64,000 nucleotides of DNA from an uncultured Bacilli bacterium (GTDB taxonomy: Bacteria; Bacillota_I; Bacilli_A; RF39; UBA660), in contig CALWAL010000003.1 in assembly GCA_944373145.1 (NCBI GenBank), forward strand, positions 62,001 to 126,000, written 5' to 3'. Positions within the stretch are counted from its first letter, which is position 1, and each line of letters starts with the position of its first letter. The notes beneath the pieces are model-generated. The model searched no databases and was not told the DNA's origin. It saw nothing but the letters and a program-made list of their open reading frames with translations. This document shows, one piece after another, positions 1 to 64,000 of the stretch. The translations under genes and the position numbers were made by a program.

Positions 1-1866
1 ATTGTTTATGTTAGTAAGAAAAAAATTAAACTAGTAGAAAATAGGTATTATGAAATTATTTTAGGCGCTTCTTTTTTTGAAGTACTAATTGATACTATAG
101 CACACTTGATATGCGCTATAAAAGGAATCGATGCTTTGCAAACTGTTTTTTATGTTCAACTATTTAATTGGCTAAATCGGTTTATGGTTATTTCTTTTAT
201 AATAGTTTTAACATCTTTGTTTTGCTATATTTTATATATAAGCTATGAATCTATTCAAAAAAAGTATCACATTTTAGATTACTGTTTAATTGGATTTAAC
301 GTGTTATCTTTCATTAGTTTACTTTTCTTTGATGTAGAAATATATTCAATAGGTACGGTAACTAATGTTAGAGGTGGTATTATAGATGTTGGTTATGCAA
401 TTATAGCTTTTTTGATTTCTTGTTCAATAGTTGCAACAATATTTAATATCAAGAAGATTGATCGTCGTTACATAACTATTTTCTTAGTTTTGGGAATGAT
501 TGTGGCTTTTTATTTTTTAACATTATATTTTCCAAGTTTAATTATTTATGATTTAATTTTAGCTGTTCTTTGTTATACAATGTATTTTACGATTGAAAAC
601 CCTGATTTGCGTATGATTAATCAACTTAATGAAGCTAAGAATATAGCGGAAAAAGCTAATATGGCTAAAAGTGATTTTTTATCTAGTATGTCTCATGAAA
701 TTCGTACTCCTCTTAATGCCATTGTTGGTTTAAGTGAAGATATTATTAAATATAAGGAACAATTACCCAAAGATGTTGTTGAGGATGCTGAAGATATAGT
801 TAATGCTTCTAATACTTTACTTGAAATTGTTGGTAATATATTAGATATCAATAAAATTGAAAGTTCTAAATTAGAAATTGTAGATATTTTATATCATCCT
901 AAAGAAGTTATTGAAACTGTTATTAAGGTTTTGAGTACTAGAATAGGAGAAAAACCGATTGATTTGTCTGTCAATATTGCTTCAGATATTCCATATGAAT
1001 TATACGGTGATAAAACCCGCATTAAACAAATTGTTAATAATTTATTTACGAATGCTATTAAATATACTGATAAAGGTTATATTAAAATAGATGTTAAATG
1101 TATAAATAAAAATGATAATTGTCTTTTATTTATAAGTGTCGAAGATAGTGGTAAAGGAATTAAAAGCGAAAACATTAGCCGTTTATTTACTAAGTTTGAC
1201 CGTCTTGATATAGATAGCAATTCCACTACTGAAGGAACTGGTTTAGGACTTGCTATTACTAAAAAACTTGTTGAAATGATGCATGGTAAAATTAATGTTG
1301 AAAGTCAATTTGGTAAAGGTTCTATTTTTATGGTTCAAATTCCTCAACGAATTAATAAAATGTTTAATACTACAATTTCTCCACACCCACTTTCAACGGT
1401 CAATAGAAATATAAATTATAGTGGAAAACGTGTTTTGATTGTTGACGATAATAAATTAAATATTAAAGTGGCTAAAAAAATTTTAGAAGAATTTAAATTT
1501 GATATTGAAACAGCTTATAATGGTAAAGAGTGCTTGGATTTGATTTATAGTGGCAACACTTATGATTTAATTCTAATGGATATTATGATGCCAGTTATGA
1601 GCGGAGAAACAGCTTTAAAAGAATTACAAAAAATAGAAGGTTTTAATACTCCAGTTATAGCACTCACAGCGGATGCCTTAGCTGGTGCCAAAGATAGATA
1701 CTTGTCAGCTGGTTTTGCTGACTATATTGCCAAACCGTTTAATCATAACCAAATTAGTCAAAAATTAGATAATTTATTTAAGACAAGTAAATTGGAAGAA
1801 GATTTAGATGACCGATTTAAAGATGTCCCGGTACATGTAATTGTGGATAATATAAACATGAAATAA
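1..1866 (+). CDS. Hybrid sensor histidine kinase, 5' end outside window
   Basis: Membrane sensor kinase with a C-terminal receiver domain. The frame is open from base 1 with no stop, so the true start lies upstream and at least 621 residues are coded here. The first ~190 residues form about five hydrophobic segments (membrane sensor part). Then comes the HisKA H-box [10 protein letters not shown] (phospho-acceptor His codon 694-696), the N-box [11 protein letters not shown], and the G-boxes DSGKGI and GTGLGLAI of an HATPase_c domain. A REC domain follows: VDDN acidic pair, phospho-acceptor Asp in MDIMMP (codon 1579-1581) and the Lys of AKPF. No HPt or output domain follows, so phosphotransfer probably goes to another protein. 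The signal sensed is unknown. It ends in a hairpin shared with the convergent DUF192 gene. Confidence 0.93.
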
Positions 1867-1894
1867 AAGAAGATGATTTAAATCATCTTCTTTT
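1865..1894. terminator. Bidirectional terminator between kinase and DUF192 gene
   Basis: Perfect 30-base palindrome (15 bp per arm, AAAAGAAGATGATTT and its complement) with A-tracts on the left and T-tracts on the right, placed between two convergent genes. It overlaps the kinase stop codon. Confidence 0.8.
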
Positions 1895-2201
1895 AAAAAA
1901 ATATATAATCGTTGATTTGATATATGTTTTCACCAGCAGGAAACTCAATGGTATAGTATACTCCCTTTTTAGGCCAAATAACTTTCCATGGCTTTATTTC
2001 TTTATATACATATTTAACTTTTTTGTTAATATCTAGCATTATTACATCAATCTTTTGTCTCATAAAAAAAGTGTGAATACTATTGCATCTTGGAAAGCAT
2101 AAAACCGTTGTTATTTCTTTTTTGCCACAATTTCCTTTAAGTCTTTCATTAAAAGTATAACAAACTCGAAGATTAAAATTTTTACTTTTTCCACGAATCA
2201 T
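1893..2201 (-). CDS. DUF192 family protein
   Basis: Small protein of the DUF192 family (102 aa), function unknown. The C-terminal half has the family pattern: an aromatic/Met-rich stretch (HTFFMRQKIDVIMLD), then a Lys/Trp-containing strand, then IEFPAGENI before the last strand. DUF192 genes are often found with Tad pilus loci, which fits its divergent position next to the pilin gene. Two in-frame ATGs exist; I choose the inner one (2201) because GGTGAT sits just in front of it and because the extended -10 element (2217-2225) lies on top of the outer one (2216), which would then precede the transcript start. No signal peptide is clear with this start. Confidence 0.75.
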   Translation of the reverse strand: MIRGKSKNFNLRVCYTFNERLKGNCGKKEITTVLCFPRCNSIHTFFMRQKIDVIMLDINKKVKYVYKEIKPWKVIWPKKGVYYTIEFPAGENIYQINDYIFF

Positions 2202-2216
2202 TATATCACCATTCAT

Positions 2217-2225
2217 ATTATAGCA
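2217..2225 (-). promoter_or_regulatory. Extended -10 promoter of DUF192 gene
   Basis: Minus strand reads TGCTATAAT (TG-N-TATAAT). The start at 2201 lies about 16 bases downstream, so the untranslated leader is only about ten bases and is almost entirely ribosome binding site. Confidence 0.6.
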
Positions 2226-2234
2226 TATTTTAAA

Positions 2235-2263
2235 TTGACAAATAAAGCCATTACATATATACT
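2235..2263 (+). promoter_or_regulatory. Sigma-A promoter of the Tad pilin gene
   Basis: TTGACA (2235-2240), 17-base spacer, TATACT (2258-2263). The expected transcript start near 2270 is right at the GGTGG ribosome binding site of the pilin ATG at 2279, giving a very short leader. Confidence 0.75.
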
Positions 2264-2278
2264 GATATTGGTGGTAAT

Positions 2279-2467
2279 ATGAATAATAGGGGTCAAGCTT
2301 TGATTGAATATTTATTGATTGTTGCTGTAATTAGCCTTTTTCTTATTTTTTTTATTGTGGCTTTTGGTGGTTTTGTAAAAGATTCTTTTACAGAAATGTT
2401 TTGCGAATTAGTTGATAAGGAATATATACCCGGAGAAGAAGAAGGACATGGTAGTTGTAAAGAATAA
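2279..2467 (+). CDS. Flp/Tad-type major pilin
   Basis: Prepilin of 62 residues. It has a short class III leader MNNRG followed by QALIEYLLIV: Gly at -1, Glu at +5, then about 22 hydrophobic residues and a short acidic tail (GEEEGHGSCKE). This is the pattern of Flp pilins processed by a TadV/CpaA-type peptidase at the inner membrane and assembled by the Tad machinery encoded just downstream. It has its own consensus promoter and is followed at once by a terminator hairpin, so it is probably made in excess over the assembly genes, as a structural subunit should be. Two Cys in the mature tail (FCELV and SCKE) might form a disulfide (inference). Confidence 0.85.
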   Translation: MNNRGQALIEYLLIVAVISLFLIFFIVAFGGFVKDSFTEMFCELVDKEYIPGEEEGHGSCKE

Positions 2468-2491
2468 ATGATAATATATTATCATTTTTTT
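2466..2491 (+). terminator. Terminator/attenuator after pilin gene
   Basis: Inverted repeat AAATGATAATA/TATTATCATTT with a T-run, starting inside the pilin stop codon. It would end most pilin transcripts and limit read-through into the assembly genes. Confidence 0.65.
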
Positions 2492-2520
2492 ATTGTTATC
2501 TATCTTTTTCTTTGTTATTT

Positions 2521-2529
2521 TGCTATAAT
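2521..2529 (+). promoter_or_regulatory. Extended -10 promoter for pilus assembly genes
   Basis: TGCTATAAT directly after the pilin terminator and 26 bases before the GTG start of the TadE-like gene. No good -35 is seen. It would allow the assembly genes to be transcribed apart from the pilin. Confidence 0.5.
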
Positions 2530-2554
2530 TGATTATAGTATAGGGTGTGATAAA

Positions 2555-2902
2555 GTGCAGAAAAAAATTAATCAAAATGGTCAAGCATTAGTTGAATTTA
2601 TTGTCATTCTACCCATTTTTCTTTTATTGGTAATGGGAATATTCGATTTTGGTAATATTTTATACCAAAAATATAAATTAGAAAATCATTTAGATTATAT
2701 TGTAGAATTGTATAAGAGTGATGTTGAAGATGATTTAGAAGCGTATTTAGATAATAATGAAATAGAGATGACTACTAGATTAGGCGATAATTACAGCATT
2801 ATTGAATTATCAAAAAAATTGAAAATTATTACCCCTGGTTTAGAATCAATTATTGGGGATCCTTATGTAGTTAAGACTTCAAAGGTGATTTATGATGGCT
2901 AA
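2555..2902 (+). CDS. tadE: TadE-like pseudopilin
   Basis: Minor pilin of the Tad system, 115 residues. The leader ends in NQNG, followed by QALVEFIVILPIF with Glu at +5 and a hydrophobic helix, as in TadE proteins. The rest is a polar, likely extracytoplasmic domain. The open frame extends upstream to 2468, but that part runs through the pilin terminator and promoter; the GTG at 2555 with AGGGTGTGATAA before it is the sensible start. Its end overlaps the next pseudopilin by a few bases, indicating translational coupling. TadE-like pseudopilins are thought to help initiate or anchor the pilus. Confidence 0.8.
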   Translation: MQKKINQNGQALVEFIVILPIFLLLVMGIFDFGNILYQKYKLENHLDYIVELYKSDVEDDLEAYLDNNEIEMTTRLGDNYSIIELSKKLKIITPGLESIIGDPYVVKTSKVIYDG

Positions 2903-3278
2903 AATGAATAGTAATGGGCAGACTTTAGTTTTATTTGTTGTGATTATGCCAATTTTATCTATAATGTTTATCTTTTTATTTCAATTAGGTAGTATTAACC
3001 TTGATAAGAAAAAAGTAACTGATACTATTAAGGAAGCTTTAAATTATGGTGTTAATAATTTAGATAGCGAATTATTAGTCACAAATGTTAAAAATATGAT
3101 TATAAGCAATGATAAAGAAATTTTGGAAGAAAATATAGTTGTTACTATTGAGGATAGTGGTTTAAATATTAAAGTTATAAAAGAGTATGATAAGATGCTT
3201 ATTAATGATAAAATAGTTTTTAACTATACAGGTAAATTAGTTGGTAATAAGTTAGAAGTAATAGAGAATAGGGGTTGA
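2895..3278 (+). CDS. Second TadE/TadF-like pseudopilin
   Basis: 127-residue single-span protein with a pilin-like leader (MNSNG) followed by QTLVLFVVIMPIL. Position +5 is Leu, not the Glu normally needed for pilin assembly. The C-terminal ~90 residues are polar with beta-strand character. Start: two ATGs at 2892 and 2895; AAAGGTGA at 2881-2888 gives a normal 6-base spacing to 2895. It overlaps the preceding tadE-like gene and is followed four bases later by the TadZ-like gene, so it belongs to the same operon. Function by context: minor pilus component; the lack of Glu+5 resembles minor pilins that start or cap the fibre (inference). Confidence 0.7.
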   Translation: MAKMNSNGQTLVLFVVIMPILSIMFIFLFQLGSINLDKKKVTDTIKEALNYGVNNLDSELLVTNVKNMIISNDKEILEENIVVTIEDSGLNIKVIKEYDKMLINDKIVFNYTGKLVGNKLEVIENRG

Positions 3279-3282
3279 TAAT

Positions 3283-4035
3283 ATGAAAAAAGCAAAAATA
3301 TTTACAGTTACTTCTGTTAGCGGAGGAACAGGAAAAACAACAACGTTATTAAATTTAGCAGCTACTTATGCCGTCAACGGGAAAAGAGTCTTAATAATAG
3401 ATATGGATTTAGCATCTGGTGATGTAGCTGCACGATTAAACGTTGATTTTGATAAAGATATCTATCATTGTTATGAAGATATTACAAATCATACTTTCGA
3501 TAAAATAGAAAATTATTTATATTCTTATGTTGAAGGAATTGATGTTTTGCCGGCGCCTAAAGATCCTCGTGATGCTGGAAAAATAGATCCATCATTTTTA
3601 GCATTTTTACTTTCAAAAGTTACTTTAAAATATGATGTTATTTTAGTTGATAGTAATCAGCTATTGACAAAAACTAATTTAGTTATGTTTGACTATAGTG
3701 ATAAGATTTTATATGTTATTAATAATGAGAGTATGAATCTTAAAGGATTAAGGACAATGACCGCTATTTTTGAAGATATGGAGTCTAATAAAATGCGTAT
3801 TGTATTAAATGAAGCTCGTAATCCTCACCGCGGATTGTATTCAATAACAGATATTAAAAATATTACAAAGACAAATATTGATTATATTATTCCTAAATCA
3901 TTTTATATTAAAAATATTGATAAAATGGTTTTAAATGGTGATGTCATTTTACTTAGTGATCGAAGAAGAAAAAAATATAAAGTAGCTAACCGCGTTTTTG
4001 AAAAAATGGCAGTAGCACTTTTGAAGGAGGACTAA
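3283..4035 (+). CDS. tadZ: TadZ/CpaE-like ParA-family ATPase
   Basis: 250-residue cytoplasmic P-loop ATPase of the MinD/ParA type, which in Tad systems positions the pilus machine at the pole or membrane. P-loop SGGTGKTTT at residues 13-21: the position of the deviant-Walker signature Lys is Ser. A Walker B-like LIIDMDLASGD follows at ~40 and VILVDSN at ~121. There is no N-terminal receiver-like domain, unlike many CpaE proteins. RBS AGGGG is 8 bases before ATG. It ends one base before the CpaF gene, whose RBS AGGAGG lies in its last codons. The pair TadZ-CpaF is typical of Tad loci. Confidence 0.85.
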   Translation: MKKAKIFTVTSVSGGTGKTTTLLNLAATYAVNGKRVLIIDMDLASGDVAARLNVDFDKDIYHCYEDITNHTFDKIENYLYSYVEGIDVLPAPKDPRDAGKIDPSFLAFLLSKVTLKYDVILVDSNQLLTKTNLVMFDYSDKILYVINNESMNLKGLRTMTAIFEDMESNKMRIVLNEARNPHRGLYSITDIKNITKTNIDYIIPKSFYIKNIDKMVLNGDVILLSDRRRKKYKVANRVFEKMAVALLKED

Positions 4036-4036
4036 A

Positions 4037-5356
4037 ATGGCAAAACGTTTTGTAGAAGAATTTGATGTGGAGTTAAAGGCTGATGAAAAAGTCAGTATCA
4101 GTGATTATGAAGCTTTTGAAAATAAAGAATTATTAGATAGCTTGCGCAATAAAATTATTCAGGGGTTAATTGATCGAAATTTGGAAGAATTATCAATTTT
4201 TGATATTCGTGAAGAAGTAGATTTAGCTGTTGAAGGATATGATATTTCTATTATTGAACGTAGCTTTTTATACAATTTGATTGAAAACGAAGTAAATGGT
4301 TATGGTCCTCTTACAGAGTTGTTAAATGATAAAAATGTAACAGAAATCATGGTAAATGGTAAAGATGAAGTATATGTAGAAATCGATGGTAAAATTGTTC
4401 GTGATCATACAGTATCATTTATTAATGAAGAACATATTATTAGGACTATTCAGCGATTAATTCAGCCATTGGGGCGTACTATTGATACAGCGAAGCCGAT
4501 GGTTGATGCACGTTTAGCTGATGGTTCTCGATTGAATGCGGTATTAGAACCACTATCTTTGAATGGACCTGTTTTAACAATCCGAAAATTTAAAAAAGAT
4601 TTAATTAATATAGAAGATTTTTTACGAAATGGGGCTTTAACTCCTTACATGGCTCGATTTTTAGAAGCTTGTGTTAAAGCTAAGTTGAATATGATTATTT
4701 GTGGTGGAACTGGTTCTGGAAAAACGACTCTCCTAAATATTTTATCTTCGTTTATTGATTCAGATGAACGTATTATTACAATTGAGGATGCTGCAGAATT
4801 AGATTTAAAGCAAGATCATGTTATTTCTTTGGAGACACGTAATGCTAATTATGAAGGTGAAGGTGAGATTACCATTCGCGACTTAGTTATTAATTCATTA
4901 CGTATGCGTCCTGACCGTATTGTGGTTGGTGAAGTTCGTGGAAAAGAAGCTTTTGATATGTTACAAGCGATGAATACGGGACACGATGGATCAATGACTA
5001 CAATGCATGCTAATGGGTGCCCTGATGCTTTGAATCGTTTAGAAACAATGATTTTAATGTCAGGAATTGAAATTCCAGTTAAAGCTTTAAGAGAATATAT
5101 AAAAGATGCAATTAATATAGTTATTAATATTGAACGTTTAGGTGATGGAAAACGTCGAATCACCTCTATTTGTGAAGTGGTAGGAATTGATAATAATGAA
5201 ATTACTTTAAACGAGATATTCGCATTTGAGAAAAAAGGATTGAATGAAAATGGGGATGTAATGGGAGAATTTATTTTAAGACCAACTGTACCAAAAATTT
5301 ATAATCGAATGAAAACGACTGGTATTGCTGATTTAAAAGATATGTTTGGAGAATGA
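4037..5356 (+). CDS. cpaF: Tad/type IV pilus secretion ATPase CpaF (TadA)
   Basis: Hexameric secretion ATPase (439 aa) of the VirB11/PilT superfamily that powers Flp pilus assembly from the cytoplasmic face. N-terminal domain ~1-150 with GYGPLTELL and EIMVNGKDEVYVE; Walker A GGTGSGKTTLL at 223-233; Asp box around IITIEDAAELDL; Walker B MRPDRIVVGEVRGKEA; His box MTTMHANG. All catalytic motifs are intact and the length is normal for the family. RBS AAGGAGG precedes the ATG. In operon with TadZ (1-base gap) and the TadB-like gene (13-base gap). The stop is TGA, evidence that this organism does not read TGA as Trp. Confidence 0.95.
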   Translation: MAKRFVEEFDVELKADEKVSISDYEAFENKELLDSLRNKIIQGLIDRNLEELSIFDIREEVDLAVEGYDISIIERSFLYNLIENEVNGYGPLTELLNDKNVTEIMVNGKDEVYVEIDGKIVRDHTVSFINEEHIIRTIQRLIQPLGRTIDTAKPMVDARLADGSRLNAVLEPLSLNGPVLTIRKFKKDLINIEDFLRNGALTPYMARFLEACVKAKLNMIICGGTGSGKTTLLNILSSFIDSDERIITIEDAAELDLKQDHVISLETRNANYEGEGEITIRDLVINSLRMRPDRIVVGEVRGKEAFDMLQAMNTGHDGSMTTMHANGCPDALNRLETMILMSGIEIPVKALREYIKDAINIVINIERLGDGKRRITSICEVVGIDNNEITLNEIFAFEKKGLNENGDVMGEFILRPTVPKIYNRMKTTGIADLKDMFGE

Positions 5357-5369
5357 GAGGGGATAGTTA

Positions 5370-6881
5370 ATGAATTTTATTGATGGTTATTATATAAATT
5401 TAGCTAGTCATGAAGAATTTACTAAAGATGATATTATTATTGACTATCAGCCTGAAGAAAGTACTATAAAATTCACATATACTATTATAAAAGATGGAAA
5501 AAGAAGTGAACCTTTTTCTATTGAAGGGAATAATTTAGTTCGTATTGTCCTTAAAGAAACTGGACAATATAAAATTGAGTTTACAAATTATTACTCTGTT
5601 GATGGCTTGGATTATAAAACAATTATGACCGGATCTTATAATATTGATAAAAAAGCGCCGATTGTTGAATTTACAGAAGATGAAGTAGAGCTTCGTTTAG
5701 GTGAAGATATTGATTTAACCGATTATGTTGTTGCTCGTGATAATGTTGATGGTGATATTTCACATTTAGTTGAAATTGATACAAATAATGCTGACTTTAA
5801 GGAAATTGGTAAGCATAGTATCACTTATAGGGTTACCGATTCTGCCGATAATACAACTTATAATACATTGATAGTTAACGTTGTGCCATATAACAAAACC
5901 CAAGCTATTTTGACTCAAGTAACCGTGATAGGTATTATTGCAATTGTTTTATTAGTGATTTTAAGTTATTACCGTAGTATTGTATTGGAAAAACGTATTA
6001 GTCGATTTTCCATAAGCCCTAAATTTAAAAAAAGTACAATCTTCGAAAGATTTATTAAAGTTATTACAGGGATGATTGAACCATTTGCTGATTGGTTATC
6101 TAAGTCAGCATTATTAGAACGCTATGCTAACAGATATGAACGTTATCAAGTAGCTTTTCATGAAAAAAGTTCGATGATGATTGTAGCTAAAAAAATTCTA
6201 TCTAGCATTATTTTCTTTGCTTTATCATTGTTGGTTGTTACTTTAAAATTAGAGGTAATGAATTTTGTTGAAATGATTTTAGCCCTTTTAATTGGATTTT
6301 ATCTTATCGACTTTATTTACTTATTTAAATATCAATTTTATCGTAAGAATGTTGAAAATGATTTATTACAGGCAATTATTGTTATGAAAAATGCTTTTAA
6401 ATCGGGTAATAGCCTAATTCAATCAATTGAAATTGTTTCAGAAGAGATTGATTCGGATATTGCCTTAGAATTTAGACGAATGAAATTAGAGTTATCGATG
6501 GGATTAACTTTAAATGAAGTTTTTGAAAGATTTGCTAAAAGAGTGAATATTAGTGAAGTGTCATATTTAGTTTCTTCATTAGTTATTTTGAATCGTACAG
6601 GCGGAAATATCATTAAAGTTTTCTCATCAATTGAAAAAACTTTAATGAATAAGAAAAAAATAAGATTAGAATTACAGGCTCTAACAGCAAGTTCTAGAAT
6701 CGTAATGTATATATTAACTTTTTTACCAATAGTTTTTATTAGCCTTGTAGCTTTAATTAGCCCTTCTTACTTTAAACCATTTTTTGATAGTGCTTTGGGG
6801 ATTTTGTTATTAATTTTGGCACTTGCTATATATTTATTATATATATGCATTGTAAAGAAAATCATGAAAGTGAAGGTGTAA
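5370..6881 (+). CDS. tadB: TadB-like platform protein fused to N-terminal Ig-like domain
   Basis: 503-residue inner-membrane platform protein of the pilus. The C-terminal half is a T2SF domain (~330-440, with KSGNSLIQSIEIV and NRTGGNIIKVFSS) between hydrophobic pairs at ~270-320 and ~445-495. Unusually, the first ~175 residues are a polar beta-rich region whose second half (93-172) matches DUF5011-type bacterial Ig-like domains (DKKAPIVEF, DYVVARDNVDGDIS, GKHSITYRVTDSADN). A single span at ~183-203 connects the two parts. An in-frame TAG sits two codons before the ATG, so no signal peptide is missed. If the Ig-like part is outside the cell, the N-tail must be translocated by the following span. 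RBS GAGGGGAT. Confidence 0.85.
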   Translation: MNFIDGYYINLASHEEFTKDDIIIDYQPEESTIKFTYTIIKDGKRSEPFSIEGNNLVRIVLKETGQYKIEFTNYYSVDGLDYKTIMTGSYNIDKKAPIVEFTEDEVELRLGEDIDLTDYVVARDNVDGDISHLVEIDTNNADFKEIGKHSITYRVTDSADNTTYNTLIVNVVPYNKTQAILTQVTVIGIIAIVLLVILSYYRSIVLEKRISRFSISPKFKKSTIFERFIKVITGMIEPFADWLSKSALLERYANRYERYQVAFHEKSSMMIVAKKILSSIIFFALSLLVVTLKLEVMNFVEMILALLIGFYLIDFIYLFKYQFYRKNVENDLLQAIIVMKNAFKSGNSLIQSIEIVSEEIDSDIALEFRRMKLELSMGLTLNEVFERFAKRVNISEVSYLVSSLVILNRTGGNIIKVFSSIEKTLMNKKKIRLELQALTASSRIVMYILTFLPIVFISLVALISPSYFKPFFDSALGILLLILALAIYLLYICIVKKIMKVKV

Positions 6882-6882
6882 T

Positions 6883-7554
6883 ATGAAGAAAGTGTCAGCT
6901 GTTGAAAAAATTCAAAAGCAACTTGATTTATTAGGTACCAACAGGCATTTTAATGCTTATAAATTTTTGAGTTTTGCGTTAATTACATCTTTGATTTTAA
7001 TATGTTGTTTATATTATTTTACAAATATTCACTACTTATTGGTGCCAGTTATTGCTTTCGTATATTATTATTTGTTATACTATATACTGATATTGAAGGC
7101 TACTGATAAGAGAGCTAAAAAGTTAGAAACTGAAGCATTAGAATTTTTTGAAATATATACTTTGGCACTTGAATCAGGTCGTAATTTAGAGACAGCTTTA
7201 ATGATTACTGTTGAAAATACCAATTCTGATTTGAGTAATGAATTTAATATTGCCTTAAAAGAGATGAAATATGGAAAAAGTTTTGTAGAAGCTTTGAAAA
7301 GTATGAAAAAGCGTATCCCTTCTGAAACAGTTAATAATGTTATTTTAAGTATGATTGAAGCGAATACATATGGTGGTAGTATATTAGAGAATATGTATAA
7401 TCAAATTGAATTTTTAAGAGAGAAAAAATTCTTATCTGTACGGGAAGCTATCAATAAGATTCCTAATAAGATAAGCATTATTTCGGTATTGTTAATGGTA
7501 CCTTTAATGATTATTATTATTTTAGGGCCGTTATTAATACAATATATAAGTTAG
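6883..7554 (+). CDS. tadC: TadC-like pilus platform protein
   Basis: 223-residue membrane protein with a T2SF domain, partner of the TadB-like protein in the pilus platform. Two membrane segments near residues 25-70, a cytoplasmic helical T2SF region (~85-180: FFEIYTLALESGRNLETAL, and SMIEANTYGGSILENM), and a last span at ~195-215. Starts one base after the TadB-like stop, with GGTG before ATG. It is the last Tad gene here: no prepilin peptidase (CpaA/TadV), outer-membrane secretin or RcpC is present. Lack of a secretin fits a single-membrane cell; the peptidase must be encoded elsewhere. Confidence 0.85.
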   Translation: MKKVSAVEKIQKQLDLLGTNRHFNAYKFLSFALITSLILICCLYYFTNIHYLLVPVIAFVYYYLLYYILILKATDKRAKKLETEALEFFEIYTLALESGRNLETALMITVENTNSDLSNEFNIALKEMKYGKSFVEALKSMKKRIPSETVNNVILSMIEANTYGGSILENMYNQIEFLREKKFLSVREAINKIPNKISIISVLLMVPLMIIIILGPLLIQYIS

Positions 7555-7564
7555 GAGAGTTCTG

Positions 7565-8884
7565 ATGAAATATTATTTAATAGGAATAAAAGGGGCAGGG
7601 ATGAGTGCTTTAGCACTTATGCTTGATGATTTAGGATATGATGTAGTAGGATATGATGATGCTAGTGAGCATCGTTTTACTGAAGATCGTTTAAGAGAGC
7701 GTGGTATTCCTATTTATAGTGGACCTAATGATGAATTAGATAAAGACACAATTGTGGTTAGATCGCCGGCAATTCGTGACGATCATAGTGAGATGCAAAA
7801 AGTATTTGCAATGGATTTACGTCATTATCTATACCATGAGATGTTAGGACGTTTATCTAAAAAGTTTGAAACAATCTGTGTAGCTGGTTGTCATGGTAAA
7901 ACTACCACAACCGCTATGTTAGCCCATATTATGCAGAACATGGGAGGGTGTAATTATATTATAGGTGATGGTCGAGGTCATGCTACTAATGGCGCTAAAA
8001 GATTAATTTTAGAATCATGTGAATATCGTCGCCATTTCCTTCATTATGACCCAGAATATGTAATCATTACTAATATTGAATTAGATCATACGGATTATTT
8101 TAAAAATATTGATGATATGATTGATGCATATCAAGAGTTTGCTAATAAAGCAGATAAAATGGCTATCATTTGTGGTGATGATCCATATACACATGTTTTA
8201 GAAGTTAGTAAACCAGTATATTATTACGGTATTGGTGAAGATAATGATATTCAAGCTCGTAATATTGAGTATCGCAATGACGGAACTAGTTTTGATGTTT
8301 TTATTGAAGATGAATATGTTGGACATTTTGATTTACCTTTATTTGGTAAACATATGCTTTTAAATGCTTTAGCTGCGATTGCTGTATGTCATTACGAACG
8401 TTTAGATGCTAGAGAAGTATCTAAATTATTAAAAGAATTTAAAGGGGCTGAACGCAGATTTAAAGAAACTTTCATTGGAAATAATGTTTTAATTGATGAT
8501 TATGCACATCATCCAACAGAAGTTAAGGTAACAATTAAAGCAGCTCGGCAAAAGTATCCTGATAAACAGATCATTGCGGTGTTTAAAGCCCACACTTTTT
8601 CTAGAGTTAAAGAATTTGCTAATGAATTTGCTAATGCTTTAAATCTTGCTGATAAAGCTTTTGTAATGGATATTAATTATGACCGTGAATTACCAGAGGA
8701 ATACCCGGGTATCGATGCCTACACTATTATTGATAAATTAAATAATGGTGAATACATTGAACAAGGAATGGAAGACAAACTTTTGCCTTATGATAATGCA
8801 GCTATTCTATTTATGAGTAGTAAAGAGATTTATTTATTAGAAGAAAATTATATCAAATTGAAAGAAGAAAGCTTGAAAAAATAG
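7565..8884 (+). CDS. murC: UDP-N-acetylmuramate--L-alanine ligase
   Basis: Adds L-Ala to UDP-MurNAc using ATP, the first peptide step of peptidoglycan synthesis, in the cytoplasm. 439 residues, normal for MurC. Dinucleotide-like N-terminal loop GIKGAGMSALA; ATP loop GCHGKTTTT at 108-116 (Cys where Thr is usual); NIELDHTDYF in the central domain; DDYAHHPTEV and FKAHTFSR in the C-terminal domain are MurC signatures. RBS AGGAGAG. It starts only 10 bases after tadC with no promoter or terminator between, so it seems to be co-transcribed with the Tad locus. Its product feeds MurD2 (45268), found elsewhere in this window. Confidence 0.93.
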   Translation: MKYYLIGIKGAGMSALALMLDDLGYDVVGYDDASEHRFTEDRLRERGIPIYSGPNDELDKDTIVVRSPAIRDDHSEMQKVFAMDLRHYLYHEMLGRLSKKFETICVAGCHGKTTTTAMLAHIMQNMGGCNYIIGDGRGHATNGAKRLILESCEYRRHFLHYDPEYVIITNIELDHTDYFKNIDDMIDAYQEFANKADKMAIICGDDPYTHVLEVSKPVYYYGIGEDNDIQARNIEYRNDGTSFDVFIEDEYVGHFDLPLFGKHMLLNALAAIAVCHYERLDAREVSKLLKEFKGAERRFKETFIGNNVLIDDYAHHPTEVKVTIKAARQKYPDKQIIAVFKAHTFSRVKEFANEFANALNLADKAFVMDINYDRELPEEYPGIDAYTIIDKLNNGEYIEQGMEDKLLPYDNAAILFMSSKEIYLLEENYIKLKEESLKK

Positions 8885-8902
8885 CTTTCTCCTATTTTTT
8901 TG
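8866..8902 (+). terminator. Terminator of tad-murC operon
   Basis: Stem AGAAAGCT (8866-8873) with AGCTTTCT (8883-8890), followed by a T-rich run. It overlaps the end of murC. Confidence 0.75.
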
Positions 8903-8919
8903 CCTAAGGAAGGTGTATT

Positions 8920-9486
8920 ATGAGAAAAATAATTGTTATTATCATAGTAGTATTAATATTAATTACTGGTGGAATTTTGGGCGTAAAAATTATTAGTGAT
9001 AGCGCTTCAAAACTTAATAAGGAATATAAAGAAGCTAAAAAAGAATTGAAAGTTAATTATGATAGTTTATCTAAAAATGTAGAAACTTATAATGAAATAA
9101 GATCTACTTTGGCCGAATTGATGACTTCGGCTGCTTATTACGAAGATTATCCTAATGTTAATGAGGATTTAGCCCAACTTTATCAAGAATATGATTTGTT
9201 GATTAGTGATATTACGGTGGACATTAAAAAAATTAATGAATCATGCTTGATAAATTATATGGAAAAAGAATATATTGATATTTGTAATAATTATCCTTTA
9301 ATATATGAAAAAATTATTAATGTTTATGTTGATGATATTGCTTCTTATAATGAATTAATAACTAATTATCATAATTGGGCAAATAAAGATGAATATGATT
9401 TATTTAAATCAAACAATATTAACGATTATCTTGATTACAATGGTGATGGTATATATGAGGGGAGAACAAATGATGGCGAAGAATAG
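8920..9486 (+). CDS. Membrane-anchored protein with C-terminal calcium-loop-like motif
   Basis: Not recognised as a known family. 188 residues: an N-terminal membrane anchor (residues 3-22, Ile/Val-rich), then ~140 residues of charged helical sequence likely outside the membrane, ending in DYNGDGIYEGRTNDGEE. The DxNxDGxxxG pattern is like the EF-hand loop of dockerin or Ca-binding repeats, but only one copy is present. RBS GGAAGGTG. Its 3' end overlaps the start of the phosphodiester glycosidase gene by 17 bases, so the two are coupled and may act together at the cell surface (inference). A LemA-like helical fold is possible but no signature supports it. Confidence 0.6.
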   Translation: MRKIIVIIIVVLILITGGILGVKIISDSASKLNKEYKEAKKELKVNYDSLSKNVETYNEIRSTLAELMTSAAYYEDYPNVNEDLAQLYQEYDLLISDITVDIKKINESCLINYMEKEYIDICNNYPLIYEKIINVYVDDIASYNELITNYHNWANKDEYDLFKSNNINDYLDYNGDGIYEGRTNDGEE

Positions 9487-10750
9487 AGAAGTAGAATCAG
9501 TGAAAAAAAACAATATTTTTGATCAATATGCCAAATATTTTTTATGGTCATCTTTACTTGGAACGCTTTTAATCCCCGGTTTCATTGTCTTATTAATTAT
9601 TTCTAGTCATAGTACGTTACTTATAAATGAAATTGCTGTGATAATTATCTCATCATTATTAGTTATTTTTTCCTTATTAGTAATTTTAGGTGTTGTTATT
9701 TTTATGAAAAAAAAGCCAATTATCAAGATACAAAAAAAAATATTTTTTGGCCTTTTTGAAGTTATTTATATAGTTGGCTGTATATTTTTTGTTATTTTAT
9801 TATATGGTCCCTATAATGGTTTTAAAGATTGGTTAGTAACAACAGCGATGGCTACAATGAATCATAAACACTATTGTCAGTGGTTTTATAACGAAACTGA
9901 AATTGATGAAGTGTTTAGCCGTAACTATATTAAAGAAACAGGCGAATCTACTAATACTGATTTAATTGATATTAATACTGATAAAGTAGTAGTTGACCGT
10001 TATGCTAATAAGTATGAAAAAGAAATTCTAGAACGTGAAGATGGAACTCTATATAAAATTATTGAATTAGATGTTAATGGTTGTAAAGGATATTTAGCGG
10101 TTATTTATGATTCGTCTAAAGTAGGGGTGGCAACAACTAATCGTGTTGGCACGTATGGTCAATATGCTGTTGATATTGCTAAAAGGGAAAAGGCCGTGCT
10201 TGCTATTAATGGTGCCGGTTTTAAAGATCCGGGACATGCTAGTACTGGAGGTATGCCTCGTGGAATAACAATAGTTGATAGTAAAATTGTTACAAATAAT
10301 GAATATGGCCGACCTGCAACCGGAGGATTAATTGGTTTTACCAAAGATAATAAATTAGTATTGTTAAAAAATACTACAGCAGAAGAAGCTCTTGATATGG
10401 GAATTAGAGATGCAGTATCATGGGGTCCATTTTTAATTGTTAATGGGAAATCTTCTTATACGTCTGGTAATGGTGGCTGGGGTTATGCAGCTAGAACTGC
10501 AATAGGTCAAAGGCGAGATGGGATAGTATTGATGTTGGTTGTTGATAGTAATTATAATCGTACAAAAGGTGCCAGCATGGTCGATTTAACTAAAATTATG
10601 GAACGTTATGGGGCATATAATGCAGCTAATTTAGATGGAGGTACTTCAAGTGTTATGGTAGAAAATGGTGAATTAATTAACGAACCAATTGATTCTACTT
10701 TGCAAAAACAAACAAGACCAATTGCTACTACCTTTATAGTTACAAAATAA
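9470..10750 (+). CDS. Membrane protein with phosphodiester glycosidase (NAGPA) domain
   Basis: 426 residues with three N-terminal membrane segments (about 23-45, 53-78, 93-115) and a C-terminal NAGPA/DUF2233 domain (~200-426), a family that cleaves sugar phosphodiester bonds or acts in exopolysaccharide modification. Family features: AINGAGF, a Gly-rich GGMPRGITI strand, SWGPFLIVNG, AARTAIGQ and AANLDGGTSSVM near the end. The domain should lie outside the membrane. The open frame starts upstream at 9389, but GAGGGGAG at 9457-9464 points to ATG 9470 (or the adjacent 9473). Translationally coupled to the preceding gene. The substrate cannot be told from sequence. Confidence 0.8.
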   Translation: MMAKNREVESVKKNNIFDQYAKYFLWSSLLGTLLIPGFIVLLIISSHSTLLINEIAVIIISSLLVIFSLLVILGVVIFMKKKPIIKIQKKIFFGLFEVIYIVGCIFFVILLYGPYNGFKDWLVTTAMATMNHKHYCQWFYNETEIDEVFSRNYIKETGESTNTDLIDINTDKVVVDRYANKYEKEILEREDGTLYKIIELDVNGCKGYLAVIYDSSKVGVATTNRVGTYGQYAVDIAKREKAVLAINGAGFKDPGHASTGGMPRGITIVDSKIVTNNEYGRPATGGLIGFTKDNKLVLLKNTTAEEALDMGIRDAVSWGPFLIVNGKSSYTSGNGGWGYAARTAIGQRRDGIVLMLVVDSNYNRTKGASMVDLTKIMERYGAYNAANLDGGTSSVMVENGELINEPIDSTLQKQTRPIATTFIVTK

Positions 10751-10753
10751 TTA

Positions 10754-10784
10754 AAAAGATGTTAAGTTTAGCTTAACATCTTTT
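10754..10784. terminator. Bidirectional terminator
   Basis: 13-bp stem AAAAGATGTTAAG / CTTAACATCTTTT with a 5-base loop between convergent genes. Confidence 0.8.
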
Positions 10785-11460
10785 CTAGTTCTATTTCTCT
10801 AACATCTTCATTATTTTCAAATTTTCGTTTTAATATTGCTTTGGCTACTTGCTTTGACATATCCACTAAATTGCGCCAGTCTTGGGAATCATTAATAATT
10901 TTGCCAATATTAACTTCAGTAATTTTAGCGCCAAGTTTGTAAACATCAATTAATATCCCAATATCTACGCCATAATCTTTTTCAAATACAATTTGATGAA
11001 ATAGTTCTTTTTTTCCGGCGATAATTCCACTTAATGGTTGCCCAAATTTTGTAAGTTTAGGAAATGTTAATTCCAATAAAGGTTTAGCAACTAAGGTGGT
11101 AACACGCCCTTGACTGCGATCAAAGGTTGATTTAACAAATGTATATTTATCGTTTAAGATTGGTTTAAGCATTTTGTCAATAAAGTCATTTTCATAATTA
11201 TCTATATCAGCATCGGCATATAAAATAATATCACCATGAGCTTTTTTTAAACCTAGGGCCATAGCCCGACCTTTACCAACTCTTTTACACGTATATACTT
11301 TTGCTCCGGTTTTTAGTGCAATCGCTTCTGTTTTATCACTAGAATTATTATTTATCACTATAATTTCGTCAACAAGTTTATTTTTTTGTATATTTTTTAT
11401 AACTTTTGCAATGTGTTTTTCCTCGTTTCTTGCTGGTATAACTACCGAAACATTACTCAT
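10768..11460 (-). CDS. GT81-like glycosyltransferase (glucosyl-3-phosphoglycerate synthase type)
   Basis: 230-residue GT-A fold glycosyltransferase. VVIPARNEE at the N-terminus and the DxD-type ILYADADIDN are general GT2/GT81 motifs. The C-terminal half has the order typical of glucosyl-3-phosphoglycerate synthases: RSQGRVTTLVAKPLL, then FPKL, then QPLSGIIAGKKEL, then YGVDIGILID. Such enzymes transfer a sugar from a nucleotide donor to 3-phosphoglycerate or a similar acceptor, as a step to compatible solutes or glycolipid heads. Start chosen at 11460 (MSNVSVV), which has AGGAGG eight bases upstream; the frame extends seven codons further without an RBS. It is divergent from a GT4 gene. The exact substrate is uncertain. 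Confidence 0.75.
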   Translation of the reverse strand: MSNVSVVIPARNEEKHIAKVIKNIQKNKLVDEIIVINNNSSDKTEAIALKTGAKVYTCKRVGKGRAMALGLKKAHGDIILYADADIDNYENDFIDKMLKPILNDKYTFVKSTFDRSQGRVTTLVAKPLLELTFPKLTKFGQPLSGIIAGKKELFHQIVFEKDYGVDIGILIDVYKLGAKITEVNIGKIINDSQDWRNLVDMSKQVAKAILKRKFENNEDVREIELEKMLS

Positions 11461-11523
11461 AAAAATCCTCCTTAAAGACACCTTGCAAGTAACCTAGTAA
11501 AGTATATACTATTTGTAGTTAAG

Positions 11524-11552
11524 TTGTCAAATTTGTCGAATTACGTTATAAT
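11524..11552 (+). promoter_or_regulatory. Promoter of GT4 gene
   Basis: TTGTCA (11524-11529), 17 bases, TATAAT (11547-11552). Because of this, in-frame start codons at 11524 and 11551 cannot be the real start of the gene. Confidence 0.7.
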
Positions 11553-11568
11553 GGAAAAGGTGATGGAA

Positions 11569-12564
11569 GTGAAAATTGTATTTTATAATAAAACATTGCT
11601 TAGCGGTGGAATTGAAAAGTGTATTGAACTTTTAAGTAAAAAATTATATGGCCTTTATGATATTGATGTTGTATATACTCATACTGAAAAATTAGATCCT
11701 AATATTGTTAAAGTTTTAAATCAATATGCTAATGTATATCAAATTACAGATCAAATTGTTGATTGTGATGTTGCTGTTTGGTGCTTTTTATATTTTGATT
11801 ATCACAATCTAAAAAAACAGATACGTGCCCCAAAAAATATTGCTTGGGTTCATAGTATGCCACGCATTTTGCCTGGATGTTTATTAGATGATGATGAATT
11901 TGTTGATGAAATGGACGAGATTGTTTGTGTGTCCGAAGCAGTAAAAAATCATTTGCAAGTAAAAAAAGAAGGCATTGTTGTTCATAATTTTATGCCAGAA
12001 AATATTTTGGAACTTAGTAACATAAACCCAGCTATTTATCCTAATGATTCCTTAAATTTAGTTGTTGTTTCAAGATTATCTCGTGGGAAAGGCTTTGACC
12101 GATTATTAATTTTATGTCAAACATTAAAAGAAAAGCGTATTCCATTTCATTTAACTATTGTTGGTAAAGGAAGAGCTGATGAGGAAAAAATAAAAAAATC
12201 TTTCGCCCCTTATTCAGAAGTTGAATTTGTCGGTTATCAAGAAAACCCATATCGTTATGTAAAAAATGCCGATTATTTAGTACAATTAAGTGATGATGAA
12301 TCTTGGTGTAATACTATAACAGAAGCCAAAATTTTAGGAGTTCCTGTTATTGTTACTAATTTTGAAAGTTCTAAAGAGCAAGTTACTGATTTAATTAATG
12401 GTATTATTATTCCATTAGAGGAAACTGATTATAGTAGTTATGTTGATATAGCTTTATCCCATAAAAAGGATTTGAGAGACAATGTGAAAGGTTTTAAGTT
12501 TGAAAATGAGATTGAGGCTTGGTATCAGTTATTTGAGAAAAAAGTAAAAGGACCTAGAAAATAG
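11569..12564 (+). CDS. GT4-family glycosyltransferase
   Basis: 331-residue GT-B glycosyltransferase. The N-terminus KIVFYNKTLLSGGIEKCI carries the Gly-rich acceptor loop. The C-terminal donor domain has VSRLSRGKGFDRLL, IVGKGRADEEKI, VEFVGYQENPYRYV and the E-x7-E-like DDESWCNTITEAKILGVP. Start chosen as GTG 11569 because AGGTGA lies at 11558-11563 and the upstream promoter excludes earlier starts; ATG 11563 is the alternative. Probably cytoplasmic, building a surface polysaccharide or glycolipid. Divergent neighbour of the GT81-like gene, so both may modify the same glycan (inference). Confidence 0.8.
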   Translation: MKIVFYNKTLLSGGIEKCIELLSKKLYGLYDIDVVYTHTEKLDPNIVKVLNQYANVYQITDQIVDCDVAVWCFLYFDYHNLKKQIRAPKNIAWVHSMPRILPGCLLDDDEFVDEMDEIVCVSEAVKNHLQVKKEGIVVHNFMPENILELSNINPAIYPNDSLNLVVVSRLSRGKGFDRLLILCQTLKEKRIPFHLTIVGKGRADEEKIKKSFAPYSEVEFVGYQENPYRYVKNADYLVQLSDDESWCNTITEAKILGVPVIVTNFESSKEQVTDLINGIIIPLEETDYSSYVDIALSHKKDLRDNVKGFKFENEIEAWYQLFEKKVKGPRK

Positions 12565-12580
12565 TTTCTAAGTCCTTTTT
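12546..12580. terminator. Bidirectional terminator
   Basis: AAAAGGAC..TAGAAA pairs with TTTCTA..GTCCTTTT, followed by T residues; between convergent GT4 and rnhC. Confidence 0.75.
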
Positions 12581-13529
12581 ATAATAATTTTTCTTGAATC
12601 TTTTCAGTATTTTTAAAATTTAATTTAGCTATATCTTTTAATATATCAAACCCATATTTTTGAACAATTTTAACTCCAATTTCATCAACTTTATCTGAAG
12701 CTCCTTTAGGAAGAAATATATTTAAACTTTCACTAATTTTATTAAATTCCTTTAAAAAGATAAGGCGACTTATGAGTGAGGCGCAAGCAACTGCTAACGA
12801 TTTATCTTCGCCTTTGGTTAAAAAAGTAATATTTTTAAAAATCGCTTTACTATTTTTTAAATAATTAAAATACACAAATGGTTGAGCAAATTGATCAACA
12901 ATAACATATTCCCAATCATAAATTTCATTAGTTAATTGTATTAAAACTTTATTATGTAATATTGCTTTTAGTTTGTTCATATTGTTATCATCACTATAAC
13001 GGTCATTATATTCTTTATTACTTAAAATAACACTTTTATAAGGAATTTTTTTTATGATTTGTGGAACGATTTGTAAAATTTTTTCATCATTCATTTTTTT
13101 TGAGTCTTTAACCCCTAATTCTTCTAACCACGAAATATTTTCTTTAGCAACATATGCACTAGTAACAACAATTGGTCCAAAGTAATCACCAGTTCCCACT
13201 TCATCAGAACCTATGGCATTAGCATGATATATTTTAGAATCAATAAATTCTTTTTTATTCTTTTCTTTCTTTTTATCATCACTATTTTTTACGTCAACCA
13301 ATTTATGAGGATTTAGATGCCTTTCCCGTTCAATCCATAATTGTGCAGATAAATCGGCATTCATTCCTTGAAAGACTGCTTTACCAGATTCATAAACTGT
13401 TACAACACAATCAGCATCATCCGCCTGAAATACAGCATAAGGAGGTGTCTTTTCTCTCTTAAAATCGGTAAAAAACTCTTCCATTTCTTTCTTTGTATTT
13501 TCACTAATTTTTAAAGTAATAGTGCCCAT
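12579..13529 (-). CDS. rnhC: Ribonuclease HIII
   Basis: Degrades RNA in RNA:DNA hybrids. 316 residues: N-terminal TBP-like DUF3378 domain (~1-75, with GKAVFQGMNA) and a type 2 RNase H domain (~95-310). Catalytic motif GSDEVGTGDYFGP (DEVG acidic pair plus the second Asp), KDSKKMND, VIVDQFAQP, and the late CASLISR region. The DEVGTGD..GP and the N-terminal domain separate HIII from HII. RBS GGGAGTGG precedes ATG. It is divergent from cvpA, the same arrangement as in Bacillus (rnhC next to yshB/cvpA), although mutS2 and polX are missing here. Confidence 0.93.
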   Translation of the reverse strand: MGTITLKISENTKKEMEEFFTDFKREKTPPYAVFQADDADCVVTVYESGKAVFQGMNADLSAQLWIERERHLNPHKLVDVKNSDDKKKEKNKKEFIDSKIYHANAIGSDEVGTGDYFGPIVVTSAYVAKENISWLEELGVKDSKKMNDEKILQIVPQIIKKIPYKSVILSNKEYNDRYSDDNNMNKLKAILHNKVLIQLTNEIYDWEYVIVDQFAQPFVYFNYLKNSKAIFKNITFLTKGEDKSLAVACASLISRLIFLKEFNKISESLNIFLPKGASDKVDEIGVKIVQKYGFDILKDIAKLNFKNTEKIQEKLL

Positions 13530-13627
13530 GTTACCACTCCCTTTACTATTTTACCATATTTTTTTAAATATTAATATATCATTAAGATGATTATATGATA
13601 TAATCAAATTGGAAGGTAGGCGATTTG

Positions 13628-14320
13628 ATGACAGTTGTTGATGTAGTAATAATATTACTTATTTTGTTTGGCGGTTTTATAGGAATGAAAAGAGGATTTA
13701 CTAGGCAACTAGTTGATACTGTTGGTGTTATAGTAGCAATTATATTAGCTTTTTTACTTCGAGGATATGTTTCAAATCTATTTTATAAGTTTATGCCGTT
13801 TTTTGAATTTGGTGGTAGATTTGAAGGTATTACTGCTATGAATATTTTATTATATGAAGTAATTGCTTTTATCTTAATTTTGTGTCTTTTATCAGGAATT
13901 TTAACATTTCTTCGTAAATCAACTAATGTTTTTGAAAAAATGTTAAACGCCACTATTATTTTAGGTATTCCGTCTAAGATATTGGGATTTATTGTAGGAA
14001 TAATTAATAATTTTATATATGTTTTTATTGTTCTATATGTTTTATCTTTACCAATGTTGGGATTTACTTTTATTAGTGAGGCTAAAGTAACGACTAGTAT
14101 TTTAGAAAGTACGCCAATATTATCACATTTTTGTAATGGTTCGGTACAAGTGTTTAAAGAAATGCATGATTTAATGGAGGAGTATCGAACTGGTGAAGAT
14201 CGTGAAGCTTTAAATCAAAAGACATTGCTTTTATTTATTGAACATGATGTAACGGATAAAGAAACAATTAATGAACTAATAAAAAATGAAAAACTTGAAA
14301 ATGCTACAGTAATAGAGTGA
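13628..14320 (+). CDS. cvpA: CvpA family membrane protein
   Basis: 230-residue membrane protein of the CvpA family (colicin V production protein; role in envelope homeostasis, exact activity unknown). Four hydrophobic segments at roughly 4-25, 30-50, 70-95 and 105-130, with the characteristic short charged loop RRGF-like MKRGFTRQ after the first span. The C-terminal ~80 residues are polar and cytoplasmic. Start at ATG 13628 rather than the adjacent upstream TTG; GGAAGGTAGG lies in front. The next gene, rsmE, has its own RBS after a small hairpin (GAAGCC/GGCTTC, 14321-14336). Confidence 0.8.
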   Translation: MTVVDVVIILLILFGGFIGMKRGFTRQLVDTVGVIVAIILAFLLRGYVSNLFYKFMPFFEFGGRFEGITAMNILLYEVIAFILILCLLSGILTFLRKSTNVFEKMLNATIILGIPSKILGFIVGIINNFIYVFIVLYVLSLPMLGFTFISEAKVTTSILESTPILSHFCNGSVQVFKEMHDLMEEYRTGEDREALNQKTLLLFIEHDVTDKETINELIKNEKLENATVIE

Positions 14321-14359
14321 GAAGCCATTGGCTTCTTTCTTAATATTAAGGAGGATAAA

Positions 14360-15070
14360 ATGCAACGATATTTTGCTAAAGCTAAAGAAAATGGATTTTT
14401 TTTATTAAATGACGATGATCTTTATCATATTAAGACAGTTATGAGAATGAAAACAGGAGATTATATTGAAGTAGTTTATAATCATAATGTGTATCTATGT
14501 ACTTTAGAAATAAATCAAAAAATAATTATTAGGAATAATAAACTATTAGACCAAAGAATGAATAATATGCCGGAAGTAACATTAATTTTACCTTTTTTGA
14601 AAGAACAAAAAATTGATTTAATTTTACAAAAAGGGACGGAGTTAGGAATAAAGAAATTTATTTTTGTTGAGACGGAACGCACAATTGTTAAAATTGAAGA
14701 GAAAAAAGTGTCTAATAAACTTGAAAGATGGTCAAGAATATGTAAAGAAGCAAGTGAACAATCAATGCGGAATGATATTCCAAATATAGAAATAATAAGG
14801 GATAGAACTACACTTAGTAATTTGATTGGATTAAAATTAATTTGCAGTACTGTCGAAAAAGATAAAACCATTAAAAAGGCTTTGAAAAATGGGGGTAATT
14901 GTGATAAAATTAACTTAATGATAGGACCTGAAGGTGGATTGTCAGAAATAGAAGAAAAATACTTTGAAGAGATGGGATATGAAAAAATTAGTTTGGGTAA
15001 TCAGATTATGCGAGTAGAAACGGTGCCAATCTTTTTAGCAAGTATAATTAATTATGAATATATGGAGTGA
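14360..15070 (+). CDS. rsmE: 16S rRNA (uracil(1498)-N(3))-methyltransferase
   Basis: Methylates U1498 of 16S rRNA with SAM. 236 residues: N-terminal PUA-like domain (~1-70) and a SPOUT domain with the C-terminal trefoil knot. Signatures: the KEQKIDLILQKGTELG stretch, ERW-like LERWSRICKEASEQS, and the SAM site IGPEGGLSEIEE plus LGNQIMRVETVP. RBS TAAGGAGG. The stop TGA is five bases before the next ATG. Order rsmE...mtaB is as in Bacillus (yqeU-yqeV), with one extra gene inserted between them here. Confidence 0.93.
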   Translation: MQRYFAKAKENGFFLLNDDDLYHIKTVMRMKTGDYIEVVYNHNVYLCTLEINQKIIIRNNKLLDQRMNNMPEVTLILPFLKEQKIDLILQKGTELGIKKFIFVETERTIVKIEEKKVSNKLERWSRICKEASEQSMRNDIPNIEIIRDRTTLSNLIGLKLICSTVEKDKTIKKALKNGGNCDKINLMIGPEGGLSEIEEKYFEEMGYEKISLGNQIMRVETVPIFLASIINYEYME

Positions 15071-15074
15071 TAAT

Positions 15075-16415
15075 ATGGGCAAAATATTAGATTTTATTGT
15101 CGGTAATACTTTTGTTTTTGTTGGCGTTTTATTAGGCCTTTTAGCTACGTTAGTTTTTGTAATATTATCTGTTAGTAAGACATTTAAAAAAAGTAAAATT
15201 CCTATTTATGAAGAAATTGATGAAAATATTGAATTAGAAAGTGTTAAAGAAGAAGACGTTATTGAAAAACCACAAAAACGAGTTAAGCAACAAACTGATA
15301 TTGATGCGAAAAAAATAAAAAAGAGTAAAGTTGCTAATAAAGGGCGCAAAAGTAAAGATGAGAAAATAGCTGATAGTGTACTTACGGAAGAATTAGCAAA
15401 AGATAACTTAGATGACAAAACAGTTGAGGAACCAGAAAAAAAAGCCAAGAAAAAAATTAAAGTAGAAAATTCTGAATTAAAAAAAGAAGAATCAAAAAGT
15501 ATTTTTGATGACGAATTAGATGAACTAGAAGAAGTTGAATTTGACGATAAAGCGTTACGTGAAGAATTAGAAAAAATTGAAGATAAAGAAATTGAAGAAC
15601 GGATTGATGAAGAACATAAAAAAGATATTGAAGAAGAAATTGAAGAAAATGATAATAGCGAATTAAAGCAGATATTAGAAGAAATGAAAGAAAAAAATGA
15701 ATTAGATCCGGAAGAGATTGTACGTAATTTTGAAGAGGAGCAAGAAGCACAATCAATTATTAGTTATCAAGAACTTTTAAGCGTTGTCAAACAAAGAGAA
15801 AATGATTTTGAAGATGAATTAGAATCACGACCTTTAGCAACTGTGTCAGATTTTATCAAAAAAGATAATGTTTCAGAAGTAAAACCAGAAGCAAATGTTT
15901 TAGAAATGATTGAAAAACTTGATAAGGTTAAAAAAACGGATAAAATTGATGTTAAAACTGAAGAAAAAGTTGAAGAAGAATTTGAAGAAAGCATCGGTGA
16001 AAGCCGTGATATGAAAGAAACGTACGAAACTTTTGAAAGTGAGTCATTAAAAGAAATCCCTGAAGAAGGACGTTTTAAAAAGACAGAAGTTATTTCACCT
16101 GTCTTTGGACGGATTCAAGAAAAAAATGAAATAGATTATCCTAAAGTTGAAAAATTTGCGCGAAATAATAAAAAATCTGATATAATAAAACCTGAAAGGC
16201 CATTAACTAGTTTAGAAAAAAGAAGAAAAAATAAAGCAATTGAGGAAGAAATGAAATTGCTAAATGCGATGTTTGCAGATATATCTTCTAAAGTTGAGGA
16301 AAAAGAAAAAAAAGAAAATGTTAAAGAGGATGAAGATGAGATAGAATCTTTAACAGAAATTTCTAAAAATGAGGATTTTTTAAAAGCATTAAAAGATTTT
16401 CGTGATAGTTTATAA
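15075..16415 (+). CDS. Membrane-anchored, Glu/Lys-rich coiled protein
   Basis: Not recognised. 446 residues: one N-terminal membrane segment (residues ~9-31) and a very long, highly charged tail (EE, KK and DE runs) predicted as helix and coil with little hydrophobic core. Short conserved-looking islands late in the protein: SPVFGRIQEK (~330) and PLTSLEKRRKNKAIEEEMKLLNAMFADIS (start ~375; stretch shortened here: PLTSLEKRRK...LLNAMF). Start at ATG 15075, not the upstream in-frame codon inside rsmE, since GGAGTGAT is placed correctly. It lies between rsmE and mtaB. The architecture (anchor plus acidic cytoplasmic tail plus terminal motif) resembles scaffold proteins of cell division, but there is no family match I can name. 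Confidence 0.7.
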   Translation: MGKILDFIVGNTFVFVGVLLGLLATLVFVILSVSKTFKKSKIPIYEEIDENIELESVKEEDVIEKPQKRVKQQTDIDAKKIKKSKVANKGRKSKDEKIADSVLTEELAKDNLDDKTVEEPEKKAKKKIKVENSELKKEESKSIFDDELDELEEVEFDDKALREELEKIEDKEIEERIDEEHKKDIEEEIEENDNSELKQILEEMKEKNELDPEEIVRNFEEEQEAQSIISYQELLSVVKQRENDFEDELESRPLATVSDFIKKDNVSEVKPEANVLEMIEKLDKVKKTDKIDVKTEEKVEEEFEESIGESRDMKETYETFESESLKEIPEEGRFKKTEVISPVFGRIQEKNEIDYPKVEKFARNNKKSDIIKPERPLTSLEKRRKNKAIEEEMKLLNAMFADISSKVEEKEKKENVKEDEDEIESLTEISKNEDFLKALKDFRDSL

Positions 16416-16440
16416 GCCTATTTAATAGGCTTATTTTTTT
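16412..16440 (+). terminator. Terminator after charged membrane protein
   Basis: ATAAGCCTA / TAGGCTTAT stem followed by a T-run. Confidence 0.8.
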
Positions 16441-16452
16441 GGGAGTGATAAA

Positions 16453-17733
16453 ATGAAATTTAAAATATATACTTTAGGGTGTAAAGTAAATACTTATGAA
16501 TCAAATGTTATGCGTGATAAACTATTGAATGCTAATTATGTTGAAAGCGATGACGATTTAGCAGATATTTACATTATCAATACGTGTACAGTTACAGATA
16601 CAAGTGCACATAAGTCATTAAAAATGATTAGACATTGTATTCGTAAAAATAATAAAGCTGTAATTGTTGTATGTGGGTGTATGACACAAATAGAACCTAA
16701 TAAAGCTAAATTGCCTGGGGTTTCAATTATTTTAGGAAATAAATATAAAAGTCAAATTGTAGAGTTAATTTCAGAATATCAAAAAAATAAAACTACAATT
16801 GTTAAAATTGATGATATAATGTCAGCTTCATTTGAACATATGGTATTAAATAATTTTAACCGAACTAGAGCCTTTGTTAAAGTAGAAGATGGTTGCGAAA
16901 ATTATTGTAGTTATTGTATTATTCCTTATGCACGGGGAAAAGTTCGAAGTAAGGATTCAAAAATAATATTAGAAGAAATAACAAAATTAGTTCAAGATGG
17001 CCATCGAGAAGTAGTTCTAACTGGAATTCATACTGGTCATTATGGCGGAGATTTGATTAATTATAATTTTTCTAATTTATTAGAAGATATACTAAAAATA
17101 AATGGTTTAGAGAGACTAAGAATTTCGTCCATTGAAATAACGGAAATAGATAAAAACATATTAGATGTATTTAAAAAATCTAAAATCATTGTCGATCATT
17201 TACATATTCCAATTCAAAGTGGATCGGATGAGATATTAAAGTTAATGAACCGTAAATATGATAAAACATATTTCATAAATAAAGTAAAGCAGATAAGAAA
17301 TATTAGACCAGAAATATCATTATCAACTGATTTAATAGTAGGATTTCCAGGAGAAACAGATGAGTTATTCAATGAAACAGTTGAAACAATAAAACAAATT
17401 AAATTTAGTAAGATACATGTTTTTCCTTTTTCGTTAAGAAAAGGAACTAAAGCTGAGAGCTTACCAAATCATTTGGATGAAGTTGTGAAAAAAAGTAGAG
17501 TAAAAACAATGATTGAAATAAGTAAAGAATTAGAAATAGATTATATGAAAAAATTTATTAATAAAGATATGTCTTTTATTCCTGAAAAATATGTAAATGG
17601 TTATTTGATAGGACATACTGGTAATTATTTGCTAATCAAAGCAAAAAGTGATTGTGCAATTTTTGATTCATTGAATGTTAAAATAAAAAAAGTAGATTAT
17701 CCTTATTGTCTTGCTGAAATTATTAATGTTTAA
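16453..17733 (+). CDS. mtaB: tRNA (t6A37) methylthiotransferase
   Basis: Radical-SAM enzyme that turns t6A37 of ANN-decoding tRNAs into ms2t6A. 426 residues: UPF0004 domain with its three Cys (TLGCKVNTYES, NTCTVT, CGCMTQ), then the radical SAM motif CENYCSYCIIPYARG (CxxxCxxC), DLIVGFPGET, and a short C-terminal TRAM-like part. Motifs are complete for two 4Fe-4S clusters. The GCKVN start is typical for MtaB rather than MiaB (GCQMN). RBS GGGAGTGAT. The window's tRNA-Thr and tRNA-Asn genes are expected substrates, since they read ANN codons. Confidence 0.92.
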   Translation: MKFKIYTLGCKVNTYESNVMRDKLLNANYVESDDDLADIYIINTCTVTDTSAHKSLKMIRHCIRKNNKAVIVVCGCMTQIEPNKAKLPGVSIILGNKYKSQIVELISEYQKNKTTIVKIDDIMSASFEHMVLNNFNRTRAFVKVEDGCENYCSYCIIPYARGKVRSKDSKIILEEITKLVQDGHREVVLTGIHTGHYGGDLINYNFSNLLEDILKINGLERLRISSIEITEIDKNILDVFKKSKIIVDHLHIPIQSGSDEILKLMNRKYDKTYFINKVKQIRNIRPEISLSTDLIVGFPGETDELFNETVETIKQIKFSKIHVFPFSLRKGTKAESLPNHLDEVVKKSRVKTMIEISKELEIDYMKKFINKDMSFIPEKYVNGYLIGHTGNYLLIKAKSDCAIFDSLNVKIKKVDYPYCLAEIINV

Positions 17734-17769
17734 ATAAATCCTTAAGCTATAATAAAATAAAAGCCTTTT

Positions 17770-17798
17770 TTGCAATTTTATTTAGTTTGTGTTAAAAT
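17770..17798 (+). promoter_or_regulatory. Promoter of AraC-type gene
   Basis: TTGCAA (17770-17775), 17 bases, TAAAAT (17793-17798), 64 bases before the GTG start. Confidence 0.6.
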
Positions 17799-17861
17799 AC
17801 CACTAATGTTTAAGAAAAATGGCTGATTATCTTATAAAATGTGTATTGGAGGGGGATTGTT

Positions 17862-18410
17862 GTGGGGCAAGAAGGTATTGTTTTAAATATTATTGATTAT
17901 TTAGATGCTAATTTAACTGAAGAAATAACAATTGATAGCATAGCTGGTAAGTTTTATTTTAATCGCTTTTATTTAATGAAGTTATTTAAAAAAGTGACAG
18001 GTTTGACTATTTTCGAATATGTTAATCAAAAAAAGATTAAAAGCAGTCTAAATGATATTGTTAATACTGATGATAAAATATTAAAAATAGCACTTAATCA
18101 TGGCTTTAATTCGCAAGAATACTATTCTGAAACATTTACCAGAGTGTTAGGTATAAGCCCAACTGAATTTAGAAAGCAAGCTCCAATAGATCCAAATAAT
18201 TTAAATATGAAGGATGATAAGATGACAAGATTGGAACAAATTCAAAGTGAAATAGCATTTCTTAATGACTTGAGAACTCAATTAATTTTTTCAAAAGAAC
18301 AAACTTTTAGTGAGCAGAAAACAGATGAGCCGAAGGTTAAAATTTTACGCGCTGATAAGCCAAAAGTTTATCAACTTAAAACAACATTTGATAGTCGAAA
18401 AGCAGCATAA
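17862..18410 (+). CDS. AraC-type DNA-binding protein without sensor domain
   Basis: 182-residue regulator. Residues ~5-105 form an AraC-family double helix-turn-helix: IDSIAGKFYFNRFYLMKLFKKVTG, then FEYVNQKKI, then KIALNHGFNSQEYYSETFTRVLGISPTEFRK (stretch given in parts: HGFNSQEYYSETF and GISPTEFRK are the family signature). There is no N-terminal ligand domain; instead ~75 polar residues follow (possible coil, Lys/Glu-rich, ending DSRKAA). Start: GTG at 17862 with GGAGGGGG before it; the open frame upstream begins inside the leader. The target genes are unknown. A stand-alone AraC HTH resembles the MarA/SoxS/Rob size class, where the tail could carry protein contacts (inference). Confidence 0.8.
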   Translation: MGQEGIVLNIIDYLDANLTEEITIDSIAGKFYFNRFYLMKLFKKVTGLTIFEYVNQKKIKSSLNDIVNTDDKILKIALNHGFNSQEYYSETFTRVLGISPTEFRKQAPIDPNNLNMKDDKMTRLEQIQSEIAFLNDLRTQLIFSKEQTFSEQKTDEPKVKILRADKPKVYQLKTTFDSRKAA

Positions 18411-18444
18411 AAGATAAAGTTATCTTTCTAAATTACAAATAAAT

Positions 18445-18469
18445 ATCTAGATTTTTTCTAGATTTTTTT
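18445..18469 (+). terminator. Terminator of AraC-type gene
   Basis: ATCTAGA / TCTAGAT stem with T5 loop and a run of T. Confidence 0.7.
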
Positions 18470-18780
18470 GACATATTTTGATGATAAATAATTTATAATA
18501 TCTATTCATGACAAATAGAAGGGAAGATTCATATAACTATAAAAATCTATAGCATATTTGCAAAAGAATTTCTTTTTATACTATTACTTATATGTAGATA
18601 TTCAAACAATAAAAAATATGATGTTAGCTATGATATCAAAAAAATGTGGAAATGATTATGTTATTGATGGCGAGTAACATGTTAACTTTATTTGTATCAA
18701 TGATATAAAAATAAATACTAATAATGATAATTAACATCAATTGATAAATAGCCAATTTTATCTTAGTGCCGAGTGAAAAT

Positions 18781-18837
18781 TTGACATTACTTAAAACGTT
18801 TAGTATAATATAAGCCTCTAAAGAGGGGGGATTATTT
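18781..18837 (+). promoter_or_regulatory. Consensus promoter and short structured leader
   Basis: TTGACA (18781-18786), 17 bases, TATAAT (18804-18809): a perfect sigma-A promoter. The predicted 5' end is followed at once by CCTC-TAAA-GAGG, a hairpin whose right arm is part of the ribosome binding site GAGGGGGG of the gene at 18838. Confidence 0.75.
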
Positions 18838-19797
18838 ATGGAAAAACAACCAAAAGTAGCAAAGATTAATCATATAAACGCTGAAGGATTAAAGAGAGCT
18901 GGGAAAAAAACAGATCGTAAGGGTAGTTCAAAATTTATAAAAATAATACTTGGCTTATTGATTTCGGGGGGAATAATTGTTGGTGTATGGAAAGGCATTC
19001 CATATGTTAAAGACAATTATATTACTCCAGAAATACCTTATAGTATTACAGATACTATAAACATGAATGCCGATGAAACTTTATTGGACGAATTATTATC
19101 GACTGATAAATATTCAACATTGTTGAATCAAGTAATACAATTAGAGGCATATTTAGAAATATCAAATAAATTAGCTGATTTAAACTTATCGTCTTATACC
19201 GAAGCAGTGGTGGAAGTAACAGAATCAGATAATTTTGATGCAGATTTACACGCTAAATATGATGAATTCATTGAACTTGTTCAAAGCATTGATAGCGATG
19301 TTTTGTCACAAGAAGCTCTTAGACTACATCAATTAGCCGCCGAACTAAACGGATATAAACAAATTATTGATAGTAAAATTACAGTAGATGGGTATAATAC
19401 TTTAGCTAACTATGGTATTTTAGTTGCCAAAACAGCAGTATTAGATGCGTCAGGAATTGGTTATGAAAATATTGATAATTTAAGAATTCCACATGAGGCA
19501 GATAATGAAGAAGATACTGTAATCATTTATACAGATCCAAACACTGGGAAAAAATTTAGAATAAAAATTGCTAATAACTCAATTATTAGGGGTGTTATTG
19601 ATGATGTCTATCGCGCTCAAACAAAGGATACTACTGAACTAACAACCGATCAAATTATTGGTGACTTAACAGGATATTTGAATGACTTTAAAGTCGCTAC
19701 TTTTATGCGATATGCTAATGATGGCACTCTAACTACTACAAATAATTATGGTGATGTTCGTGAAGTAACATCCAAAGTAAAAGTTAAAAGTAAATAG
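18838..19797 (+). CDS. Single-span membrane protein of unknown function
   Basis: Not recognised. 319 residues: a basic cytoplasmic N-terminus (~1-32, Lys/Arg-rich), one membrane span (~33-53, IIILGLLISGGIIVGV region), then a ~260-residue outside domain, mostly helical (residues 80-190) with a more strand-like part ENIDNLRIPHEADNEEDTVIIYTD at ~220-245 (core: DTVIIYTDPNTGKKFRIKI). The start has the strong RBS GAGGGGGG and sits behind a perfect consensus promoter, so expression should be high. The HAD phosphatase gene starts on the very next base. Nothing in sequence links the two functions directly. Confidence 0.75.
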   Translation: MEKQPKVAKINHINAEGLKRAGKKTDRKGSSKFIKIILGLLISGGIIVGVWKGIPYVKDNYITPEIPYSITDTINMNADETLLDELLSTDKYSTLLNQVIQLEAYLEISNKLADLNLSSYTEAVVEVTESDNFDADLHAKYDEFIELVQSIDSDVLSQEALRLHQLAAELNGYKQIIDSKITVDGYNTLANYGILVAKTAVLDASGIGYENIDNLRIPHEADNEEDTVIIYTDPNTGKKFRIKIANNSIIRGVIDDVYRAQTKDTTELTTDQIIGDLTGYLNDFKVATFMRYANDGTLTTTNNYGDVREVTSKVKVKSK

Positions 19798-20304
19798 ATG
19801 AAGATATATGTAGATTGTGATGGCGTTATTTTAAATACTGAGGATGGATTATTTAACAAATATTATGAATTGAAAAAAAATAATCCAACATTAAAACGCC
19901 ATATGTATTTGCAAAACATGGATTGGGAGGCTTGGATTAACCAATCCCGAGTTATTAAAGAGGCCATTGATATTTTAAATAGGCATGATCCAAAAGATGC
20001 TGATATTTTAACAAAAGTTCATTCATTGTCTGAAGCTCGAATAAAAATCAATTATTTTCGCAAAAACGGAGTTAGGAATAATATTATTATTGTCCCAGCC
20101 GAAGTTTCAAAAGCTGAAGTGGTAGCCGCTCGAGGAAATCTTTTAGTTGATGATAGTTTTCAAAATTTAAAAGAATGGTCAGAACATGGTGGTTATCCAG
20201 TTTATTTTGGCTCTAAAGAATCAACTTATCCTACGATTGAATCTCTAGAAAGCCTTTTTGAAAAAGAACAAGTTAAAAAGTTAATTTTTTCTATTAAAAA
20301 ATAG
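19798..20304 (+). CDS. HAD-superfamily hydrolase, 5'-nucleotidase-like
   Basis: 168-residue HAD-like phosphatase. Motif I is YVDCDGVILNTE (nucleophile Asp6 and acid/base Asp8), the basic/Thr motif II region is less clear, and motif IV is LLVDDSFQNLKEW near residue 118. The small alpha-helical cap (~15-65, with MDWEAWINQ) is like the deoxynucleotidase/NT5C-type group, so a nucleoside monophosphate is a plausible substrate, but this is not certain. ATG directly follows the TAG of the preceding gene and there is no strong RBS, so it probably depends on translational coupling. Ends in a terminator (20315-20342). Confidence 0.75.
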   Translation: MKIYVDCDGVILNTEDGLFNKYYELKKNNPTLKRHMYLQNMDWEAWINQSRVIKEAIDILNRHDPKDADILTKVHSLSEARIKINYFRKNGVRNNIIIVPAEVSKAEVVAARGNLLVDDSFQNLKEWSEHGGYPVYFGSKESTYPTIESLESLFEKEQVKKLIFSIKK

Positions 20305-20314
20305 ACTAATTTAA

Positions 20315-20342
20315 AAAAAATGGTTTTCGTAACCATTTTTTT
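20315..20342 (+). terminator. Terminator after HAD gene
   Basis: AATGGTT / AACCATT stem flanked by A- and T-runs. Confidence 0.75.
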
Positions 20343-20343
20343 G

Positions 20344-20352
20344 TGCTATAAT
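20344..20352 (+). promoter_or_regulatory. Extended -10 promoter of tRNA-Thr genes
   Basis: TGCTATAAT eleven bases before the first tRNA; no clear -35, the upstream terminator occupies that place. Confidence 0.55.
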
Positions 20353-20362
20353 GAAACTACGT

Positions 20363-20436
20363 GCCGGTTTAGTTTAATGGTAAAACAAGTCACTCGTAAT
20401 GATTAGCTGTAGGTCCGATTCCTACATCCGGCACCA
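20363..20436 (+). tRNA. tRNA-Thr(CGU)
   Basis: 74 bases with encoded CCA. Acceptor GCCGGTT/ATCCGGC (one T-T mismatch at 6-67), D-arm GTTT/AAAC, anticodon stem AGTCA/TGATT with loop CTCGTAA (anticodon CGT), T-stem GTAGG/CCTAC. The T-loop is TCCGATT: position 55 is C instead of T. Confidence 0.9.
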
Positions 20437-20446
20437 GTAAATTAAT

Positions 20447-20469
20447 AAACCTTATTTTGTAAGGTTTTA
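20447..20469 (+). terminator. Hairpin between the tRNA-Thr genes
   Basis: AAACCTTA / TAAGGTTT stem and four T; weak terminator or processing signal. Confidence 0.5.
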
Positions 20470-20470
20470 T

Positions 20471-20544
20471 GCCGTAATAGTATAATGGTATTACGAGGCC
20501 ATGGTAAGGCTTTAACGTAGGTCCGATTCCTACTTACGGCACCA
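20471..20544 (+). tRNA. tRNA-Thr(GGU)
   Basis: 74 bases with CCA. Acceptor GCCGTAA/TTACGGC fully paired, anticodon stem AGGCC/GGCTT with loop ATGGTAA (anticodon GGT), T-stem GTAGG/CCTAC with loop TCCGATT, again C at position 55. Same T-arm as the first tRNA-Thr. Confidence 0.92.
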
Positions 20545-20554
20545 GATTGATATC

Positions 20555-20583
20555 AAGCTCTAACTTTTGTAGTTGGAGTTTTA
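20555..20583 (+). terminator. Terminator of tRNA-Thr unit
   Basis: CTCTAAC / GTTGGAG stem (one G-T pair) followed by TTTT. Confidence 0.6.
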
Positions 20584-20704
20584 ATTTGCCAAAAATTATG
20601 ATAAACTATTTATATAAATTAAATTGTTTATAAAATTTAGAAAACACACTTGCATGTTTACAGAATCAATTTCATATTATTTGTAACAGCATAGGGAGTT
20701 TTAT

Positions 20705-21172
20705 ATGGACAAGATTTTAGAAATAAATGAGTTAATCAAAAAATATAGTGAAATGGGTATCATATCATCAAAAAATATCAGTGATGGTCACCATACATTT
20801 AGAGAAATATATAATGAAAGATTCATTTTGTTTTGTGTAATTTGTAATATTTTCCTGAATTATCGTGGAAAGCAAAAAAACATTTTGATGAGGAAAACGA
20901 TCCGATGTATGAAGGCGATTTTATTGCAGGTATAAATACACCAGAAGGCGTAGTCACATATCATATTAAATTAAAATACTGGGATTTATTTGATATCCCA
21001 GAAATTAATAGAGCGCCAAAATATGATAATTATACTTCAGAAGATGTTATGAATAGAATATTGTCATTAACTAAAAATAATCCACATAGAAAAAAATCTA
21101 GAAGTTATTTTCCTTCTTTCTTTAGGGCACCATTGCTGATTAGTTCAAATTATTTGAACTTTAATATAAAAG
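20705..21172 (+). pseudogene. Frameshifted phage-type hypothetical gene
   Basis: Remnant of one gene in two frames. The first part (20705 on, MDKILEINELIKKYSEMG..ISDGHHTFREIYNERFILF) runs to about 20860. The continuation is in another frame: PELSWKAKKHFDEENDPM then GDFIAGINTPEGVVTYH and YWDLFDIPEINRAPKYD, which is the conserved part of a small phage-associated family seen with ISDGYHTFNELYEHR-type starts. A single indel near 20850-20862 explains both frames. RBS GGGAG is still present before the ATG. The function of the family is unknown to me. The C-terminus after LSLTKNN looks abnormal, and a terminator follows. Confidence 0.7.
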
Positions 21173-21198
21173 TCGACTCAAATTGAGTTGATTTTTTT
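21173..21198 (+). terminator. Terminator after frameshifted gene
   Basis: TCGACTCA / TGAGTTGA stem followed by seven T. Confidence 0.7.
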
Positions 21199-21199
21199 G

Positions 21200-21869
21200 A
21201 TTTATCCTAATAAGCCACGCATTAGTTTAATTTTAGCTACTTCTGTTTTTGGTAATAATATTGAACGTAAAAATCAATTGCACTCTTTACTATGCCATTT
21301 TTCAATTGAAACAAGAGCTGGTAAACACTATATTAATAGTTGTTTAAATAGTGTTGTAAAATTATTGAAACTTAATTGTGATATTATCGTTTTTCCACAA
21401 GGTGTTTTTGATGATAATCATAGCATTTTAAAAGCCAGAATTGTATTGGCTCGAATTTTATTTGAAGCCTTAGAATTTAAAAACATAAAAATTAATTTAG
21501 TCACTATTGTGTTAGAAATTTCTAATTTAAATGAAAATAATATTAGAAAAGTTAGAACATGGTCAAGTTTTAAAGCTAAAGTAACAAATTTAAAACAATT
21601 TGCCTATGATGAATATTATAAAAGTATAAAGGGTGCAATACTATTATGCATCTACTCCTTGACGATATGATGCTTATTATTGCTCCAAAAATGGGGTTAT
21701 CCTTTAAAAAACGCATCTTCCTTTGTATGATATGGATGGATTTTGGTTTCCAAATGGTAAATATATTAAATTTGCCGAAGTAGAAGATAAAAACTTGTAT
21801 TTTCAATATGATAGATTTTTGTCACAAACAAAAAAGAATTATACGAAGGAACTAAAAAAATTATGGTAG
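21200..21869 (+). pseudogene. Decayed PlsC-like acyltransferase gene
   Basis: Remnant without a proper start: the frame enters from a terminator T-run, so the 5' part, including any HxxxxD motif, is lost. It begins PNKPRISLILATSVFGN, and has IIVFPQGVFDD (compare the FPEG motif of 1-acylglycerol-3-phosphate acyltransferases, Glu replaced by Gln) and LARILFEALEFKNIKINLVTIVLEI. After 21660 the reading moves to other frames: LLDDMMLIIAPKMGLSF, then YDMDGFWFPNGKYIKF and QYDRFLSQTKKNYTKEL to the stop at 21867. At least two frameshifts are needed. The PlsC assignment rests on a weak motif, so it is tentative. Confidence 0.5.
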
Positions 21870-21934
21870 AAAAAGTGATAATTAAAAAAGATATGAACAA
21901 TACTTAATTGAAAAAGCATATCATATCTTTAAGT

Positions 21935-22084
21935 TTATTTTTTGTGGCAATCACAATTTTCGCCACATGCACAAGGTTCATTTTCGCCACATGCACAAGG
22001 TTCATTTTCGCCACAATTGCACTCTTTGTTTTCTTTGCAGTCACAAGTGCAATTATCACTACAATTATTTTTTTCTTCAGTCAT
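21935..22084 (-). CDS. Metallothionein-like Cys-rich small protein
   Basis: A 49-residue gene hidden on the minus strand, with RBS AGGAGGG six bases before ATG. The product has 12 Cys (8, 12, 14, 16, 22, 24, 30, 32, 38, 40, 44, 46), most in CxC pairs (CTCDC, CNC, CAC, CAC, CDC), a penultimate His47, no aromatic residues and many Asn/Glu. It contains a direct repeat of the eight-residue unit CGENEPCA (24-base DNA repeat). This composition is that of metal-thiolate proteins, so it likely binds Zn, Cd or Cu in the cytoplasm. A minus-strand promoter lies 150 bases upstream. No known bacterial metallothionein (SmtA, MymT) signature matches, so it may be a new type. Confidence 0.75.
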   Translation of the reverse strand: MTEEKNNCSDNCTCDCKENKECNCGENEPCACGENEPCACGENCDCHKK

Positions 22085-22240
22085 TTTAATCCCTCCTAAA
22101 CATTAATTATTAAAAAAATAAAATTTAGTCATTGGTGAGTAGATAATACTATCTTTTTTTAAACTATAAAAAGATATAATAAAATTCGAATATAATTTTA
22201 ATGATTATTTTTTAATCATAATTTCCATATTCTTTTTAAT

Positions 22241-22269
22241 ATTATAACCATTAATGACCTTTTTGTAAA
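22241..22269 (-). promoter_or_regulatory. Promoter of Cys-rich gene
   Basis: Minus strand TTTACA (22269-22264), 17 bases, TATAAT (22246-22241). Confidence 0.6.
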
Positions 22270-22289
22270 GATTATATAATTTTATTAAC

Positions 22290-22318
22290 TTGTTAACTAT
22301 TAAAAAATATATTATAAT
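22290..22318 (+). promoter_or_regulatory. Promoter of Nudix gene
   Basis: TTGTTA (22290-22295), 17 bases, TATAAT (22313-22318), 45 bases before the ATG. Confidence 0.65.
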
Positions 22319-22362
22319 TAAATTGATAAATGTATAAAAAAATATAATTAAAGAGGTGGAAT

Positions 22363-22767
22363 ATGTTAGTTGTTGGAACAATGTTTTTTAAAAATCAAAA
22401 ATTATTAATAGATAAGCCAAGAAAGAGAAATACTTATCAAATGATTGGTGGAGGGGTTGAAGAAGGAGAGACTCCTTTAATGGCTGCTATACGTGAATGC
22501 TATGAAGAACTTGGCAATCATATTACTTTAGATCCAAATGCATTTGAATTAATTATGGATTTCGATGAAATAGCAACAAGTGATCCTAATAAAAAAATTC
22601 ATTTTTATGTTTTTGAGTACAAAAAGGAATTAAATGATGAACCAATTATTAATGAAGAAATAGAAAAATTTATGTGGTATGATTCAAGCCAAGGAGAAGA
22701 AATCTTGTCTAATACTTTAAAACATGAAGTGGTTCCTTATTGCTTAAAAAAAGGCAAAATAAAGTAA
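22363..22767 (+). CDS. Nudix hydrolase
   Basis: 134-residue Nudix-fold hydrolase of nucleoside diphosphate-X compounds. The Nudix box is complete: GGVEEGETPLMAAIRE followed by CYEELG (G-x5-E-x7-RE-x2-EE-x-G, residues ~27-48), giving the metal-binding helix. Upstream KPRKRNTYQMIGG and downstream strands (FYVFEYKKEL, EKFMWYD) are as expected. The small size and lack of extra domains prevent a substrate call. RBS AGAGGTGG. Stands alone between two promoters; it is not in an operon. Confidence 0.88.
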   Translation: MLVVGTMFFKNQKLLIDKPRKRNTYQMIGGGVEEGETPLMAAIRECYEELGNHITLDPNAFELIMDFDEIATSDPNKKIHFYVFEYKKELNDEPIINEEIEKFMWYDSSQGEEILSNTLKHEVVPYCLKKGKIK

Positions 22768-22891
22768 TAATTAAATCTATTAATTTGCTTTTATTTTATA
22801 ATAATTTAAGAAGATAGCAATGTTTGTATAAGTAATTCTTGAATAATAAATACAAGTATGTTATCATTATATATGATAGGAAGTGAGTCAA

Positions 22892-24634
22892 ATGATAGCA
22901 ATTTTTTTGGATGATACATTTTATTTAATTGATAATATGGATATGAAAGATGTTGTTGCAATTGCTAATGAAGAAGGCCTTGGTTCACCAAAGTTGCGAG
23001 CAAAGGCTGTAATGCAATCAAATAAAGATTTTTATAATAGCGCTATGGTTAAGGGGCTTTTGCCAGAAGTTAGTTGGGGTTTTTACGAAACAGGCGATAA
23101 ATATATCATGAAACCTGTTATGGATATTGGCGATTTAGAATATTTTATTGGCCCAGATGGTCGCAAATATGCGTGTGAGTCTGCTTATCACAATTCGCCA
23201 CATCGTTTTGTTGGCGTTAATCCGGATGTTGAAGAATTAGATGTTGCAGCTGAAGTGGTTTCAAGTGATGTCCCAGCACAACCTGATCTTCAAGCAGGAA
23301 AAGATGCAGATGGAATTGGCGGTGAAGAATTAATTCCATCGTTTAGATTATCACAAGTGGGTGTTAATCCTCTTTTATCTGATAAGACTGGCAATTATGG
23401 TAAAATTGATGAAGAAAAATTGGAAAATGCTGAGTTTTTAGATAGTTTTATTAGCAAATATCCTAAAATTTCTATGTATATTAAAGATGAACATTTAGCT
23501 GAAGTGTCTCATTATTTAAGTGATGTTAAAGAAGATTTAGATCGTGAGGTAAAATTTCCTTATTTAGAAGAAGCAAAAATTTTGAGTATTATTGGCGATT
23601 CTAATGAACCGTTTATGTTTCAAAATGCTATCGGAACTTCTAATAGTATATTAGATTCACTTTTGACTTTTCCTGTGTTTTCCGCTTTGGTTGGTAAAAA
23701 AAATTTAACAGAACGGTTTTCACTGCTAAATTTGTCAGGCGCTCAGTTTGTACGTATTTGTCCTGTTGGTGTAGGCGAAGATGGTCATATATATGGCTTT
23801 GTTCATATGGAAGAAATAAGCGTTTCTGTGGCTTCTAAAGTTGAACAAGAAATTCGTCAAGAATTAAAAAAATCACAAATTAATTTTAATAAATTAACTG
23901 CTCGTGAGAAGTATGATTTATTTGAAAAGAAAGTATATGAACATTATACTAAAAGTAGTGGTAAAATGTTAAGAGCAAGTGGTTCTCAAAAATATGTCGA
24001 TATTGTAGAATTCTTGAATAATATGCTTAATAAAAAATATGTTGTACCTAATTTTTATGACGATGATGATGAAAGAATATTATGGGCTTCACATGAGTTT
24101 GTCGCTTTTGATAACCGTGGACCAAAAACATTGAAAGATCAGTTGCTTGCACATTATGAAAGTGCTGATTATCACCAAGAAACATCATTCCCAGAATCCC
24201 CAAAGATTTTAGAAGAAGTACCCAGTCAAGCTGAAACATTAGTTGTGGATCTCCTTGCACCGGCTTATCATCAAGCTAAAAGAACTGAAGAAGTTGCTAA
24301 AGATGATAAAGGATCTGCTATCAAGATGTCATTATTTGAAATTTTAGCGCAAAATGCTGGCCAAGATGTAGTAGATAGTTTGACAGTTCGTGATAGTAAA
24401 GGTCAAGTATTAGGTAAAGTGGAAGCTCCAAAAAAGGCGCCAGTTGGTCATAAAATGGCTTCTGTTGTGGAAGGCTCTGTTACAATGGGTGGAGTTGATC
24501 CAATGGTACCACAAAAATACATTGATGCAGATGGTCGCACATGGGAGTCAAAAGAAAAGTATGATCAAGTCATGAGAGCTCTTTTTGGTGATGATGAACC
24601 AGAACAACTTGGAGAAGGAGCAAAAAAGAAATAG
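22892..24634 (+). CDS. Large soluble protein of unknown function with repeated DGR motif
   Basis: Not recognised. 580 residues, no signal peptide or membrane span, so probably cytoplasmic. The start MIAIFLDDTFYLID has AGGAAGTGAG at a good distance; an upstream in-frame GTG lies within that RBS. A short motif is found twice: GPDGRKYACESAYH (~87-100) and DADGRTWESKEKYD (~545-558), i.e. DGR-x-aromatic-xSxxxY near each end. The region 115-160 is low in conserved-looking residues (linker: EVVSSDVPAQPDLQAGKDADG). The middle (170-420) looks globular, and the tail is Pro/Lys-rich. Codon choice is richer in C and G than its neighbours, which may mean high expression or transfer. It is transcribed alone. 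Confidence 0.7.
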   Translation: MIAIFLDDTFYLIDNMDMKDVVAIANEEGLGSPKLRAKAVMQSNKDFYNSAMVKGLLPEVSWGFYETGDKYIMKPVMDIGDLEYFIGPDGRKYACESAYHNSPHRFVGVNPDVEELDVAAEVVSSDVPAQPDLQAGKDADGIGGEELIPSFRLSQVGVNPLLSDKTGNYGKIDEEKLENAEFLDSFISKYPKISMYIKDEHLAEVSHYLSDVKEDLDREVKFPYLEEAKILSIIGDSNEPFMFQNAIGTSNSILDSLLTFPVFSALVGKKNLTERFSLLNLSGAQFVRICPVGVGEDGHIYGFVHMEEISVSVASKVEQEIRQELKKSQINFNKLTAREKYDLFEKKVYEHYTKSSGKMLRASGSQKYVDIVEFLNNMLNKKYVVPNFYDDDDERILWASHEFVAFDNRGPKTLKDQLLAHYESADYHQETSFPESPKILEEVPSQAETLVVDLLAPAYHQAKRTEEVAKDDKGSAIKMSLFEILAQNAGQDVVDSLTVRDSKGQVLGKVEAPKKAPVGHKMASVVEGSVTMGGVDPMVPQKYIDADGRTWESKEKYDQVMRALFGDDEPEQLGEGAKKK

Positions 24635-24650
24635 AAATATTTCTTTTTTT
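24622..24650 (+). terminator. Terminator overlapping end of large unknown gene
   Basis: AAAAAAGAAAT / ATTTCTTTTTT stem; the left arm codes the final KKK. Confidence 0.75.
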
Positions 24651-24689
24651 AGTCAAAATGTGTTATAATTATTAAGAGGTAGATGAGAC

Positions 24690-25250
24690 ATGAAGAAGTA
24701 TGTAATAATAATTATGGTTATAGCAGTTTTAATGACTGGCTGTACAAATGCCGAAAATAAATCGGATTTTGATGATAATAATCAAACTAATGATATTAAT
24801 CAAAACAATAATAACGGTATGACTGAAAATCAGGATGATAATAAAGAAAATGAAAATATAAATAATGAAGAAGATGTTGAATTAGAGGAAGAAAAAAATC
24901 AGGTTAGTTTTTATTTATTTTATTCAAATTCTTGTCAGCACTGTCATGCAGAGCGTGAATGGATAGCAAGCATTGAAGATGATTATCCATATGTTGATTT
25001 TAAATTATATGAAGCTTCTGAAAATCAAGAATTATTGGATAAAATTAATAAAGCTTATGGTGTTGAAAATGATTCAGTCCCTATAACTGTTATTGGTAAC
25101 GATTATTTAGTTGGATATAGTGATACAAGTAATCGTAAATTTATAAGATACATTGAGGATTTAGCAACTTTTGATAATTGTGATGTTGTTGATACAATTA
25201 TTAATAATGGTGACGTGGAAGCTTGTATGCAACAAAATGAAAAGAAATAA
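24690..25250 (+). CDS. Thioredoxin-fold lipoprotein with CQHC motif
   Basis: 186-residue lipoprotein: signal peptide with lipobox LMTGC (Cys18 region), a ~45-residue Asn/Asp/Glu-rich linker (about 22-70), then a thioredoxin-like domain. Active-site motif SNSCQHCHAE (CxxC), cis-Pro region SVPITVIGNDYLVGY. Two further Cys occur at the C-terminus (FDNCDVV and EACMQ). It would sit on the outer face of the membrane and act in thiol-disulfide chemistry; CQHC is unlike the common CGPC or CPHC. RBS AAGAGGTAGATGAG. Directly followed by the papain-like gene (21-base gap), probably the same transcript. Confidence 0.82.
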   Translation: MKKYVIIIMVIAVLMTGCTNAENKSDFDDNNQTNDINQNNNNGMTENQDDNKENENINNEEDVELEEEKNQVSFYLFYSNSCQHCHAEREWIASIEDDYPYVDFKLYEASENQELLDKINKAYGVENDSVPITVIGNDYLVGYSDTSNRKFIRYIEDLATFDNCDVVDTIINNGDVEACMQQNEKK

Positions 25251-25271
25251 TTACAGTTGGGTGGTGGTAAG

Positions 25272-25916
25272 ATGCGAAAAAAATACATATATGTAATTTT
25301 ATCAAAGACGTTAACTAGGCCTGCAAAAATAATTTGTAAATATACTGGAGGTAAATATAGTCATGCTTCAATATCTTTAGATAAGGATTTAAATGAAATG
25401 TATTCTTTTGCTCGCTTTAAATATCACACTCCATTAGTTTCTGGTTTTACTAAAGAAACAATTAATAGTTTGAGCCTAGGGCGAGCAGATGATGTTAAAA
25501 TTAAAGTTTTTCGTATTCCGGTGACCGAGAGGCAATATAATAAATTAGAAAAACAAATTAATTATTTTAAAAGAAACTCTAAAAAATATATGTATAATTT
25601 ATTTGGTTTGATTTTTTATCCAATGGGAATTGAATTTAATATAAAAAACACTTATATATGTACTGAATTCGTTTCTAAATGTTTGGCATCTCTAGGCATT
25701 CAAGAAAAAAAATTAATGCGTAATCGTATTACTCCTGATCAGCTTTTAGAAATTTTAATAAAATATGAATATTATAGTGGAACTTTAGCAAATTACTGCA
25801 AAACATTAAATCATGAAGCAGAAAGCTTAGACTTTTTTGAAAAAGAAAATTTTTTAGTTGTTATAGGAAAAACGATCACCCAAATAACAAAGTTGATTTA
25901 TCGCAAAATTGTATAA
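25272..25916 (+). CDS. Permuted papain-like (YiiX-type NlpC/P60) hydrolase
   Basis: 214-residue protein of the circularly permuted NlpC/P60-like group (YiiX/Orthopoxvirus G1-like). The catalytic His is in GGKYSHASISL near residue 30 and the catalytic Cys in YICTEFVSKCL near residue 135. The conserved MYSFARF pattern follows the His strand. No signal peptide is seen, so it probably acts inside the cell, perhaps on amide or thioester bonds of lipids or proteins. Start ATG 25272 has GGTGGTGG in front; the open frame continues upstream through the RBS. Located after the thioredoxin lipoprotein. Confidence 0.78.
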   Translation: MRKKYIYVILSKTLTRPAKIICKYTGGKYSHASISLDKDLNEMYSFARFKYHTPLVSGFTKETINSLSLGRADDVKIKVFRIPVTERQYNKLEKQINYFKRNSKKYMYNLFGLIFYPMGIEFNIKNTYICTEFVSKCLASLGIQEKKLMRNRITPDQLLEILIKYEYYSGTLANYCKTLNHEAESLDFFEKENFLVVIGKTITQITKLIYRKIV

Positions 25917-25917
25917 T

Positions 25918-25945
25918 TTGAAAAATTTAAAAAAAATAGTATAAT
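25918..25945 (+). promoter_or_regulatory. Promoter of tRNA-Gln
   Basis: TTGAAA (25918-25923), 16 bases, TATAAT (25940-25945), ten bases before the tRNA. Confidence 0.65.
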
Positions 25946-25955
25946 ATAAGTGTAT

Positions 25956-26030
25956 TGCCCCATAGCCAAGTGGTAAGGCAGTGGCCTCTGACTCCACGAT
26001 GCGTTAGTTCGAATCTAACTGGGGCAGCCA
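25956..26030 (+). tRNA. tRNA-Gln(CUG)
   Basis: 75 bases with CCA. Acceptor TGCCCCA/TGGGGCA, so the first pair is U1-A72, the known identity element for bacterial GatCAB. Anticodon stem GTGGC/TCCAC (C31-T39 unpaired) with loop CTCTGAC (anticodon CTG). T-loop TTCGAAT is normal (U55). Discriminator G. Confidence 0.92.
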
Positions 26031-26040
26031 AAATAATAAT

Positions 26041-26070
26041 AACACCATGATATTGGTGTTTTCTTTCTTA
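26041..26070 (+). terminator. Terminator of tRNA-Gln
   Basis: AACACCA / TGGTGTT stem followed by TTCTTTCTT. Confidence 0.7.
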
Positions 26071-26087
26071 TAAAAGGTGATGTCAAT

Positions 26088-27137
26088 ATGAATTTGTTTG
26101 ATTATGTAAAACAGTATGGTTCTTATACTTTTGATGAAGAACCGTTTAACGATGTTGATAATGTTATTTTTGCGCAGCTTTCTTACTTACCGTTATCAGG
26201 GATTGTATCAGGTTTTGGGCACAGACCTGTGACATTGGAAAAGGTTGCTAAAATTTTTGATAAAAAAATCAAAAATAAGCAAAAATTTTTAACCGCGCGT
26301 TTTTGCAAAAAAATTTATAAATTATTAATGGTGATGTATACAACTAATCGTTATAAAAATATCCTTTTATACAATTATATTCAAGAAATTGATTATGATC
26401 GCCAATTTGGGGCTGTTACTTTACGCCTTCCAAATAATACTGTATATGTGTCATATGAGGGTACAGATTCATCAATTAGTGGATGGTATGAAGATGCTAG
26501 AATGACTTATGCTTTTCCAATTCCTGCTCAAATGTTAGCACTTAAATACTTAAAAAGGACAGTACGTTTGTTAGATCAAAAGGTTATTTTAGGAGGACAT
26601 TCTAAAGGAGGAAATTTAGCAATATATGCCGCTTTAGAGGCACCATTTTATATTAAAAATAAAATCGTTAAAGTTTATAATAATGATGGCCCAGGATTTT
26701 TTAAAGAACAAATTGATACCAAAAAATATCAAAAGTTAATTCCTAAAATTTCAAAGATTGTACCTTGTGAGAGCGTAGTAGGTATGTTTTTGTATCAAGG
26801 AGAAGATACTATTATTATCAAAAGTAAGAGAAAAAGAATATTGCAGCATGACTCTTTTAATTGGTTGATTGATGGAAATCATTTTGTTTCAGATAATTTA
26901 AGTGATTTTAGCCGTAAAGTTTCGATTAAGACAAATGATTGGTTAAACCATTTAGGAAAAGATAAACGTCGTGAATGCATTGAAAATTTATTTGAGGCTT
27001 TTAATTCCTCTAACATTATTAACACATATCATTTATTGTCTTTTACCAAAGCTAAAAGTTTTTTTAAACAGTTATATCATATTGATGTTGAAAGTAAAAA
27101 TAATTTAATTGCAGTTTTCAAAGAAATGATTTGGTAA
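26088..27137 (+). CDS. DUF2974 (Mbeg1-like) alpha/beta hydrolase
   Basis: 349-residue lipase-like protein of the DUF2974 family. N-terminus NLFDYVKQYGSYTFDEEPFN and FAQLSYLPL are typical of the family. YVSYEGTDSSISGW carries the oxyanion-type loop, and the nucleophile elbow is LGGHSKGGNLAIYAA (Ser in GHSKGG, ~residue 173). A His later in GNHFVSDN may complete the triad. No signal peptide. The family is common in Firmicutes; its natural substrate is not known. RBS AAAGGTGATG. Lies between tRNA-Gln and tRNA-Met. Confidence 0.88.
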   Translation: MNLFDYVKQYGSYTFDEEPFNDVDNVIFAQLSYLPLSGIVSGFGHRPVTLEKVAKIFDKKIKNKQKFLTARFCKKIYKLLMVMYTTNRYKNILLYNYIQEIDYDRQFGAVTLRLPNNTVYVSYEGTDSSISGWYEDARMTYAFPIPAQMLALKYLKRTVRLLDQKVILGGHSKGGNLAIYAALEAPFYIKNKIVKVYNNDGPGFFKEQIDTKKYQKLIPKISKIVPCESVVGMFLYQGEDTIIIKSKRKRILQHDSFNWLIDGNHFVSDNLSDFSRKVSIKTNDWLNHLGKDKRRECIENLFEAFNSSNIINTYHLLSFTKAKSFFKQLYHIDVESKNNLIAVFKEMIW

Positions 27138-27166
27138 GCAAAATATAAAAAATATTTATTTGGTAT

Positions 27167-27195
27167 TGTCAAATATCAATAAATATGATATTATT
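27167..27195 (+). promoter_or_regulatory. Promoter of tRNA-Met
   Basis: TTGTCA (27167-27172), 17 bases, TATTAT (27190-27195). Confidence 0.6.
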
Positions 27196-27213
27196 ATATT
27201 GCTTACTGTTATG

Positions 27214-27289
27214 GCGATGTAGCTCAGTTGGCTAGAGCACATGGTTCATACCCATGGTGTCGGGGGTTCAAATCCCTCCGTCGCTACCA
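27214..27289 (+). tRNA. tRNA-Met(CAU), elongator type
   Basis: 76 bases with CCA. Acceptor GGCGATG/CGTCGCT, anticodon stem CATGG/CCATG with loop TTCATAC (anticodon CAT), T-stem GGGGG/CCCTC with the normal loop TTCAAAT. The G1-U72 pair and D-arm match Bacillus elongator tRNA-Met; it lacks the GGG/CCC anticodon-stem pairs of the initiator. Confidence 0.9.
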
Positions 27290-27299
27290 TAATGTTATT

Positions 27300-27325
27300 A
27301 AAGTCTTGATTCAAGACTTTTTTTG
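27300..27325 (+). terminator. Terminator of tRNA-Met
   Basis: AAAGTCTT / AAGACTTT stem followed by T-run. Confidence 0.8.
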
Positions 27326-27382
27326 TTAAAAAATATAAATCTGTTATATATGTTAGCACAAACACTACTATGGGGGGACTAT

Positions 27383-28209
27383 ATGGAAACAAAATATTTT
27401 TTAATATTATTCTGTTTAATTATTTTAGTTGTATTACACATTTTTTTACTAAATCTGAATTTAAATTAAGTTTGGAATTTTTAAAAAGAATAATTGTGTT
27501 GTTTACCATATTTAACTTTTTATTCATTATTTTAGAACTACAAGCAGAAATTGTATATAAATTTAATTTTATAAAAGCAATAATTATAATGCTATCACTA
27601 TCTTTTTTACTTTTTTCATATGGGCTTATTGTTAATGACGATAAAACTTATAAAAACAATATTAATTTTTATATTATTTTCTATTTAATATTATTAGTTA
27701 GTATAACTTTTTTTATTAAACGTGCTAGTTTGGGCATAAGTTTAGATAATTTAAAATATATTAAATTATTTTCTTCAATGACTCCATTTAAGACTATTTC
27801 TTCTTTAATGGCAAGTCATGTTAGCACTGAACTTAAAGTAGTTCAATTATTTGGAAATATTATGATGTTAGTACCATTAACTTTGCTGTTGATGATTAAA
27901 GATAAAAAATATGAAAATATTATTAATATTAGTAAGATTATTTTACCGTTGATTATTATAATTGAATTTACCCAAGTTATTACAGATACAGGTATTTTTG
28001 ATATTGATGATATTATTTTAAATTATAGCGGAGTTTTACTTTTTACTTTTTTAATTACAAGGTTTTTATTAATTAATAAAATAAAAATTTTATTTTACCA
28101 ACAAAATAATTTTTCTGATTGTTTTAAGTATATTTTATTCACTCTTAGTTTATTGATACCAGTTTATTTTATATTTGATACATTTGTAAAGTCAATTATC
28201 CATTTGTGA
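27383..28209 (+). pseudogene. VanZ-like membrane protein gene with one-base frameshift in a T7 tract
   Basis: Multi-span protein of the VanZ-like family (QLFGNIMMLVPLTLLL, then EFTQVITDTGIFDIDDII, the family signature). The properly spaced RBS GGGGGGACT leads to ATG 27383, whose frame reads METKYFLILFCLIILVV and stops at 27467. The rest is in another frame, open from 27370 to 28209. Adding one T to the T7 run at 27441-27447 joins both into one smooth protein (HIFFTKSEFKLSLEF). So either the gene is broken, the tract is phase-variable or slips during transcription, or the assembly lost a T. The alternative start ATG 27370 in the long frame has no RBS. Confidence 0.7.
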
Positions 28210-28264
28210 AAAAACAAAATAATTTTTATTAGATTAACAAAAATATAAAAGATTAAAAAAGATG

Positions 28265-28273
28265 TGATATAAT
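28265..28273 (+). promoter_or_regulatory. Extended -10 promoter of XRE gene
   Basis: TGATATAAT, 20 bases before the ATG at 28293. Confidence 0.5.
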
Positions 28274-28292
28274 TGTAATGGATGTGGTATAA

Positions 28293-29009
28293 ATGGATCA
28301 AGAAAAATTTGGAAATTTTATTAAGGAAATTCGCAAAAACAATCATTTGACCCAAAAGGATTTGGCAGACAAATATGGAGTTACTTATCAAGCCGTTAGC
28401 AAGTGGGAAAACGGTAAGAATATGCCGGATATTGCGCTTATTAAGCAGATTAGTCAAGATTTTAATGTAGATTTAGCTGACATGTTTGAAGGTGAATACC
28501 GCATTAATAAAAAAAATAAAAATATTAATTGGTGGTTATTGAGTATTGTGATGTTAGTATGTATTGCTATTATGTTAGTTATTATTTTGATTAAAGATAA
28601 TACTGGTGATGATTTTGAATTTAAAAGATTAACAACAGGATGTGATGATTTTAATATTGCGGGAAGTATAGCTTATAACCAAAATAAATCGTCTATTTAT
28701 ATTTCGCACGTTGATTATTGTGGCGGTAATGATTTTACTAAATATAAAAAAATTGAATGTACATTGTATGAATCGCACGAAAATACTGAAGTAAAAATCA
28801 GTTCCTGCAATTTTGAAAACGATTCTTTAATTGATTTAGAAAATTATTTAAAAGGTGTACAAATTAATGTAGATAATTATGCAAGTGTTTGCAAAGATAA
28901 TTATGAAGATAGTAATCTTTATTTGTTAATAAATGCCACAGATGAAAATAATAAAATAACATCTTATAAGATACCTTTAATTTTTGAAGAAAATTGCAAA
29001 GAAGCTTAA
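28293..29009 (+). CDS. Membrane-anchored XRE-family regulator
   Basis: 238 residues. N-terminal Cro/CI helix-turn-helix (~7-62: LTQKDLADKYGVTYQAVSKWENG with MPDIALIKQIS; shortened), then one membrane span at ~76-98 (WWLLSIVMLVCIAIMLVIIL), then a ~140-residue domain expected outside the membrane with five Cys (CDDF, DYCGG, IECTL, SSCNF, ASVCKD). This layout suggests a one-component sensor that links an external or membrane signal to DNA binding. The extracellular part matches no family I know. RBS GGATGTGG. Monocistronic, ended by a terminator at 29008. Confidence 0.82.
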   Translation: MDQEKFGNFIKEIRKNNHLTQKDLADKYGVTYQAVSKWENGKNMPDIALIKQISQDFNVDLADMFEGEYRINKKNKNINWWLLSIVMLVCIAIMLVIILIKDNTGDDFEFKRLTTGCDDFNIAGSIAYNQNKSSIYISHVDYCGGNDFTKYKKIECTLYESHENTEVKISSCNFENDSLIDLENYLKGVQINVDNYASVCKDNYEDSNLYLLINATDENNKITSYKIPLIFEENCKEA

Positions 29010-29032
29010 CTCAACTCGTAGTTGAGTTTTTT
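29008..29032 (+). terminator. Terminator of XRE gene
   Basis: AACTCAAC / GTTGAGTT stem followed by TTTTTT. Confidence 0.8.
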
Positions 29033-29093
29033 CAACCTATTTTTTATTGAATTATTGGCACAATATGATACAATTAATTTGTTAGGAGGAATT

Positions 29094-29726
29094 ATGAAAG
29101 GAAAAGGATTATTTGCAATTATTTCAGTTTTACTTATTGTAGGTGCTTTAGGACTTACTTATTATTTTCTAAATAGAGGAGAAACTAAAACTGAAGAAAA
29201 TAAACAAACAGATGGAGAAAAGTTTGCAGAAGAATATAAAGAATCTTCTACAATTGGCGAAGATAATGTTTTTACATATGTTAGTGCTGATGAAGTAATT
29301 AAGATAATGGAAAATGGTACAGGGGTCGTTTATTTAGGGTATCCAGAATGTCCATGGTGCGGAGCTTATGTAGTTTATTTAAATGAAGTAGCTAAGGATG
29401 TAGGTATTGATGAAATATACTACTATAATGTTAAAGAAGCACGCGCTAATAATACAGAAGAATATCAAAGAATGGTTGAAATTTTGGGGGATAATTTGGA
29501 ATATGATGAAAAAGGAAATCATCGTATTTATGTTCCTAATGTCTCTTTTCATGTTGAGGGAAAAATCGTTGGAAATGATTTTGAATCCGCATATGATACT
29601 AAAGGATTTGATGATCCAGTTGATTATTGGAACGAGGACGCCATTTTTAATTTAAAAGCTCGTTTGAACCTTTATATGACAGAAGTTTATACTGCTTTAA
29701 ATTCATGTTCTGAATGCAATGAGTAG
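29094..29726 (+). CDS. Membrane-anchored thioredoxin-like protein with CPWC motif
   Basis: 210 residues: N-terminal anchor (~5-27), a charged linker, then a thioredoxin-like domain from ~60. YLGYPECPWCGAYVVYL contains the CxxC, and YVPNVSFHVEGKIVG the cis-Pro. It resembles the PedC/BrcD group of thioredoxin-like bacteriocin accessory proteins. A final CSECNE adds another CxxC at the C-terminus. The active site would be outside the membrane. Start at ATG 29094 with AGGAGGAATT; the frame upstream runs through the terminator of the XRE gene and its own promoter (TTGAAT, 16 bases, TACAAT, ending near 29073). Confidence 0.82.
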   Translation: MKGKGLFAIISVLLIVGALGLTYYFLNRGETKTEENKQTDGEKFAEEYKESSTIGEDNVFTYVSADEVIKIMENGTGVVYLGYPECPWCGAYVVYLNEVAKDVGIDEIYYYNVKEARANNTEEYQRMVEILGDNLEYDEKGNHRIYVPNVSFHVEGKIVGNDFESAYDTKGFDDPVDYWNEDAIFNLKARLNLYMTEVYTALNSCSECNE

Positions 29727-29745
29727 ATTAATAATCTACTTTTTT
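29722..29745 (+). terminator. Terminator of thioredoxin-like gene
   Basis: AGTAGATTA / TAATCTACT stem plus T6; the following TGTTATAAT (29745-29753) is an extended -10 for csaA. Confidence 0.8.
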
Positions 29746-29771
29746 GTTATAATAAAACAAGGAGGATTATT

Positions 29772-30101
29772 ATGGCAGAGTTTAATGATTTTTTGAAATT
29801 GGATATTCGTGTTGGAACAATAATAAAAGCTGAAATTTTTCAAAATGTAAAAAAACCAGCTTATAAATTAGAAGTTGATTTTGGCCCTGAAATAGGAGTA
29901 AAAAAATCTTCGGCTCAAATAACAGATTGTTATCTACCTGAGGAATTAATAGGTAAACAAGTTTTGGGAGTAGTTAATTTCCCACCGCGTCAGATATCTA
30001 ACTTTATGTCTCAAGTATTAATTCTTGGAACATACAGTAAAAACGGTGTAGTTTTAATTAGACCTGATTTTGAAGTTAATAATGGAGATAAATTAGGGTA
30101 A
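29772..30101 (+). CDS. csaA: CsaA-type tRNA-binding/chaperone protein
   Basis: 109-residue protein made only of a tRNA-binding OB-fold (EMAP-like) domain. Family motifs: FLKLDIRVGTIIKAE at the start, KKSSAQIT, and GVVNFPPRQISNFMSQVLILG. In Bacillus CsaA is a dimeric export-related chaperone that also binds tRNA. RBS AGGAGG. The stop overlaps the start of the acetyltransferase gene (TAATG), and the M32 peptidase gene follows at once, so csaA heads a three-gene operon. Confidence 0.9.
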   Translation: MAEFNDFLKLDIRVGTIIKAEIFQNVKKPAYKLEVDFGPEIGVKKSSAQITDCYLPEELIGKQVLGVVNFPPRQISNFMSQVLILGTYSKNGVVLIRPDFEVNNGDKLG

Positions 30102-30571
30102 TGATTAAAATATATGATATAAAAGAAAGAAAAGAGTTTTTAGAAGAAATCGCTATCTTAACACAAAGACAGTGGGGCAATAAACAACTTAGTGAAGACG
30201 AGTATAATTTAAAAATAAAGAAAAAAATTGATGAGATGATTGATAATTTAAATAATCCATTTTACTGTAAATTGATTTTGTTAGATGATGACAAACTTCT
30301 TGGCTTTGTTTCTATTTTTCCAACAGATGGAAAAGAACGATTGGATTTAACACCCTGGTATGCGACGATGTATGTTAAGGAGGAGTATCGTGGATTAGGA
30401 TATTCAAAAATATTGAATGAAGCTATTTTAAAAGAGGCTAAAAAAAGGTCTTTTAAAAAAATATATTTAAAGACTGATTTGATTAATTATTATGAAAAAT
30501 TTGGTTTTACATATTTAGAAGATTTAAGTAACGGTGAAAAATTGTATTTTATAAATTTAACGGAGGATTAA
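30101..30571 (+). CDS. GNAT-family N-acetyltransferase
   Basis: 156-residue acyl-CoA-dependent acetyltransferase. Acetyl-CoA binding motif A: ATMYVKEEYRGLGYSKILNE (R-x-x-G-x-G/A at ~90-100). The final region YYEKFGFTYLED is the usual motif B (YxxxGF). The acceptor is not evident. Translationally coupled to csaA (TAATG) and one base from the next gene, middle of a three-gene operon. Confidence 0.85.
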   Translation: MIKIYDIKERKEFLEEIAILTQRQWGNKQLSEDEYNLKIKKKIDEMIDNLNNPFYCKLILLDDDKLLGFVSIFPTDGKERLDLTPWYATMYVKEEYRGLGYSKILNEAILKEAKKRSFKKIYLKTDLINYYEKFGFTYLEDLSNGEKLYFINLTED

Positions 30572-30572
30572 T

Positions 30573-32045
30573 ATGAATTATGAAAAATTAAAAAATTACC
30601 AAGAAACAATAGCTCAATTGGAGTGCTTAGATAATATTTTATGGTGGGAGTTAAGAACAGATTGTCCTAAAAGTGCTATTGATTACTTGAGTAACTTAAT
30701 TACAAAAACTGAATTGCAAATATTCGAATTAAAGTCATCCTCAGAATATCAAATTTATTTAGATAATTTTTTAAATAGTGAAGAAGTGAAAAATTATAAT
30801 TATGAAATTATTAGTTATTATCAACAATTTAGAAAAAAAATTATTTTAAATAGAAAGGTTCCAAAGGATTTTTACGAACAATACGCCGCTTTAAAGACAG
30901 TTTGTAACACATTTTGGACGAAAGCTAGAGAAGAGAATGATTACAATATTTATAAACCATATTTAGAGCAAATGATAGCGATGACTAAGACTTATTATAA
31001 CTATATGTATCCTGATATGGATTTATATGATGCAATGCTAGATACTTATGAAAATGGAATGACTAGTGATGTTATTGATAAATTATTTGATGATTTAAAA
31101 AGGGAATTAATTCCTTTAATAAAAAATTTAAAAGTTAAAGAAGCAAATAAAAATTATGAAAGGCAGTATACTAGAAGTGAATTAATAACATGTGCAGAAT
31201 ATTTATTAAATTATATTGGCTTTGATTTGAATCGTGGAACTTTAGGAATTTACCCACACGGCTTTACAGAAAAAATGAATAAAGATGATATTCGTATCGC
31301 TTTTAAACAGGGAACAAATCCAATTGATTTTGTTTCGACAATTATTCATGAAGGGGGACATGGTATTTTTGAACAACAAATTCGAAGTGATTTAGCAACC
31401 ATTCAAAATTCTTGCATTGAAAATTGTTATGCATTACACGAAAGTCAATCTCGTTTTTATGAGAATATTTTAGGGCGCAATATTAATTTTTGGTATCCAA
31501 TTTATGAAGATATAAAAAAATTATTAAGCTTGGATTTAACTCTTGAAGAATTTGTTGCTGAATTAAATAATGCTAAACCTAGTTTAATTAGGACAGAAGC
31601 GGATGAACTTACTTACTGTCTTCATATTATTGTGCGATATGAAATTGAACGTGAATTATTTTCGGAAACTATTACATGTGAAGATTTACCACGGGTATGG
31701 AATGAAAAGATGGTTAAATATTTGGGAGTTAAGGTGCCAAATGATAGTCTTGGGGTAATGCAAGACGTTCATTGGTCAGAAGGATCATTTGGATACTTTC
31801 CTTCGTACTTGTTAGGTTCAATTTATGATGGCATGTTTGCTGAAGCATTGGAGCGTGATTTAGGACCAATTGATGAATTACTTAGAACTAACCAAATTAA
31901 AGAAATAACAAAATACTTAGGTGATAAAATTCATCAATACGGTGGAGCATATTTATCGAAAGAAGTTATCGAACGAGTTTGTGGTAAAGATATAAGTGTG
32001 GCACCATTAATTGCTTACTTTAAGCGTAAATATATGAATAATTAA
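30573..32045 (+). CDS. Carboxypeptidase Taq (M32) metallopeptidase
   Basis: 490-residue, fully cytoplasmic zinc carboxypeptidase of family M32, which removes C-terminal residues from peptides. Zinc motif HEGGH at 259-263 with the third ligand expected in ALHESQSRFYENI (HESQSR is an M32 hallmark); later IRTEADELTY and GYFPSYLLGS are also typical. N-terminus has the family's LxxLDxxxWW-like ECLDNILWWELRT. Length normal. RBS CGGAGG. Third gene of the csaA operon; likely role in peptide catabolism. Confidence 0.92.
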   Translation: MNYEKLKNYQETIAQLECLDNILWWELRTDCPKSAIDYLSNLITKTELQIFELKSSSEYQIYLDNFLNSEEVKNYNYEIISYYQQFRKKIILNRKVPKDFYEQYAALKTVCNTFWTKAREENDYNIYKPYLEQMIAMTKTYYNYMYPDMDLYDAMLDTYENGMTSDVIDKLFDDLKRELIPLIKNLKVKEANKNYERQYTRSELITCAEYLLNYIGFDLNRGTLGIYPHGFTEKMNKDDIRIAFKQGTNPIDFVSTIIHEGGHGIFEQQIRSDLATIQNSCIENCYALHESQSRFYENILGRNINFWYPIYEDIKKLLSLDLTLEEFVAELNNAKPSLIRTEADELTYCLHIIVRYEIERELFSETITCEDLPRVWNEKMVKYLGVKVPNDSLGVMQDVHWSEGSFGYFPSYLLGSIYDGMFAEALERDLGPIDELLRTNQIKEITKYLGDKIHQYGGAYLSKEVIERVCGKDISVAPLIAYFKRKYMNN

Positions 32046-32059
32046 TATTATTTTTTCGA

Positions 32060-32088
32060 TTGACTCAATTTTATAATTGTTTTATAAT
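32060..32088 (+). promoter_or_regulatory. Promoter of lipid kinase gene
   Basis: TTGACT (32060-32065), 17 bases, TATAAT (32083-32088). Confidence 0.7.
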
Positions 32089-32127
32089 GACCAGTGTATT
32101 ATATTTAATATTATTGGAGGAATTGAT

Positions 32128-33072
32128 TTGGAAAGTAAAAAAAGAAAATGTTTAGTTATATATAATCCAATGAGTGGAAAGGGAATGGATGATACAACTA
32201 TTATGCAATATCAAAAGATATTAAAGGAACGTGGTTATTATGTTGATTTTATAGCGACTAGGACTAGTCATCATGCTACGGAAATCATGGTGAATGCCGA
32301 TGCTTATGATATTGTTTTTTCCGTTGGTGGCGATGGCACTTTAAATGAAGTTGTTAAGGGAAATTTTTTAAGAGATGAACGTTTGACTATTTGTCCTCTT
32401 CCTAGTGGAACTTGTAATGACGTAGCAAGTATGTTGGGTTATGGTAAAGATATTATTGATAACCTTGTTATAGCCTTAGAAGGCGAAATTAAAGATATTG
32501 ATATTGGGACGGTAAATGATGATCCGTTTGCTTACGTGGTTGGTATGGGAACTTTGATGAATATTCCATATGAGACTTCAAGCATTGAAAAAAGAAAAAT
32601 GGGATATTTGGCCTATTTAAAAGCTGGGTTAGGTACAGTTTTGAAAAAGATGCGTAGATATAAAGCTGAAATAACGGTTGACGGTATGTCTTTGGATGGA
32701 CAATATTCTTTAATTATGATTTCTAATGCTAACCATATTGCTGGAATTGATGATTTCCATAAGGATGTTTGTCTCGATGATGGAAAGTTGGAAGTATTAT
32801 TGTGTAATGCTAAAAATAAAATAGCTTTTATAAAAGATTTGTTATTATATTTAGTTGGTTCGCCATTTAGTGCAGTTAAAACTTTAAAAGCTGAGGATAT
32901 AACTATTAAGCTATTAGAACAACCTGAAAATGAATGGTGTGTTGATGGTGAAAGGTATATTAGCGATGGTAATATTTACCACATTAGGATAAGTGATAAA
33001 ATGAAATTTTTAACACCTAAAGCTAAAGTAAAAAAATTGTTTAAATGCAATAAGAAAATTTTATCAAATTAA
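32128..33072 (+). CDS. Diacylglycerol kinase family lipid kinase
   Basis: 314-residue DagK/YegS/sphingosine-kinase-like enzyme phosphorylating a lipid with ATP at the membrane face. CLVIYNPMSGKG (N-terminal), FSVGGDGTLNEVVKG (nucleotide-binding GGDGT), and LPSGTCNDVASMLG are the diagnostic motifs. The C-terminal beta-rich domain ends in NEWCVDGERY. In Bacilli DgkB recycles diacylglycerol made by lipoteichoic acid synthesis, a possible role here. Start: TTG 32128 with GGAGG seven bases before; the frame upstream covers the promoter. Terminator at 33071. Confidence 0.88.
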   Translation: MESKKRKCLVIYNPMSGKGMDDTTIMQYQKILKERGYYVDFIATRTSHHATEIMVNADAYDIVFSVGGDGTLNEVVKGNFLRDERLTICPLPSGTCNDVASMLGYGKDIIDNLVIALEGEIKDIDIGTVNDDPFAYVVGMGTLMNIPYETSSIEKRKMGYLAYLKAGLGTVLKKMRRYKAEITVDGMSLDGQYSLIMISNANHIAGIDDFHKDVCLDDGKLEVLLCNAKNKIAFIKDLLLYLVGSPFSAVKTLKAEDITIKLLEQPENEWCVDGERYISDGNIYHIRISDKMKFLTPKAKVKKLFKCNKKILSN

Positions 33073-33094
33073 GCAGTTAAACTGCTTTTTTTTT
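33071..33094 (+). terminator. Terminator of lipid kinase gene
   Basis: AAGCAGT / ACTGCTT stem and T-run; an extended -10 (TGTTATAAT, 33102-33110) follows for the SDR gene. Confidence 0.75.
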
Positions 33095-33132
33095 ACAAAA
33101 ATGTTATAATGTTACTATAAGTAGGTGAGAAG

Positions 33133-33939
33133 ATGAAAACAGTAGTGATTACGGGCAGTGCTAGAGGTTTAGGCTTAGAGTTAGCCAAAGTTTTTAGAAA
33201 GAATAATCTTAATGTTGTAATTAGTGATTTAAATGAAGAGAATTTAATTAAAGCTTATGACGAGTTGTTAAAAATAGAAAGTAAAGCCAAGGTTATTTGT
33301 GTCGTTTGTAATGTAACGAATGTTATTGATATTCAAAATTTGATTACTTTAACAGTTGATACGTTTGATAAGATTGATATTTGGATAAATAATGCTGGAG
33401 TTAATCAACCAAATCAAGCTATATGGGAATTAAGTGAAGGAGAAATTGATTTAATTTTAGATGTTGATTTAAAAGGAACAATCATGTGTTCTAATTTAGT
33501 GATGAAAGAAATGCTAAAAAAACATAGTGGCGCTATATATAATGTTGAAGGATATGGAAGTAACGATGCTAAAATGTTGGGCTTGTCTCTTTACGGAACG
33601 AGTAAAAGGGCCATAACTTATTTTACAGATGCTTTAGCCCTTGAGGCAAAAGAAAAGCAAACTGGTGTCATTATAGGTAAATTAAGCCCAGGAATTATGA
33701 TTACTGACTTTATTACTAATGCTTTAGGTGATAAAGAAAAAATTATATTGTCGGATAAAACTAAGAAAGTTTATAACATTTTAGGCGATTACCTCGATGT
33801 TATTGCTTCTTTTCTCGTTAATAAAATACTTAAAAATACGAAGAACGGTATCAGAATTGAGTGGCTTACTAATCGTAAAGCTGCTTGGCGTTTTATGACT
33901 GCTGCTTTTAACAAAAGAGATTTTTTTAAAGATAAATAA
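33133..33939 (+). CDS. Short-chain dehydrogenase/reductase
   Basis: 268-residue NAD(P)-dependent SDR. Cofactor loop TGSARGLGLELAKVF, NNAGVN, and the catalytic pair in LYGTSKRA (YxxxK at ~159-163) with the Ser position replaced by EGYGSNDA-type residues. It has acidic D-L-N after the second strand (VISDLNEEN), which favours NAD over NADP. The tail KAAWRFMTAAF is a little like membrane-associated SDRs. Substrate unknown. It is 18 bases from adhE and probably in the same transcript, so a role in reducing equivalents is possible. Confidence 0.87.
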   Translation: MKTVVITGSARGLGLELAKVFRKNNLNVVISDLNEENLIKAYDELLKIESKAKVICVVCNVTNVIDIQNLITLTVDTFDKIDIWINNAGVNQPNQAIWELSEGEIDLILDVDLKGTIMCSNLVMKEMLKKHSGAIYNVEGYGSNDAKMLGLSLYGTSKRAITYFTDALALEAKEKQTGVIIGKLSPGIMITDFITNALGDKEKIILSDKTKKVYNILGDYLDVIASFLVNKILKNTKNGIRIEWLTNRKAAWRFMTAAFNKRDFFKDK

Positions 33940-33957
33940 AAAAAGAAAGGAAAAGTT

Positions 33958-36570
33958 ATGTATAAAGAATATAAAATTGTTGATAATGTTGAGAACTTAT
34001 TAAAAATGCATGAGGAAGTTAAAAATGCTCAAATCGAATATTCTAATTATACCCAAGAACAGGTTGATAAAATTTTTAAAGCAGCAGCGATTGCAGCTAA
34101 TCGAGTTCGTATATATTTAGCAAAATTAGCAGTTGAAGAAACAAAAATGGGAGTTATTGAGGATAAAGTTATAAAAAATCATTATGCCTCAGAATACATA
34201 TATAACAAATATCGCCATTATAAGACAGTTGGCGTTATCAAAGAAGATGAAATTTACGGTTTCAAAGTTATTGCTGAACCTGTTGGCGTAATTGCTGCAA
34301 TTATCCCTACAACTAATCCGACTTCAACGGCTATTTTTAAATCTTTATTAGCGCTTAAAACCCGTAATGGAATTATTTTGAGTCCACACCCACGCGCAAA
34401 AAAAGCAACAATTGAAGCAGCTAAAATTATTTTAGAAGCAGCGGTTAAAGCAGGAGCTCCTAAAAATATTATTAGTTGGATTGATACACCTGCTTTAGAG
34501 TTAACAAATACTTTAATGAGTATTTGTGATATTACTTTGGCAACAGGCGGAGCTGGTATGGTTAAGTCGGCTTATTCGTCAGGAAAACCAGCTTTAGGCG
34601 TTGGTGCTGGTAATACGCCAGCTATTATTGATAGTACAGCTGATATTACATTAGCAGTTAATTCTATTATTCATTCTAAAACATTTGATAACGGAATGAT
34701 ATGTGCCTCGGAACAAGCTGTAATTGTCTTAGATTCAATTTATGAGAAAGTTAAGTCAGAATTTATTAAACGTGGATGTTATTTTTTAAGTGAAGAAGAA
34801 TGCAATAAAATGCGTAAAACAATTATTATTAATGGTGCAGTAAATGCTAAAGTAGTTGGTCAAAAAGCTGAAACAATCGCCGAAATAGCTGGGATTGAAG
34901 TGCCAAAATACACTAAAATTTTAATTGGGGAAGTAACAAGTACTGATTTAAGTGAGGAATTTGCTCATGAAAAATTATCTCCAGTTTTAGCTTTCTACCA
35001 CGCTTCAACTTTTGAAGAAGCATTAGATAAAGCTTATCAGTTAGTGCTGGATGGTGGTATTGGACATACATCATCTCTTTATGTTAATCGCTTTGAAAGA
35101 GGTAAATTAGATGCATTTTGTGAAAAAATGAAAACATGTCGTATTTTAATTAATACCCCATCATCTCAGGGAGGTATTGGCGATTTATATAATTTTAAAT
35201 TAACACCATCTTTAACTTTAGGATGCGGTACTTGGGGTGGAAATTCTATTTCAGAAAATGTAGGAATAAAACATTTACTTAATTTTAAAACAGTGGCAGA
35301 GAGGAGAGAAAATATGCTATGGTTTAGAGTTCCGGAGAAAGTTTATCTAAAAAGAAATTGTTTACCAATTGCTTTAGAAGAATTAAAAAATGTTATGAAT
35401 AAAAAAAAGGTATTTATTGTTACTGATAAATTTTTATACGAAAACGGATATACTGATGTCATCACCAATAAATTGGATGAGTTGAAAATAATCCATACAA
35501 CCTATTTTGACGTTATGCCAGACCCAACATTAAAGTGTGCGAAAGAAGGAGCAAAGTTAATGAACGAGTTCCAGCCGGATTGCATTATTGCTGTTGGTGG
35601 GGGTTCTCCAATGGATGCAGCTAAAATTATGTGGGTTATGTATGAGCATCCTGAGACTGATTTTTTGGATATGGCTATGCGTTTTATGGATATTCGCAAA
35701 CGAATATACACTTTTCCTAGAATGGGTGAAAAAGCATATTTTATTGCTATTCCAACTTCATCCGGTACTGGTTCTGAAGTGACTCCTTTTGCGGTTATTA
35801 CAGATGAAACAACGGGAACTAAATATCCATTAGCTGATTATGAATTGATGCCTAAAATGGCAGTAATAGATGCTAATATGATGGATGACGCCCCAAAAGG
35901 GTTAACAGCTTTTTCAGGGATCGATGCTGTTACGCACGCTTTGGAAGCTTATGCTTCAATGATGGCTACAGAATATACTGATGGTTTGGCTAAAGAGGCA
36001 TTAAAGTTATGCTTTGAATATTTACCACGAGCTTATGAAAATGGCGCTACAGATCCTTTAGCTAGAGAAAAAATGGCTAATGCTGCTACGATGGCCGGGA
36101 TGGCCTTTGCTAATGCTTTTTTGGGTATTTGTCATTCAATGGCACATAAACTTGGTTCATATCATCATTTGGCACATGGTTTAGCTAATGCTTTATTAAT
36201 CAATGAAGTTATCAAATATAATAGTACTGAGATGCCATCTAAGATGGGAACATTTCCTCAATATGAATATCCTAAAACTTTAAGAAGATATGCTGAATTA
36301 GCTGAATTTTTAAATTTAGGTGGGAATACTGATGAAGAAAAAGTAAATAGGTTAATTGATAAAATAACCGAATTAAAAGCACAAATAGGTATTAAGAAAA
36401 GTATTAAAGATTATGATATTGATGAACATGAATTTTTAAAAACACTTGATGAGATGGCAGAGCAAGCTTTTGATGATCAGTGTACAGGTTCAAATCCTCG
36501 TTATCCGCTTATTGATGAGATTAAAGAGATGTATTTAAAAGCTTATTATGGTGATGATTATGAAGTATAA
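33958..36570 (+). CDS. adhE: Bifunctional acetaldehyde-CoA/alcohol dehydrogenase
   Basis: 870-residue AdhE that reduces acetyl-CoA to acetaldehyde and then ethanol with 2 NADH, the main redox outlet in fermentation. N-terminal aldehyde dehydrogenase (1-~440) with catalytic Cys in NGMICASEQAV; linker; C-terminal iron alcohol dehydrogenase (~450-870) with VGGGSPMDAAK, TSSGTGSEVTPF, and metal His residues in GICHSMAHKLG and HHLAHGLANA. Length and motifs are intact. RBS AAAGGAAAAG. Overlaps the next gene by 11 bases. AdhE is known to form spirosome filaments. Its presence suggests anaerobic sugar fermentation. Confidence 0.96.
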   Translation: MYKEYKIVDNVENLLKMHEEVKNAQIEYSNYTQEQVDKIFKAAAIAANRVRIYLAKLAVEETKMGVIEDKVIKNHYASEYIYNKYRHYKTVGVIKEDEIYGFKVIAEPVGVIAAIIPTTNPTSTAIFKSLLALKTRNGIILSPHPRAKKATIEAAKIILEAAVKAGAPKNIISWIDTPALELTNTLMSICDITLATGGAGMVKSAYSSGKPALGVGAGNTPAIIDSTADITLAVNSIIHSKTFDNGMICASEQAVIVLDSIYEKVKSEFIKRGCYFLSEEECNKMRKTIIINGAVNAKVVGQKAETIAEIAGIEVPKYTKILIGEVTSTDLSEEFAHEKLSPVLAFYHASTFEEALDKAYQLVLDGGIGHTSSLYVNRFERGKLDAFCEKMKTCRILINTPSSQGGIGDLYNFKLTPSLTLGCGTWGGNSISENVGIKHLLNFKTVAERRENMLWFRVPEKVYLKRNCLPIALEELKNVMNKKKVFIVTDKFLYENGYTDVITNKLDELKIIHTTYFDVMPDPTLKCAKEGAKLMNEFQPDCIIAVGGGSPMDAAKIMWVMYEHPETDFLDMAMRFMDIRKRIYTFPRMGEKAYFIAIPTSSGTGSEVTPFAVITDETTGTKYPLADYELMPKMAVIDANMMDDAPKGLTAFSGIDAVTHALEAYASMMATEYTDGLAKEALKLCFEYLPRAYENGATDPLAREKMANAATMAGMAFANAFLGICHSMAHKLGSYHHLAHGLANALLINEVIKYNSTEMPSKMGTFPQYEYPKTLRRYAELAEFLNLGGNTDEEKVNRLIDKITELKAQIGIKKSIKDYDIDEHEFLKTLDEMAEQAFDDQCTGSNPRYPLIDEIKEMYLKAYYGDDYEV

Positions 36571-37321
36571 TTTAGATAATATAATTGCAAAAAGAAAAAA
36601 TAAAATAATATATAAAGACAGAGATAAAGTAATTAAATTATTTGTAGAGGATTATTCTAAATCTAATATTTTAAATGAAGCTTTGAATCATGCTCGAGTG
36701 GAAGAAGGGACTAATTTAAATATTCCAAAATTAAATGAAGTAACGATGATTGACAATCATTGGGCATTGATTAATGATTATATTGAAGGGATGACATTGG
36801 AAGAGTTAATGGCTAAATATCCTGAAAAAGAAAATGATTTTTTAGAGTTATTTGTAAATATTCAATTGGAAATTTTGGAAAATAAAGTACCTCTTTTAAA
36901 TAGAATTAAAGATAAATTTCGCCGTAAATTAACGGAATCGCCATTATTGAATGAAACAACAAGATATGAATTGCTGCAAAGATTAGAAGGAATGCAAAAT
37001 CACAATAAATTATGTCACGGTGACTTTAACCCAAGTAATATTATTGTGAAAGAAACGGGAGAATATTACATTATTGATTGGGCCCACGTAACACAAGGAA
37101 ACGCTTCTGCTGATGCTGCTAGAACTTTTTTGTTATTTTCAATGCATGGAAAAGAATCTTTAGCGCAACGCTATTTAGAATTATTCTCAAAAGTTAGTAA
37201 AATTCCAATCCAAAATATTCAAAGGTGGATACCAATAGTAGCTGCGACACAATTGACAAAAGGTAATGAGGATGAATATGAATTTCTAAGTAAATGGATT
37301 GACATCGTTGATTACGAATAA
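36560..37321 (+). CDS. Phosphotransferase of the APH/choline kinase fold
   Basis: 253-residue protein-kinase-like small-molecule phosphotransferase. Catalytic loop LCHGDFNPSNIIV (HGD..N) and the DFG-like IIDWAHVTQGNASADAAR are diagnostic. The N-lobe contains KVIKLFVED and the Gly-poor loop. Sequence does not tell the substrate; aminoglycoside resistance is not implied. Start ATG 36560 has GGTGATG before it; two upstream in-frame ATGs lie in that RBS. It overlaps adhE by 11 bases and so is coupled to it. Confidence 0.82.
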   Translation: MKYNLDNIIAKRKNKIIYKDRDKVIKLFVEDYSKSNILNEALNHARVEEGTNLNIPKLNEVTMIDNHWALINDYIEGMTLEELMAKYPEKENDFLELFVNIQLEILENKVPLLNRIKDKFRRKLTESPLLNETTRYELLQRLEGMQNHNKLCHGDFNPSNIIVKETGEYYIIDWAHVTQGNASADAARTFLLFSMHGKESLAQRYLELFSKVSKIPIQNIQRWIPIVAATQLTKGNEDEYEFLSKWIDIVDYE

Positions 37322-37360
37322 AAATTATCTATTTTGTAGTATAGTGAGATCGGTGTTAAG

Positions 37361-37726
37361 ATGAAGAAAATAATTTTATGCTTAATCTTATGTATCTTTT
37401 TGTGTGGTTGCCAAAATGATGAAATTAATAATGAAAATAAAATTGTTAATGTAGCAGAAGCAAAAAAATTAAAGGAAGATGGTGCTATTTTAATTGATGT
37501 TAGAACTGTAATGGAATATAACGAACAGCATATTGAAGGAGCATTACTGTTACCACTTGATGATATTAATAAAGAAAGTGTAAGTAAGATAGCTCCAGAT
37601 ATTGATACTAATATGATAGTTTATTGCGCAAGTGGTGCACGTAGTAGTATGGCTGTGGAAAAGTTAAAAAAATTGGGCTATGAAAATGTTTTTGATTTAG
37701 GCTCAATGGATAATTGGGAGGATTGA
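37361..37726 (+). CDS. Rhodanese-domain lipoprotein
   Basis: 121-residue lipoprotein: signal peptide ending in lipobox FLCGC, then a single rhodanese domain (~30-121): LIDVRTVMEYNEQHIEGALLLP (in parts LIDVRT and HIEGALLLP) and the active-site loop YCASGARSSMA with the catalytic Cys. It likely handles sulfane sulfur, or works as a thiol protein, at the outer membrane face. Followed two bases later by the DUF362 gene, whose RBS lies in its last codons. The pairing of a surface rhodanese with a cytoplasmic DUF362 protein is not a known system. Confidence 0.87.
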   Translation: MKKIILCLILCIFLCGCQNDEINNENKIVNVAEAKKLKEDGAILIDVRTVMEYNEQHIEGALLLPLDDINKESVSKIAPDIDTNMIVYCASGARSSMAVEKLKKLGYENVFDLGSMDNWED

Positions 37727-37728
37727 TT

Positions 37729-38601
37729 ATGGAAAAAGTTTATTTTACAAGAGAAATAAGTCCAGAAAATATAATCAAAATTTATGATATGCTAGGTAAG
37801 AAATTAACTGGTAAAGTTGCTGTTAAATTGCATTCTGGAGAAAAGGGAAATCAAAACTATATTAAACCAGAATTTGTTCAAGCAATTGTAAAACATGTCA
37901 ATGGTACTGTAGTTGAATGCAATACGGCTTATGAAGGTGCTCGTAATACTACAGAAAAACATAAAAAGTTATTAGAAGAGCATGGGTGGAGTGAATTTTT
38001 TGATGTTGATATTATGGATGCGGTTGGTCCTGATAAAATTATAGAAATTCCAAATGGTAAAAAAATTCAAAAAAATTATGTGGGAAAAAACATTGATAAT
38101 TACGATTCTGCTCTTGTGTTATCTCATTTTAAAGGGCATCCTATGGGTGGTTTTGGTGGTGCTTTAAAGCAACTATCAATTGGTTTTGCTTCTAGTCATG
38201 GAAAAAGTTATATTCATTGTGTTGGTAAAGAAGATGCAACTTTTGAAGATATGTTTAATGTTGACCAAGACTCTTTTTTAGAAAGTATGGCTGATGCTGC
38301 TAGTAGTATTCATAACTATTTTCAAAATAATATTGTTTATATTAATGTTATGTGTAACTTATCTGTAGATTGTGATTGTTGTGCAATTGCTGAAGATCCA
38401 TGCATGGAAGATATTGGAATTTTAGCTAGTCTTGATCCAATTGCCCTAGATCAAGCATGTCTTGATTTAATTTATAGTTCAAAAGATCCTGGCCGTAATC
38501 ATTTTGTAGAACGAGTTGAAAGGCAACATGGACGTCATATAATTGAGAGTGCTGATGAATTGGGGTTCGGTTCAAAAGAATATAAATTAATAGAATTTTA
38601 A
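37729..38601 (+). CDS. DUF362 domain protein
   Basis: 290-residue protein of the DUF362 family, often annotated as ferredoxin-related. VAVKLHSGEKGNQNYIKP at the start, CNTAYEGARNTTEKH, LSHFKGHPMGGFGGALKQLSIG (shown by KGHPMGGFGGALK) and LDPIALDQACLDLIY are typical. It lacks the classical 4Fe-4S insert of CxxCxxCxxxC, but has DCDCCAIAEDPC, a cluster of four Cys that might hold metal. Start ATG 37729 with GGGAGG. The family's biochemical function is not established. Confidence 0.85.
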   Translation: MEKVYFTREISPENIIKIYDMLGKKLTGKVAVKLHSGEKGNQNYIKPEFVQAIVKHVNGTVVECNTAYEGARNTTEKHKKLLEEHGWSEFFDVDIMDAVGPDKIIEIPNGKKIQKNYVGKNIDNYDSALVLSHFKGHPMGGFGGALKQLSIGFASSHGKSYIHCVGKEDATFEDMFNVDQDSFLESMADAASSIHNYFQNNIVYINVMCNLSVDCDCCAIAEDPCMEDIGILASLDPIALDQACLDLIYSSKDPGRNHFVERVERQHGRHIIESADELGFGSKEYKLIEF

Positions 38602-38645
38602 TAGGCTTATAAGACCTCTTTTTTATGATTTTTATCTTGTATAAT

Positions 38646-38674
38646 TTGACAACCTATATAAAGTATGTTAATAT
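38646..38674 (+). promoter_or_regulatory. Promoter of secreted protein gene
   Basis: TTGACA (38646-38651), 17 bases, TAATAT (38669-38674). Confidence 0.65.
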
Positions 38675-38698
38675 ATGTCCTCAATAAGGGGGAATAAT

Positions 38699-39256
38699 AT
38701 GAAAAAAAAATTAGCTTTAATAGCAATCGCCTTTGTTATTTTAATAGGAACTGTTGATGGAACTTTTGCTTACTTTAATGGCCAAAATGATTTTGTTAGC
38801 GATGATTATAGAGCTAGTATCACTCAAACATTTATGCCACCAACTAATTGGACACCAGGAACTGTAACACCAGTTGATATTAAAGTAACAAATCAAAGTT
38901 TAGTGGATATGAATGTTCGCGCTAGATACACAGAAAAATGGGTTGCTAATGATGGGAGCATTTTATCTGGTGTACGAGATAATGAACAAGTGGCTTTAAT
39001 TGAGTTTGGAGAAAATTGGCAATTAGCTGATGATGGATATTATTATTATACTAAAACTTTAAATAGTGGAAAAAACAGTGAACCATTTATTAATACTGTT
39101 ACCTTTAATCCAAACTTTGAATTGGAAAATACAGATATGAAATGTGAGACAATTAAAACTGATGGTAAAATTGAGGTTAACTGTGATAGTTTAGATTCGG
39201 GTTATGCAGGAGCTACTTATACTTTAGAAGTTATTATTGAAACTAAACAAGCGTAA
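38699..39256 (+). CDS. Secreted BsaA/TasA-like protein with SipW-type signal peptide
   Basis: 185 residues. The signal peptide (MKKKLALIAIAFVILIGTVDG) ends in TFAYFNGQNDF; the AYF after the hydrophobic core is the pattern of SipW-dependent or BsaA-type surface proteins. The mature part is beta-rich (TPVDIKVTNQSLVDMNVRARY, GENWQLADDGYYYYTKTL, TLEVIIE) and resembles BsaA-like domains, found next to TasA/CalY-type fibre proteins. Two Cys (MKCE and VNCDS) may pair. No SipW-like peptidase is in the window. RBS AAGGGGGAAT. Monocistronic with its own promoter and a terminator at 39285. Confidence 0.7.
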   Translation: MKKKLALIAIAFVILIGTVDGTFAYFNGQNDFVSDDYRASITQTFMPPTNWTPGTVTPVDIKVTNQSLVDMNVRARYTEKWVANDGSILSGVRDNEQVALIEFGENWQLADDGYYYYTKTLNSGKNSEPFINTVTFNPNFELENTDMKCETIKTDGKIEVNCDSLDSGYAGATYTLEVIIETKQA

Positions 39257-39284
39257 TACTATAAAATGAGATGTAATAAAAAAG

Positions 39285-39308
39285 AAGTAGGTAAAAACCT
39301 ACTTTTTA
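39285..39308 (+). terminator. Terminator of secreted protein gene
   Basis: AAGTAGGT / ACCTACTT stem plus TTTTT. Confidence 0.75.
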
Positions 39309-39349
39309 TTTAAAAAATTTATAAAAATATACACAAATATATAAATGTA

Positions 39350-39358
39350 TGCTATAAT
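39350..39358 (+). promoter_or_regulatory. Extended -10 promoter of tRNA-Glu
   Basis: TGCTATAAT, 19 bases before the tRNA. Confidence 0.5.
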
Positions 39359-39376
39359 CTATATGTATTTGCATAT

Positions 39377-39453
39377 GGCCTGTTGGTGAAGTGGCTTAAC
39401 ACATCGCCCTCTCAAGGCGACATTCACGGGTCCGAATCCCGTACAGGCTACCA
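39377..39453 (+). tRNA. tRNA-Glu(CUC)
   Basis: 77 bases with CCA. Acceptor GGCCTGT/ACAGGCT (G1-U72), anticodon stem TCGCC/GGCGA with loop CTCTCAA (anticodon CTC), T-stem ACGGG/CCCGT with loop TCCGAAT: C at position 55 where Bacillus tRNA-Glu has T. Confidence 0.9.
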
Positions 39454-39463
39454 GTAAGTATTT

Positions 39464-39487
39464 AACCTTGAATTCAAGGTTTTTTTG
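39464..39487 (+). terminator. Terminator of tRNA-Glu
   Basis: AACCTTGA / TCAAGGTT stem plus T-run. Confidence 0.8.
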
Positions 39488-39609
39488 TAAGTACGATTAA
39501 ACAAGAAAAATAATAGAGATAGGCTTAATTAATAAAGATGGTGTAATCAATTTAATTATTCATAATTATTAAAAATTGAAATAAAAGTTATAGAATCCAA
39601 AGGAGAAAA

Positions 39610-39640
39610 AAATAAAGGGGGGAATAAAACCTCTTTATTT
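39610..39640 (-). terminator. Terminator of nagZ-like gene
   Basis: Stem AAATAAAG(GGG) / (CCT)CTTTATTT; on the minus strand followed by TTTTTCTCC. Confidence 0.6.
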
Positions 39641-40810
39641 TAATATACCTTTATAATATTTCCAAGCGATAATTTTGAAAACGGCTTGGTTGATATCATC
39701 TTCAGTTATTTCTTTATTTGCTAGTGCATTTTTTAATTGAAAATAAGCTTTTTTCCCATCACTAACAATTAAAATATTGTTACCAGCTTTAACCGCTAAA
39801 ACCGCGGCGTTATCAGCATACGAATTATCAATAGCCCCCATATATAAGTCGTCAGTTATAATAATGCCAGTGAATTTTAATTCATTTCTTAATAATTGGT
39901 TGATTTTTGGTGATAATGAAGCTGGCAAGTCATCAATACTAGTTATAGTATTATGATTTACTAAAATAGCTTGAGCTCCTTTATCAATTCCGGCTTTAAA
40001 CGGCAGAATATCGTTATTCATAATATCATCATAACTTCTAGTATCGATGGATTTTTCTGTATGCGTGTCAGTGTTGTTACCGTAGCCAGGAAAATGTTTC
40101 AAGGTATATGATACATTAGTCGTATTTCCAGTTTCAATTACTTTTTCAATATAGGTTGAGGTTTCTAAAGCATTTTTTCCAAAACTTCGATCGTATATAT
40201 AATCTTTTTTATTAATAGACACATCAGCAACCGGTGCTAAATTAAGATTAATACCTAAACTATCTAATAATTTACTTTTCTCTAAAGTATCCTTTATAAT
40301 TAAATCGTATCCACCGTCTTTATATAATTGTTGTGGTGATTTAAAAGGAGTTTTTCGTAATTTAGTGTTTTTACTAACTCTAACAACACTTCCACCTTCT
40401 TCATCAACAGCAATTAATAAAGGCGTTTTGGCACTATTTTGAAAACTATCAATCATTTTAACTACTTGATTTTTATTTTTTCCCTCAAAATCACAAGCAA
40501 ATAGTAAATATCCACCGATATGATAATTAGTAATTAATTCTTCATAATTATTACTTGGAAGCCTAACTAAAAGCATTTGACCAATTTTTTCATCAATCGT
40601 CATATGATTTAAATATTCATAAGCTTTTTCATAATAATCTTTAAAAATTCCATTATCTTGCCAAGATACAGGTAATTTTGGTATTTTTTCTACATAATTA
40701 TCATTGTATTGTGTTTTTACTTCTTCTTTATTTTTCTCATTGTTTAGTAAGTTATAAATTACACTCCCACTTAAAACTATTAGAATTAAGATAATAATAA
40801 TTTTCTTCAT
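39635..40810 (-). CDS. nagZ: Glycoside hydrolase family 3 beta-N-acetylhexosaminidase
   Basis: 391 residues. N-terminal hydrophobic segment (~3-20) as signal or anchor, so it acts at the cell surface on muropeptides or other GlcNAc glycans. GH3 motifs: MTIDEKIGQML, IAVDEEGGSVVRV, the catalytic His region KHFPGYGNNTDTHTE, and the nucleophile in IITDDLYMGAI. It is single-domain and NagZ-like. The start has only a weak RBS (GAGAAAAAA). Its leader contains a nested hairpin (40825-40860: ATCAATC..GATTGAT with ATAG/CTAT inside). The IS element lies 150 bases upstream. Confidence 0.88.
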   Translation of the reverse strand: MKKIIIILILIVLSGSVIYNLLNNEKNKEEVKTQYNDNYVEKIPKLPVSWQDNGIFKDYYEKAYEYLNHMTIDEKIGQMLLVRLPSNNYEELITNYHIGGYLLFACDFEGKNKNQVVKMIDSFQNSAKTPLLIAVDEEGGSVVRVSKNTKLRKTPFKSPQQLYKDGGYDLIIKDTLEKSKLLDSLGINLNLAPVADVSINKKDYIYDRSFGKNALETSTYIEKVIETGNTTNVSYTLKHFPGYGNNTDTHTEKSIDTRSYDDIMNNDILPFKAGIDKGAQAILVNHNTITSIDDLPASLSPKINQLLRNELKFTGIIITDDLYMGAIDNSYADNAAVLAVKAGNNILIVSDGKKAYFQLKNALANKEITEDDINQAVFKIIAWKYYKGILK

Positions 40811-40962
40811 TTTTTTCTCGTATAATCAATCTTATAGAAATATTAATCTATTTGATTGATCCCTTTCTATTTATATTTTTTGATATATTATACTTCTAGA
40901 AGTATAATATATCTCGCACTGTGGATTTGTTTCTATTTTTTTACAGCCACTTTATGGACTGG
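40811..40962. other. Intergenic region between nagZ and IS element
   Basis: Contains the nagZ leader hairpin (40825-40860), a perfect 32-base palindrome (40882-40913) and about 50 bases of plain sequence before the IS end. No gene found. Confidence 0.6.
40882..40913. repeat. Perfect 32-base palindrome
   Basis: Both arms read GATATATTATACTTCT; the centre is CTAG. No T-run follows on either strand. It lies upstream of nagZ and 50 bases from the IS end. It could be an operator, a cruciform, or part of the IS target site. Confidence 0.8.
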
Positions 40963-41121
40963 TTAAAGGAGACTCAGACCACAGATTTTTAATTTAATTG
41001 TTAATTAGTTAGTTAACACGATAGTTTACTATTGATGTTTTATTAAATTACGAGATTACATGATTAGAAATTCTGTGTCAAACATATCAGTGCAAAAACT
41101 AACTTAGGAGGTGCTTAACTT

Positions 41122-42285
41122 ATGATATATTATGTTGGAATTGATATATCAAAGTACAAACACGATTTCTGTATTATCTCAAATACAGGCGAAGTAATTG
41201 TAGAAAACTCATCTTTTGATAATAACAAAAAAGGATTTCAATTATTTTTGGACCAATTGAAACCCTATAATAAACAAGACGTCCGAATTGCTTTTGAAGC
41301 AACTGGACATTATTCTTTGAATTTGGAATTGTTTTTAACCAATCAAGATTATTCATTTATGAAAGTGAATCCTCTTGTCGTACATCAATTTTTAAAAGCT
41401 CGAAGCTTACGTAGGACTAAAACAGATAAAGCAGATAGTTTTACTATGGCTAATTATCTGATGTCCATCCAATACAAACCAAATTCATATTTATTATACA
41501 ACATTTACACCTTAAAGTCATTATGTAGATCAAGAGAACTGTTAATTAAAGAAAGAAGTAAATTTGAAGTTTTATTAACCAACGAATTAGATAAATCTTT
41601 TCCCGAATTAAAACCTTTCTTTAACAATATGATTTCTACTACATTATTATTTATTTTAGATAAATATAAGAACGTAGAACACATTTCCTTAATGAAAGAT
41701 TATGATTCAATTAGATGTATTTCTCATGGTAGGTTTACTTATGCTAAGTTTGCTCAACTTAAAGAACTTGCCAAAAACTCAGTTGGACATCATGATGAAA
41801 ATACTGATTTACTTATTTCTACTTATGTCTCTATTATCAATAACTTTAATGAAAAAATTGATCCAATAAATAAACAAATTTCTACAATTATCAAAGATCT
41901 TAATCCTAGAATGTTAACCATTCCTGGATTAGGTGAAATATCTGCGGCAATTATTTTATCTGAATATGGAGATATTTCTAATTTCTCTAGTCCAAATAAA
42001 ATGCTTGCTTTTGCTGGCCTTGAACCTAGTATTATTCAGTCTGGCACATTAGAATATAATGGCAAGATGGTTAAACATGGTTCTGGTCATCTTAGATATG
42101 TAATTATGAATATTGCAATGACTATCTTAAGATATTCACCTACATTTTATGACTTCTACCTTAAGAAACGCTCTGAGGGTAAATGCCATAGAGTTGCTTT
42201 ATCTCATGTTTGTAAAAAGCTTATTAGAGTTATTTATACTCTTGAGAAAAACAACATTGATTTCGATCCGTCTTTATTGAAATAA
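41122..42285 (+). CDS. IS110-family transposase
   Basis: 387-residue DEDD recombinase. The N-terminal RuvC-like domain has GIDISK (Asp8), IAFEATGHY (Glu) and RRTKTDKADSF (Asp pair). The C-terminal Tnp_20 domain has LTIPGLGEISAAIILSE, FAGLEPSIIQSG with the catalytic Ser in QSG, and KHGSGHLRYVI. It looks intact and full length. RBS TTAGGAGG, eight bases before ATG. Such enzymes cut and join DNA using a structured bridge RNA from the element's own non-coding end. Confidence 0.95.
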   Translation: MIYYVGIDISKYKHDFCIISNTGEVIVENSSFDNNKKGFQLFLDQLKPYNKQDVRIAFEATGHYSLNLELFLTNQDYSFMKVNPLVVHQFLKARSLRRTKTDKADSFTMANYLMSIQYKPNSYLLYNIYTLKSLCRSRELLIKERSKFEVLLTNELDKSFPELKPFFNNMISTTLLFILDKYKNVEHISLMKDYDSIRCISHGRFTYAKFAQLKELAKNSVGHHDENTDLLISTYVSIINNFNEKIDPINKQISTIIKDLNPRMLTIPGLGEISAAIILSEYGDISNFSSPNKMLAFAGLEPSIIQSGTLEYNGKMVKHGSGHLRYVIMNIAMTILRYSPTFYDFYLKKRSEGKCHRVALSHVCKKLIRVIYTLEKNNIDFDPSLLK

Positions 42286-42306
42286 TCAAAACATGATTTT
42301 TTCAAA

Positions 42307-42330
42307 ATTTCACTTTTGTGAAATCTTTTT
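42307..42330 (+). terminator. Terminator of transposase gene
   Basis: ATTTCAC / GTGAAAT stem with TTTT loop, then CTTTTT; inside the right non-coding end of the IS. Confidence 0.7.
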
Positions 42331-42384
42331 GGCATGGGTTTCTTTCCAATTTATAACAAACTATTAAAATTTATAAAATTACTA

Positions 42385-42413
42385 TTGACTTTTAATAGTT
42401 AGTCTCCTTTAAT
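42385..42413 (+). promoter_or_regulatory. Outward promoter at IS right end
   Basis: TTGACT (42385-42390), 17 bases, TTTAAT (42408-42413), pointing to mntP. In IS110 circles the end junction often builds a promoter; here it could also drive the neighbour. Confidence 0.5.
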
Positions 42414-42491
42414 TTATTATAAGATGGTTTTAATTTTTTGTAAAGTAGACATTTTATTAATTAATTTGAATAATATAATTTAGGTGTTGAT

Positions 42492-43052
42492 ATGGGACTT
42501 ATTGATATTATTGTAACTAGTATTGGACTTGCTGCCGATGCATTTGCGACTTCTATATGTAAAGGTTTGGCATTAAAAAAAGTGAATGTGAAAAATTACT
42601 TGCTTGTTGGACTTTATTTTGGCTTGTTTCAAGGCTTAATGCCAGTTTTAGGATATCTTTTAGGCCAACAGTTTGATGCTTATATTATTAAACTTGATCA
42701 TTGGGTAGCTTTAGGGCTTTTAGCAGGAATTGGATTAAATATGATTATCGATTCTTTTAAGTATGATGCAGAAAATGAAAATGATAGTCTTAAGTTTAAA
42801 GTCATGTTTCCTTTAGCACTAGCAACAAGTATTGATGCTTTAACTGCGGGAATTACTTTTTCTTTTTTGAAAGTTGATTTGTTTATTGCTGTTTTTATTA
42901 TTTCTATTATAACTTTTATATTATCAGCGATTGGTGTCAAAATAGGTCATAAATTTGGTCATAGATATGAAAAACGAGCTCAAATTTTTGGAGGTATAAT
43001 TTTAATTATAATGGGCTTAGAAATATTATTTGATCATTTAAAAGTAATGTAA
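42492..43052 (+). CDS. mntP: Manganese efflux pump MntP
   Basis: 186-residue membrane protein with six predicted spans, exporting Mn(II). The repeat halves carry the acidic motifs SIGLAADAFATSICKGLA (first) and ALATSIDALTAGITFS (second), matching MntP/YebN. RBS AGGTGTTGAT. Only 79 bases separate it from the IS; no yybP-ykoY manganese riboswitch is found there, though such a leader precedes mntP in many bacteria. The IS may have displaced the original control region (inference). Confidence 0.9.
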   Translation: MGLIDIIVTSIGLAADAFATSICKGLALKKVNVKNYLLVGLYFGLFQGLMPVLGYLLGQQFDAYIIKLDHWVALGLLAGIGLNMIIDSFKYDAENENDSLKFKVMFPLALATSIDALTAGITFSFLKVDLFIAVFIISIITFILSAIGVKIGHKFGHRYEKRAQIFGGIILIIMGLEILFDHLKVM

Positions 43053-43111
43053 AAAATGGCTATGTACTAATAATGATTGATTTGTTATTGCTTTAGTGTT
43101 GGAAAATAATC

Positions 43112-43140
43112 TTTACACGAAAAAATGTTCTTGATATAAT
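43112..43140 (+). promoter_or_regulatory. Promoter of MazG-like gene
   Basis: TTTACA (43112-43117), 17 bases, TATAAT (43135-43140) preceded by TGA; start codon 16 bases on. Confidence 0.65.
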
Positions 43141-43155
43141 TTTTATGGTGATAAT

Positions 43156-43464
43156 ATGAAAGTTTATAATAAATTAGTTCGCGATAAAATTCCAGAAATT
43201 ATGATTAATGGTGGCTCAAAACCGGTAATTCATATTTTAAATGATGAGGAGTATCTTACCGAATTGCATAAAAAACTTCTAGAAGAAGTTAATGAGTATT
43301 TACTAGATAATAATATAGAGGAATTAGCAGATATTATGGAAGTTTTTTATGCTATTTTAAGAGCTAAGCATATTGATGTTGAAGAGTTAGAAAAAGTTCG
43401 TTTAAGTAAGGCAAACAAAAGAGGGGTATTTGATGAGAAGATTTTTTTAGAGTATGAAGAATAG
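43156..43464 (+). CDS. Phosphoribosyl-ATP pyrophosphohydrolase-like (MazG-type) protein
   Basis: 102-residue all-alpha NTP pyrophosphatase-like protein. YNKLVRDKIPEIM at the N-terminus is the hallmark of this HisE-related family; KLLEEVNEYLLDNNIEELADIMEV (EExxE..ExxD pattern: LLEEVNEY and EELADIMEV) supplies the Mg ligands. No other histidine biosynthesis genes are near, so a nucleotide clean-up role is more likely than HisE. RBS GGTGATAAT. Confidence 0.85.
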   Translation: MKVYNKLVRDKIPEIMINGGSKPVIHILNDEEYLTELHKKLLEEVNEYLLDNNIEELADIMEVFYAILRAKHIDVEELEKVRLSKANKRGVFDEKIFLEYEE

Positions 43465-43494
43465 TTGACTTTTGAATTGTTTTTGTTATATACT
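43465..43494 (+). promoter_or_regulatory. Promoter of small unknown gene
   Basis: TTGACT (43465-43470), 18 bases, TATACT (43489-43494), directly after the previous stop. Confidence 0.6.
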
Positions 43495-43516
43495 AATCGT
43501 AGGATAGGTGAGTCTA

Positions 43517-43879
43517 ATGATTGATGCAAATCAAGAGCAATTATTTGAACGAAACAAAGATATTCAAGCGATGATTAATGCTTTTTTAAACGGTAATCAT
43601 ATGGCAACGATTACTGAAATAATGGCTAAAGATGGTAAGTGTGAGATAGAAGGAGTATTAACACCGATACATAAAATAGCTTTGCAACAGATGATTAAGC
43701 AACGTTATCCTAATATTGATGAAATGATTCGTAGTGATCAAAACCGTGTCGACGGTCACGGTCAAATTCTAGGAGTTTTATCAAGCACTGAAAGTAGTTT
43801 GATTGATAATTTACTTGATGACTTTCGTTTAGTTAGGGCTACATTGTCAAATCCACATGAGGAAGTAAAATACTATTAA
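43517..43879 (+). CDS. Small protein of unknown function
   Basis: Not recognised. 120 residues, soluble, mostly helical by composition, with MIDANQEQLFERNKDIQAM at the start, HMATITEIMAKDGKCEIEGVLTP (in parts) in the middle and SLIDNLLDDFRLVRATLSN near the end. No catalytic-looking motif and one Cys. Start ATG 43517 with TAGGTGAG before it; the GTG at 43508 is part of that RBS. It has its own promoter and terminator, so it is a monocistronic unit. Confidence 0.7.
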   Translation: MIDANQEQLFERNKDIQAMINAFLNGNHMATITEIMAKDGKCEIEGVLTPIHKIALQQMIKQRYPNIDEMIRSDQNRVDGHGQILGVLSSTESSLIDNLLDDFRLVRATLSNPHEEVKYY

Positions 43880-43880
43880 T

Positions 43881-43909
43881 AAAAAATAGACTAATCGTCT
43901 ATTTTTTTT
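43881..43909 (+). terminator. Terminator of small unknown gene
   Basis: AAAAAATAGAC / GTCTATTTTTT stem plus T-run; TGATATAAT (43909-43917) just after it is the extended -10 of murL. Confidence 0.8.
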
Positions 43910-43934
43910 GATATAATGGTAGTAGGTGATTGTT

Positions 43935-45275
43935 ATGCAAATGCAATTTATAAAATTGAGAGAAAAATATCCAAACTTTTATTTTCACAATTATGAAATT
44001 ATAGATAATGGTGATAATTATGAAATTATTTATTATTTTGAGATACCTGGTTTAAAATCTTTTACTCCAAAGACTATTATCGCAAAAAAACAAATAATTA
44101 ATAGTGATTATAATTATATTAGTTATCTTGTTTTCCATATGGGACTTGTTGAACTGATTAGCTATTGGAAGTGTACATGCAGCCCCAATGTTATTGTAGA
44201 AGCTGGCTTTTTAGATAACTATCAGTGTGAATGGTTTAAAAAATTATATTTTTATGGACTTGGCGAATTTTTTTTCGTCAATAATATTAAAACAGATATT
44301 GAGACATTTATGAACTTGTCAAGTACAGGAGCAAATTTAGTGGTGTCTCCAAAAACTTATCAAGGACAAGGTAATTTAGTTGCAATAGGTGGTGGTAAAG
44401 ATTCAGCAGTTAGCTTAGAATTATTAAAAGGTCAAGACAATACATGTTTTATGATAAATCCAAAAGAACCTAGTATTAAGTGTGTAGAGGCTAGTGGGTT
44501 AAGAGAATATTTTAGTGTAACTAGGCTTATTGATGTTAATCTTTTAGAATTAAATAAAGAAGGATATTTAAACGGACATACTCCTTTTAGTGCACTTTTA
44601 GCATTTACTTCTTTTTTAAGCGCCTATTTATTAAATAAAAAATATATTGTTCTTTCAAATGAAGGAAGTGCAAATGAGGCAACTGTTATCGGAACAAAAA
44701 TAAATCATCAATATTCTAAAACTTATGAGTTTGAATGTGATTTTAATGAATATGTATCTAAATATTTTAAAATAAATATTAAATATTTTAGTTTACTTCG
44801 ACCATTAAATGAATTCCAAATTGGTTTACTTTTCTCCCACTACAAAAAATATCATACGATTTTTAAAAGTTGCAATGTAGGAAGTAAATCAACTCCCTGG
44901 GTATGGTGTGGAAAATGCCCAAAATGTTTATTTGTTTATATAATTTTAAGCCCTTTCTTAATGGAGAAAGAAATGGTAAACATTTTTGGACAAAATTTAT
45001 ATCAAAATCAAAAACTTTTGAAAATTTTTATTGAATTGGCTGGTTATGCAGAAACGAAACCATTTGAATGTGTTGGAACTTATAATGAAGTAAGATATGC
45101 AATTAGTTTGTGTATTCAAAAGCATACTGGAAAGTTACCATATTTATTAAAATATTTTCAAGACCATTACCCTTTGGAACTTACTCATAAATTTGAAAAT
45201 GATTTTAATAATTTAAATAATTTGGATGATAACTTTTTAAAAATTGTTAAAAAGGAGTTAGAACGTTATGTATAA
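43935..45275 (+). CDS. murL: UDP-MurNAc-L-Ala-L-Glu epimerase MurL
   Basis: 446-residue cytoplasmic enzyme that epimerises the terminal L-Glu of UDP-MurNAc-L-Ala-L-Glu to D-Glu. The PP-loop-like motif AIGGGKDSAVSLELL is at 150-164 and the Cys-rich WCGKCPKCLF at ~330; SNEGSANEATV and the HTPFSALLAF region also fit MurL. Start ATG 43935 with AGGTGAT. The next gene is MurD2 (8-base overlap), the ligase that makes its substrate. The pair replaces the usual glutamate racemase plus MurD route; it was first shown in Xanthomonas. Confidence 0.88.
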   Translation: MQMQFIKLREKYPNFYFHNYEIIDNGDNYEIIYYFEIPGLKSFTPKTIIAKKQIINSDYNYISYLVFHMGLVELISYWKCTCSPNVIVEAGFLDNYQCEWFKKLYFYGLGEFFFVNNIKTDIETFMNLSSTGANLVVSPKTYQGQGNLVAIGGGKDSAVSLELLKGQDNTCFMINPKEPSIKCVEASGLREYFSVTRLIDVNLLELNKEGYLNGHTPFSALLAFTSFLSAYLLNKKYIVLSNEGSANEATVIGTKINHQYSKTYEFECDFNEYVSKYFKINIKYFSLLRPLNEFQIGLLFSHYKKYHTIFKSCNVGSKSTPWVWCGKCPKCLFVYIILSPFLMEKEMVNIFGQNLYQNQKLLKIFIELAGYAETKPFECVGTYNEVRYAISLCIQKHTGKLPYLLKYFQDHYPLELTHKFENDFNNLNNLDDNFLKIVKKELERYV

Positions 45276-46617
45276 AAAAATAATTGATTATTTATTAGGA
45301 AAAAAAGTAGCTATTTTAGGATTTGGGATTGAAGGTAAGTCAACGTATAATTTTATTAGACGCTATACTGATATGGATCTTACAATTATTGATAAAAATG
45401 AAATTTTTGAAAAAAATAAAAATTTATTAGCTAATGATAAAAAAGTTAATTTTATTTACGGAGATGATTATTTAAGTCATTTAGATGGTTTTGATTTAGT
45501 TATTAAAAGCCCAGGTGTTATCACGAAAGATATTGATACTTCTAATATTGCATTCACTTCACAGTTGGAATTATTATTAATGGTTAATCGTGAACATGTT
45601 ATTGGCGTAACAGCAACTAAAGGTAAAAGCACAACTGTTTCGTTGATTTATGAAATTTTAAAGTCCAATGGTTATGATGCCAAATTAGTAGGTAATATTG
45701 GTAACCCTATTTTGGATGAAATTGAAAATATGAATGATGATACATATATGGTAGTTGAAATGGCCGCTTTACAACTAGAATTTGTGACCTATTCACCACA
45801 TATTGCAGCTATTTTAAATTTATATGAAGATCATTTAGATCATAGTGGTACTATCGAGCATTATCATGAAAATAAATTACAAATATTTAAGCATCAAACA
45901 AGTGATGATTATGCAATTTATTGTAGTGATATAGAGCCTCTTAATAGCTATATTGATAAACACTATAAAGCACATAAATATCGTGTCCAACTGACTCCAG
46001 ATAATGCTTCAGATACAACTTATCTTGAAGATGGGAAGGTTTATTTAAATGGTAAGATGTTATTTAACACAGATGAAAAGATATATTTATTAGGAGAGCA
46101 TAACTTGCGCAATATTATGGTAGCTTTAACTGTTGTTGAAATTTTACATTTAGATTTAGCTAAATCAATTATGGCTATTAAAAATTTTAAACCATTGGAG
46201 CATCGAATTGAACTGGTAGGAACATATCATGATGTAACTTATTATAATGATGCAATTGCTACAATTCCTAATGCTACTATTTCAGCTATTAAAGCGTTAA
46301 AGATAGTTGATACTTTAATCTTTGGCGGCTTAGATCGTGGCATTGATTATGAACCGTTTATTCAATTTTTAAATAGCGGTATTATTCGTAATTTAATTTG
46401 TATGCCAACAACTGGTCATAAGATAGGCTCTAAAATAACTAATAGTTCTATTAATGTATATAAAGTAGATACATTGGAAGAAGCGGTTTTGAAGGCAAGC
46501 AAGGTAACTATGAAAGATAGAATATGTTTACTTAGTCCAGCTGCTGCTAGTTATGAGTATTTTAAAAATTTTGAAGAGAAGGGACGAGCTTACAAAAAAT
46601 TAGTAAAAAGTTTGTAA
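45268..46617 (+). CDS. murD2: MurD2-type UDP-MurNAc-L-Ala--L-glutamate ligase
   Basis: 449-residue Mur ligase. N-terminal domain with VAILGFGIEGKSTYNF and VIKSPGV; ATP loop GVTATKGKSTTVS (Lys-Gly-Lys-Ser-Thr, where ordinary MurD has TNGKTT); central NLYEDHLDHSG; C-terminal PLEHRIELVG and NDAIATIPNATISAI. By family and by coupling to murL it should add L-Glu, not D-Glu, to UDP-MurNAc-L-Ala. RBS AAGGAG within murL. The wall precursor path is then MurC, MurD2, MurL. A standard murD could still exist elsewhere in the genome. Confidence 0.88.
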   Translation: MYKKIIDYLLGKKVAILGFGIEGKSTYNFIRRYTDMDLTIIDKNEIFEKNKNLLANDKKVNFIYGDDYLSHLDGFDLVIKSPGVITKDIDTSNIAFTSQLELLLMVNREHVIGVTATKGKSTTVSLIYEILKSNGYDAKLVGNIGNPILDEIENMNDDTYMVVEMAALQLEFVTYSPHIAAILNLYEDHLDHSGTIEHYHENKLQIFKHQTSDDYAIYCSDIEPLNSYIDKHYKAHKYRVQLTPDNASDTTYLEDGKVYLNGKMLFNTDEKIYLLGEHNLRNIMVALTVVEILHLDLAKSIMAIKNFKPLEHRIELVGTYHDVTYYNDAIATIPNATISAIKALKIVDTLIFGGLDRGIDYEPFIQFLNSGIIRNLICMPTTGHKIGSKITNSSINVYKVDTLEEAVLKASKVTMKDRICLLSPAAASYEYFKNFEEKGRAYKKLVKSL

Positions 46618-46621
46618 AACA

Positions 46622-46650
46622 TTTACAAACAAACACTTATATGTTACAAT
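46622..46650 (+). promoter_or_regulatory. Promoter of ireB operon
   Basis: TTTACA (46622-46627), 17 bases, TACAAT (46645-46650), with TG before the -10. Confidence 0.65.
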
Positions 46651-46675
46651 TAAACTGTATTCATAGGAGGGTGAT

Positions 46676-46921
46676 ATGATGGAGGAAACAAAAATTTATG
46701 AAGCCTCAGAGTTTCAAAATGAGATGATTTCGCAAGTCATTAGAGAAGTATCACAAATATTAGAGGAAAGAGGATATAACCCTATTAATCAGATTGTTGG
46801 ATATTTGATTAGTGGCGACCCAGGATATATTTCTAGTGCCAAAGAGGCTAGGAGTAAAATTACAAAGTATGAAAGGGCTAAAGTTTTAGAAGTCGTTTTA
46901 AAAGATTTCTTAAATAAATGA
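46676..46921 (+). CDS. ireB: IreB family (UPF0297) regulatory phosphoprotein
   Basis: 81-residue small protein. The conserved block YNPINQIVGYLISGDPGYIS (residues ~34-53) defines the family. In Enterococcus IreB is phosphorylated on Thr residues by the wall-sensing kinase IreK and lowers cephalosporin resistance. Here Thr5 and the C-terminal half are candidates only. RBS AGGAGGGTGAT; two adjacent ATGs (46676, 46679). Overlaps ruvX by four bases (ATGA), the classical ireB-ruvX-yrzB order. Confidence 0.92.
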   Translation: MMEETKIYEASEFQNEMISQVIREVSQILEERGYNPINQIVGYLISGDPGYISSAKEARSKITKYERAKVLEVVLKDFLNK

Positions 46922-47367
46922 GATATATAGGTCTTGATTTAGGAACTAGAACCTTGGGAATATCTATGAGTGATATTACCCGCACTATTGCTTCTAGTTT
47001 TAAAACAATCAGATTTCCTGAAGCCGAATATGATACTTTAATCGAGCCACTACAAGCAATAGTTGAAGAATACCAAGTTGGCAAGATTATTTTAGGATTG
47101 CCTAAAAATATGAATAATAGTATAGGTGATAGAGCACTGACTACCCTAGAATTTAAGGCTTTATTAGAAGAAAAGATAAAGTTAGAAGTGGTAATGCAAG
47201 ACGAAAGATTATCTACGGTAGAAGCAACTAACTATTTATTAGAAGCTGATTTATCTAGGAAGAAGCGTAAAGATAAAGTAGATGCTGTCGCTGCGAATAT
47301 CATTCTTCAAACTTATTTAGATAAAGAAAGAGAGGAAAATAACAATGGAAGAAAAAATGACTTTTAA
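46918..47367 (+). CDS. ruvX: Holliday junction resolvase-like protein RuvX/YqgF
   Basis: 149-residue RNase H-fold nuclease. YIGLDLGTRTLGISMSD (first Asp), VGKIILGLPKNMN, MQDERLSTVEA and the final KVDAVAANIILQTYLD supply the family's acidic residues. YqgF family members act in 16S rRNA maturation or junction resolution. Coupled to ireB by an ATGA overlap and to the DUF1292 gene by a 23-base overlap. Confidence 0.93.
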   Translation: MRYIGLDLGTRTLGISMSDITRTIASSFKTIRFPEAEYDTLIEPLQAIVEEYQVGKIILGLPKNMNNSIGDRALTTLEFKALLEEKIKLEVVMQDERLSTVEATNYLLEADLSRKKRKDKVDAVAANIILQTYLDKEREENNNGRKNDF

Positions 47368-47635
47368 AGTAGTAAACGATGAAGGAAAAGAAGTAGAATG
47401 TGAAGTATTATTTACATTTGAATCAGATGAAACAAAGAAAAATTATATTGTATATACAGATAATACATTAGATGAAGAAGGAAATACTAAGGTTTACGCT
47501 TCAATCTATAATCCTGATGAAGATGAAACAAAATTATTACCAATTGAATCTGAAAAAGAATGGAAAATCATCGAAACTATACTTGATGAATTACAAAATG
47601 AAATTCAAGAAAATGAAGAAAGTTCAGAAGAGTAA
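47345..47635 (+). CDS. yrzB: DUF1292 protein (YrzB-like)
   Basis: 96-residue acidic small protein of the DUF1292 family, function unknown, always near ireB and ruvX in Bacilli. MTFKVVNDEGKEVECEVLFTF (in parts), KNYIVYTDNTLDEEGNTKVYAS and EWKIIETILDEL are typical. A start at ATG 47345 (AGAGAGG upstream) overlaps ruvX; ATG 47357 is also possible. The C-terminal EENEESSEE tail overlaps the terminator at 47628. Confidence 0.9.
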   Translation: MEEKMTFKVVNDEGKEVECEVLFTFESDETKKNYIVYTDNTLDEEGNTKVYASIYNPDEDETKLLPIESEKEWKIIETILDELQNEIQENEESSEE

Positions 47636-47652
47636 TTTTTACTCTTTTTTAT
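47628..47652 (+). terminator. Terminator of ireB operon
   Basis: AAGAGTAA / TTACTCTT stem plus T-run. Confidence 0.75.
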
Positions 47653-47666
47653 TTAGTAGGTGATTT

Positions 47667-48746
47667 ATGAAGGCTTTGAAGTTAATAGCGGGGGTTGTGG
47701 TTTCACTAGCAATTATTGTGTTAATTGCAGGTTTGTGTCTATATAGTTATGGTACAAGCGCTTATAATAAAAATGCCAAAGATACAATTGCTTTTACAGT
47801 TTCTAATGATAGTACATATTATTCTATTGTAAATGATTTATATGATACTAAATTAATTAAATCAAAATTTATTTATAGAGTTTATTTGAAACTTAATCCA
47901 CCGCATAATACAATGAAAGCTGGAACCTATAATTTGAGTCAAAGTATGAATTTAAAAGAAATCATTGAGACACTAGGTAGTGGTGAGGTGATAAATCCTA
48001 ACGAAGTTAAAATTCTTTTTCAAGAAGGATTGAATATGCGGAGTATTACAAAACTAATTGTTAGTAATACTAATAATACCGAAGAAGATGTTAACACTCT
48101 TTTGAAGAATAAAGATTATTTGAAAGATTTAATTAATACGTATTGGTTTATTGATAAAAGTATTTTGAATGAAGATATTTATTATTCATTAGAAGGATAT
48201 TTATTTCCTAATACTTATACTTTTGAAAATAAAGATGTTACCGTTAAAGAAATATTTAAAGCAATGTTAGATGAAACAGAAAAGCAATTAGAACCGTTTA
48301 AAGAAAAGATAGAAAAAAGCGGATATTCTGCCCATGAAATTTTAACTTTAGCTAGCATTGTTGAACTAGAAGCAGTATCGACAGATGATCGAAAAGAAGT
48401 AGCGGGTATTTTTTTCAATCGTTTAAAAAATAATATGTCTTTAGGTAGTGATGTTACAACTTATTATGGTGCTAAAATTGATATGGGGACAAGAGATTTA
48501 TATCAATCAGAAATAAAAGCTGTTAACGCTTATAATACGAGAGCTGATTCAGCTATGGCTGGTAAATTGCCAATTGGACCGATTTGCAATCCTTCTCTTG
48601 ATGCAATCAAAGCAGTACTTGAACCAAATAAAACCAATAAATATTATTTTGTTGCTGATAAAAATGGTAAAGTTTACTATATGAATACTTATCAAGAACA
48701 CGAAAATAAAATTGCAGAATTAAAAGCGGCTGGTTTATGGTTTTAA
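47667..48746 (+). CDS. mltG: Endolytic murein transglycosylase MltG
   Basis: 359 residues: one N-terminal span (~6-28), a LysM-like/YceG N-domain, and the catalytic domain. LTLASIVELEAVSTDD holds the catalytic Glu (Glu233), FFNRLKNNMSLGSDVTTYYG and NTRADSAMAGKLPIGPICNP (last part LPIGPICNPS) are the other signatures. It cuts nascent glycan strands outside the membrane and so sets their length. RBS TAGGTGATTT. Its last codons overlap the methyltransferase gene by 10 bases. The location after ireB-ruvX-yrzB agrees with Bacillus synteny. Confidence 0.92.
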   Translation: MKALKLIAGVVVSLAIIVLIAGLCLYSYGTSAYNKNAKDTIAFTVSNDSTYYSIVNDLYDTKLIKSKFIYRVYLKLNPPHNTMKAGTYNLSQSMNLKEIIETLGSGEVINPNEVKILFQEGLNMRSITKLIVSNTNNTEEDVNTLLKNKDYLKDLINTYWFIDKSILNEDIYYSLEGYLFPNTYTFENKDVTVKEIFKAMLDETEKQLEPFKEKIEKSGYSAHEILTLASIVELEAVSTDDRKEVAGIFFNRLKNNMSLGSDVTTYYGAKIDMGTRDLYQSEIKAVNAYNTRADSAMAGKLPIGPICNPSLDAIKAVLEPNKTNKYYFVADKNGKVYYMNTYQEHENKIAELKAAGLWF

Positions 48747-49321
48747 TAGAAGATATTTTAAAAAATGCTCGTAATCGGCATATTCCAGTTATGCTTGATG
48801 AAGGAATGGAATTTCTTTTAAAATATATAAAAGAAAATAATATTTGTAATATTCTAGAAATTGGTTCAGCGGTTGGTTATTCAGCTATTCGTTTTGCATT
48901 GTTAAAAGATAATATTAAAGTAACGTCAATTGAAATAAATGAGGAATTGCATCATGAGGCTTTAGCAAATGTGACATCATTTGGGCTTGGTGATAGAATT
49001 AATCTTATACTAGGTGATGCCTTGAAAATTGAGGTTGATGGCAATTATGATTTGATTTTTATTGATGCTGCTAAGAGTCAATATATCAATTTTTTTGAAA
49101 AGTATAAAAATTACTTGACACCTAACGGTGTTATTGTCACAGATAATTTATCTTTTCACGGGCTAGTTGAAAATCCGACATTAACTCATAATCGTAATAC
49201 AAGACAGTTAGTACGTAAAATTGCAAAGTATATTGATTTTTTGAAAGAAAATAAAGAGTTTGAAACGACTTTTTATCATAAAGGCGATGGCATTTCTATC
49301 AGTAGAAGAATAGCTAAATAG
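48737..49321 (+). CDS. trmR: O-methyltransferase, TrmR/YrrM-like
   Basis: 194-residue class I SAM methyltransferase. ILEIGSAVGYSAIRFALL is motif I (SAM loop), VTSIEINEELHHEALANV motif II, IFIDAAKSQYINFFEKY (DAAK metal-binding type) motif III and VTDNLSFHG the DN metal ligand. This is the YrrM group: in Bacillus it methylates 5-hydroxyuridine of tRNA wobble bases. Position behind mltG is as in Bacillus. RBS is weak and lies in the mltG end, so translation is probably coupled. Confidence 0.85.
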   Translation: MVLIEDILKNARNRHIPVMLDEGMEFLLKYIKENNICNILEIGSAVGYSAIRFALLKDNIKVTSIEINEELHHEALANVTSFGLGDRINLILGDALKIEVDGNYDLIFIDAAKSQYINFFEKYKNYLTPNGVIVTDNLSFHGLVENPTLTHNRNTRQLVRKIAKYIDFLKENKEFETTFYHKGDGISISRRIAK

Positions 49322-49332
49322 CTATTCTTTTT
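49308..49332 (+). terminator. Terminator of mltG-trmR unit
   Basis: GAATAGCT / AGCTATTC stem plus TTTTT. Confidence 0.8.
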
Positions 49333-49339
49333 GAGTAAC

Positions 49340-49368
49340 TAGACTATTTTAGAAAATTTTGCTATAAT
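49340..49368 (+). promoter_or_regulatory. Promoter of RNase J-like gene
   Basis: TAGACT (49340-49345), 17 bases, TATAAT (49363-49368) with TGC before it. Confidence 0.6.
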
Positions 49369-49398
49369 TATTTGGGATTTGAGAAAGAAAGGAGATTT

Positions 49399-51045
49399 AT
49401 GAGTAAAATTAAAATGTTTGCCCTAGGCGGGTTAAACGAAATAGGAAAAAATATGTATGTCGTTGAAGTTGATCAAGACATATATGTATTTGAAGCAGGT
49501 TTAAAATATTCTGATGATCGTTCTTTAGGTATTGATTATATTTTACCTAATTATGATTATTTGAAAGAAAATAAAAATCGTATTGTCGGTATCTTTATAA
49601 CACATGGGCATGATGAACAAATGGGAGCTTTGGCAGATATGCTTGAAGATCTTGAAGGAATTGATATTTATGCAACTGCTTTTACTTTGGAGGTTATTAA
49701 ACAAGATTTAGAGGAAGCTGGAATTAAAAATGCTAAACTACACGAGTTAGAAATCCACAAAAAAATAGTATTTGGAAAAAATAGTATTTTTCCTGTTCGA
49801 GTGTCACATTCAATTCCAGATTCAGTAATGTATGTACTATATACAGAGGATGGTGCTATTGTCTTTACGGGAAATTATGTTTTTGATCCATCGATGCCTG
49901 GGGCCTTTAATGCTGATATTGGCAAAATTGCTTATGTAGGAAAACAAGGTGTTTTATGCTTATTAAATGAATCTATTTATGCTCCTAAAAAAGGCTTTAC
50001 TTCACCATCTCATAAAGCTTACTCTATTATTAGGGAGACATTAAATAAAAACTCAGGGCGTATATTATTTAATTTGATGCCTGCTCAAATTTATCGCATC
50101 CAAGAACTATTTGATGAAGTAAGCAAAACTCATCGAAATATCGTTATTATGGGTAAAAAACTTGAAACAATTATTTTAAAAGCCATTGAGCTTGGCTATG
50201 TTAAGTTTGACCGTGAACGCATTAAAACAATTCATCACGTGAATGATGATGGAATTATTGTTATTGTATCAAGCGAAAGAGAGATTCCATATTATAACAT
50301 GCGAAGAATTATTAGAGGTTATGATAAATTTATAACATTAACTGAAGAAGATACGGTAGTTTTTGCATCACCAATTTATGATAATATTGAGGTTACTTCA
50401 ACGCAGATATTTGATGAGATTGCTAAAATAGGAAGTAATTTAGTCATTTTATCTAAAAAACAATTTCGTTCTCCTCATGCTTCATCTGAAGATATTATGA
50501 TGATGATTAATATGTTACGACCAAAGTATTACTTTCCTGTGATAGGTGAGTATCGAGAGCAGGTTGAAAATGCTAATTTGGCACTTATAATGGGTATGAA
50601 GGAAGAGAATATTTTTCTTAAACTTAATGGTGAGGTTGTTAATATTGTTAATGGACAATACATTGATGATAATGAAAAAATTAAAGTTGATGATGTTTTG
50701 ATTGATGGTAAACAATCCGGTGATATTGGGGATTTGGTTTTAAAAGATCGTGAGTTATTAGCCGATAATGGTATTGTGATAGTAACAACTACTTTAGATA
50801 AAAGTAGTAAAAAAATATTAGCCGGTCCGGAGATTTTAACTCGTGGCTTTATTTATGTTAAAGATAATAGTGAATTAATAAAAGAAGCTGAAAAAATATC
50901 TTTAGAGGTTATTAATGAATGTATTAACCCAAATTATATTGATTTTAATAAAGTTAAAAATGGCATCCGTGATCGTTTAGGTAAATATCTATATAAACAA
51001 ACTTCATCTAAACCGATGATTATTGTTGTTGTGCAAGAAGTATAA
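49399..51045 (+). CDS. RNase J family protein with degenerate active site (J2-like)
   Basis: 548-residue beta-CASP metallo-beta-lactamase of the RNase J family. The start MSKIKMFALGGLNEIGKNMY, RSPHASSEDIMMMI-type late motif and the C-terminal domain (to VIVVQEV) fit RNase J. Several metal ligands are changed: HGHDEQ at 69-74 instead of HGHEDH; GNYV with Asn159 where active enzymes have Asp; PVIGEYR with Ile382 instead of His. His137 in SHSIPDS is kept. It is therefore probably not a nuclease by itself, but a partner like Bacillus RNase J2. A catalytic RNase J1 should be elsewhere. RBS AAAGGAGATTT. Confidence 0.88.
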   Translation: MSKIKMFALGGLNEIGKNMYVVEVDQDIYVFEAGLKYSDDRSLGIDYILPNYDYLKENKNRIVGIFITHGHDEQMGALADMLEDLEGIDIYATAFTLEVIKQDLEEAGIKNAKLHELEIHKKIVFGKNSIFPVRVSHSIPDSVMYVLYTEDGAIVFTGNYVFDPSMPGAFNADIGKIAYVGKQGVLCLLNESIYAPKKGFTSPSHKAYSIIRETLNKNSGRILFNLMPAQIYRIQELFDEVSKTHRNIVIMGKKLETIILKAIELGYVKFDRERIKTIHHVNDDGIIVIVSSEREIPYYNMRRIIRGYDKFITLTEEDTVVFASPIYDNIEVTSTQIFDEIAKIGSNLVILSKKQFRSPHASSEDIMMMINMLRPKYYFPVIGEYREQVENANLALIMGMKEENIFLKLNGEVVNIVNGQYIDDNEKIKVDDVLIDGKQSGDIGDLVLKDRELLADNGIVIVTTTLDKSSKKILAGPEILTRGFIYVKDNSELIKEAEKISLEVINECINPNYIDFNKVKNGIRDRLGKYLYKQTSSKPMIIVVVQEV

Positions 51046-51064
51046 AATATTTTATACTTTTTTT
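51038..51064 (+). terminator. Terminator of RNase J-like gene
   Basis: 22-base perfect palindrome beginning AAGTATAAAA, followed by a T-run. Confidence 0.8.
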
Positions 51065-51065
51065 C

Positions 51066-51094
51066 TTGCCATCAATATTAAGTTTTGCTATAAT
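51066..51094 (+). promoter_or_regulatory. Promoter of TPR gene
   Basis: TTGCCA (51066-51071), 17 bases, TATAAT (51089-51094) with TGC before it. Confidence 0.65.
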
Positions 51095-51121
51095 AGAAAT
51101 CATAAATATTGGGGGTATAAT

Positions 51122-53263
51122 ATGAATGCAGCGAGAAAGAATAGGTTATATTTTTACCTTGATATGGTTATTATTTCAAACATAAAAAAAAGAGGAATAT
51201 CAATAAAAAAAGTGATTGTCTATGTTAATAGTGCGCTTTTTTTAGAATATAAATTTACACTACAAGTTAAAAATGTTAAGTATGAAGCTCATGGTATGAT
51301 TAAAGAAGCTTATGCTTATATTGCAAATGAAAAGTATTTTGAAGCAGAAAAAATATTTGATCAAATTTTGTCTATTTCATCAAAATCTTATCCAACTTAT
51401 TTTGGTAAATTTGTCGTTTGTTTAATGCAAGATAAACCAGCTTATCCATATTTAAAAAAAGCTATTGAAATAAAAAATGACACAATATATGATGATTATT
51501 ACCGTTTATATTTAGATTTATATAATACTTTAGAATTAATAGATGATGATTATGAACCACTTGTAGAATTATTAGCGCTACCACGTCAAGTTTTAGCGTT
51601 TAATAAAAAATCTTATAATGGTCAATATTTAGAACTTTTGCGCCTTATAAAAGAAAAAGATTATAGGCATGCTAAAAAAACTTTGGAATGTTGCTTGCTT
51701 ATGAAAAATGATATTCATCTAATTATTATTGGGGTATTATTGGACAAAATTATAAAGTACCAACATGAAAAAAAGTTAGCTTATGAGTTACAAGAACAAG
51801 AATTAGAGAAAATGAGAACTTATACTTTTGTAGAAGCAATTAAAGCAGGAAATTTAAAACAAGCAAAAAAAGCATTAGAAGTTATTTTAAACTTTCGTAA
51901 TTATGATCATAAAGACAATTATATTTATTATTTATTTTTAGAACTTTTGGAAACAATTGAAATGGTAGAAAATAATTTAACATATGAAATAATGCCTGTT
52001 AATTATAATTATGCTAAAGAAAATGATTATTTATATACTTTTTTTGAAGCAACGTCTGCTGGTGATTTTAAAACTGCTCTAAAAGTTGGTCGAAAATGTC
52101 GTGGCAAAGTTTTAGATAACAAACAAAAAATGATTAAAGTTAATCTATATGTTATTTTACTTGAAATTTTATTTGCAAAATTAGACGAACGTGCTAAAAA
52201 CATAGATAATATTTATCGCCTTATTATTAGTAATATTGACGATAAACATTATAAGCATGCTTTAGAAATATATCATGATTATAGTGAAGCTTTAAATGGA
52301 TATAATAAGAGTTTAATTGAATATTTATTTAATATTTTAGTTGAAGATGGTCAAATAGAGATTGTTGAGACACCCAGCCATATATTAGATAAAGAAGATA
52401 ATTTTAAAATTTTAAAAACACCTATAAAGAAGGAAGAAAAAAAGATTGAAAAAAAATCATCTGAATTAAAAAGTTCGGCATCACTTAAAATTACTAAGCC
52501 TATAAATAATAGTGTAATGCTTTTTCTAAGACATAATGAACCTAATAATGAATTATTTCAAAAATATCAAATATGTTTGGTTAATCGTAAATACGATGAA
52601 GCTAAGGTTTGGTTAGATCAATTTGCAGAAGTATTAACAAATAATGGCTTAAAAAAACGGTTAGATTATTATTATTATCAAATAAATTTAGGTTTAAGTG
52701 AAAATGGTTATCCAGATAGTGAAATGATTAAGAAAAAACAACTTTATTTTTTAGCATATACTAGTATTTTAGAAAAAAAATATGATATAGCTGAAGAAGC
52801 TTTGAATAAATATATTAATATAGAACCACTTAGTGACATTAGAGGATATTTGTTATTAGGACGTCTTTACAGTTTGATGAAAAATAGAAAAGCGGCTGTT
52901 GAATGTTATATTTACGCTAATTCAATTGCACCTTCACCAGATGCTTATTATTTTTTAGGTGAGCTTTATTTTAAGATGCACCGTTGGGCTGATGCTGTTT
53001 TCTGTTATTTAACCTATAATGAATTTTATCCTAAAGAAAATACGACTGTTTATTTAAATCTATCGGAATGTTATAAAAGACTTGGAAGACCTGACAAGGT
53101 TGTTAAGTATTTGAAAATAGCTGAAGAAATCAATGTAGATCAAAAAAGAGGGTTATATCTTAAGGATCGTATTTTAAAAGCTGAAATGATTAATAAACAA
53201 AGAAGAGAACATTTTCTATTAGATAAAAATAGTAAAAGTAATTTTAATAATTTAGAATCATAA
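51122..53263 (+). CDS. Large TPR-repeat protein
   Basis: 713 residues, soluble, almost wholly helical. Tetratricopeptide-like pairs are clear at ~60-120 (EAYAYIANEKYFEAEKIFDQIL, shortened: YFEAEKIFDQIL) and ~585-700 (YDIAEEALNKYINIEP, YLLLGRLYSLMKNRKAAVECY in part, AYYFLGELYFKMHRWADAVFCY in part, RPDKVVKYLKIAEE). A Lys/Glu/Ser-rich linker lies at ~430-470. TPRs are protein-binding scaffolds; the partner is unknown. Start ATG 51122 with GGGGGTAT; the frame upstream overlaps the RNase J terminator. Own promoter and terminator, so monocistronic. Confidence 0.8.
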   Translation: MNAARKNRLYFYLDMVIISNIKKRGISIKKVIVYVNSALFLEYKFTLQVKNVKYEAHGMIKEAYAYIANEKYFEAEKIFDQILSISSKSYPTYFGKFVVCLMQDKPAYPYLKKAIEIKNDTIYDDYYRLYLDLYNTLELIDDDYEPLVELLALPRQVLAFNKKSYNGQYLELLRLIKEKDYRHAKKTLECCLLMKNDIHLIIIGVLLDKIIKYQHEKKLAYELQEQELEKMRTYTFVEAIKAGNLKQAKKALEVILNFRNYDHKDNYIYYLFLELLETIEMVENNLTYEIMPVNYNYAKENDYLYTFFEATSAGDFKTALKVGRKCRGKVLDNKQKMIKVNLYVILLEILFAKLDERAKNIDNIYRLIISNIDDKHYKHALEIYHDYSEALNGYNKSLIEYLFNILVEDGQIEIVETPSHILDKEDNFKILKTPIKKEEKKIEKKSSELKSSASLKITKPINNSVMLFLRHNEPNNELFQKYQICLVNRKYDEAKVWLDQFAEVLTNNGLKKRLDYYYYQINLGLSENGYPDSEMIKKKQLYFLAYTSILEKKYDIAEEALNKYINIEPLSDIRGYLLLGRLYSLMKNRKAAVECYIYANSIAPSPDAYYFLGELYFKMHRWADAVFCYLTYNEFYPKENTTVYLNLSECYKRLGRPDKVVKYLKIAEEINVDQKRGLYLKDRILKAEMINKQRREHFLLDKNSKSNFNNLES

Positions 53264-53267
53264 AATT

Positions 53268-53296
53268 AAATATCACATTTTGTGATATTTTTTATT
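53268..53296 (+). terminator. Terminator of TPR gene
   Basis: AAATATCACA / TGTGATATTT stem plus T-run. Confidence 0.8.
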
Positions 53297-53347
53297 AATG
53301 ATTACATAGAAAAAAAGAATTTAGTTAATAATATCGAAATTTGTATA

Positions 53348-53376
53348 TTGACAAATATTTTATTTTGAACTATAAT
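53348..53376 (+). promoter_or_regulatory. Consensus promoter of the Asn T-box unit
   Basis: TTGACA (53348-53353), 17 bases, TATAAT (53371-53376); predicted start near 53383. Confidence 0.85.
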
Positions 53377-53383
53377 GTTCACA

Positions 53384-53632
53384 TAAGCGTTTTAACGTGA
53401 GAGAAGTAGTGTCTAATACGAATTTAAGCGAGTTAGGGATGGTGGAAGCTAACAATTACGATAGATATGAATAACACTCACTAGTTGTTAGGTTGAAAAG
53501 AAATGAGTAAACTTAATCGGTGGTAATCCGTTATCATGTTACACGGCTTTTGTTGAAGTCGATAAAGTGGTCATGTATATGACAATTTGGGTGGCACCGC
53601 GGTATTATTCGTCCCAGAAGAGGATGAATAGT
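53384..53632 (+). promoter_or_regulatory. T-box riboswitch leader, Asn specificity
   Basis: Leader that senses uncharged tRNA. Stem I base GTGAG (53397-53401) pairs with CTCAC (53477-53481). AGAGAAGTAG and the distal GTTAGGGATGGTGGAAGCTAAC-type arm (53431-53453) are typical stem I elements. The base of the specifier loop reads AAC-A (codon 53473-53475), an Asn codon. The T-box motif TTGGGTGGCACCGCGG is at 53587-53602; its TGGC (53592-53595) complements GCCA, the 3' end of tRNA-Asn (discriminator G). A competing 11-bp stem (53604-53614 with 53622-53632) takes up the CGTCC needed by the antiterminator, but no T-run follows it. Downstream are tRNA-Asn genes and gatCAB-asnS-aspS. Confidence 0.9.
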
Positions 53633-53643
53633 TATCATTATAT

Positions 53644-53719
53644 GCTCAATTAGCTCAGTTGGTAGAGCATCCGGCTGTTAACCGGCAGGTCGTAGGTCCG
53701 AGTCCTACATTGAGCGCCA
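53644..53719 (+). tRNA. tRNA-Asn(GUU), copy 1
   Basis: 76 bases with CCA. Acceptor GCTCAAT/ATTGAGC (G1-C72), anticodon stem CCGGC/GCCGG-type with loop CTGTTAA (anticodon GTT), T-stem GTAGG/CCTAC with loop TCCGAGT (C55), discriminator G. Begins 11 bases after the T-box stem. Confidence 0.93.
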
Positions 53720-53722
53720 TGT

Positions 53723-53798
53723 GCCTGATTAGCTCAGTTGGTAGAGCATCCGGCTGTTAACCGGCAGGTCGTAGGTCCGAGTCCTACATCAGGCGCCA
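53723..53798 (+). tRNA. tRNA-Asn(GUU), copy 2
   Basis: 76 bases with CCA, three bases after copy 1. Identical to it except for the acceptor stem, GCCTGAT/ATCAGGC. G1-C72, discriminator G, T-loop TCCGAGT (C55). Confidence 0.93.
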
Positions 53799-53809
53799 GT
53801 TAGATAATT

Positions 53810-53836
53810 AATAAGTCCTTAAGGACTTATTTTTTT
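53810..53836 (+). terminator. Strong terminator between tRNA-Asn pair and gatC
   Basis: AATAAGTCC / GGACTTATT stem with TTAA loop and T7. No promoter is visible between it and gatC, so the gat genes seem to depend on read-through. Confidence 0.85.
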
Positions 53837-53851
53837 GTATAAGGAGGATAT

Positions 53852-54148
53852 ATGGGAAAATTTACGAAAGAAATGGTTGATGATTACGCTGATAAACTAT
53901 TAATTGGACTAACACCAGAAGAAAATAAAATGGTTTTAGATGAATTTGATGTGATTGATCATAGTATTGATTTAATTAATAATATACCAGATATTACTAG
54001 TGTAGAACCGATGACACATTGTTTAGATGATTTTGAGTATGAATTACGTGAGGATGTTGTTGAGAAATCTGTACCAATAGAAGATATTTTAAAAAACTGT
54101 GATGATTATGTAGGAACTGAGATTAGAGTACCAAAGGTGGTGGGATAA
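53852..54148 (+). CDS. gatC: Asp/Glu-tRNA amidotransferase subunit C
   Basis: 98-residue stabilising subunit of GatCAB, which wraps the GatA-GatB interface. Helical N-terminal half (MVDDYADKLLIGLTPEENKMVLDEF in parts; ITSVEPMTHC is the conserved GatC motif), C-terminal DILKNCDDYVGTEIRVPKVVG. RBS AAGGAGG. Ends in TAATG with gatA. First protein gene behind the T-box/tRNA-Asn unit. Confidence 0.93.
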   Translation: MGKFTKEMVDDYADKLLIGLTPEENKMVLDEFDVIDHSIDLINNIPDITSVEPMTHCLDDFEYELREDVVEKSVPIEDILKNCDDYVGTEIRVPKVVG

Positions 54149-55605
54149 TGGAATATATGAGTAAAAGTATTACTGAACTTCACGAACTGTTACAAAATGG
54201 TAAAGTAACTAGTGAAGAATTAGTTAACGAAGCTATCAAAAAAGCAAAAGAGGCAAAAGATAAGTATAATGCTTTTGTAACTGTTATTGAAGACGCTAAA
54301 GGCTGTGAAGTAACTGATAGTTTATTATCAGGGATTCCATATGGAATTAAGGATAATTATAGTACAAAAGATATTTTAAGTACTGGTTCTAGTAACACCT
54401 TAAAAGATTATATACCGTTTTTTGACGCAACGGCTGTTATTAATTTGAAAAAAGCTGGTGCTGTTGGTATTGGTAAGACAACGATGGATGAATTTGGTAT
54501 GGGGGGAACTGGAACTACCGCTCATACAGGAAATATCTTAAATCCTTGGAATACAGAACGTATGTGTGCTGGCTCATCTAGTGGTAGTGCAGCAGCTGTG
54601 GCGGCTGGTGTTGTTCCTTATGCCACCGGAACGGATACTGGCGATTCAATTCGCAAACCAGCAGCTTATTGCGGTATTGTTGGGTATAAACCAACTTATG
54701 GAATGATTTCTCGTTATGGTGTTTTTCCTTTTGCTTCTAGTTTAGATCATCTGGGAGTATTGGCTCGTAATGTTGAAGATGCTTGCATTGTCGTTGATGC
54801 GATGAAAGGTCTTGATAAAAATGATATGACTAGTTGGGATTCTAGTGGTATTGAACTACATAAGTCATTAACTACTGATGTTAAAGGTAAAAAAATATGT
54901 TATATCAAAGAAATATGTGATAAAAGTATGTACCCAGATGCTAGTGATGAGTTGCTAGAACATTTGGATAATTTTAGGAACACTTTAGAATATTTTAAAG
55001 AATTAGGAGTTGATGTAGTCGAAGAGTCTGTAGATAAAAATTTATTGGATGCTCAATATAGTGTTTATAATGTTATATCTTGTGCAGAAGCAACATCAAA
55101 CATGTCTAATTTAACTGGTATTGTATTTGGACCACGTGCGATAGGTGATAATTATATTGATATGATGAAAAAATATCGTACGGAAGGTTTTTCATCATTA
55201 ATTAAAAGAAGATTTGTGATTGGATCATATGTTTTACAAGCTGAAAATAAAGAAAGATATTTTAACAATGCACAAAGGGTACGTCGTTTAATTGTTGATA
55301 AATGGAAAAGTTTATATGAAAAATATGATGCGGTTGTATTACCTGTAAGTAGCGGACCAGCAAAATATTTAGATAATTCTAAAAATAAACCATATCAAAA
55401 CAGTCATATTTTGGAAGAACACTTACAAATAGCTAACTTTGGTGGATTTCCTTCTATAACAATTCCAAATGGTTTTGTTAATAATTTGCCGGTAGGAATT
55501 AATATTACAGGTAATTGTTATGATGATGTTAATGTTCTTTCTTTGGCTTGTGCTTTAGAATCGAAGATGAGTTATAAAAATCAAATTGCAAAGGAGGCTA
55601 AATAA
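54148..55605 (+). CDS. gatA: Asp/Glu-tRNA amidotransferase subunit A
   Basis: 485-residue amidase subunit that frees ammonia from glutamine for the transamidation. The Ser-cisSer-Lys triad is present: Lys in YGIKDNYST, cis-Ser in CAGSSSGSAAA and the nucleophile Ser in TDTGDSIRKPA. The last has Asp where TGGSIRQ is usual (GDS for GGS), and Lys for Gln, a slight deviation. The start overlaps the gatC stop (TAATG). Continues with gatB at another TAATG, so the three subunits are made in strict coupling. Confidence 0.94.
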   Translation: MEYMSKSITELHELLQNGKVTSEELVNEAIKKAKEAKDKYNAFVTVIEDAKGCEVTDSLLSGIPYGIKDNYSTKDILSTGSSNTLKDYIPFFDATAVINLKKAGAVGIGKTTMDEFGMGGTGTTAHTGNILNPWNTERMCAGSSSGSAAAVAAGVVPYATGTDTGDSIRKPAAYCGIVGYKPTYGMISRYGVFPFASSLDHLGVLARNVEDACIVVDAMKGLDKNDMTSWDSSGIELHKSLTTDVKGKKICYIKEICDKSMYPDASDELLEHLDNFRNTLEYFKELGVDVVEESVDKNLLDAQYSVYNVISCAEATSNMSNLTGIVFGPRAIGDNYIDMMKKYRTEGFSSLIKRRFVIGSYVLQAENKERYFNNAQRVRRLIVDKWKSLYEKYDAVVLPVSSGPAKYLDNSKNKPYQNSHILEEHLQIANFGGFPSITIPNGFVNNLPVGINITGNCYDDVNVLSLACALESKMSYKNQIAKEAK

Positions 55606-57062
55606 TGAGCGAATATAAAGCCTTAATCGGATTAGAAATGCACTGCGAGATAAGTGAAACTAATACAAAAGTTTTTTCAAGTGCTGAAAATTCATATAAA
55701 GATACGGCTAATGTAAATATTCAGCCTGTAGATATGGGCTTTCCTGGAACATTACCGGTTGTTAATAAAGAAGCTGTTAAGATGGCTTTAAAGGCTAGTA
55801 TGATTTTAGGCTGTACTTTGCCAACACATATTTATTTTGAAAGAAAAAATTATTATTACCCTGATTTACCGAAAGGATATCAAATAACACAAGAGACAAA
55901 ACCTGCACCAGTTGGAAGTTATGGAGCATTAACTTATGACTGTAAAGGTGAAACTAAAACTGTCCGTATTAATAATATTCATCTAGAAGAAGATGCGGCA
56001 TCTAGTGATCATTATGGGACTTTTTCAACTATTGATTATAATCGTGCTGGCGTTCCATTATTAGAGTTAGTAACTGAACCAGATTTTAGAAGTGCTGATG
56101 AAGCGGTATCTTTTTTGGAAACAATGAGATCTATTTATCAATATGCTGGTATTAGTGAAGCTGATTCTCGTAAAGGTCAAGTGCGTTGTGATGTAAATGT
56201 ATCAATTATGGAAGCAGATAAAGATGAAAATGATCCTAAAAATTGGGGAACAAAGATTGAAGTTAAAAACGTTAACTCTTTTGGTGGAGTGCGAGAAGCC
56301 ATTAATTATGAAATAGAACGCCAAATTGATTTAAAAGAAAGCGGTAAATATGATGAGATGGAACAGCAAACTCGCCGTTGGGATGAAGATACAATGTCAA
56401 CAATTTTTATGCGTAGTAAAGTTGATGCTATTGATTATAAATATTTTGTTGAGCCTAACATTCCAAAATTTAAATTATCAGAGGAGTGGCTTGAAAGTAT
56501 TCGTAAAGAAATACCTGAATTGGCTAGTGATCGTAAGCACAAATATATTACAATTTTTGGCTTGTCAGAATATGATGCAACAGTTATTGTTAAAGAAAAA
56601 TCCATTTCAGACTTTTATGAAGATGTTGTTGCTTTAGGTGCTGATGCTAAAAAAGCAGCTAACTGGTTAACAAGCGTCATTCTTGGATATTTAAATAAAA
56701 ATGATTTAACGATTACTGAAATCTATTTAACGCCTAAGATGTTATATGAAATTATGAATTTAGTTGAAAGTGGCAAGATTTCTTCAAAACAAAGTAAAGA
56801 TATTTTAACACATGTTTTAGAAGATAAAAAAGATCCAATTCAATTAGTTAAAGAGCTAGGTATGGAACAAATTAGCGATGATAAAACAATTCGTGAAATT
56901 GTGATTAAAGTACTAGATGAACATCCTGATTTAATAGAAGATCATCGTAAGGGTAAAAATACTTTTGATTTCTTCGTAGGCCAAGTTATGAAAGCTACCC
57001 GCGGCAAGGCTAATCCAAGTTTAACAGCCGATATTATTCGTGAAGAAATAGATAAGAGGTAA
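55605..57062 (+). CDS. gatB: Asp/Glu-tRNA amidotransferase subunit B
   Basis: 485-residue subunit that activates the mischarged Glu/Asp-tRNA with ATP and binds the tRNA. ALIGLEMHCEISETNTKVFS and KNYYYPDLPKGYQITQ (family signature), RAGVPLLELVTEPDF; then a helical linker and a C-terminal YqeY-like tail domain (~410-485, FVGQVMKATRGKANP). RBS AAGGAGG. With the U1-A72 tRNA-Gln found in this window the enzyme most likely serves Gln-tRNA formation; the tRNA-Asn genes here lack that element. Confidence 0.95.
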   Translation: MSEYKALIGLEMHCEISETNTKVFSSAENSYKDTANVNIQPVDMGFPGTLPVVNKEAVKMALKASMILGCTLPTHIYFERKNYYYPDLPKGYQITQETKPAPVGSYGALTYDCKGETKTVRINNIHLEEDAASSDHYGTFSTIDYNRAGVPLLELVTEPDFRSADEAVSFLETMRSIYQYAGISEADSRKGQVRCDVNVSIMEADKDENDPKNWGTKIEVKNVNSFGGVREAINYEIERQIDLKESGKYDEMEQQTRRWDEDTMSTIFMRSKVDAIDYKYFVEPNIPKFKLSEEWLESIRKEIPELASDRKHKYITIFGLSEYDATVIVKEKSISDFYEDVVALGADAKKAANWLTSVILGYLNKNDLTITEIYLTPKMLYEIMNLVESGKISSKQSKDILTHVLEDKKDPIQLVKELGMEQISDDKTIREIVIKVLDEHPDLIEDHRKGKNTFDFFVGQVMKATRGKANPSLTADIIREEIDKR

Positions 57063-57064
57063 TT

Positions 57065-58444
57065 ATGGTACGGGATTTAAGAGATATATATTTAAAAGAA
57101 GATGAATATCTTAATTGTGAAGTAACAGTCCAAGGGTGGATTCGTAATCATCGTAAGCAAAAAGAGTTTGGATTTATTGATTTTAGTGATGGGACAACTT
57201 TTAATCATTTACAAATAGTTTATGATAACAAAATAGATAATTTTGATGTAATTTCAAAATTCCATATTGGTAGTGCTATCAGTGCTACGGGCGTTTTAGT
57301 GTCTTCTCCAAAAGAAGGTCAAAAATTTGAAATGCAAGCATCTAAGATTGTTTTAGAAGGTGACTGCCCTGAGGATTATCCAATTCAACCAAAGCGTCAT
57401 ACTCGAGAATTCTTGCGTGATTTAGCTTATCTTCGTCCACGAACGAATTTGTTTAATGCTGTTTTTAGAGTTCGTAGTGTCGCAGCTTATGCTATTCATG
57501 AGTATTTTCAAAATAAAGGTTTTGTATATTTTCACGCTCCTCTAATTACTGCTAGTGATTGTGAGGGTGCTGGGGAAATGTTTCAAGTAACAACTCTTGA
57601 TTTAGATAAAGTTAGAGAATGTAAAGAAGTTGACTATAATAAAGATTTTTTTGGCAAACAGACAGCTTTAACGGTTAGTGGTCAATTACAAGCTGAAACA
57701 TTTGCACTAGCCTATAAAAATACATATACTTTTGGTCCTACTTTTAGGGCTGAAAATTCTAATACTAAAACCCATGCTTCAGAGTTTTGGATGATCGAAC
57801 CAGAAATGGCCTTTTGTGATTTAGATAAAGATATGGATATTATGGAAGAAATGTTAAAGTATATTGTTAGTTATGTTATGAAAAAGTGCCCTGAAGAAAT
57901 CGATTTCTTTGACAGTTTTGTTGAAAAAGGGTTAAAAGACAAATTAACTAAATTAGTTAGTAGTCATTTTATCCGTGTTGATCATGAAGAAGTTATTTCC
58001 ATTTTAAAAAAAGCAGACATAAAATGGGAATTTCCGCCTGAATATGGTGAAGATATTGCTAAGGAGCACGAAAAATATATTACAGAATATTTTAATGGTC
58101 CAGTATTTATCAAAAATTGGCCAAAGGATATAAAAGCTTTTTACATGAAACAAAATCCAGATGGAAAGACAGTTGCAGCTGTAGATTTAGAAGTTCCAGG
58201 AGCTGGAGAATTAATGGGCGGATCACAAAGGGAAGAGGATTATGACAAATTAATTAGACGTATGAAAGAGATGAATATGGCTACTGAAGGTTTAGATTGG
58301 TATTTGAATTTAAGAAAATATGGCGGATGTGTTCATTCGGGATTTGGAATGGGATTTGAACGCTTACTTATATATATTACAGGTGTCGAAAATATAAGAG
58401 ATGTTATTCCATATCCAAGAACACCAAAAAGTTGTGATTATTAA
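57065..58444 (+). CDS. asnS: Asparaginyl-tRNA synthetase
   Basis: 459-residue class IIb synthetase. N-terminal OB-fold (~15-110, VTVQGWIRNHRKQKEFGFIDF in parts; GWIRNHR), motif 2 with TFRAEN, and motif 3 GFGMGFERLLIYI. ACDCEGAGEMF-like SDCEGAGEMFQVT distinguishes AsnRS (GEMF) from AspRS. It charges tRNA-Asn directly, so the Asn T-box upstream makes direct sense. RBS AGAGGT; two bases after gatB, same operon. Confidence 0.95.
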   Translation: MVRDLRDIYLKEDEYLNCEVTVQGWIRNHRKQKEFGFIDFSDGTTFNHLQIVYDNKIDNFDVISKFHIGSAISATGVLVSSPKEGQKFEMQASKIVLEGDCPEDYPIQPKRHTREFLRDLAYLRPRTNLFNAVFRVRSVAAYAIHEYFQNKGFVYFHAPLITASDCEGAGEMFQVTTLDLDKVRECKEVDYNKDFFGKQTALTVSGQLQAETFALAYKNTYTFGPTFRAENSNTKTHASEFWMIEPEMAFCDLDKDMDIMEEMLKYIVSYVMKKCPEEIDFFDSFVEKGLKDKLTKLVSSHFIRVDHEEVISILKKADIKWEFPPEYGEDIAKEHEKYITEYFNGPVFIKNWPKDIKAFYMKQNPDGKTVAAVDLEVPGAGELMGGSQREEDYDKLIRRMKEMNMATEGLDWYLNLRKYGGCVHSGFGMGFERLLIYITGVENIRDVIPYPRTPKSCDY

Positions 58445-58464
58445 ATAGTTTAGGGGTGATTGAT

Positions 58465-60204
58465 ATGTGCGATAAATTTCGTAATGTTTATTGTGGCAAT
58501 GTTTCAGAAAACGATATCGGTACGGCTGTTAAAATAGCTGGTTGGGTAGAAAATATTCGTGATCATGGCGGGGTAATTTTTGTTGACATTCGTGATGAAG
58601 AAGGAACTGTCCAATTAGTAAGTAATGATGATCATATTTTTGATCATCTAACGAGGGAATCAGCTGTTACTGTATCTGGCATTGTTCGAAAAAGAGATGA
58701 AGATGATTATAATCCAAGATTGAAAACTGGAACAATTGAAATATTAGTTGAAAAAATAGAAGTTTTAGGTCGTGCACCAAACGAGTTGCCATTTGAAATT
58801 ATGAGTTCAACAAGTGTAGCAGAGGATATTCGGTTAAAGTATAGATATTTGGATTTACGTAATGAAAAAGTTCATCATAATATTAAATTTCGTAGTGAAG
58901 TTTTAAAGTATATTCGTAATAAAATGGATGCTTTAGGTTTTACAGAAGTACAAACACCGATTATTACAGCATCTTCCCCGGAAGGTGCTCGTGATTTCCT
59001 AATTCCATCTCGAAAATTCAAAGGTAAATTTTATGCTTTGCCACAAGCTCCACAAATTTTTAAAGAATTATTAATGGTAAGCGGTTTTGATAAATATTAT
59101 CAAATAGCGCCTTGTTTTAGGGATGAAGATTGTCGGAGTGATCGTACTTTAGAATTTTACCAATTGGATTTTGAGATGGCTTTTGTTGATGAGGAAGATG
59201 TATATCAAATTGGTGAAGAAATTTTTTATGATATTTTTAAAAACTTTAGTAAAAGAGAAGTATCACCGCGTCCATTTCGTAGAATACCATATCGCGAAGC
59301 GATGCTTAAATATGGCACAGACAAACCAGATTTAAGAAATCCATTGGAGATTATTGATGTTAGTGCCATATTTAAAGAAAGTACATTTAAACCATTTAGG
59401 GGCGCTGTAGTTAGAGGAATTGTAGTCGATGATTTAGCGTCTATGTCTAATAGTTGGTTCAATGAAGTAGTTGAGTATGCTAAAACGATAGGTATGCCAG
59501 GAATTGGGTATTTAACGTTGGAACAAGACGGAACTTTTAAAGGACCAATTGATAAATTTTTAACTAAAGAAGATCGTGAAAATTTAATCTCTGCAGCTCA
59601 TTTAAAATCAGGTAGTGTTATCTTTTTTATCGCTGATCGTAATGAAAAAGTTGCAGCAAAACAAGCTGGTATGATTAGAACAGAATTGGGAAGAAAATTG
59701 AATTTAATTAACCCTAATAAATATGAATTTTGTATTATTAACGATTTCCCAATGTTTGAATATGATGAGACTACAAAAAAATATGAGTTTTGTCATAACC
59801 CATTTAGCATGCCTCATGGAGGACTTAAAGGGTTAGAAAAAGACATTGAACAAATTTTAGCGCATCAATATGATTTTGTATGTAACGGTCATGAAATGGC
59901 GAGCGGTGCAGTTCGTAATCACGATATAAAATGCTTGGAAAAAGCTTTTGAAATGGTTGGCTATGATAAAAGTATTTTAGAAACTAAATTTCGCTCTTTA
60001 TATAATGCTTTTCAATATGGGGCTCCACCACATGCTGGTATGGCTCCAGGGATTGATAGAATTTTAATGCTACTGCTTGACGAAGTGAACTTAAGAGAAG
60101 TTCAAGCTTTCCCAATGAGTGTTAGTGGTCAAGATATGATGATGGGGTGCCCGTCAGAGGTATCGGAAGAACAGTTGCGAGAATTGCATATTAAAATAAG
60201 GTAA
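58465..60204 (+). CDS. aspS: Aspartyl-tRNA synthetase
   Basis: 579-residue bacterial-type class IIb synthetase. N-terminal OB-fold (GWVENIRDHGGVIFVDIRD in parts), motif 2 PCFRDEDCRSDR, the bacterial GAD insertion domain (~280-420), and motif 3 APPHAGMAPGIDRILMLL. Since AsnRS is encoded just before, this enzyme may be the discriminating type, but the usual marker residues cannot be judged safely by eye. Start ATG 58465 with AGGGGTGAT; the TTG at 58456 is inside that RBS. Last gene of the T-box operon; terminator at 60206. Confidence 0.95.
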   Translation: MCDKFRNVYCGNVSENDIGTAVKIAGWVENIRDHGGVIFVDIRDEEGTVQLVSNDDHIFDHLTRESAVTVSGIVRKRDEDDYNPRLKTGTIEILVEKIEVLGRAPNELPFEIMSSTSVAEDIRLKYRYLDLRNEKVHHNIKFRSEVLKYIRNKMDALGFTEVQTPIITASSPEGARDFLIPSRKFKGKFYALPQAPQIFKELLMVSGFDKYYQIAPCFRDEDCRSDRTLEFYQLDFEMAFVDEEDVYQIGEEIFYDIFKNFSKREVSPRPFRRIPYREAMLKYGTDKPDLRNPLEIIDVSAIFKESTFKPFRGAVVRGIVVDDLASMSNSWFNEVVEYAKTIGMPGIGYLTLEQDGTFKGPIDKFLTKEDRENLISAAHLKSGSVIFFIADRNEKVAAKQAGMIRTELGRKLNLINPNKYEFCIINDFPMFEYDETTKKYEFCHNPFSMPHGGLKGLEKDIEQILAHQYDFVCNGHEMASGAVRNHDIKCLEKAFEMVGYDKSILETKFRSLYNAFQYGAPPHAGMAPGIDRILMLLLDEVNLREVQAFPMSVSGQDMMMGCPSEVSEEQLRELHIKIR

Positions 60205-60205
60205 T

Positions 60206-60241
60206 AAAAAAAGGAATATAAAATTATAACTCCTTTTTTTA
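60206..60241. terminator. Bidirectional terminator between aspS and glmS
   Basis: 10-bp stem AAAAAAAGGA / TCCTTTTTTT with a 15-base AT loop, between convergent genes. Confidence 0.75.
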
Positions 60242-62041
60242 TTCTACGGTTACTGATTTAGCCAAATTTCTTGGTTTATCAATATCGCAACCTTTTAATT
60301 TTGCTACTTCGTATGCTAATAACTGAAGTGGAATAATTGTTAACATAGGTTGAATAAACGGATCAATTTTAGGAATGACAATATTGTCATCACAGTATTG
60401 ATCATGCTCTTCATAATTAGAAACTAATATAACATAAGCACCTCGAGCTTTTGTTTCCTTAATGTTACTGATTGTTTTATTTTTTATTTCATCATCTGTA
60501 ATAATTGCGATTATAGGCGTTTTATCTTCAACTAAAGAAATAGTTCCATGCTTTAGTTCACCGGCGGCATATGCAACACTATTGATGTAAGAAATTTCTT
60601 TTAATTTTAATGATCCTTCCATGCTCATAGCATAATCAATTTTTCGCCCTAAATAGAAAATGTCTTCACGTTGATATATTTTTAAAGCAATATCATGATA
60701 TTGTTTATTATTAATTAATGATGTCATCATATTTGGTAAATTTTTAATTTCTTTAACTATTGTTTCAAAACGTTTTTTATCTATTTGTTGGTGAATACAA
60801 GCTAATTTAATAGCAATTAAGCTTAAGATGGATAGCTGAGCTGTATAAGCTTTGGTTGTGGCTACTGCTATTTCACAACCGGCTTTAATATATAAGGTGC
60901 AATCAGCTTCTCTAGCGATACTAGAACCGACAACATTAACAATTGCTAAAGTGTCGATGTGATCATCTTTAGCTTTACGCAAAGAAGCTAATGTATCAGC
61001 TGTTTCACCGGATTGTGATATGACAATAACTAAAGTTTTATCATTATAAAATACTCGTTTATAGCGATATTCGGAGGCTATTTCACACATAACTGGTAAA
61101 CCAGCTATTTCCTCAATTAAAGTTTTGGCAACAAGACCAGTATGATAAGCGGAGCCACACGCAACAATATGTATATTTTGATATTTGTTTAAGTTCGGTA
61201 AATTTTTTTTTAATGATTCTAAACTTCCATCAAAATAAAAATTAATAGTATCTAAAATAACTTTAGGCTGTTCATTAATTTCTTTTAACATAAAGTGATC
61301 ATATCCGTTTTTTTTGCCAGATTCTATATTCCCTTCAAAAATCATTTTTTCGTGTTCTATCTTCTCTAAATCATTGTTATAAAAAGTTAAATTATCCTCA
61401 GTAAGATTCACTATATCTCCATCTTCTAAAAGATAATATTCATTAGTGTATTTTAAAATTGCTGGAACATCAGAAGCAATGAATTTTTCGCCATCTTTTA
61501 CAGCTACAATTAGAGGGCTTGCTTTTCTAATTGCATATAAGCTATTATCGTTGTCTACGATAATACCTAAAGCATAACTGCCGTGTAATTTATGACTAGC
61601 CGTTTGAATGGCTTTTAAAATGTTTTTTTCTTTCTGATATAAGTAATCGATTAAAGCACAAGCTATTTCTGTATCAGTTTGTGATTTAAATTGATAACCT
61701 TTATTTTCTAATTTTTGCTTTAATTCTATATAATTTTCAATAATGCCATTATGAACAATTGTTACCTGACCACATTTATGCGGATGAGCATTAATTTCAT
61801 TAGCTTCGCCATGAGTTGCCCAACGGGTATGACCGATGGCTAATTTTGATTTGATTTTAAAATCTAATTGTTTTTTTAATTGATCAATGCGTCCTTTCTT
61901 TTTTATTATATCAATATGGTTGTTATTTAAATAAGCGATACCAGCGGAATCATATCCACGGTATTCTAAAGCTTCTAAACCCGAAATAATCGTTTCTAAA
62001 GCTTTTTGTTCTTTCCCGATATATCCTACTATACCACACAT
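60239..62041 (-). CDS. glmS: Glutamine--fructose-6-phosphate aminotransferase (isomerizing)
   Basis: 600-residue enzyme making glucosamine-6-phosphate, the entry to amino sugars for peptidoglycan. N-terminal class II glutaminase with nucleophile Cys2 (MCGIVGYIG) and RGYDSAGIA, GHTRWATHG; two SIS domains with ACGSAYHTG, ISQSGETADTLASLR, and the final KPRNLAKSVTVE, the canonical C-terminus. RBS AAAGGATG. Controlled by the glmS ribozyme in its leader: high GlcN6P leads to mRNA self-cleavage and decay. Confidence 0.96.
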   Translation of the reverse strand: MCGIVGYIGKEQKALETIISGLEALEYRGYDSAGIAYLNNNHIDIIKKKGRIDQLKKQLDFKIKSKLAIGHTRWATHGEANEINAHPHKCGQVTIVHNGIIENYIELKQKLENKGYQFKSQTDTEIACALIDYLYQKEKNILKAIQTASHKLHGSYALGIIVDNDNSLYAIRKASPLIVAVKDGEKFIASDVPAILKYTNEYYLLEDGDIVNLTEDNLTFYNNDLEKIEHEKMIFEGNIESGKKNGYDHFMLKEINEQPKVILDTINFYFDGSLESLKKNLPNLNKYQNIHIVACGSAYHTGLVAKTLIEEIAGLPVMCEIASEYRYKRVFYNDKTLVIVISQSGETADTLASLRKAKDDHIDTLAIVNVVGSSIAREADCTLYIKAGCEIAVATTKAYTAQLSILSLIAIKLACIHQQIDKKRFETIVKEIKNLPNMMTSLINNKQYHDIALKIYQREDIFYLGRKIDYAMSMEGSLKLKEISYINSVAYAAGELKHGTISLVEDKTPIIAIITDDEIKNKTISNIKETKARGAYVILVSNYEEHDQYCDDNIVIPKIDPFIQPMLTIIPLQLLAYEVAKLKGCDIDKPRNLAKSVTVE

Positions 62042-62062
62042 AAAATCATCCTTTCAGTATTT

Positions 62063-62190
62063 CTCTATTATTTGTTACAAGATTAATTTTGCTTTTTAAA
62101 ATAGAGATAACGAATTACCATCCGTAACAGCATCCGCCGAATTTTTCGATAACTGTTAACCTCGTCAACCCATAGGCCCTGGCGCTTAGA
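62063..62190 (-). promoter_or_regulatory. glmS ribozyme (GlcN6P riboswitch)
   Basis: On the minus strand the leader reads AAGCGCCAGGGCC, then GGGTTGACGAGG, TATCGA, TTCGGCGGATGC: the conserved core of the glmS self-cleaving ribozyme. Cleavage is expected between A (62186) and G (62185). An outer stem CTCTATT/AATAGAG (62106-62100 with 62069-62063) matches P4. It uses GlcN6P as cofactor. Confidence 0.93.
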
Positions 62191-62226
62191 AAATATACTC
62201 CTTTCTTTATTATTTTCTATACTAAT

Positions 62227-62255
62227 ATTATACACAACTTAAAATCATTATACAA
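62227..62255 (-). promoter_or_regulatory. Promoter of glmS
   Basis: Minus strand TTGTAT (62255-62250), 17 bases, TATAAT (62232-62227). Confidence 0.65.
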
Positions 62256-62303
62256 ATAAAGGAAATAATAAATAAATAGAAATAATATAAGTAAGGAGGT
62301 ATT

Positions 62304-62933
62304 ATGAAAAATAATCGTAAATTCGTTTTATTTATATTATTAGTCATTATTTTGGGCCTTTTTTATTTAGTAAGTTTTATTTTAAACGATGGTGAAAATG
62401 TAGTAGCTAGAGAAGAAATAATTAGAACTACTGCGTTAAAAGAGGAAGAATTTGTTAAAGTTGATATTAAGGGAGCAGTAAAAAAACCAGGTGTCTATGA
62501 AGTTAATAATGGTATGAGAGTGATTGACGTTATTGAAAAAGCTGGTGGTCTTAGCAAAAGTGCTAATACTGAATACATCAATTTAGCTAAAACGGTTACG
62601 GATGAAATGACAATTTGGATTTATACTGATAAAGAAATCGAAAAATTTGAGGAAAGTAATATTAAATATGAATATATAGAAAAAGATTGCAATTGTCCAA
62701 GTGTTGAAAATAGCGCGTGTATTGATAGTGGTACTAGTGATAATACAAAAATAAATATTAATACCGCTACACTAGAAGAATTAATGACATTGAGTGGTAT
62801 AGGAGAGGCTAAAGCTAAAGATATTATAGAATATCGTGAAAAGACGCCTTTTTCTAGTATTGAAGAATTAAAAAATGTTAGCGGTATAGGCGATAGTTCT
62901 TTTGAAAAAATTAAAAACAATATTACAATCTAA
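62304..62933 (+). CDS. comEA: Competence DNA-binding protein ComEA
   Basis: 209-residue membrane-anchored DNA receptor. N-terminal span (~7-27), SLBB domain (~52-110: VDIKGAVKKPGVYEV, VIEKAGGLSK), a linker with CNCPSVENSAC (three Cys), and a C-terminal helix-hairpin-helix pair (ININTATLEELMTLSGIG, FSSIEELKNVSGIGD). It binds incoming dsDNA outside the membrane and hands it to the ComEC channel, whose gene overlaps its end. RBS TAAGGAGG. Confidence 0.93.
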   Translation: MKNNRKFVLFILLVIILGLFYLVSFILNDGENVVAREEIIRTTALKEEEFVKVDIKGAVKKPGVYEVNNGMRVIDVIEKAGGLSKSANTEYINLAKTVTDEMTIWIYTDKEIEKFEESNIKYEYIEKDCNCPSVENSACIDSGTSDNTKININTATLEELMTLSGIGEAKAKDIIEYREKTPFSSIEELKNVSGIGDSSFEKIKNNITI

Positions 62934-64000
62934 GCTTTTTTTAGCTTTGTGCTGTTTTATAATTATCGTTTATGTAGGAATAAGAATTACTAAGCTTCCT
63001 TTTGAAAAAAGATATTTAGGTGCTAATAAAATGATAACTGGAGTAATTAGTAATTTTGATGATGGTGGAATAATTGTTGGAAATTATTTGATTTTTGCTG
63101 ATATAACTTCTTTTAAACTAGGAATGACAGTAAGATGCACCGGAGAAGTTAGTTTACCAAGTTCTAATACTAATTTTAATTTATTTAATTATCAAAATTA
63201 TTTAGCTAGTAAATCAATCTATTATATTTTAGATGGTAAATGTCAAATAATAAATGGACAGTCTAATTTATTATATATTTTAAAAAACAATTTGTTAGAT
63301 TACTTTAATAGAATGAAAAGCAAGGCATATCTTAAAACTTTTATTTTCGGAATTACGGATGATATTGAATCAGAGGTAAACGAAAATTATCGTTTTAATG
63401 GTATCAATCATTTGTTTTCTATTTCGGGAATGCATCTTGCTTTTATTCTTAGTTTTTTAACTTTTATAAAAAATAAATTTATTATATCATTAATTTTATT
63501 AATTTATCTATACTTATTAGATTTTCCAGCTTCTATGACTAGAGCAGTTTTATTTTTTATTGTTTTAAATATTAATAGAATAACTGAATTTAATTTAAAC
63601 TCTAAACATTTATTTTTATATTTTACCATGGTGATGTTATTAATAAATCCTTATAATATTTATAATATTGGTTTTGTTTATAGCTATATAATTTCTTTTT
63701 TTCTAATTTTTTTAAAAGATAAATTAAATACTAAAAATTATATACTAAATCTTTTAAAAATTTCAGTCATTGCTTTTATAGTTTCTATTCCTATTAATAT
63801 TCAAAATAATTTTTATCTTAATTTTATAACACCTTTTTTAAATGTTTTATTTGTCCCAATGATAACCTTTTTACTTTTTCCATTATCTTTTATTACGGCA
63901 ATTTTTCCTTTTTTTGACGGTGGTTATTATTTACTATGCTCATTAGTGGAAAATATTTCTAATTTTATAGCTTTAAATGTTAAATTTATTTTACCATTCC
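62902..64000 (+). CDS. comEC: Competence channel protein ComEC, N-terminal part (runs off window)
   Basis: Open frame to the window end (366 codons seen). The proposed start is TTG 62902 inside comEA (32-base overlap; weak AGGCGAT upstream), giving KKLKTILQSKLFLALCC, i.e. a membrane start. Then an OB-like DUF4131 region (~60-130) and the Competence domain with NHLFSISGMHLAFIL, the family signature, and LLDFPASMTRAVLFF. Many further spans follow. ComEC forms the channel for single-stranded DNA entry. With the Tad-type pilus and comEA it suggests natural transformation ability. Confidence 0.9.
   Translation, partial: MKKLKTILQSKLFLALCCFIIIVYVGIRITKLPFEKRYLGANKMITGVISNFDDGGIIVGNYLIFADITSFKLGMTVRCTGEVSLPSSNTNFNLFNYQNYLASKSIYYILDGKCQIINGQSNLLYILKNNLLDYFNRMKSKAYLKTFIFGITDDIESEVNENYRFNGINHLFSISGMHLAFILSFLTFIKNKFIISLILLIYLYLLDFPASMTRAVLFFIVLNINRITEFNLNSKHLFLYFTMVMLLINPYNIYNIGFVYSYIISFFLIFLKDKLNTKNYILNLLKISVIAFIVSIPINIQNNFYLNFITPFLNVLFVPMITFLLFPLSFITAIFPFFDGGYYLLCSLVENISNFIALNVKFILPF

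Follow-up and report, generated by a model that had tools for sequence, protein, structure and literature searches.

A short cysteine-rich, metallothionein-like gene in an uncultured Bacilli lineage whose relatives carry a similar module on housekeeping proteins

Our analysis suggests that a short minus-strand open reading frame (ORF) in the window (the whole 64,000-nucleotide stretch of DNA analyzed here) is a real, independently transcribed gene for a lineage-specific metallothionein-like peptide, and that it represents the free form of a cysteine-rich module otherwise found on housekeeping proteins; we give this reading a probability of about two in three. In the following sections, we discuss the gene and its signals, its genomic setting, its stand-alone and fused relatives, and the functions that these data make more or less probable.

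The cysteine-rich ORF and its expression signals

The ORF (21935-22084, minus strand) runs from an ATG start to a TAA stop and encodes MTEEKNNCSDNCTCDCKENKECNCGENEPCACGENEPCACGENCDCHKK, a peptide of 49 amino acids with a pI of ~4.4. Twelve of its residues, about a quarter, are cysteines (positions 8, 12, 14, 16, 22, 24, 30, 32, 38, 40, 44, and 46); it has a single histidine (residue 47) and no phenylalanine, tryptophan, or tyrosine. CxC motifs number six if overlaps are counted and form five clusters if CTCDC is taken once. The N-terminal element C8-x3-C12-T-C-D-C-x5-C22-N-C24 spans 22013-22063 (minus strand), and the unit CGENEPCA occupies residues 24-31 and 32-39, both encoded by one 24-bp unit present in two exact head-to-tail copies (21968-22015, minus strand). 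A first-pass annotation of this DNA had described a hidden 49-residue gene with 12 cysteines in five CxC clusters, a CGENEPCA duplication, and no aromatic residues, all of which held up, with the coordinates exact. It had also regarded a hydrophobic plus-strand frame over the gene as an artefact, and this frame (21908-22099), which opens with TTG and has no visible ribosome-binding site, indeed reads as a shadow of the cysteine codons.

The cysteine content of the ORF lies far beyond that of simulated sequence. A third-order Markov model was trained on the window and used to simulate 6 Mb, from which open segments of 30 aa or more were taken on both strands; the maximum among these 83,472 segments was 9 cysteines per 49 aa and 3 CxC motifs, compared to 12 and 6 in the real ORF. 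The runner-up open segment within the window has 6 cysteines, and across the 1.29-Mb assembly ORF 21935-22084 is the sole in-frame run with three or more CxC motifs. Residue shuffles of the peptide reached the short spacing C-x-C-x-C-x5-C-x-C in 1.5% of cases and the extended spacing (with C-x3-C added) in 0.23%.

Signals expected of an expressed gene flank the ORF on both sides. The strong ribosome-binding site claimed for it is present as AGGAGGG at 22091-22097 (minus strand), 6 nt upstream of the ATG, and a terminator hairpin whose 10-bp outer stem leads into a U-run lies directly 3' of the stop codon (21880-21930, minus strand), folding far better than its shuffles (z -3.9). A candidate promoter ~160-185 nt upstream (TTTACA-17-TATAAT, 11 of 12; 22241-22269, minus strand) is plausible but not proven, since an equally good site turns up in 2.2% of dinucleotide-shuffled versions of the intergenic region. 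The first-pass annotation had proposed a promoter with a ~150-base leader containing hairpins: a leader of ~150 nt would follow if the promoter is right, but its fold does not differ significantly from shuffles (z -0.47), and a palindrome within it is matched by 82% of shuffles. A known RNA leader or riboswitch upstream of the ORF was also considered, and no Rfam family matches the leader.

Genomic setting and distribution in the genus

The Cys-rich gene and a NUDIX gene (22363-22767, plus strand) are divergently transcribed, the latter being a conserved neighbor that anchors synteny with the congener genome G008, where genes for a HAD-like protein, NUDIX, and a large 653-aa protein occur in similar order. 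Between its HAD-like and NUDIX genes, G008 contains a gene for the manganese exporter MntP and no Cys-rich ORF; the counterpart interval of the window holds two tRNA-Thr genes, the Cys-rich gene, and what appear to be pieces of decayed genes. The Cys-rich gene is not a replacement of MntP, which the window genome keeps elsewhere. The two tRNA-Thr genes (anticodons CGT and GGT) lie at 20363-20544, in the variable interval that adjoins the Cys-rich gene. A WDGH-domain gene appears to be split over two frames at 20705-21186 (ORFs 20705-20935 and 20905-21186) and is either decayed or affected by a sequencing error, given that the match of the second ORF is confined to the C-terminal portion of the Pfam domain. 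Between this fragment and the Cys-rich gene, overlapping short ORFs (21188-21869) resemble one decayed gene.

A stand-alone Cys-rich gene is detectable in 2 of the 12 genomes of the genus, and its absence from the syntenic congener G008 marks it as accessory, in a variable stretch of a neighborhood that is otherwise conserved. The first-pass annotation was silent on this sporadic occurrence, as it was on the module being mostly fused to housekeeping proteins (see below). Among the neighbors scanned, there is no metal gene or metal regulator beside the window's Cys-rich gene, and no ArsR/SmtB-family repressor. The free form is the only form of the module found in the window genome: among the loci examined with two- and three-CxC patterns, no other protein carries a Cys tail, save a short DUF1540-like-looking protein. 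No GrpE and no convincing DnaK were found in the window assembly (G000, 95% complete), the operon either falling in a gap or having been lost. An origin of the ORF as a broken-off GrpE N-terminus is unsupported, as those congener GrpE proteins whose start was read have one cysteine. No homologues were found on plasmids, in phages, or on viral contigs; three viral pattern matches were unconvincing, two of them lying inside larger ORFs without a visible Cys-rich tail and one having no in-frame reading.

Stand-alone relatives

Stand-alone relatives of 48-69 residues occur both within the genus (UBA5578) and in further genera of its GTDB family, and have in common the spacing C-x3-C-x-C-x-C-x5-C-x-C, typically CTCGCQEGKECTC. 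The window peptide matches them (C8-x3-C-T-C-x-C-x5-C-x-C, with further CxC pairs downstream), and the spacing of its N-terminal element equals that of CTCGCQEGKECTC in both the stand-alone relatives and the fused tails. The first-pass annotation had made its reading hinge on relatives retaining the frame or the Cys pattern, and the same spacing does recur within the genus and beyond it in the family. A plain search recovered a congener protein of 48 aa with 16 cysteines and its own ribosome-binding site (L002, genome Bacillales bacterium UBA5578; MCKCEETCTCGCQEGKECTCEETCTCGEDCSCGEECSCGDNCSCSCEE). The spacing pattern C-x-C-x-C-x5-C-x-C was applied family-wide, and among the matches listed most are due to chance; these matches also include two stand-alone genes, L230 (58-61 aa, 17 Cys) and L231 (57 aa, 18 Cys), and L232, a protein whose 60 aa include a hydrophobic anchor. 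A 69-aa relative of stand-alone type, L184, was found through the CGxxCxC pattern scan described below.

An alignment of five stand-alone proteins contains 11 invariant cysteine columns in addition to M1 and T13. The usual glycines (CTCGCxxGxxCTC) are absent from the window peptide, which has CTCDCKENKECNC, with D and N at the two positions; most other module members have G, making this a typical feature rather than a strict one. Judged by sequence, shared ancestry of the window gene and the stand-alone relatives is likely, though common descent is not proven because low-complexity Cys-rich sequences can converge.

The setting of L184 bears on the possible regulation of such genes. At this locus (789-1274, minus strand), an ArsR-family protein (Pfam HTH_5, E 8e-15) is followed in frame by the 69-aa Cys-rich cistron with a ribosome site of its own (AAAGGAG); as no stop codon separates the two parts, the locus can be read either as a fusion or as containing a second cistron. 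The ArsR protein carries an LCAC motif at the place of the CxC of arsenic and soft-metal sensors of the ArsR family, and just before its start lies a palindrome with 9-bp arms (TATATAGAC-AAAC-GTCTATATA). Control of a metallothionein by a repressor of ArsR/SmtB type has been shown in Anabaena (PMC8790569). By analogy, the L184 layout is the arrangement of a metal-controlled metallothionein and resembles smtB-smtA, and it is evidence on the window gene by relationship, the latter having no such neighbor.

The module on housekeeping proteins

We scanned the CGxxCxC pattern over a sample of 386 genomes of the GTDB family and found the module in 38 of them, representing 26 of 150 genera, while the reversed control pattern gave 0. 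Of the 30 loci examined, 16 carry it as a C-terminal tail on histidyl-tRNA synthetase (HisRS) and 5 as a C-terminal tail on a ferredoxin; in 5 it extends the N-terminus of GrpE, in 2 it is found on a DUF1292 protein, in 1 it precedes the glutaredoxin domain of NrdD, and the last is a chance match. Pfam confirmed one example per carrier, and the others were identified by sequence. The ferredoxins concerned are small 4Fe-4S ferredoxins (L114, L118, and L127-L129), and DeoC is a further protein seen with a Cys-rich tail. That the lineage repeatedly attaches a Cys-rich module to housekeeping proteins such as HisRS and GrpE has no precedent in the literature searched: nothing specific was found on a Cys-rich or metallothionein module on either protein, or on metallothioneins of gut Firmicutes (subscription journals were outside the scope).

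Modules of CGDDCHC type were seen at L103-L132 and L180-L188 (e.g., L109:1471-2871, L123:958-1737, and L127:1486-1815). An 80-aa short DNA-binding-like protein (L234:1179-1421), which by eye resembles RelB/DinJ-type antitoxins, has a CDCDCECDCNHDCDC tail. In other phyla, proteins that by eye resemble acetate-CoA ligases and FKBPs bear Cys-rich tails, and stand-alone Cys-repeat proteins were seen in MAGs of Alphaproteobacteria (L055; 145 aa, 46 Cys, CKCGEDCKCGEG type) and Saccharibacteria (L044; 76 aa, 18 Cys).

It is possible, if somewhat short of probable, that the metallothionein-like module is exchangeable across a family of small-genome gut-type Bacilli, being free in some species, the window gene being one such form, and borne by housekeeping proteins in others ('gut-type' here rests on record titles, the named carriers coming largely from animal guts and rumens). 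The carriers in such a scheme would be HisRS, GrpE, ferredoxin, DeoC, NrdD, and perhaps an ArsR-type repressor. Soft-metal buffering capacity would then ride on housekeeping expression.

Function and alternative explanations

A metallothionein-like function appears likeliest for the window peptide because of its composition, its lack of aromatic residues, its CxC ladder, and its ArsR-linked relative. It has the make-up of functional metallothioneins, which are short, contain at least 20% cysteine and CxC pairs, and have few or no aromatic residues. The metallothionein-like nature proposed in the first-pass annotation gains from the recurrence of its Cys spacing in relatives, one of them in frame behind an ArsR repressor, but metal binding itself is something we infer, together with the expression of the 49-aa peptide, the identity of the metal, and the physiological role.

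In the mechanism we propose, the 12 thiolates of a cytosolic peptide, arranged in CxC pairs, would wrap soft metal ions (candidates are Cu(I), Zn, Cd, or As(III)) into metal-thiolate clusters, which may in turn buffer or detoxify these metals. The window gene would be the free-standing version of a module that combines C-x3-C-T-C-G-C-x5-C-T-C with CGxxCxC repeats and is typical of its GTDB family. Points against this reading are the lack of a metal gene or metal regulator among the neighbors scanned, the sporadic occurrence of the gene, and the chance that fused tails on HisRS or GrpE have a redox or structural purpose instead of a detoxifying one.

CxC pairs are redox-capable, and the peptide might act as a thiol redox or persulfide buffer, its Cys pairs cycling between dithiol and disulfide and protecting an anaerobe from oxygen or oxidants, with metal binding incidental. 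The occurrence of the module on redox-related proteins of relatives (4Fe-4S ferredoxins, and NrdD, where it precedes a glutaredoxin domain) is consistent with such a role. We nonetheless consider it unlikely: the main carriers, HisRS and GrpE (16 and 5 of the 30 loci), are not redox enzymes, L184 follows a metal repressor, and the window peptide, for which neither a family nor a structure match was found, contains no thioredoxin-like domain.

Slightly less probable again is that the peptide is a chaperone or store donating Fe-S, Cu, or Zn to particular clients, the fused tails being donors attached to the client they serve. In its favor, ferredoxins with C-terminal tails, HisRS, and NrdD carry the module in relatives; against it, GrpE, DeoC, DUF1292, and the short DNA-binding-like protein are not obvious metalloproteins, and no client adjoins the stand-alone gene of the window.

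That the ORF is spurious, or a repeat expansion through CGENEPCA slippage that has no function and yields no product under selection, is very improbable, for although the exact 24-bp duplication is recent, the adjoining 20.7-21.9 kb resembles decayed genes, and the gene is missing at the syntenic place in G008, the strong ribosome site, the terminator hairpin (z -3.9), a Cys density far beyond simulation, and an N-terminal Cys spacing common to relatives with their own ribosome sites all argue for a genuine gene.

Genes of this type are easily missed, because usual ORF cut-offs exclude genes this short and their low complexity defeats standard homology searches. If the metallothionein-like reading is true, this lineage contains an uncatalogued type of metallothionein, raising a directly testable question about metal handling in small-genome gut bacteria.

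Comparison with known metallothioneins

The window peptide has no family match in Pfam or NCBIfam (E <= 10), PHROG, or PDB, and the empty Pfam and NCBIfam scans agree with the earlier remark that it lacks a classical bacterial metallothionein motif. The Pfam profile Metallothio_Pro (SmtA/BmtA) likewise gives no match at E <= 10. Together with its different Cys/His make-up, these profile scans place the peptide outside the SmtA/BmtA family, to the extent tested. Like SmtA, BmtA, and PsdMT of cyanobacteria and Pseudomonas, it is short, Cys-rich, soluble, and presumably forms metal-thiolates, and the pairing of smtA with smtB is paralleled by the position of relative L184 behind an ArsR/SmtB-family gene. 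The SmtA-like core comprises 9 Cys plus His in a zinc-finger-like fold. The window peptide differs from these proteins in having no Pfam match, one histidine only, a CxC ladder, and, on inspection, another Cys spacing; the solved cluster of a Pseudomonas metallothionein involves 9 Cys plus His (PMC7387436), compared to 12 Cys in the window peptide.

The stand-alone family also has the CxC ladder in common with animal metallothioneins. Its best PDB echo is the Cd-metallothionein 6QK5 (E 0.087, non-significant) and its best Pfam echo is Metallothio_5 (E 0.84 for one stand-alone member, non-significant); these weak matches probably reflect composition. MymT of Mycobacterium tuberculosis is ~50 aa long with 12-13 Cys. 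It has a copper role (PMC7387436), and its likeness to the window peptide lies in size, Cys count, and the soft-metal handling that the latter may perform; the two differ in Cys spacing, have no detectable relation in Pfam or NCBIfam, and come from unrelated phyla. Further counterparts are the modules fused to HisRS, GrpE, ferredoxin, and other proteins within the same GTDB family, which contain the same C-x-C-x-C-x5-C-x-C element and CGxxCxC repeats as the free peptides; these are extensions of housekeeping proteins, whereas the window module stands alone.
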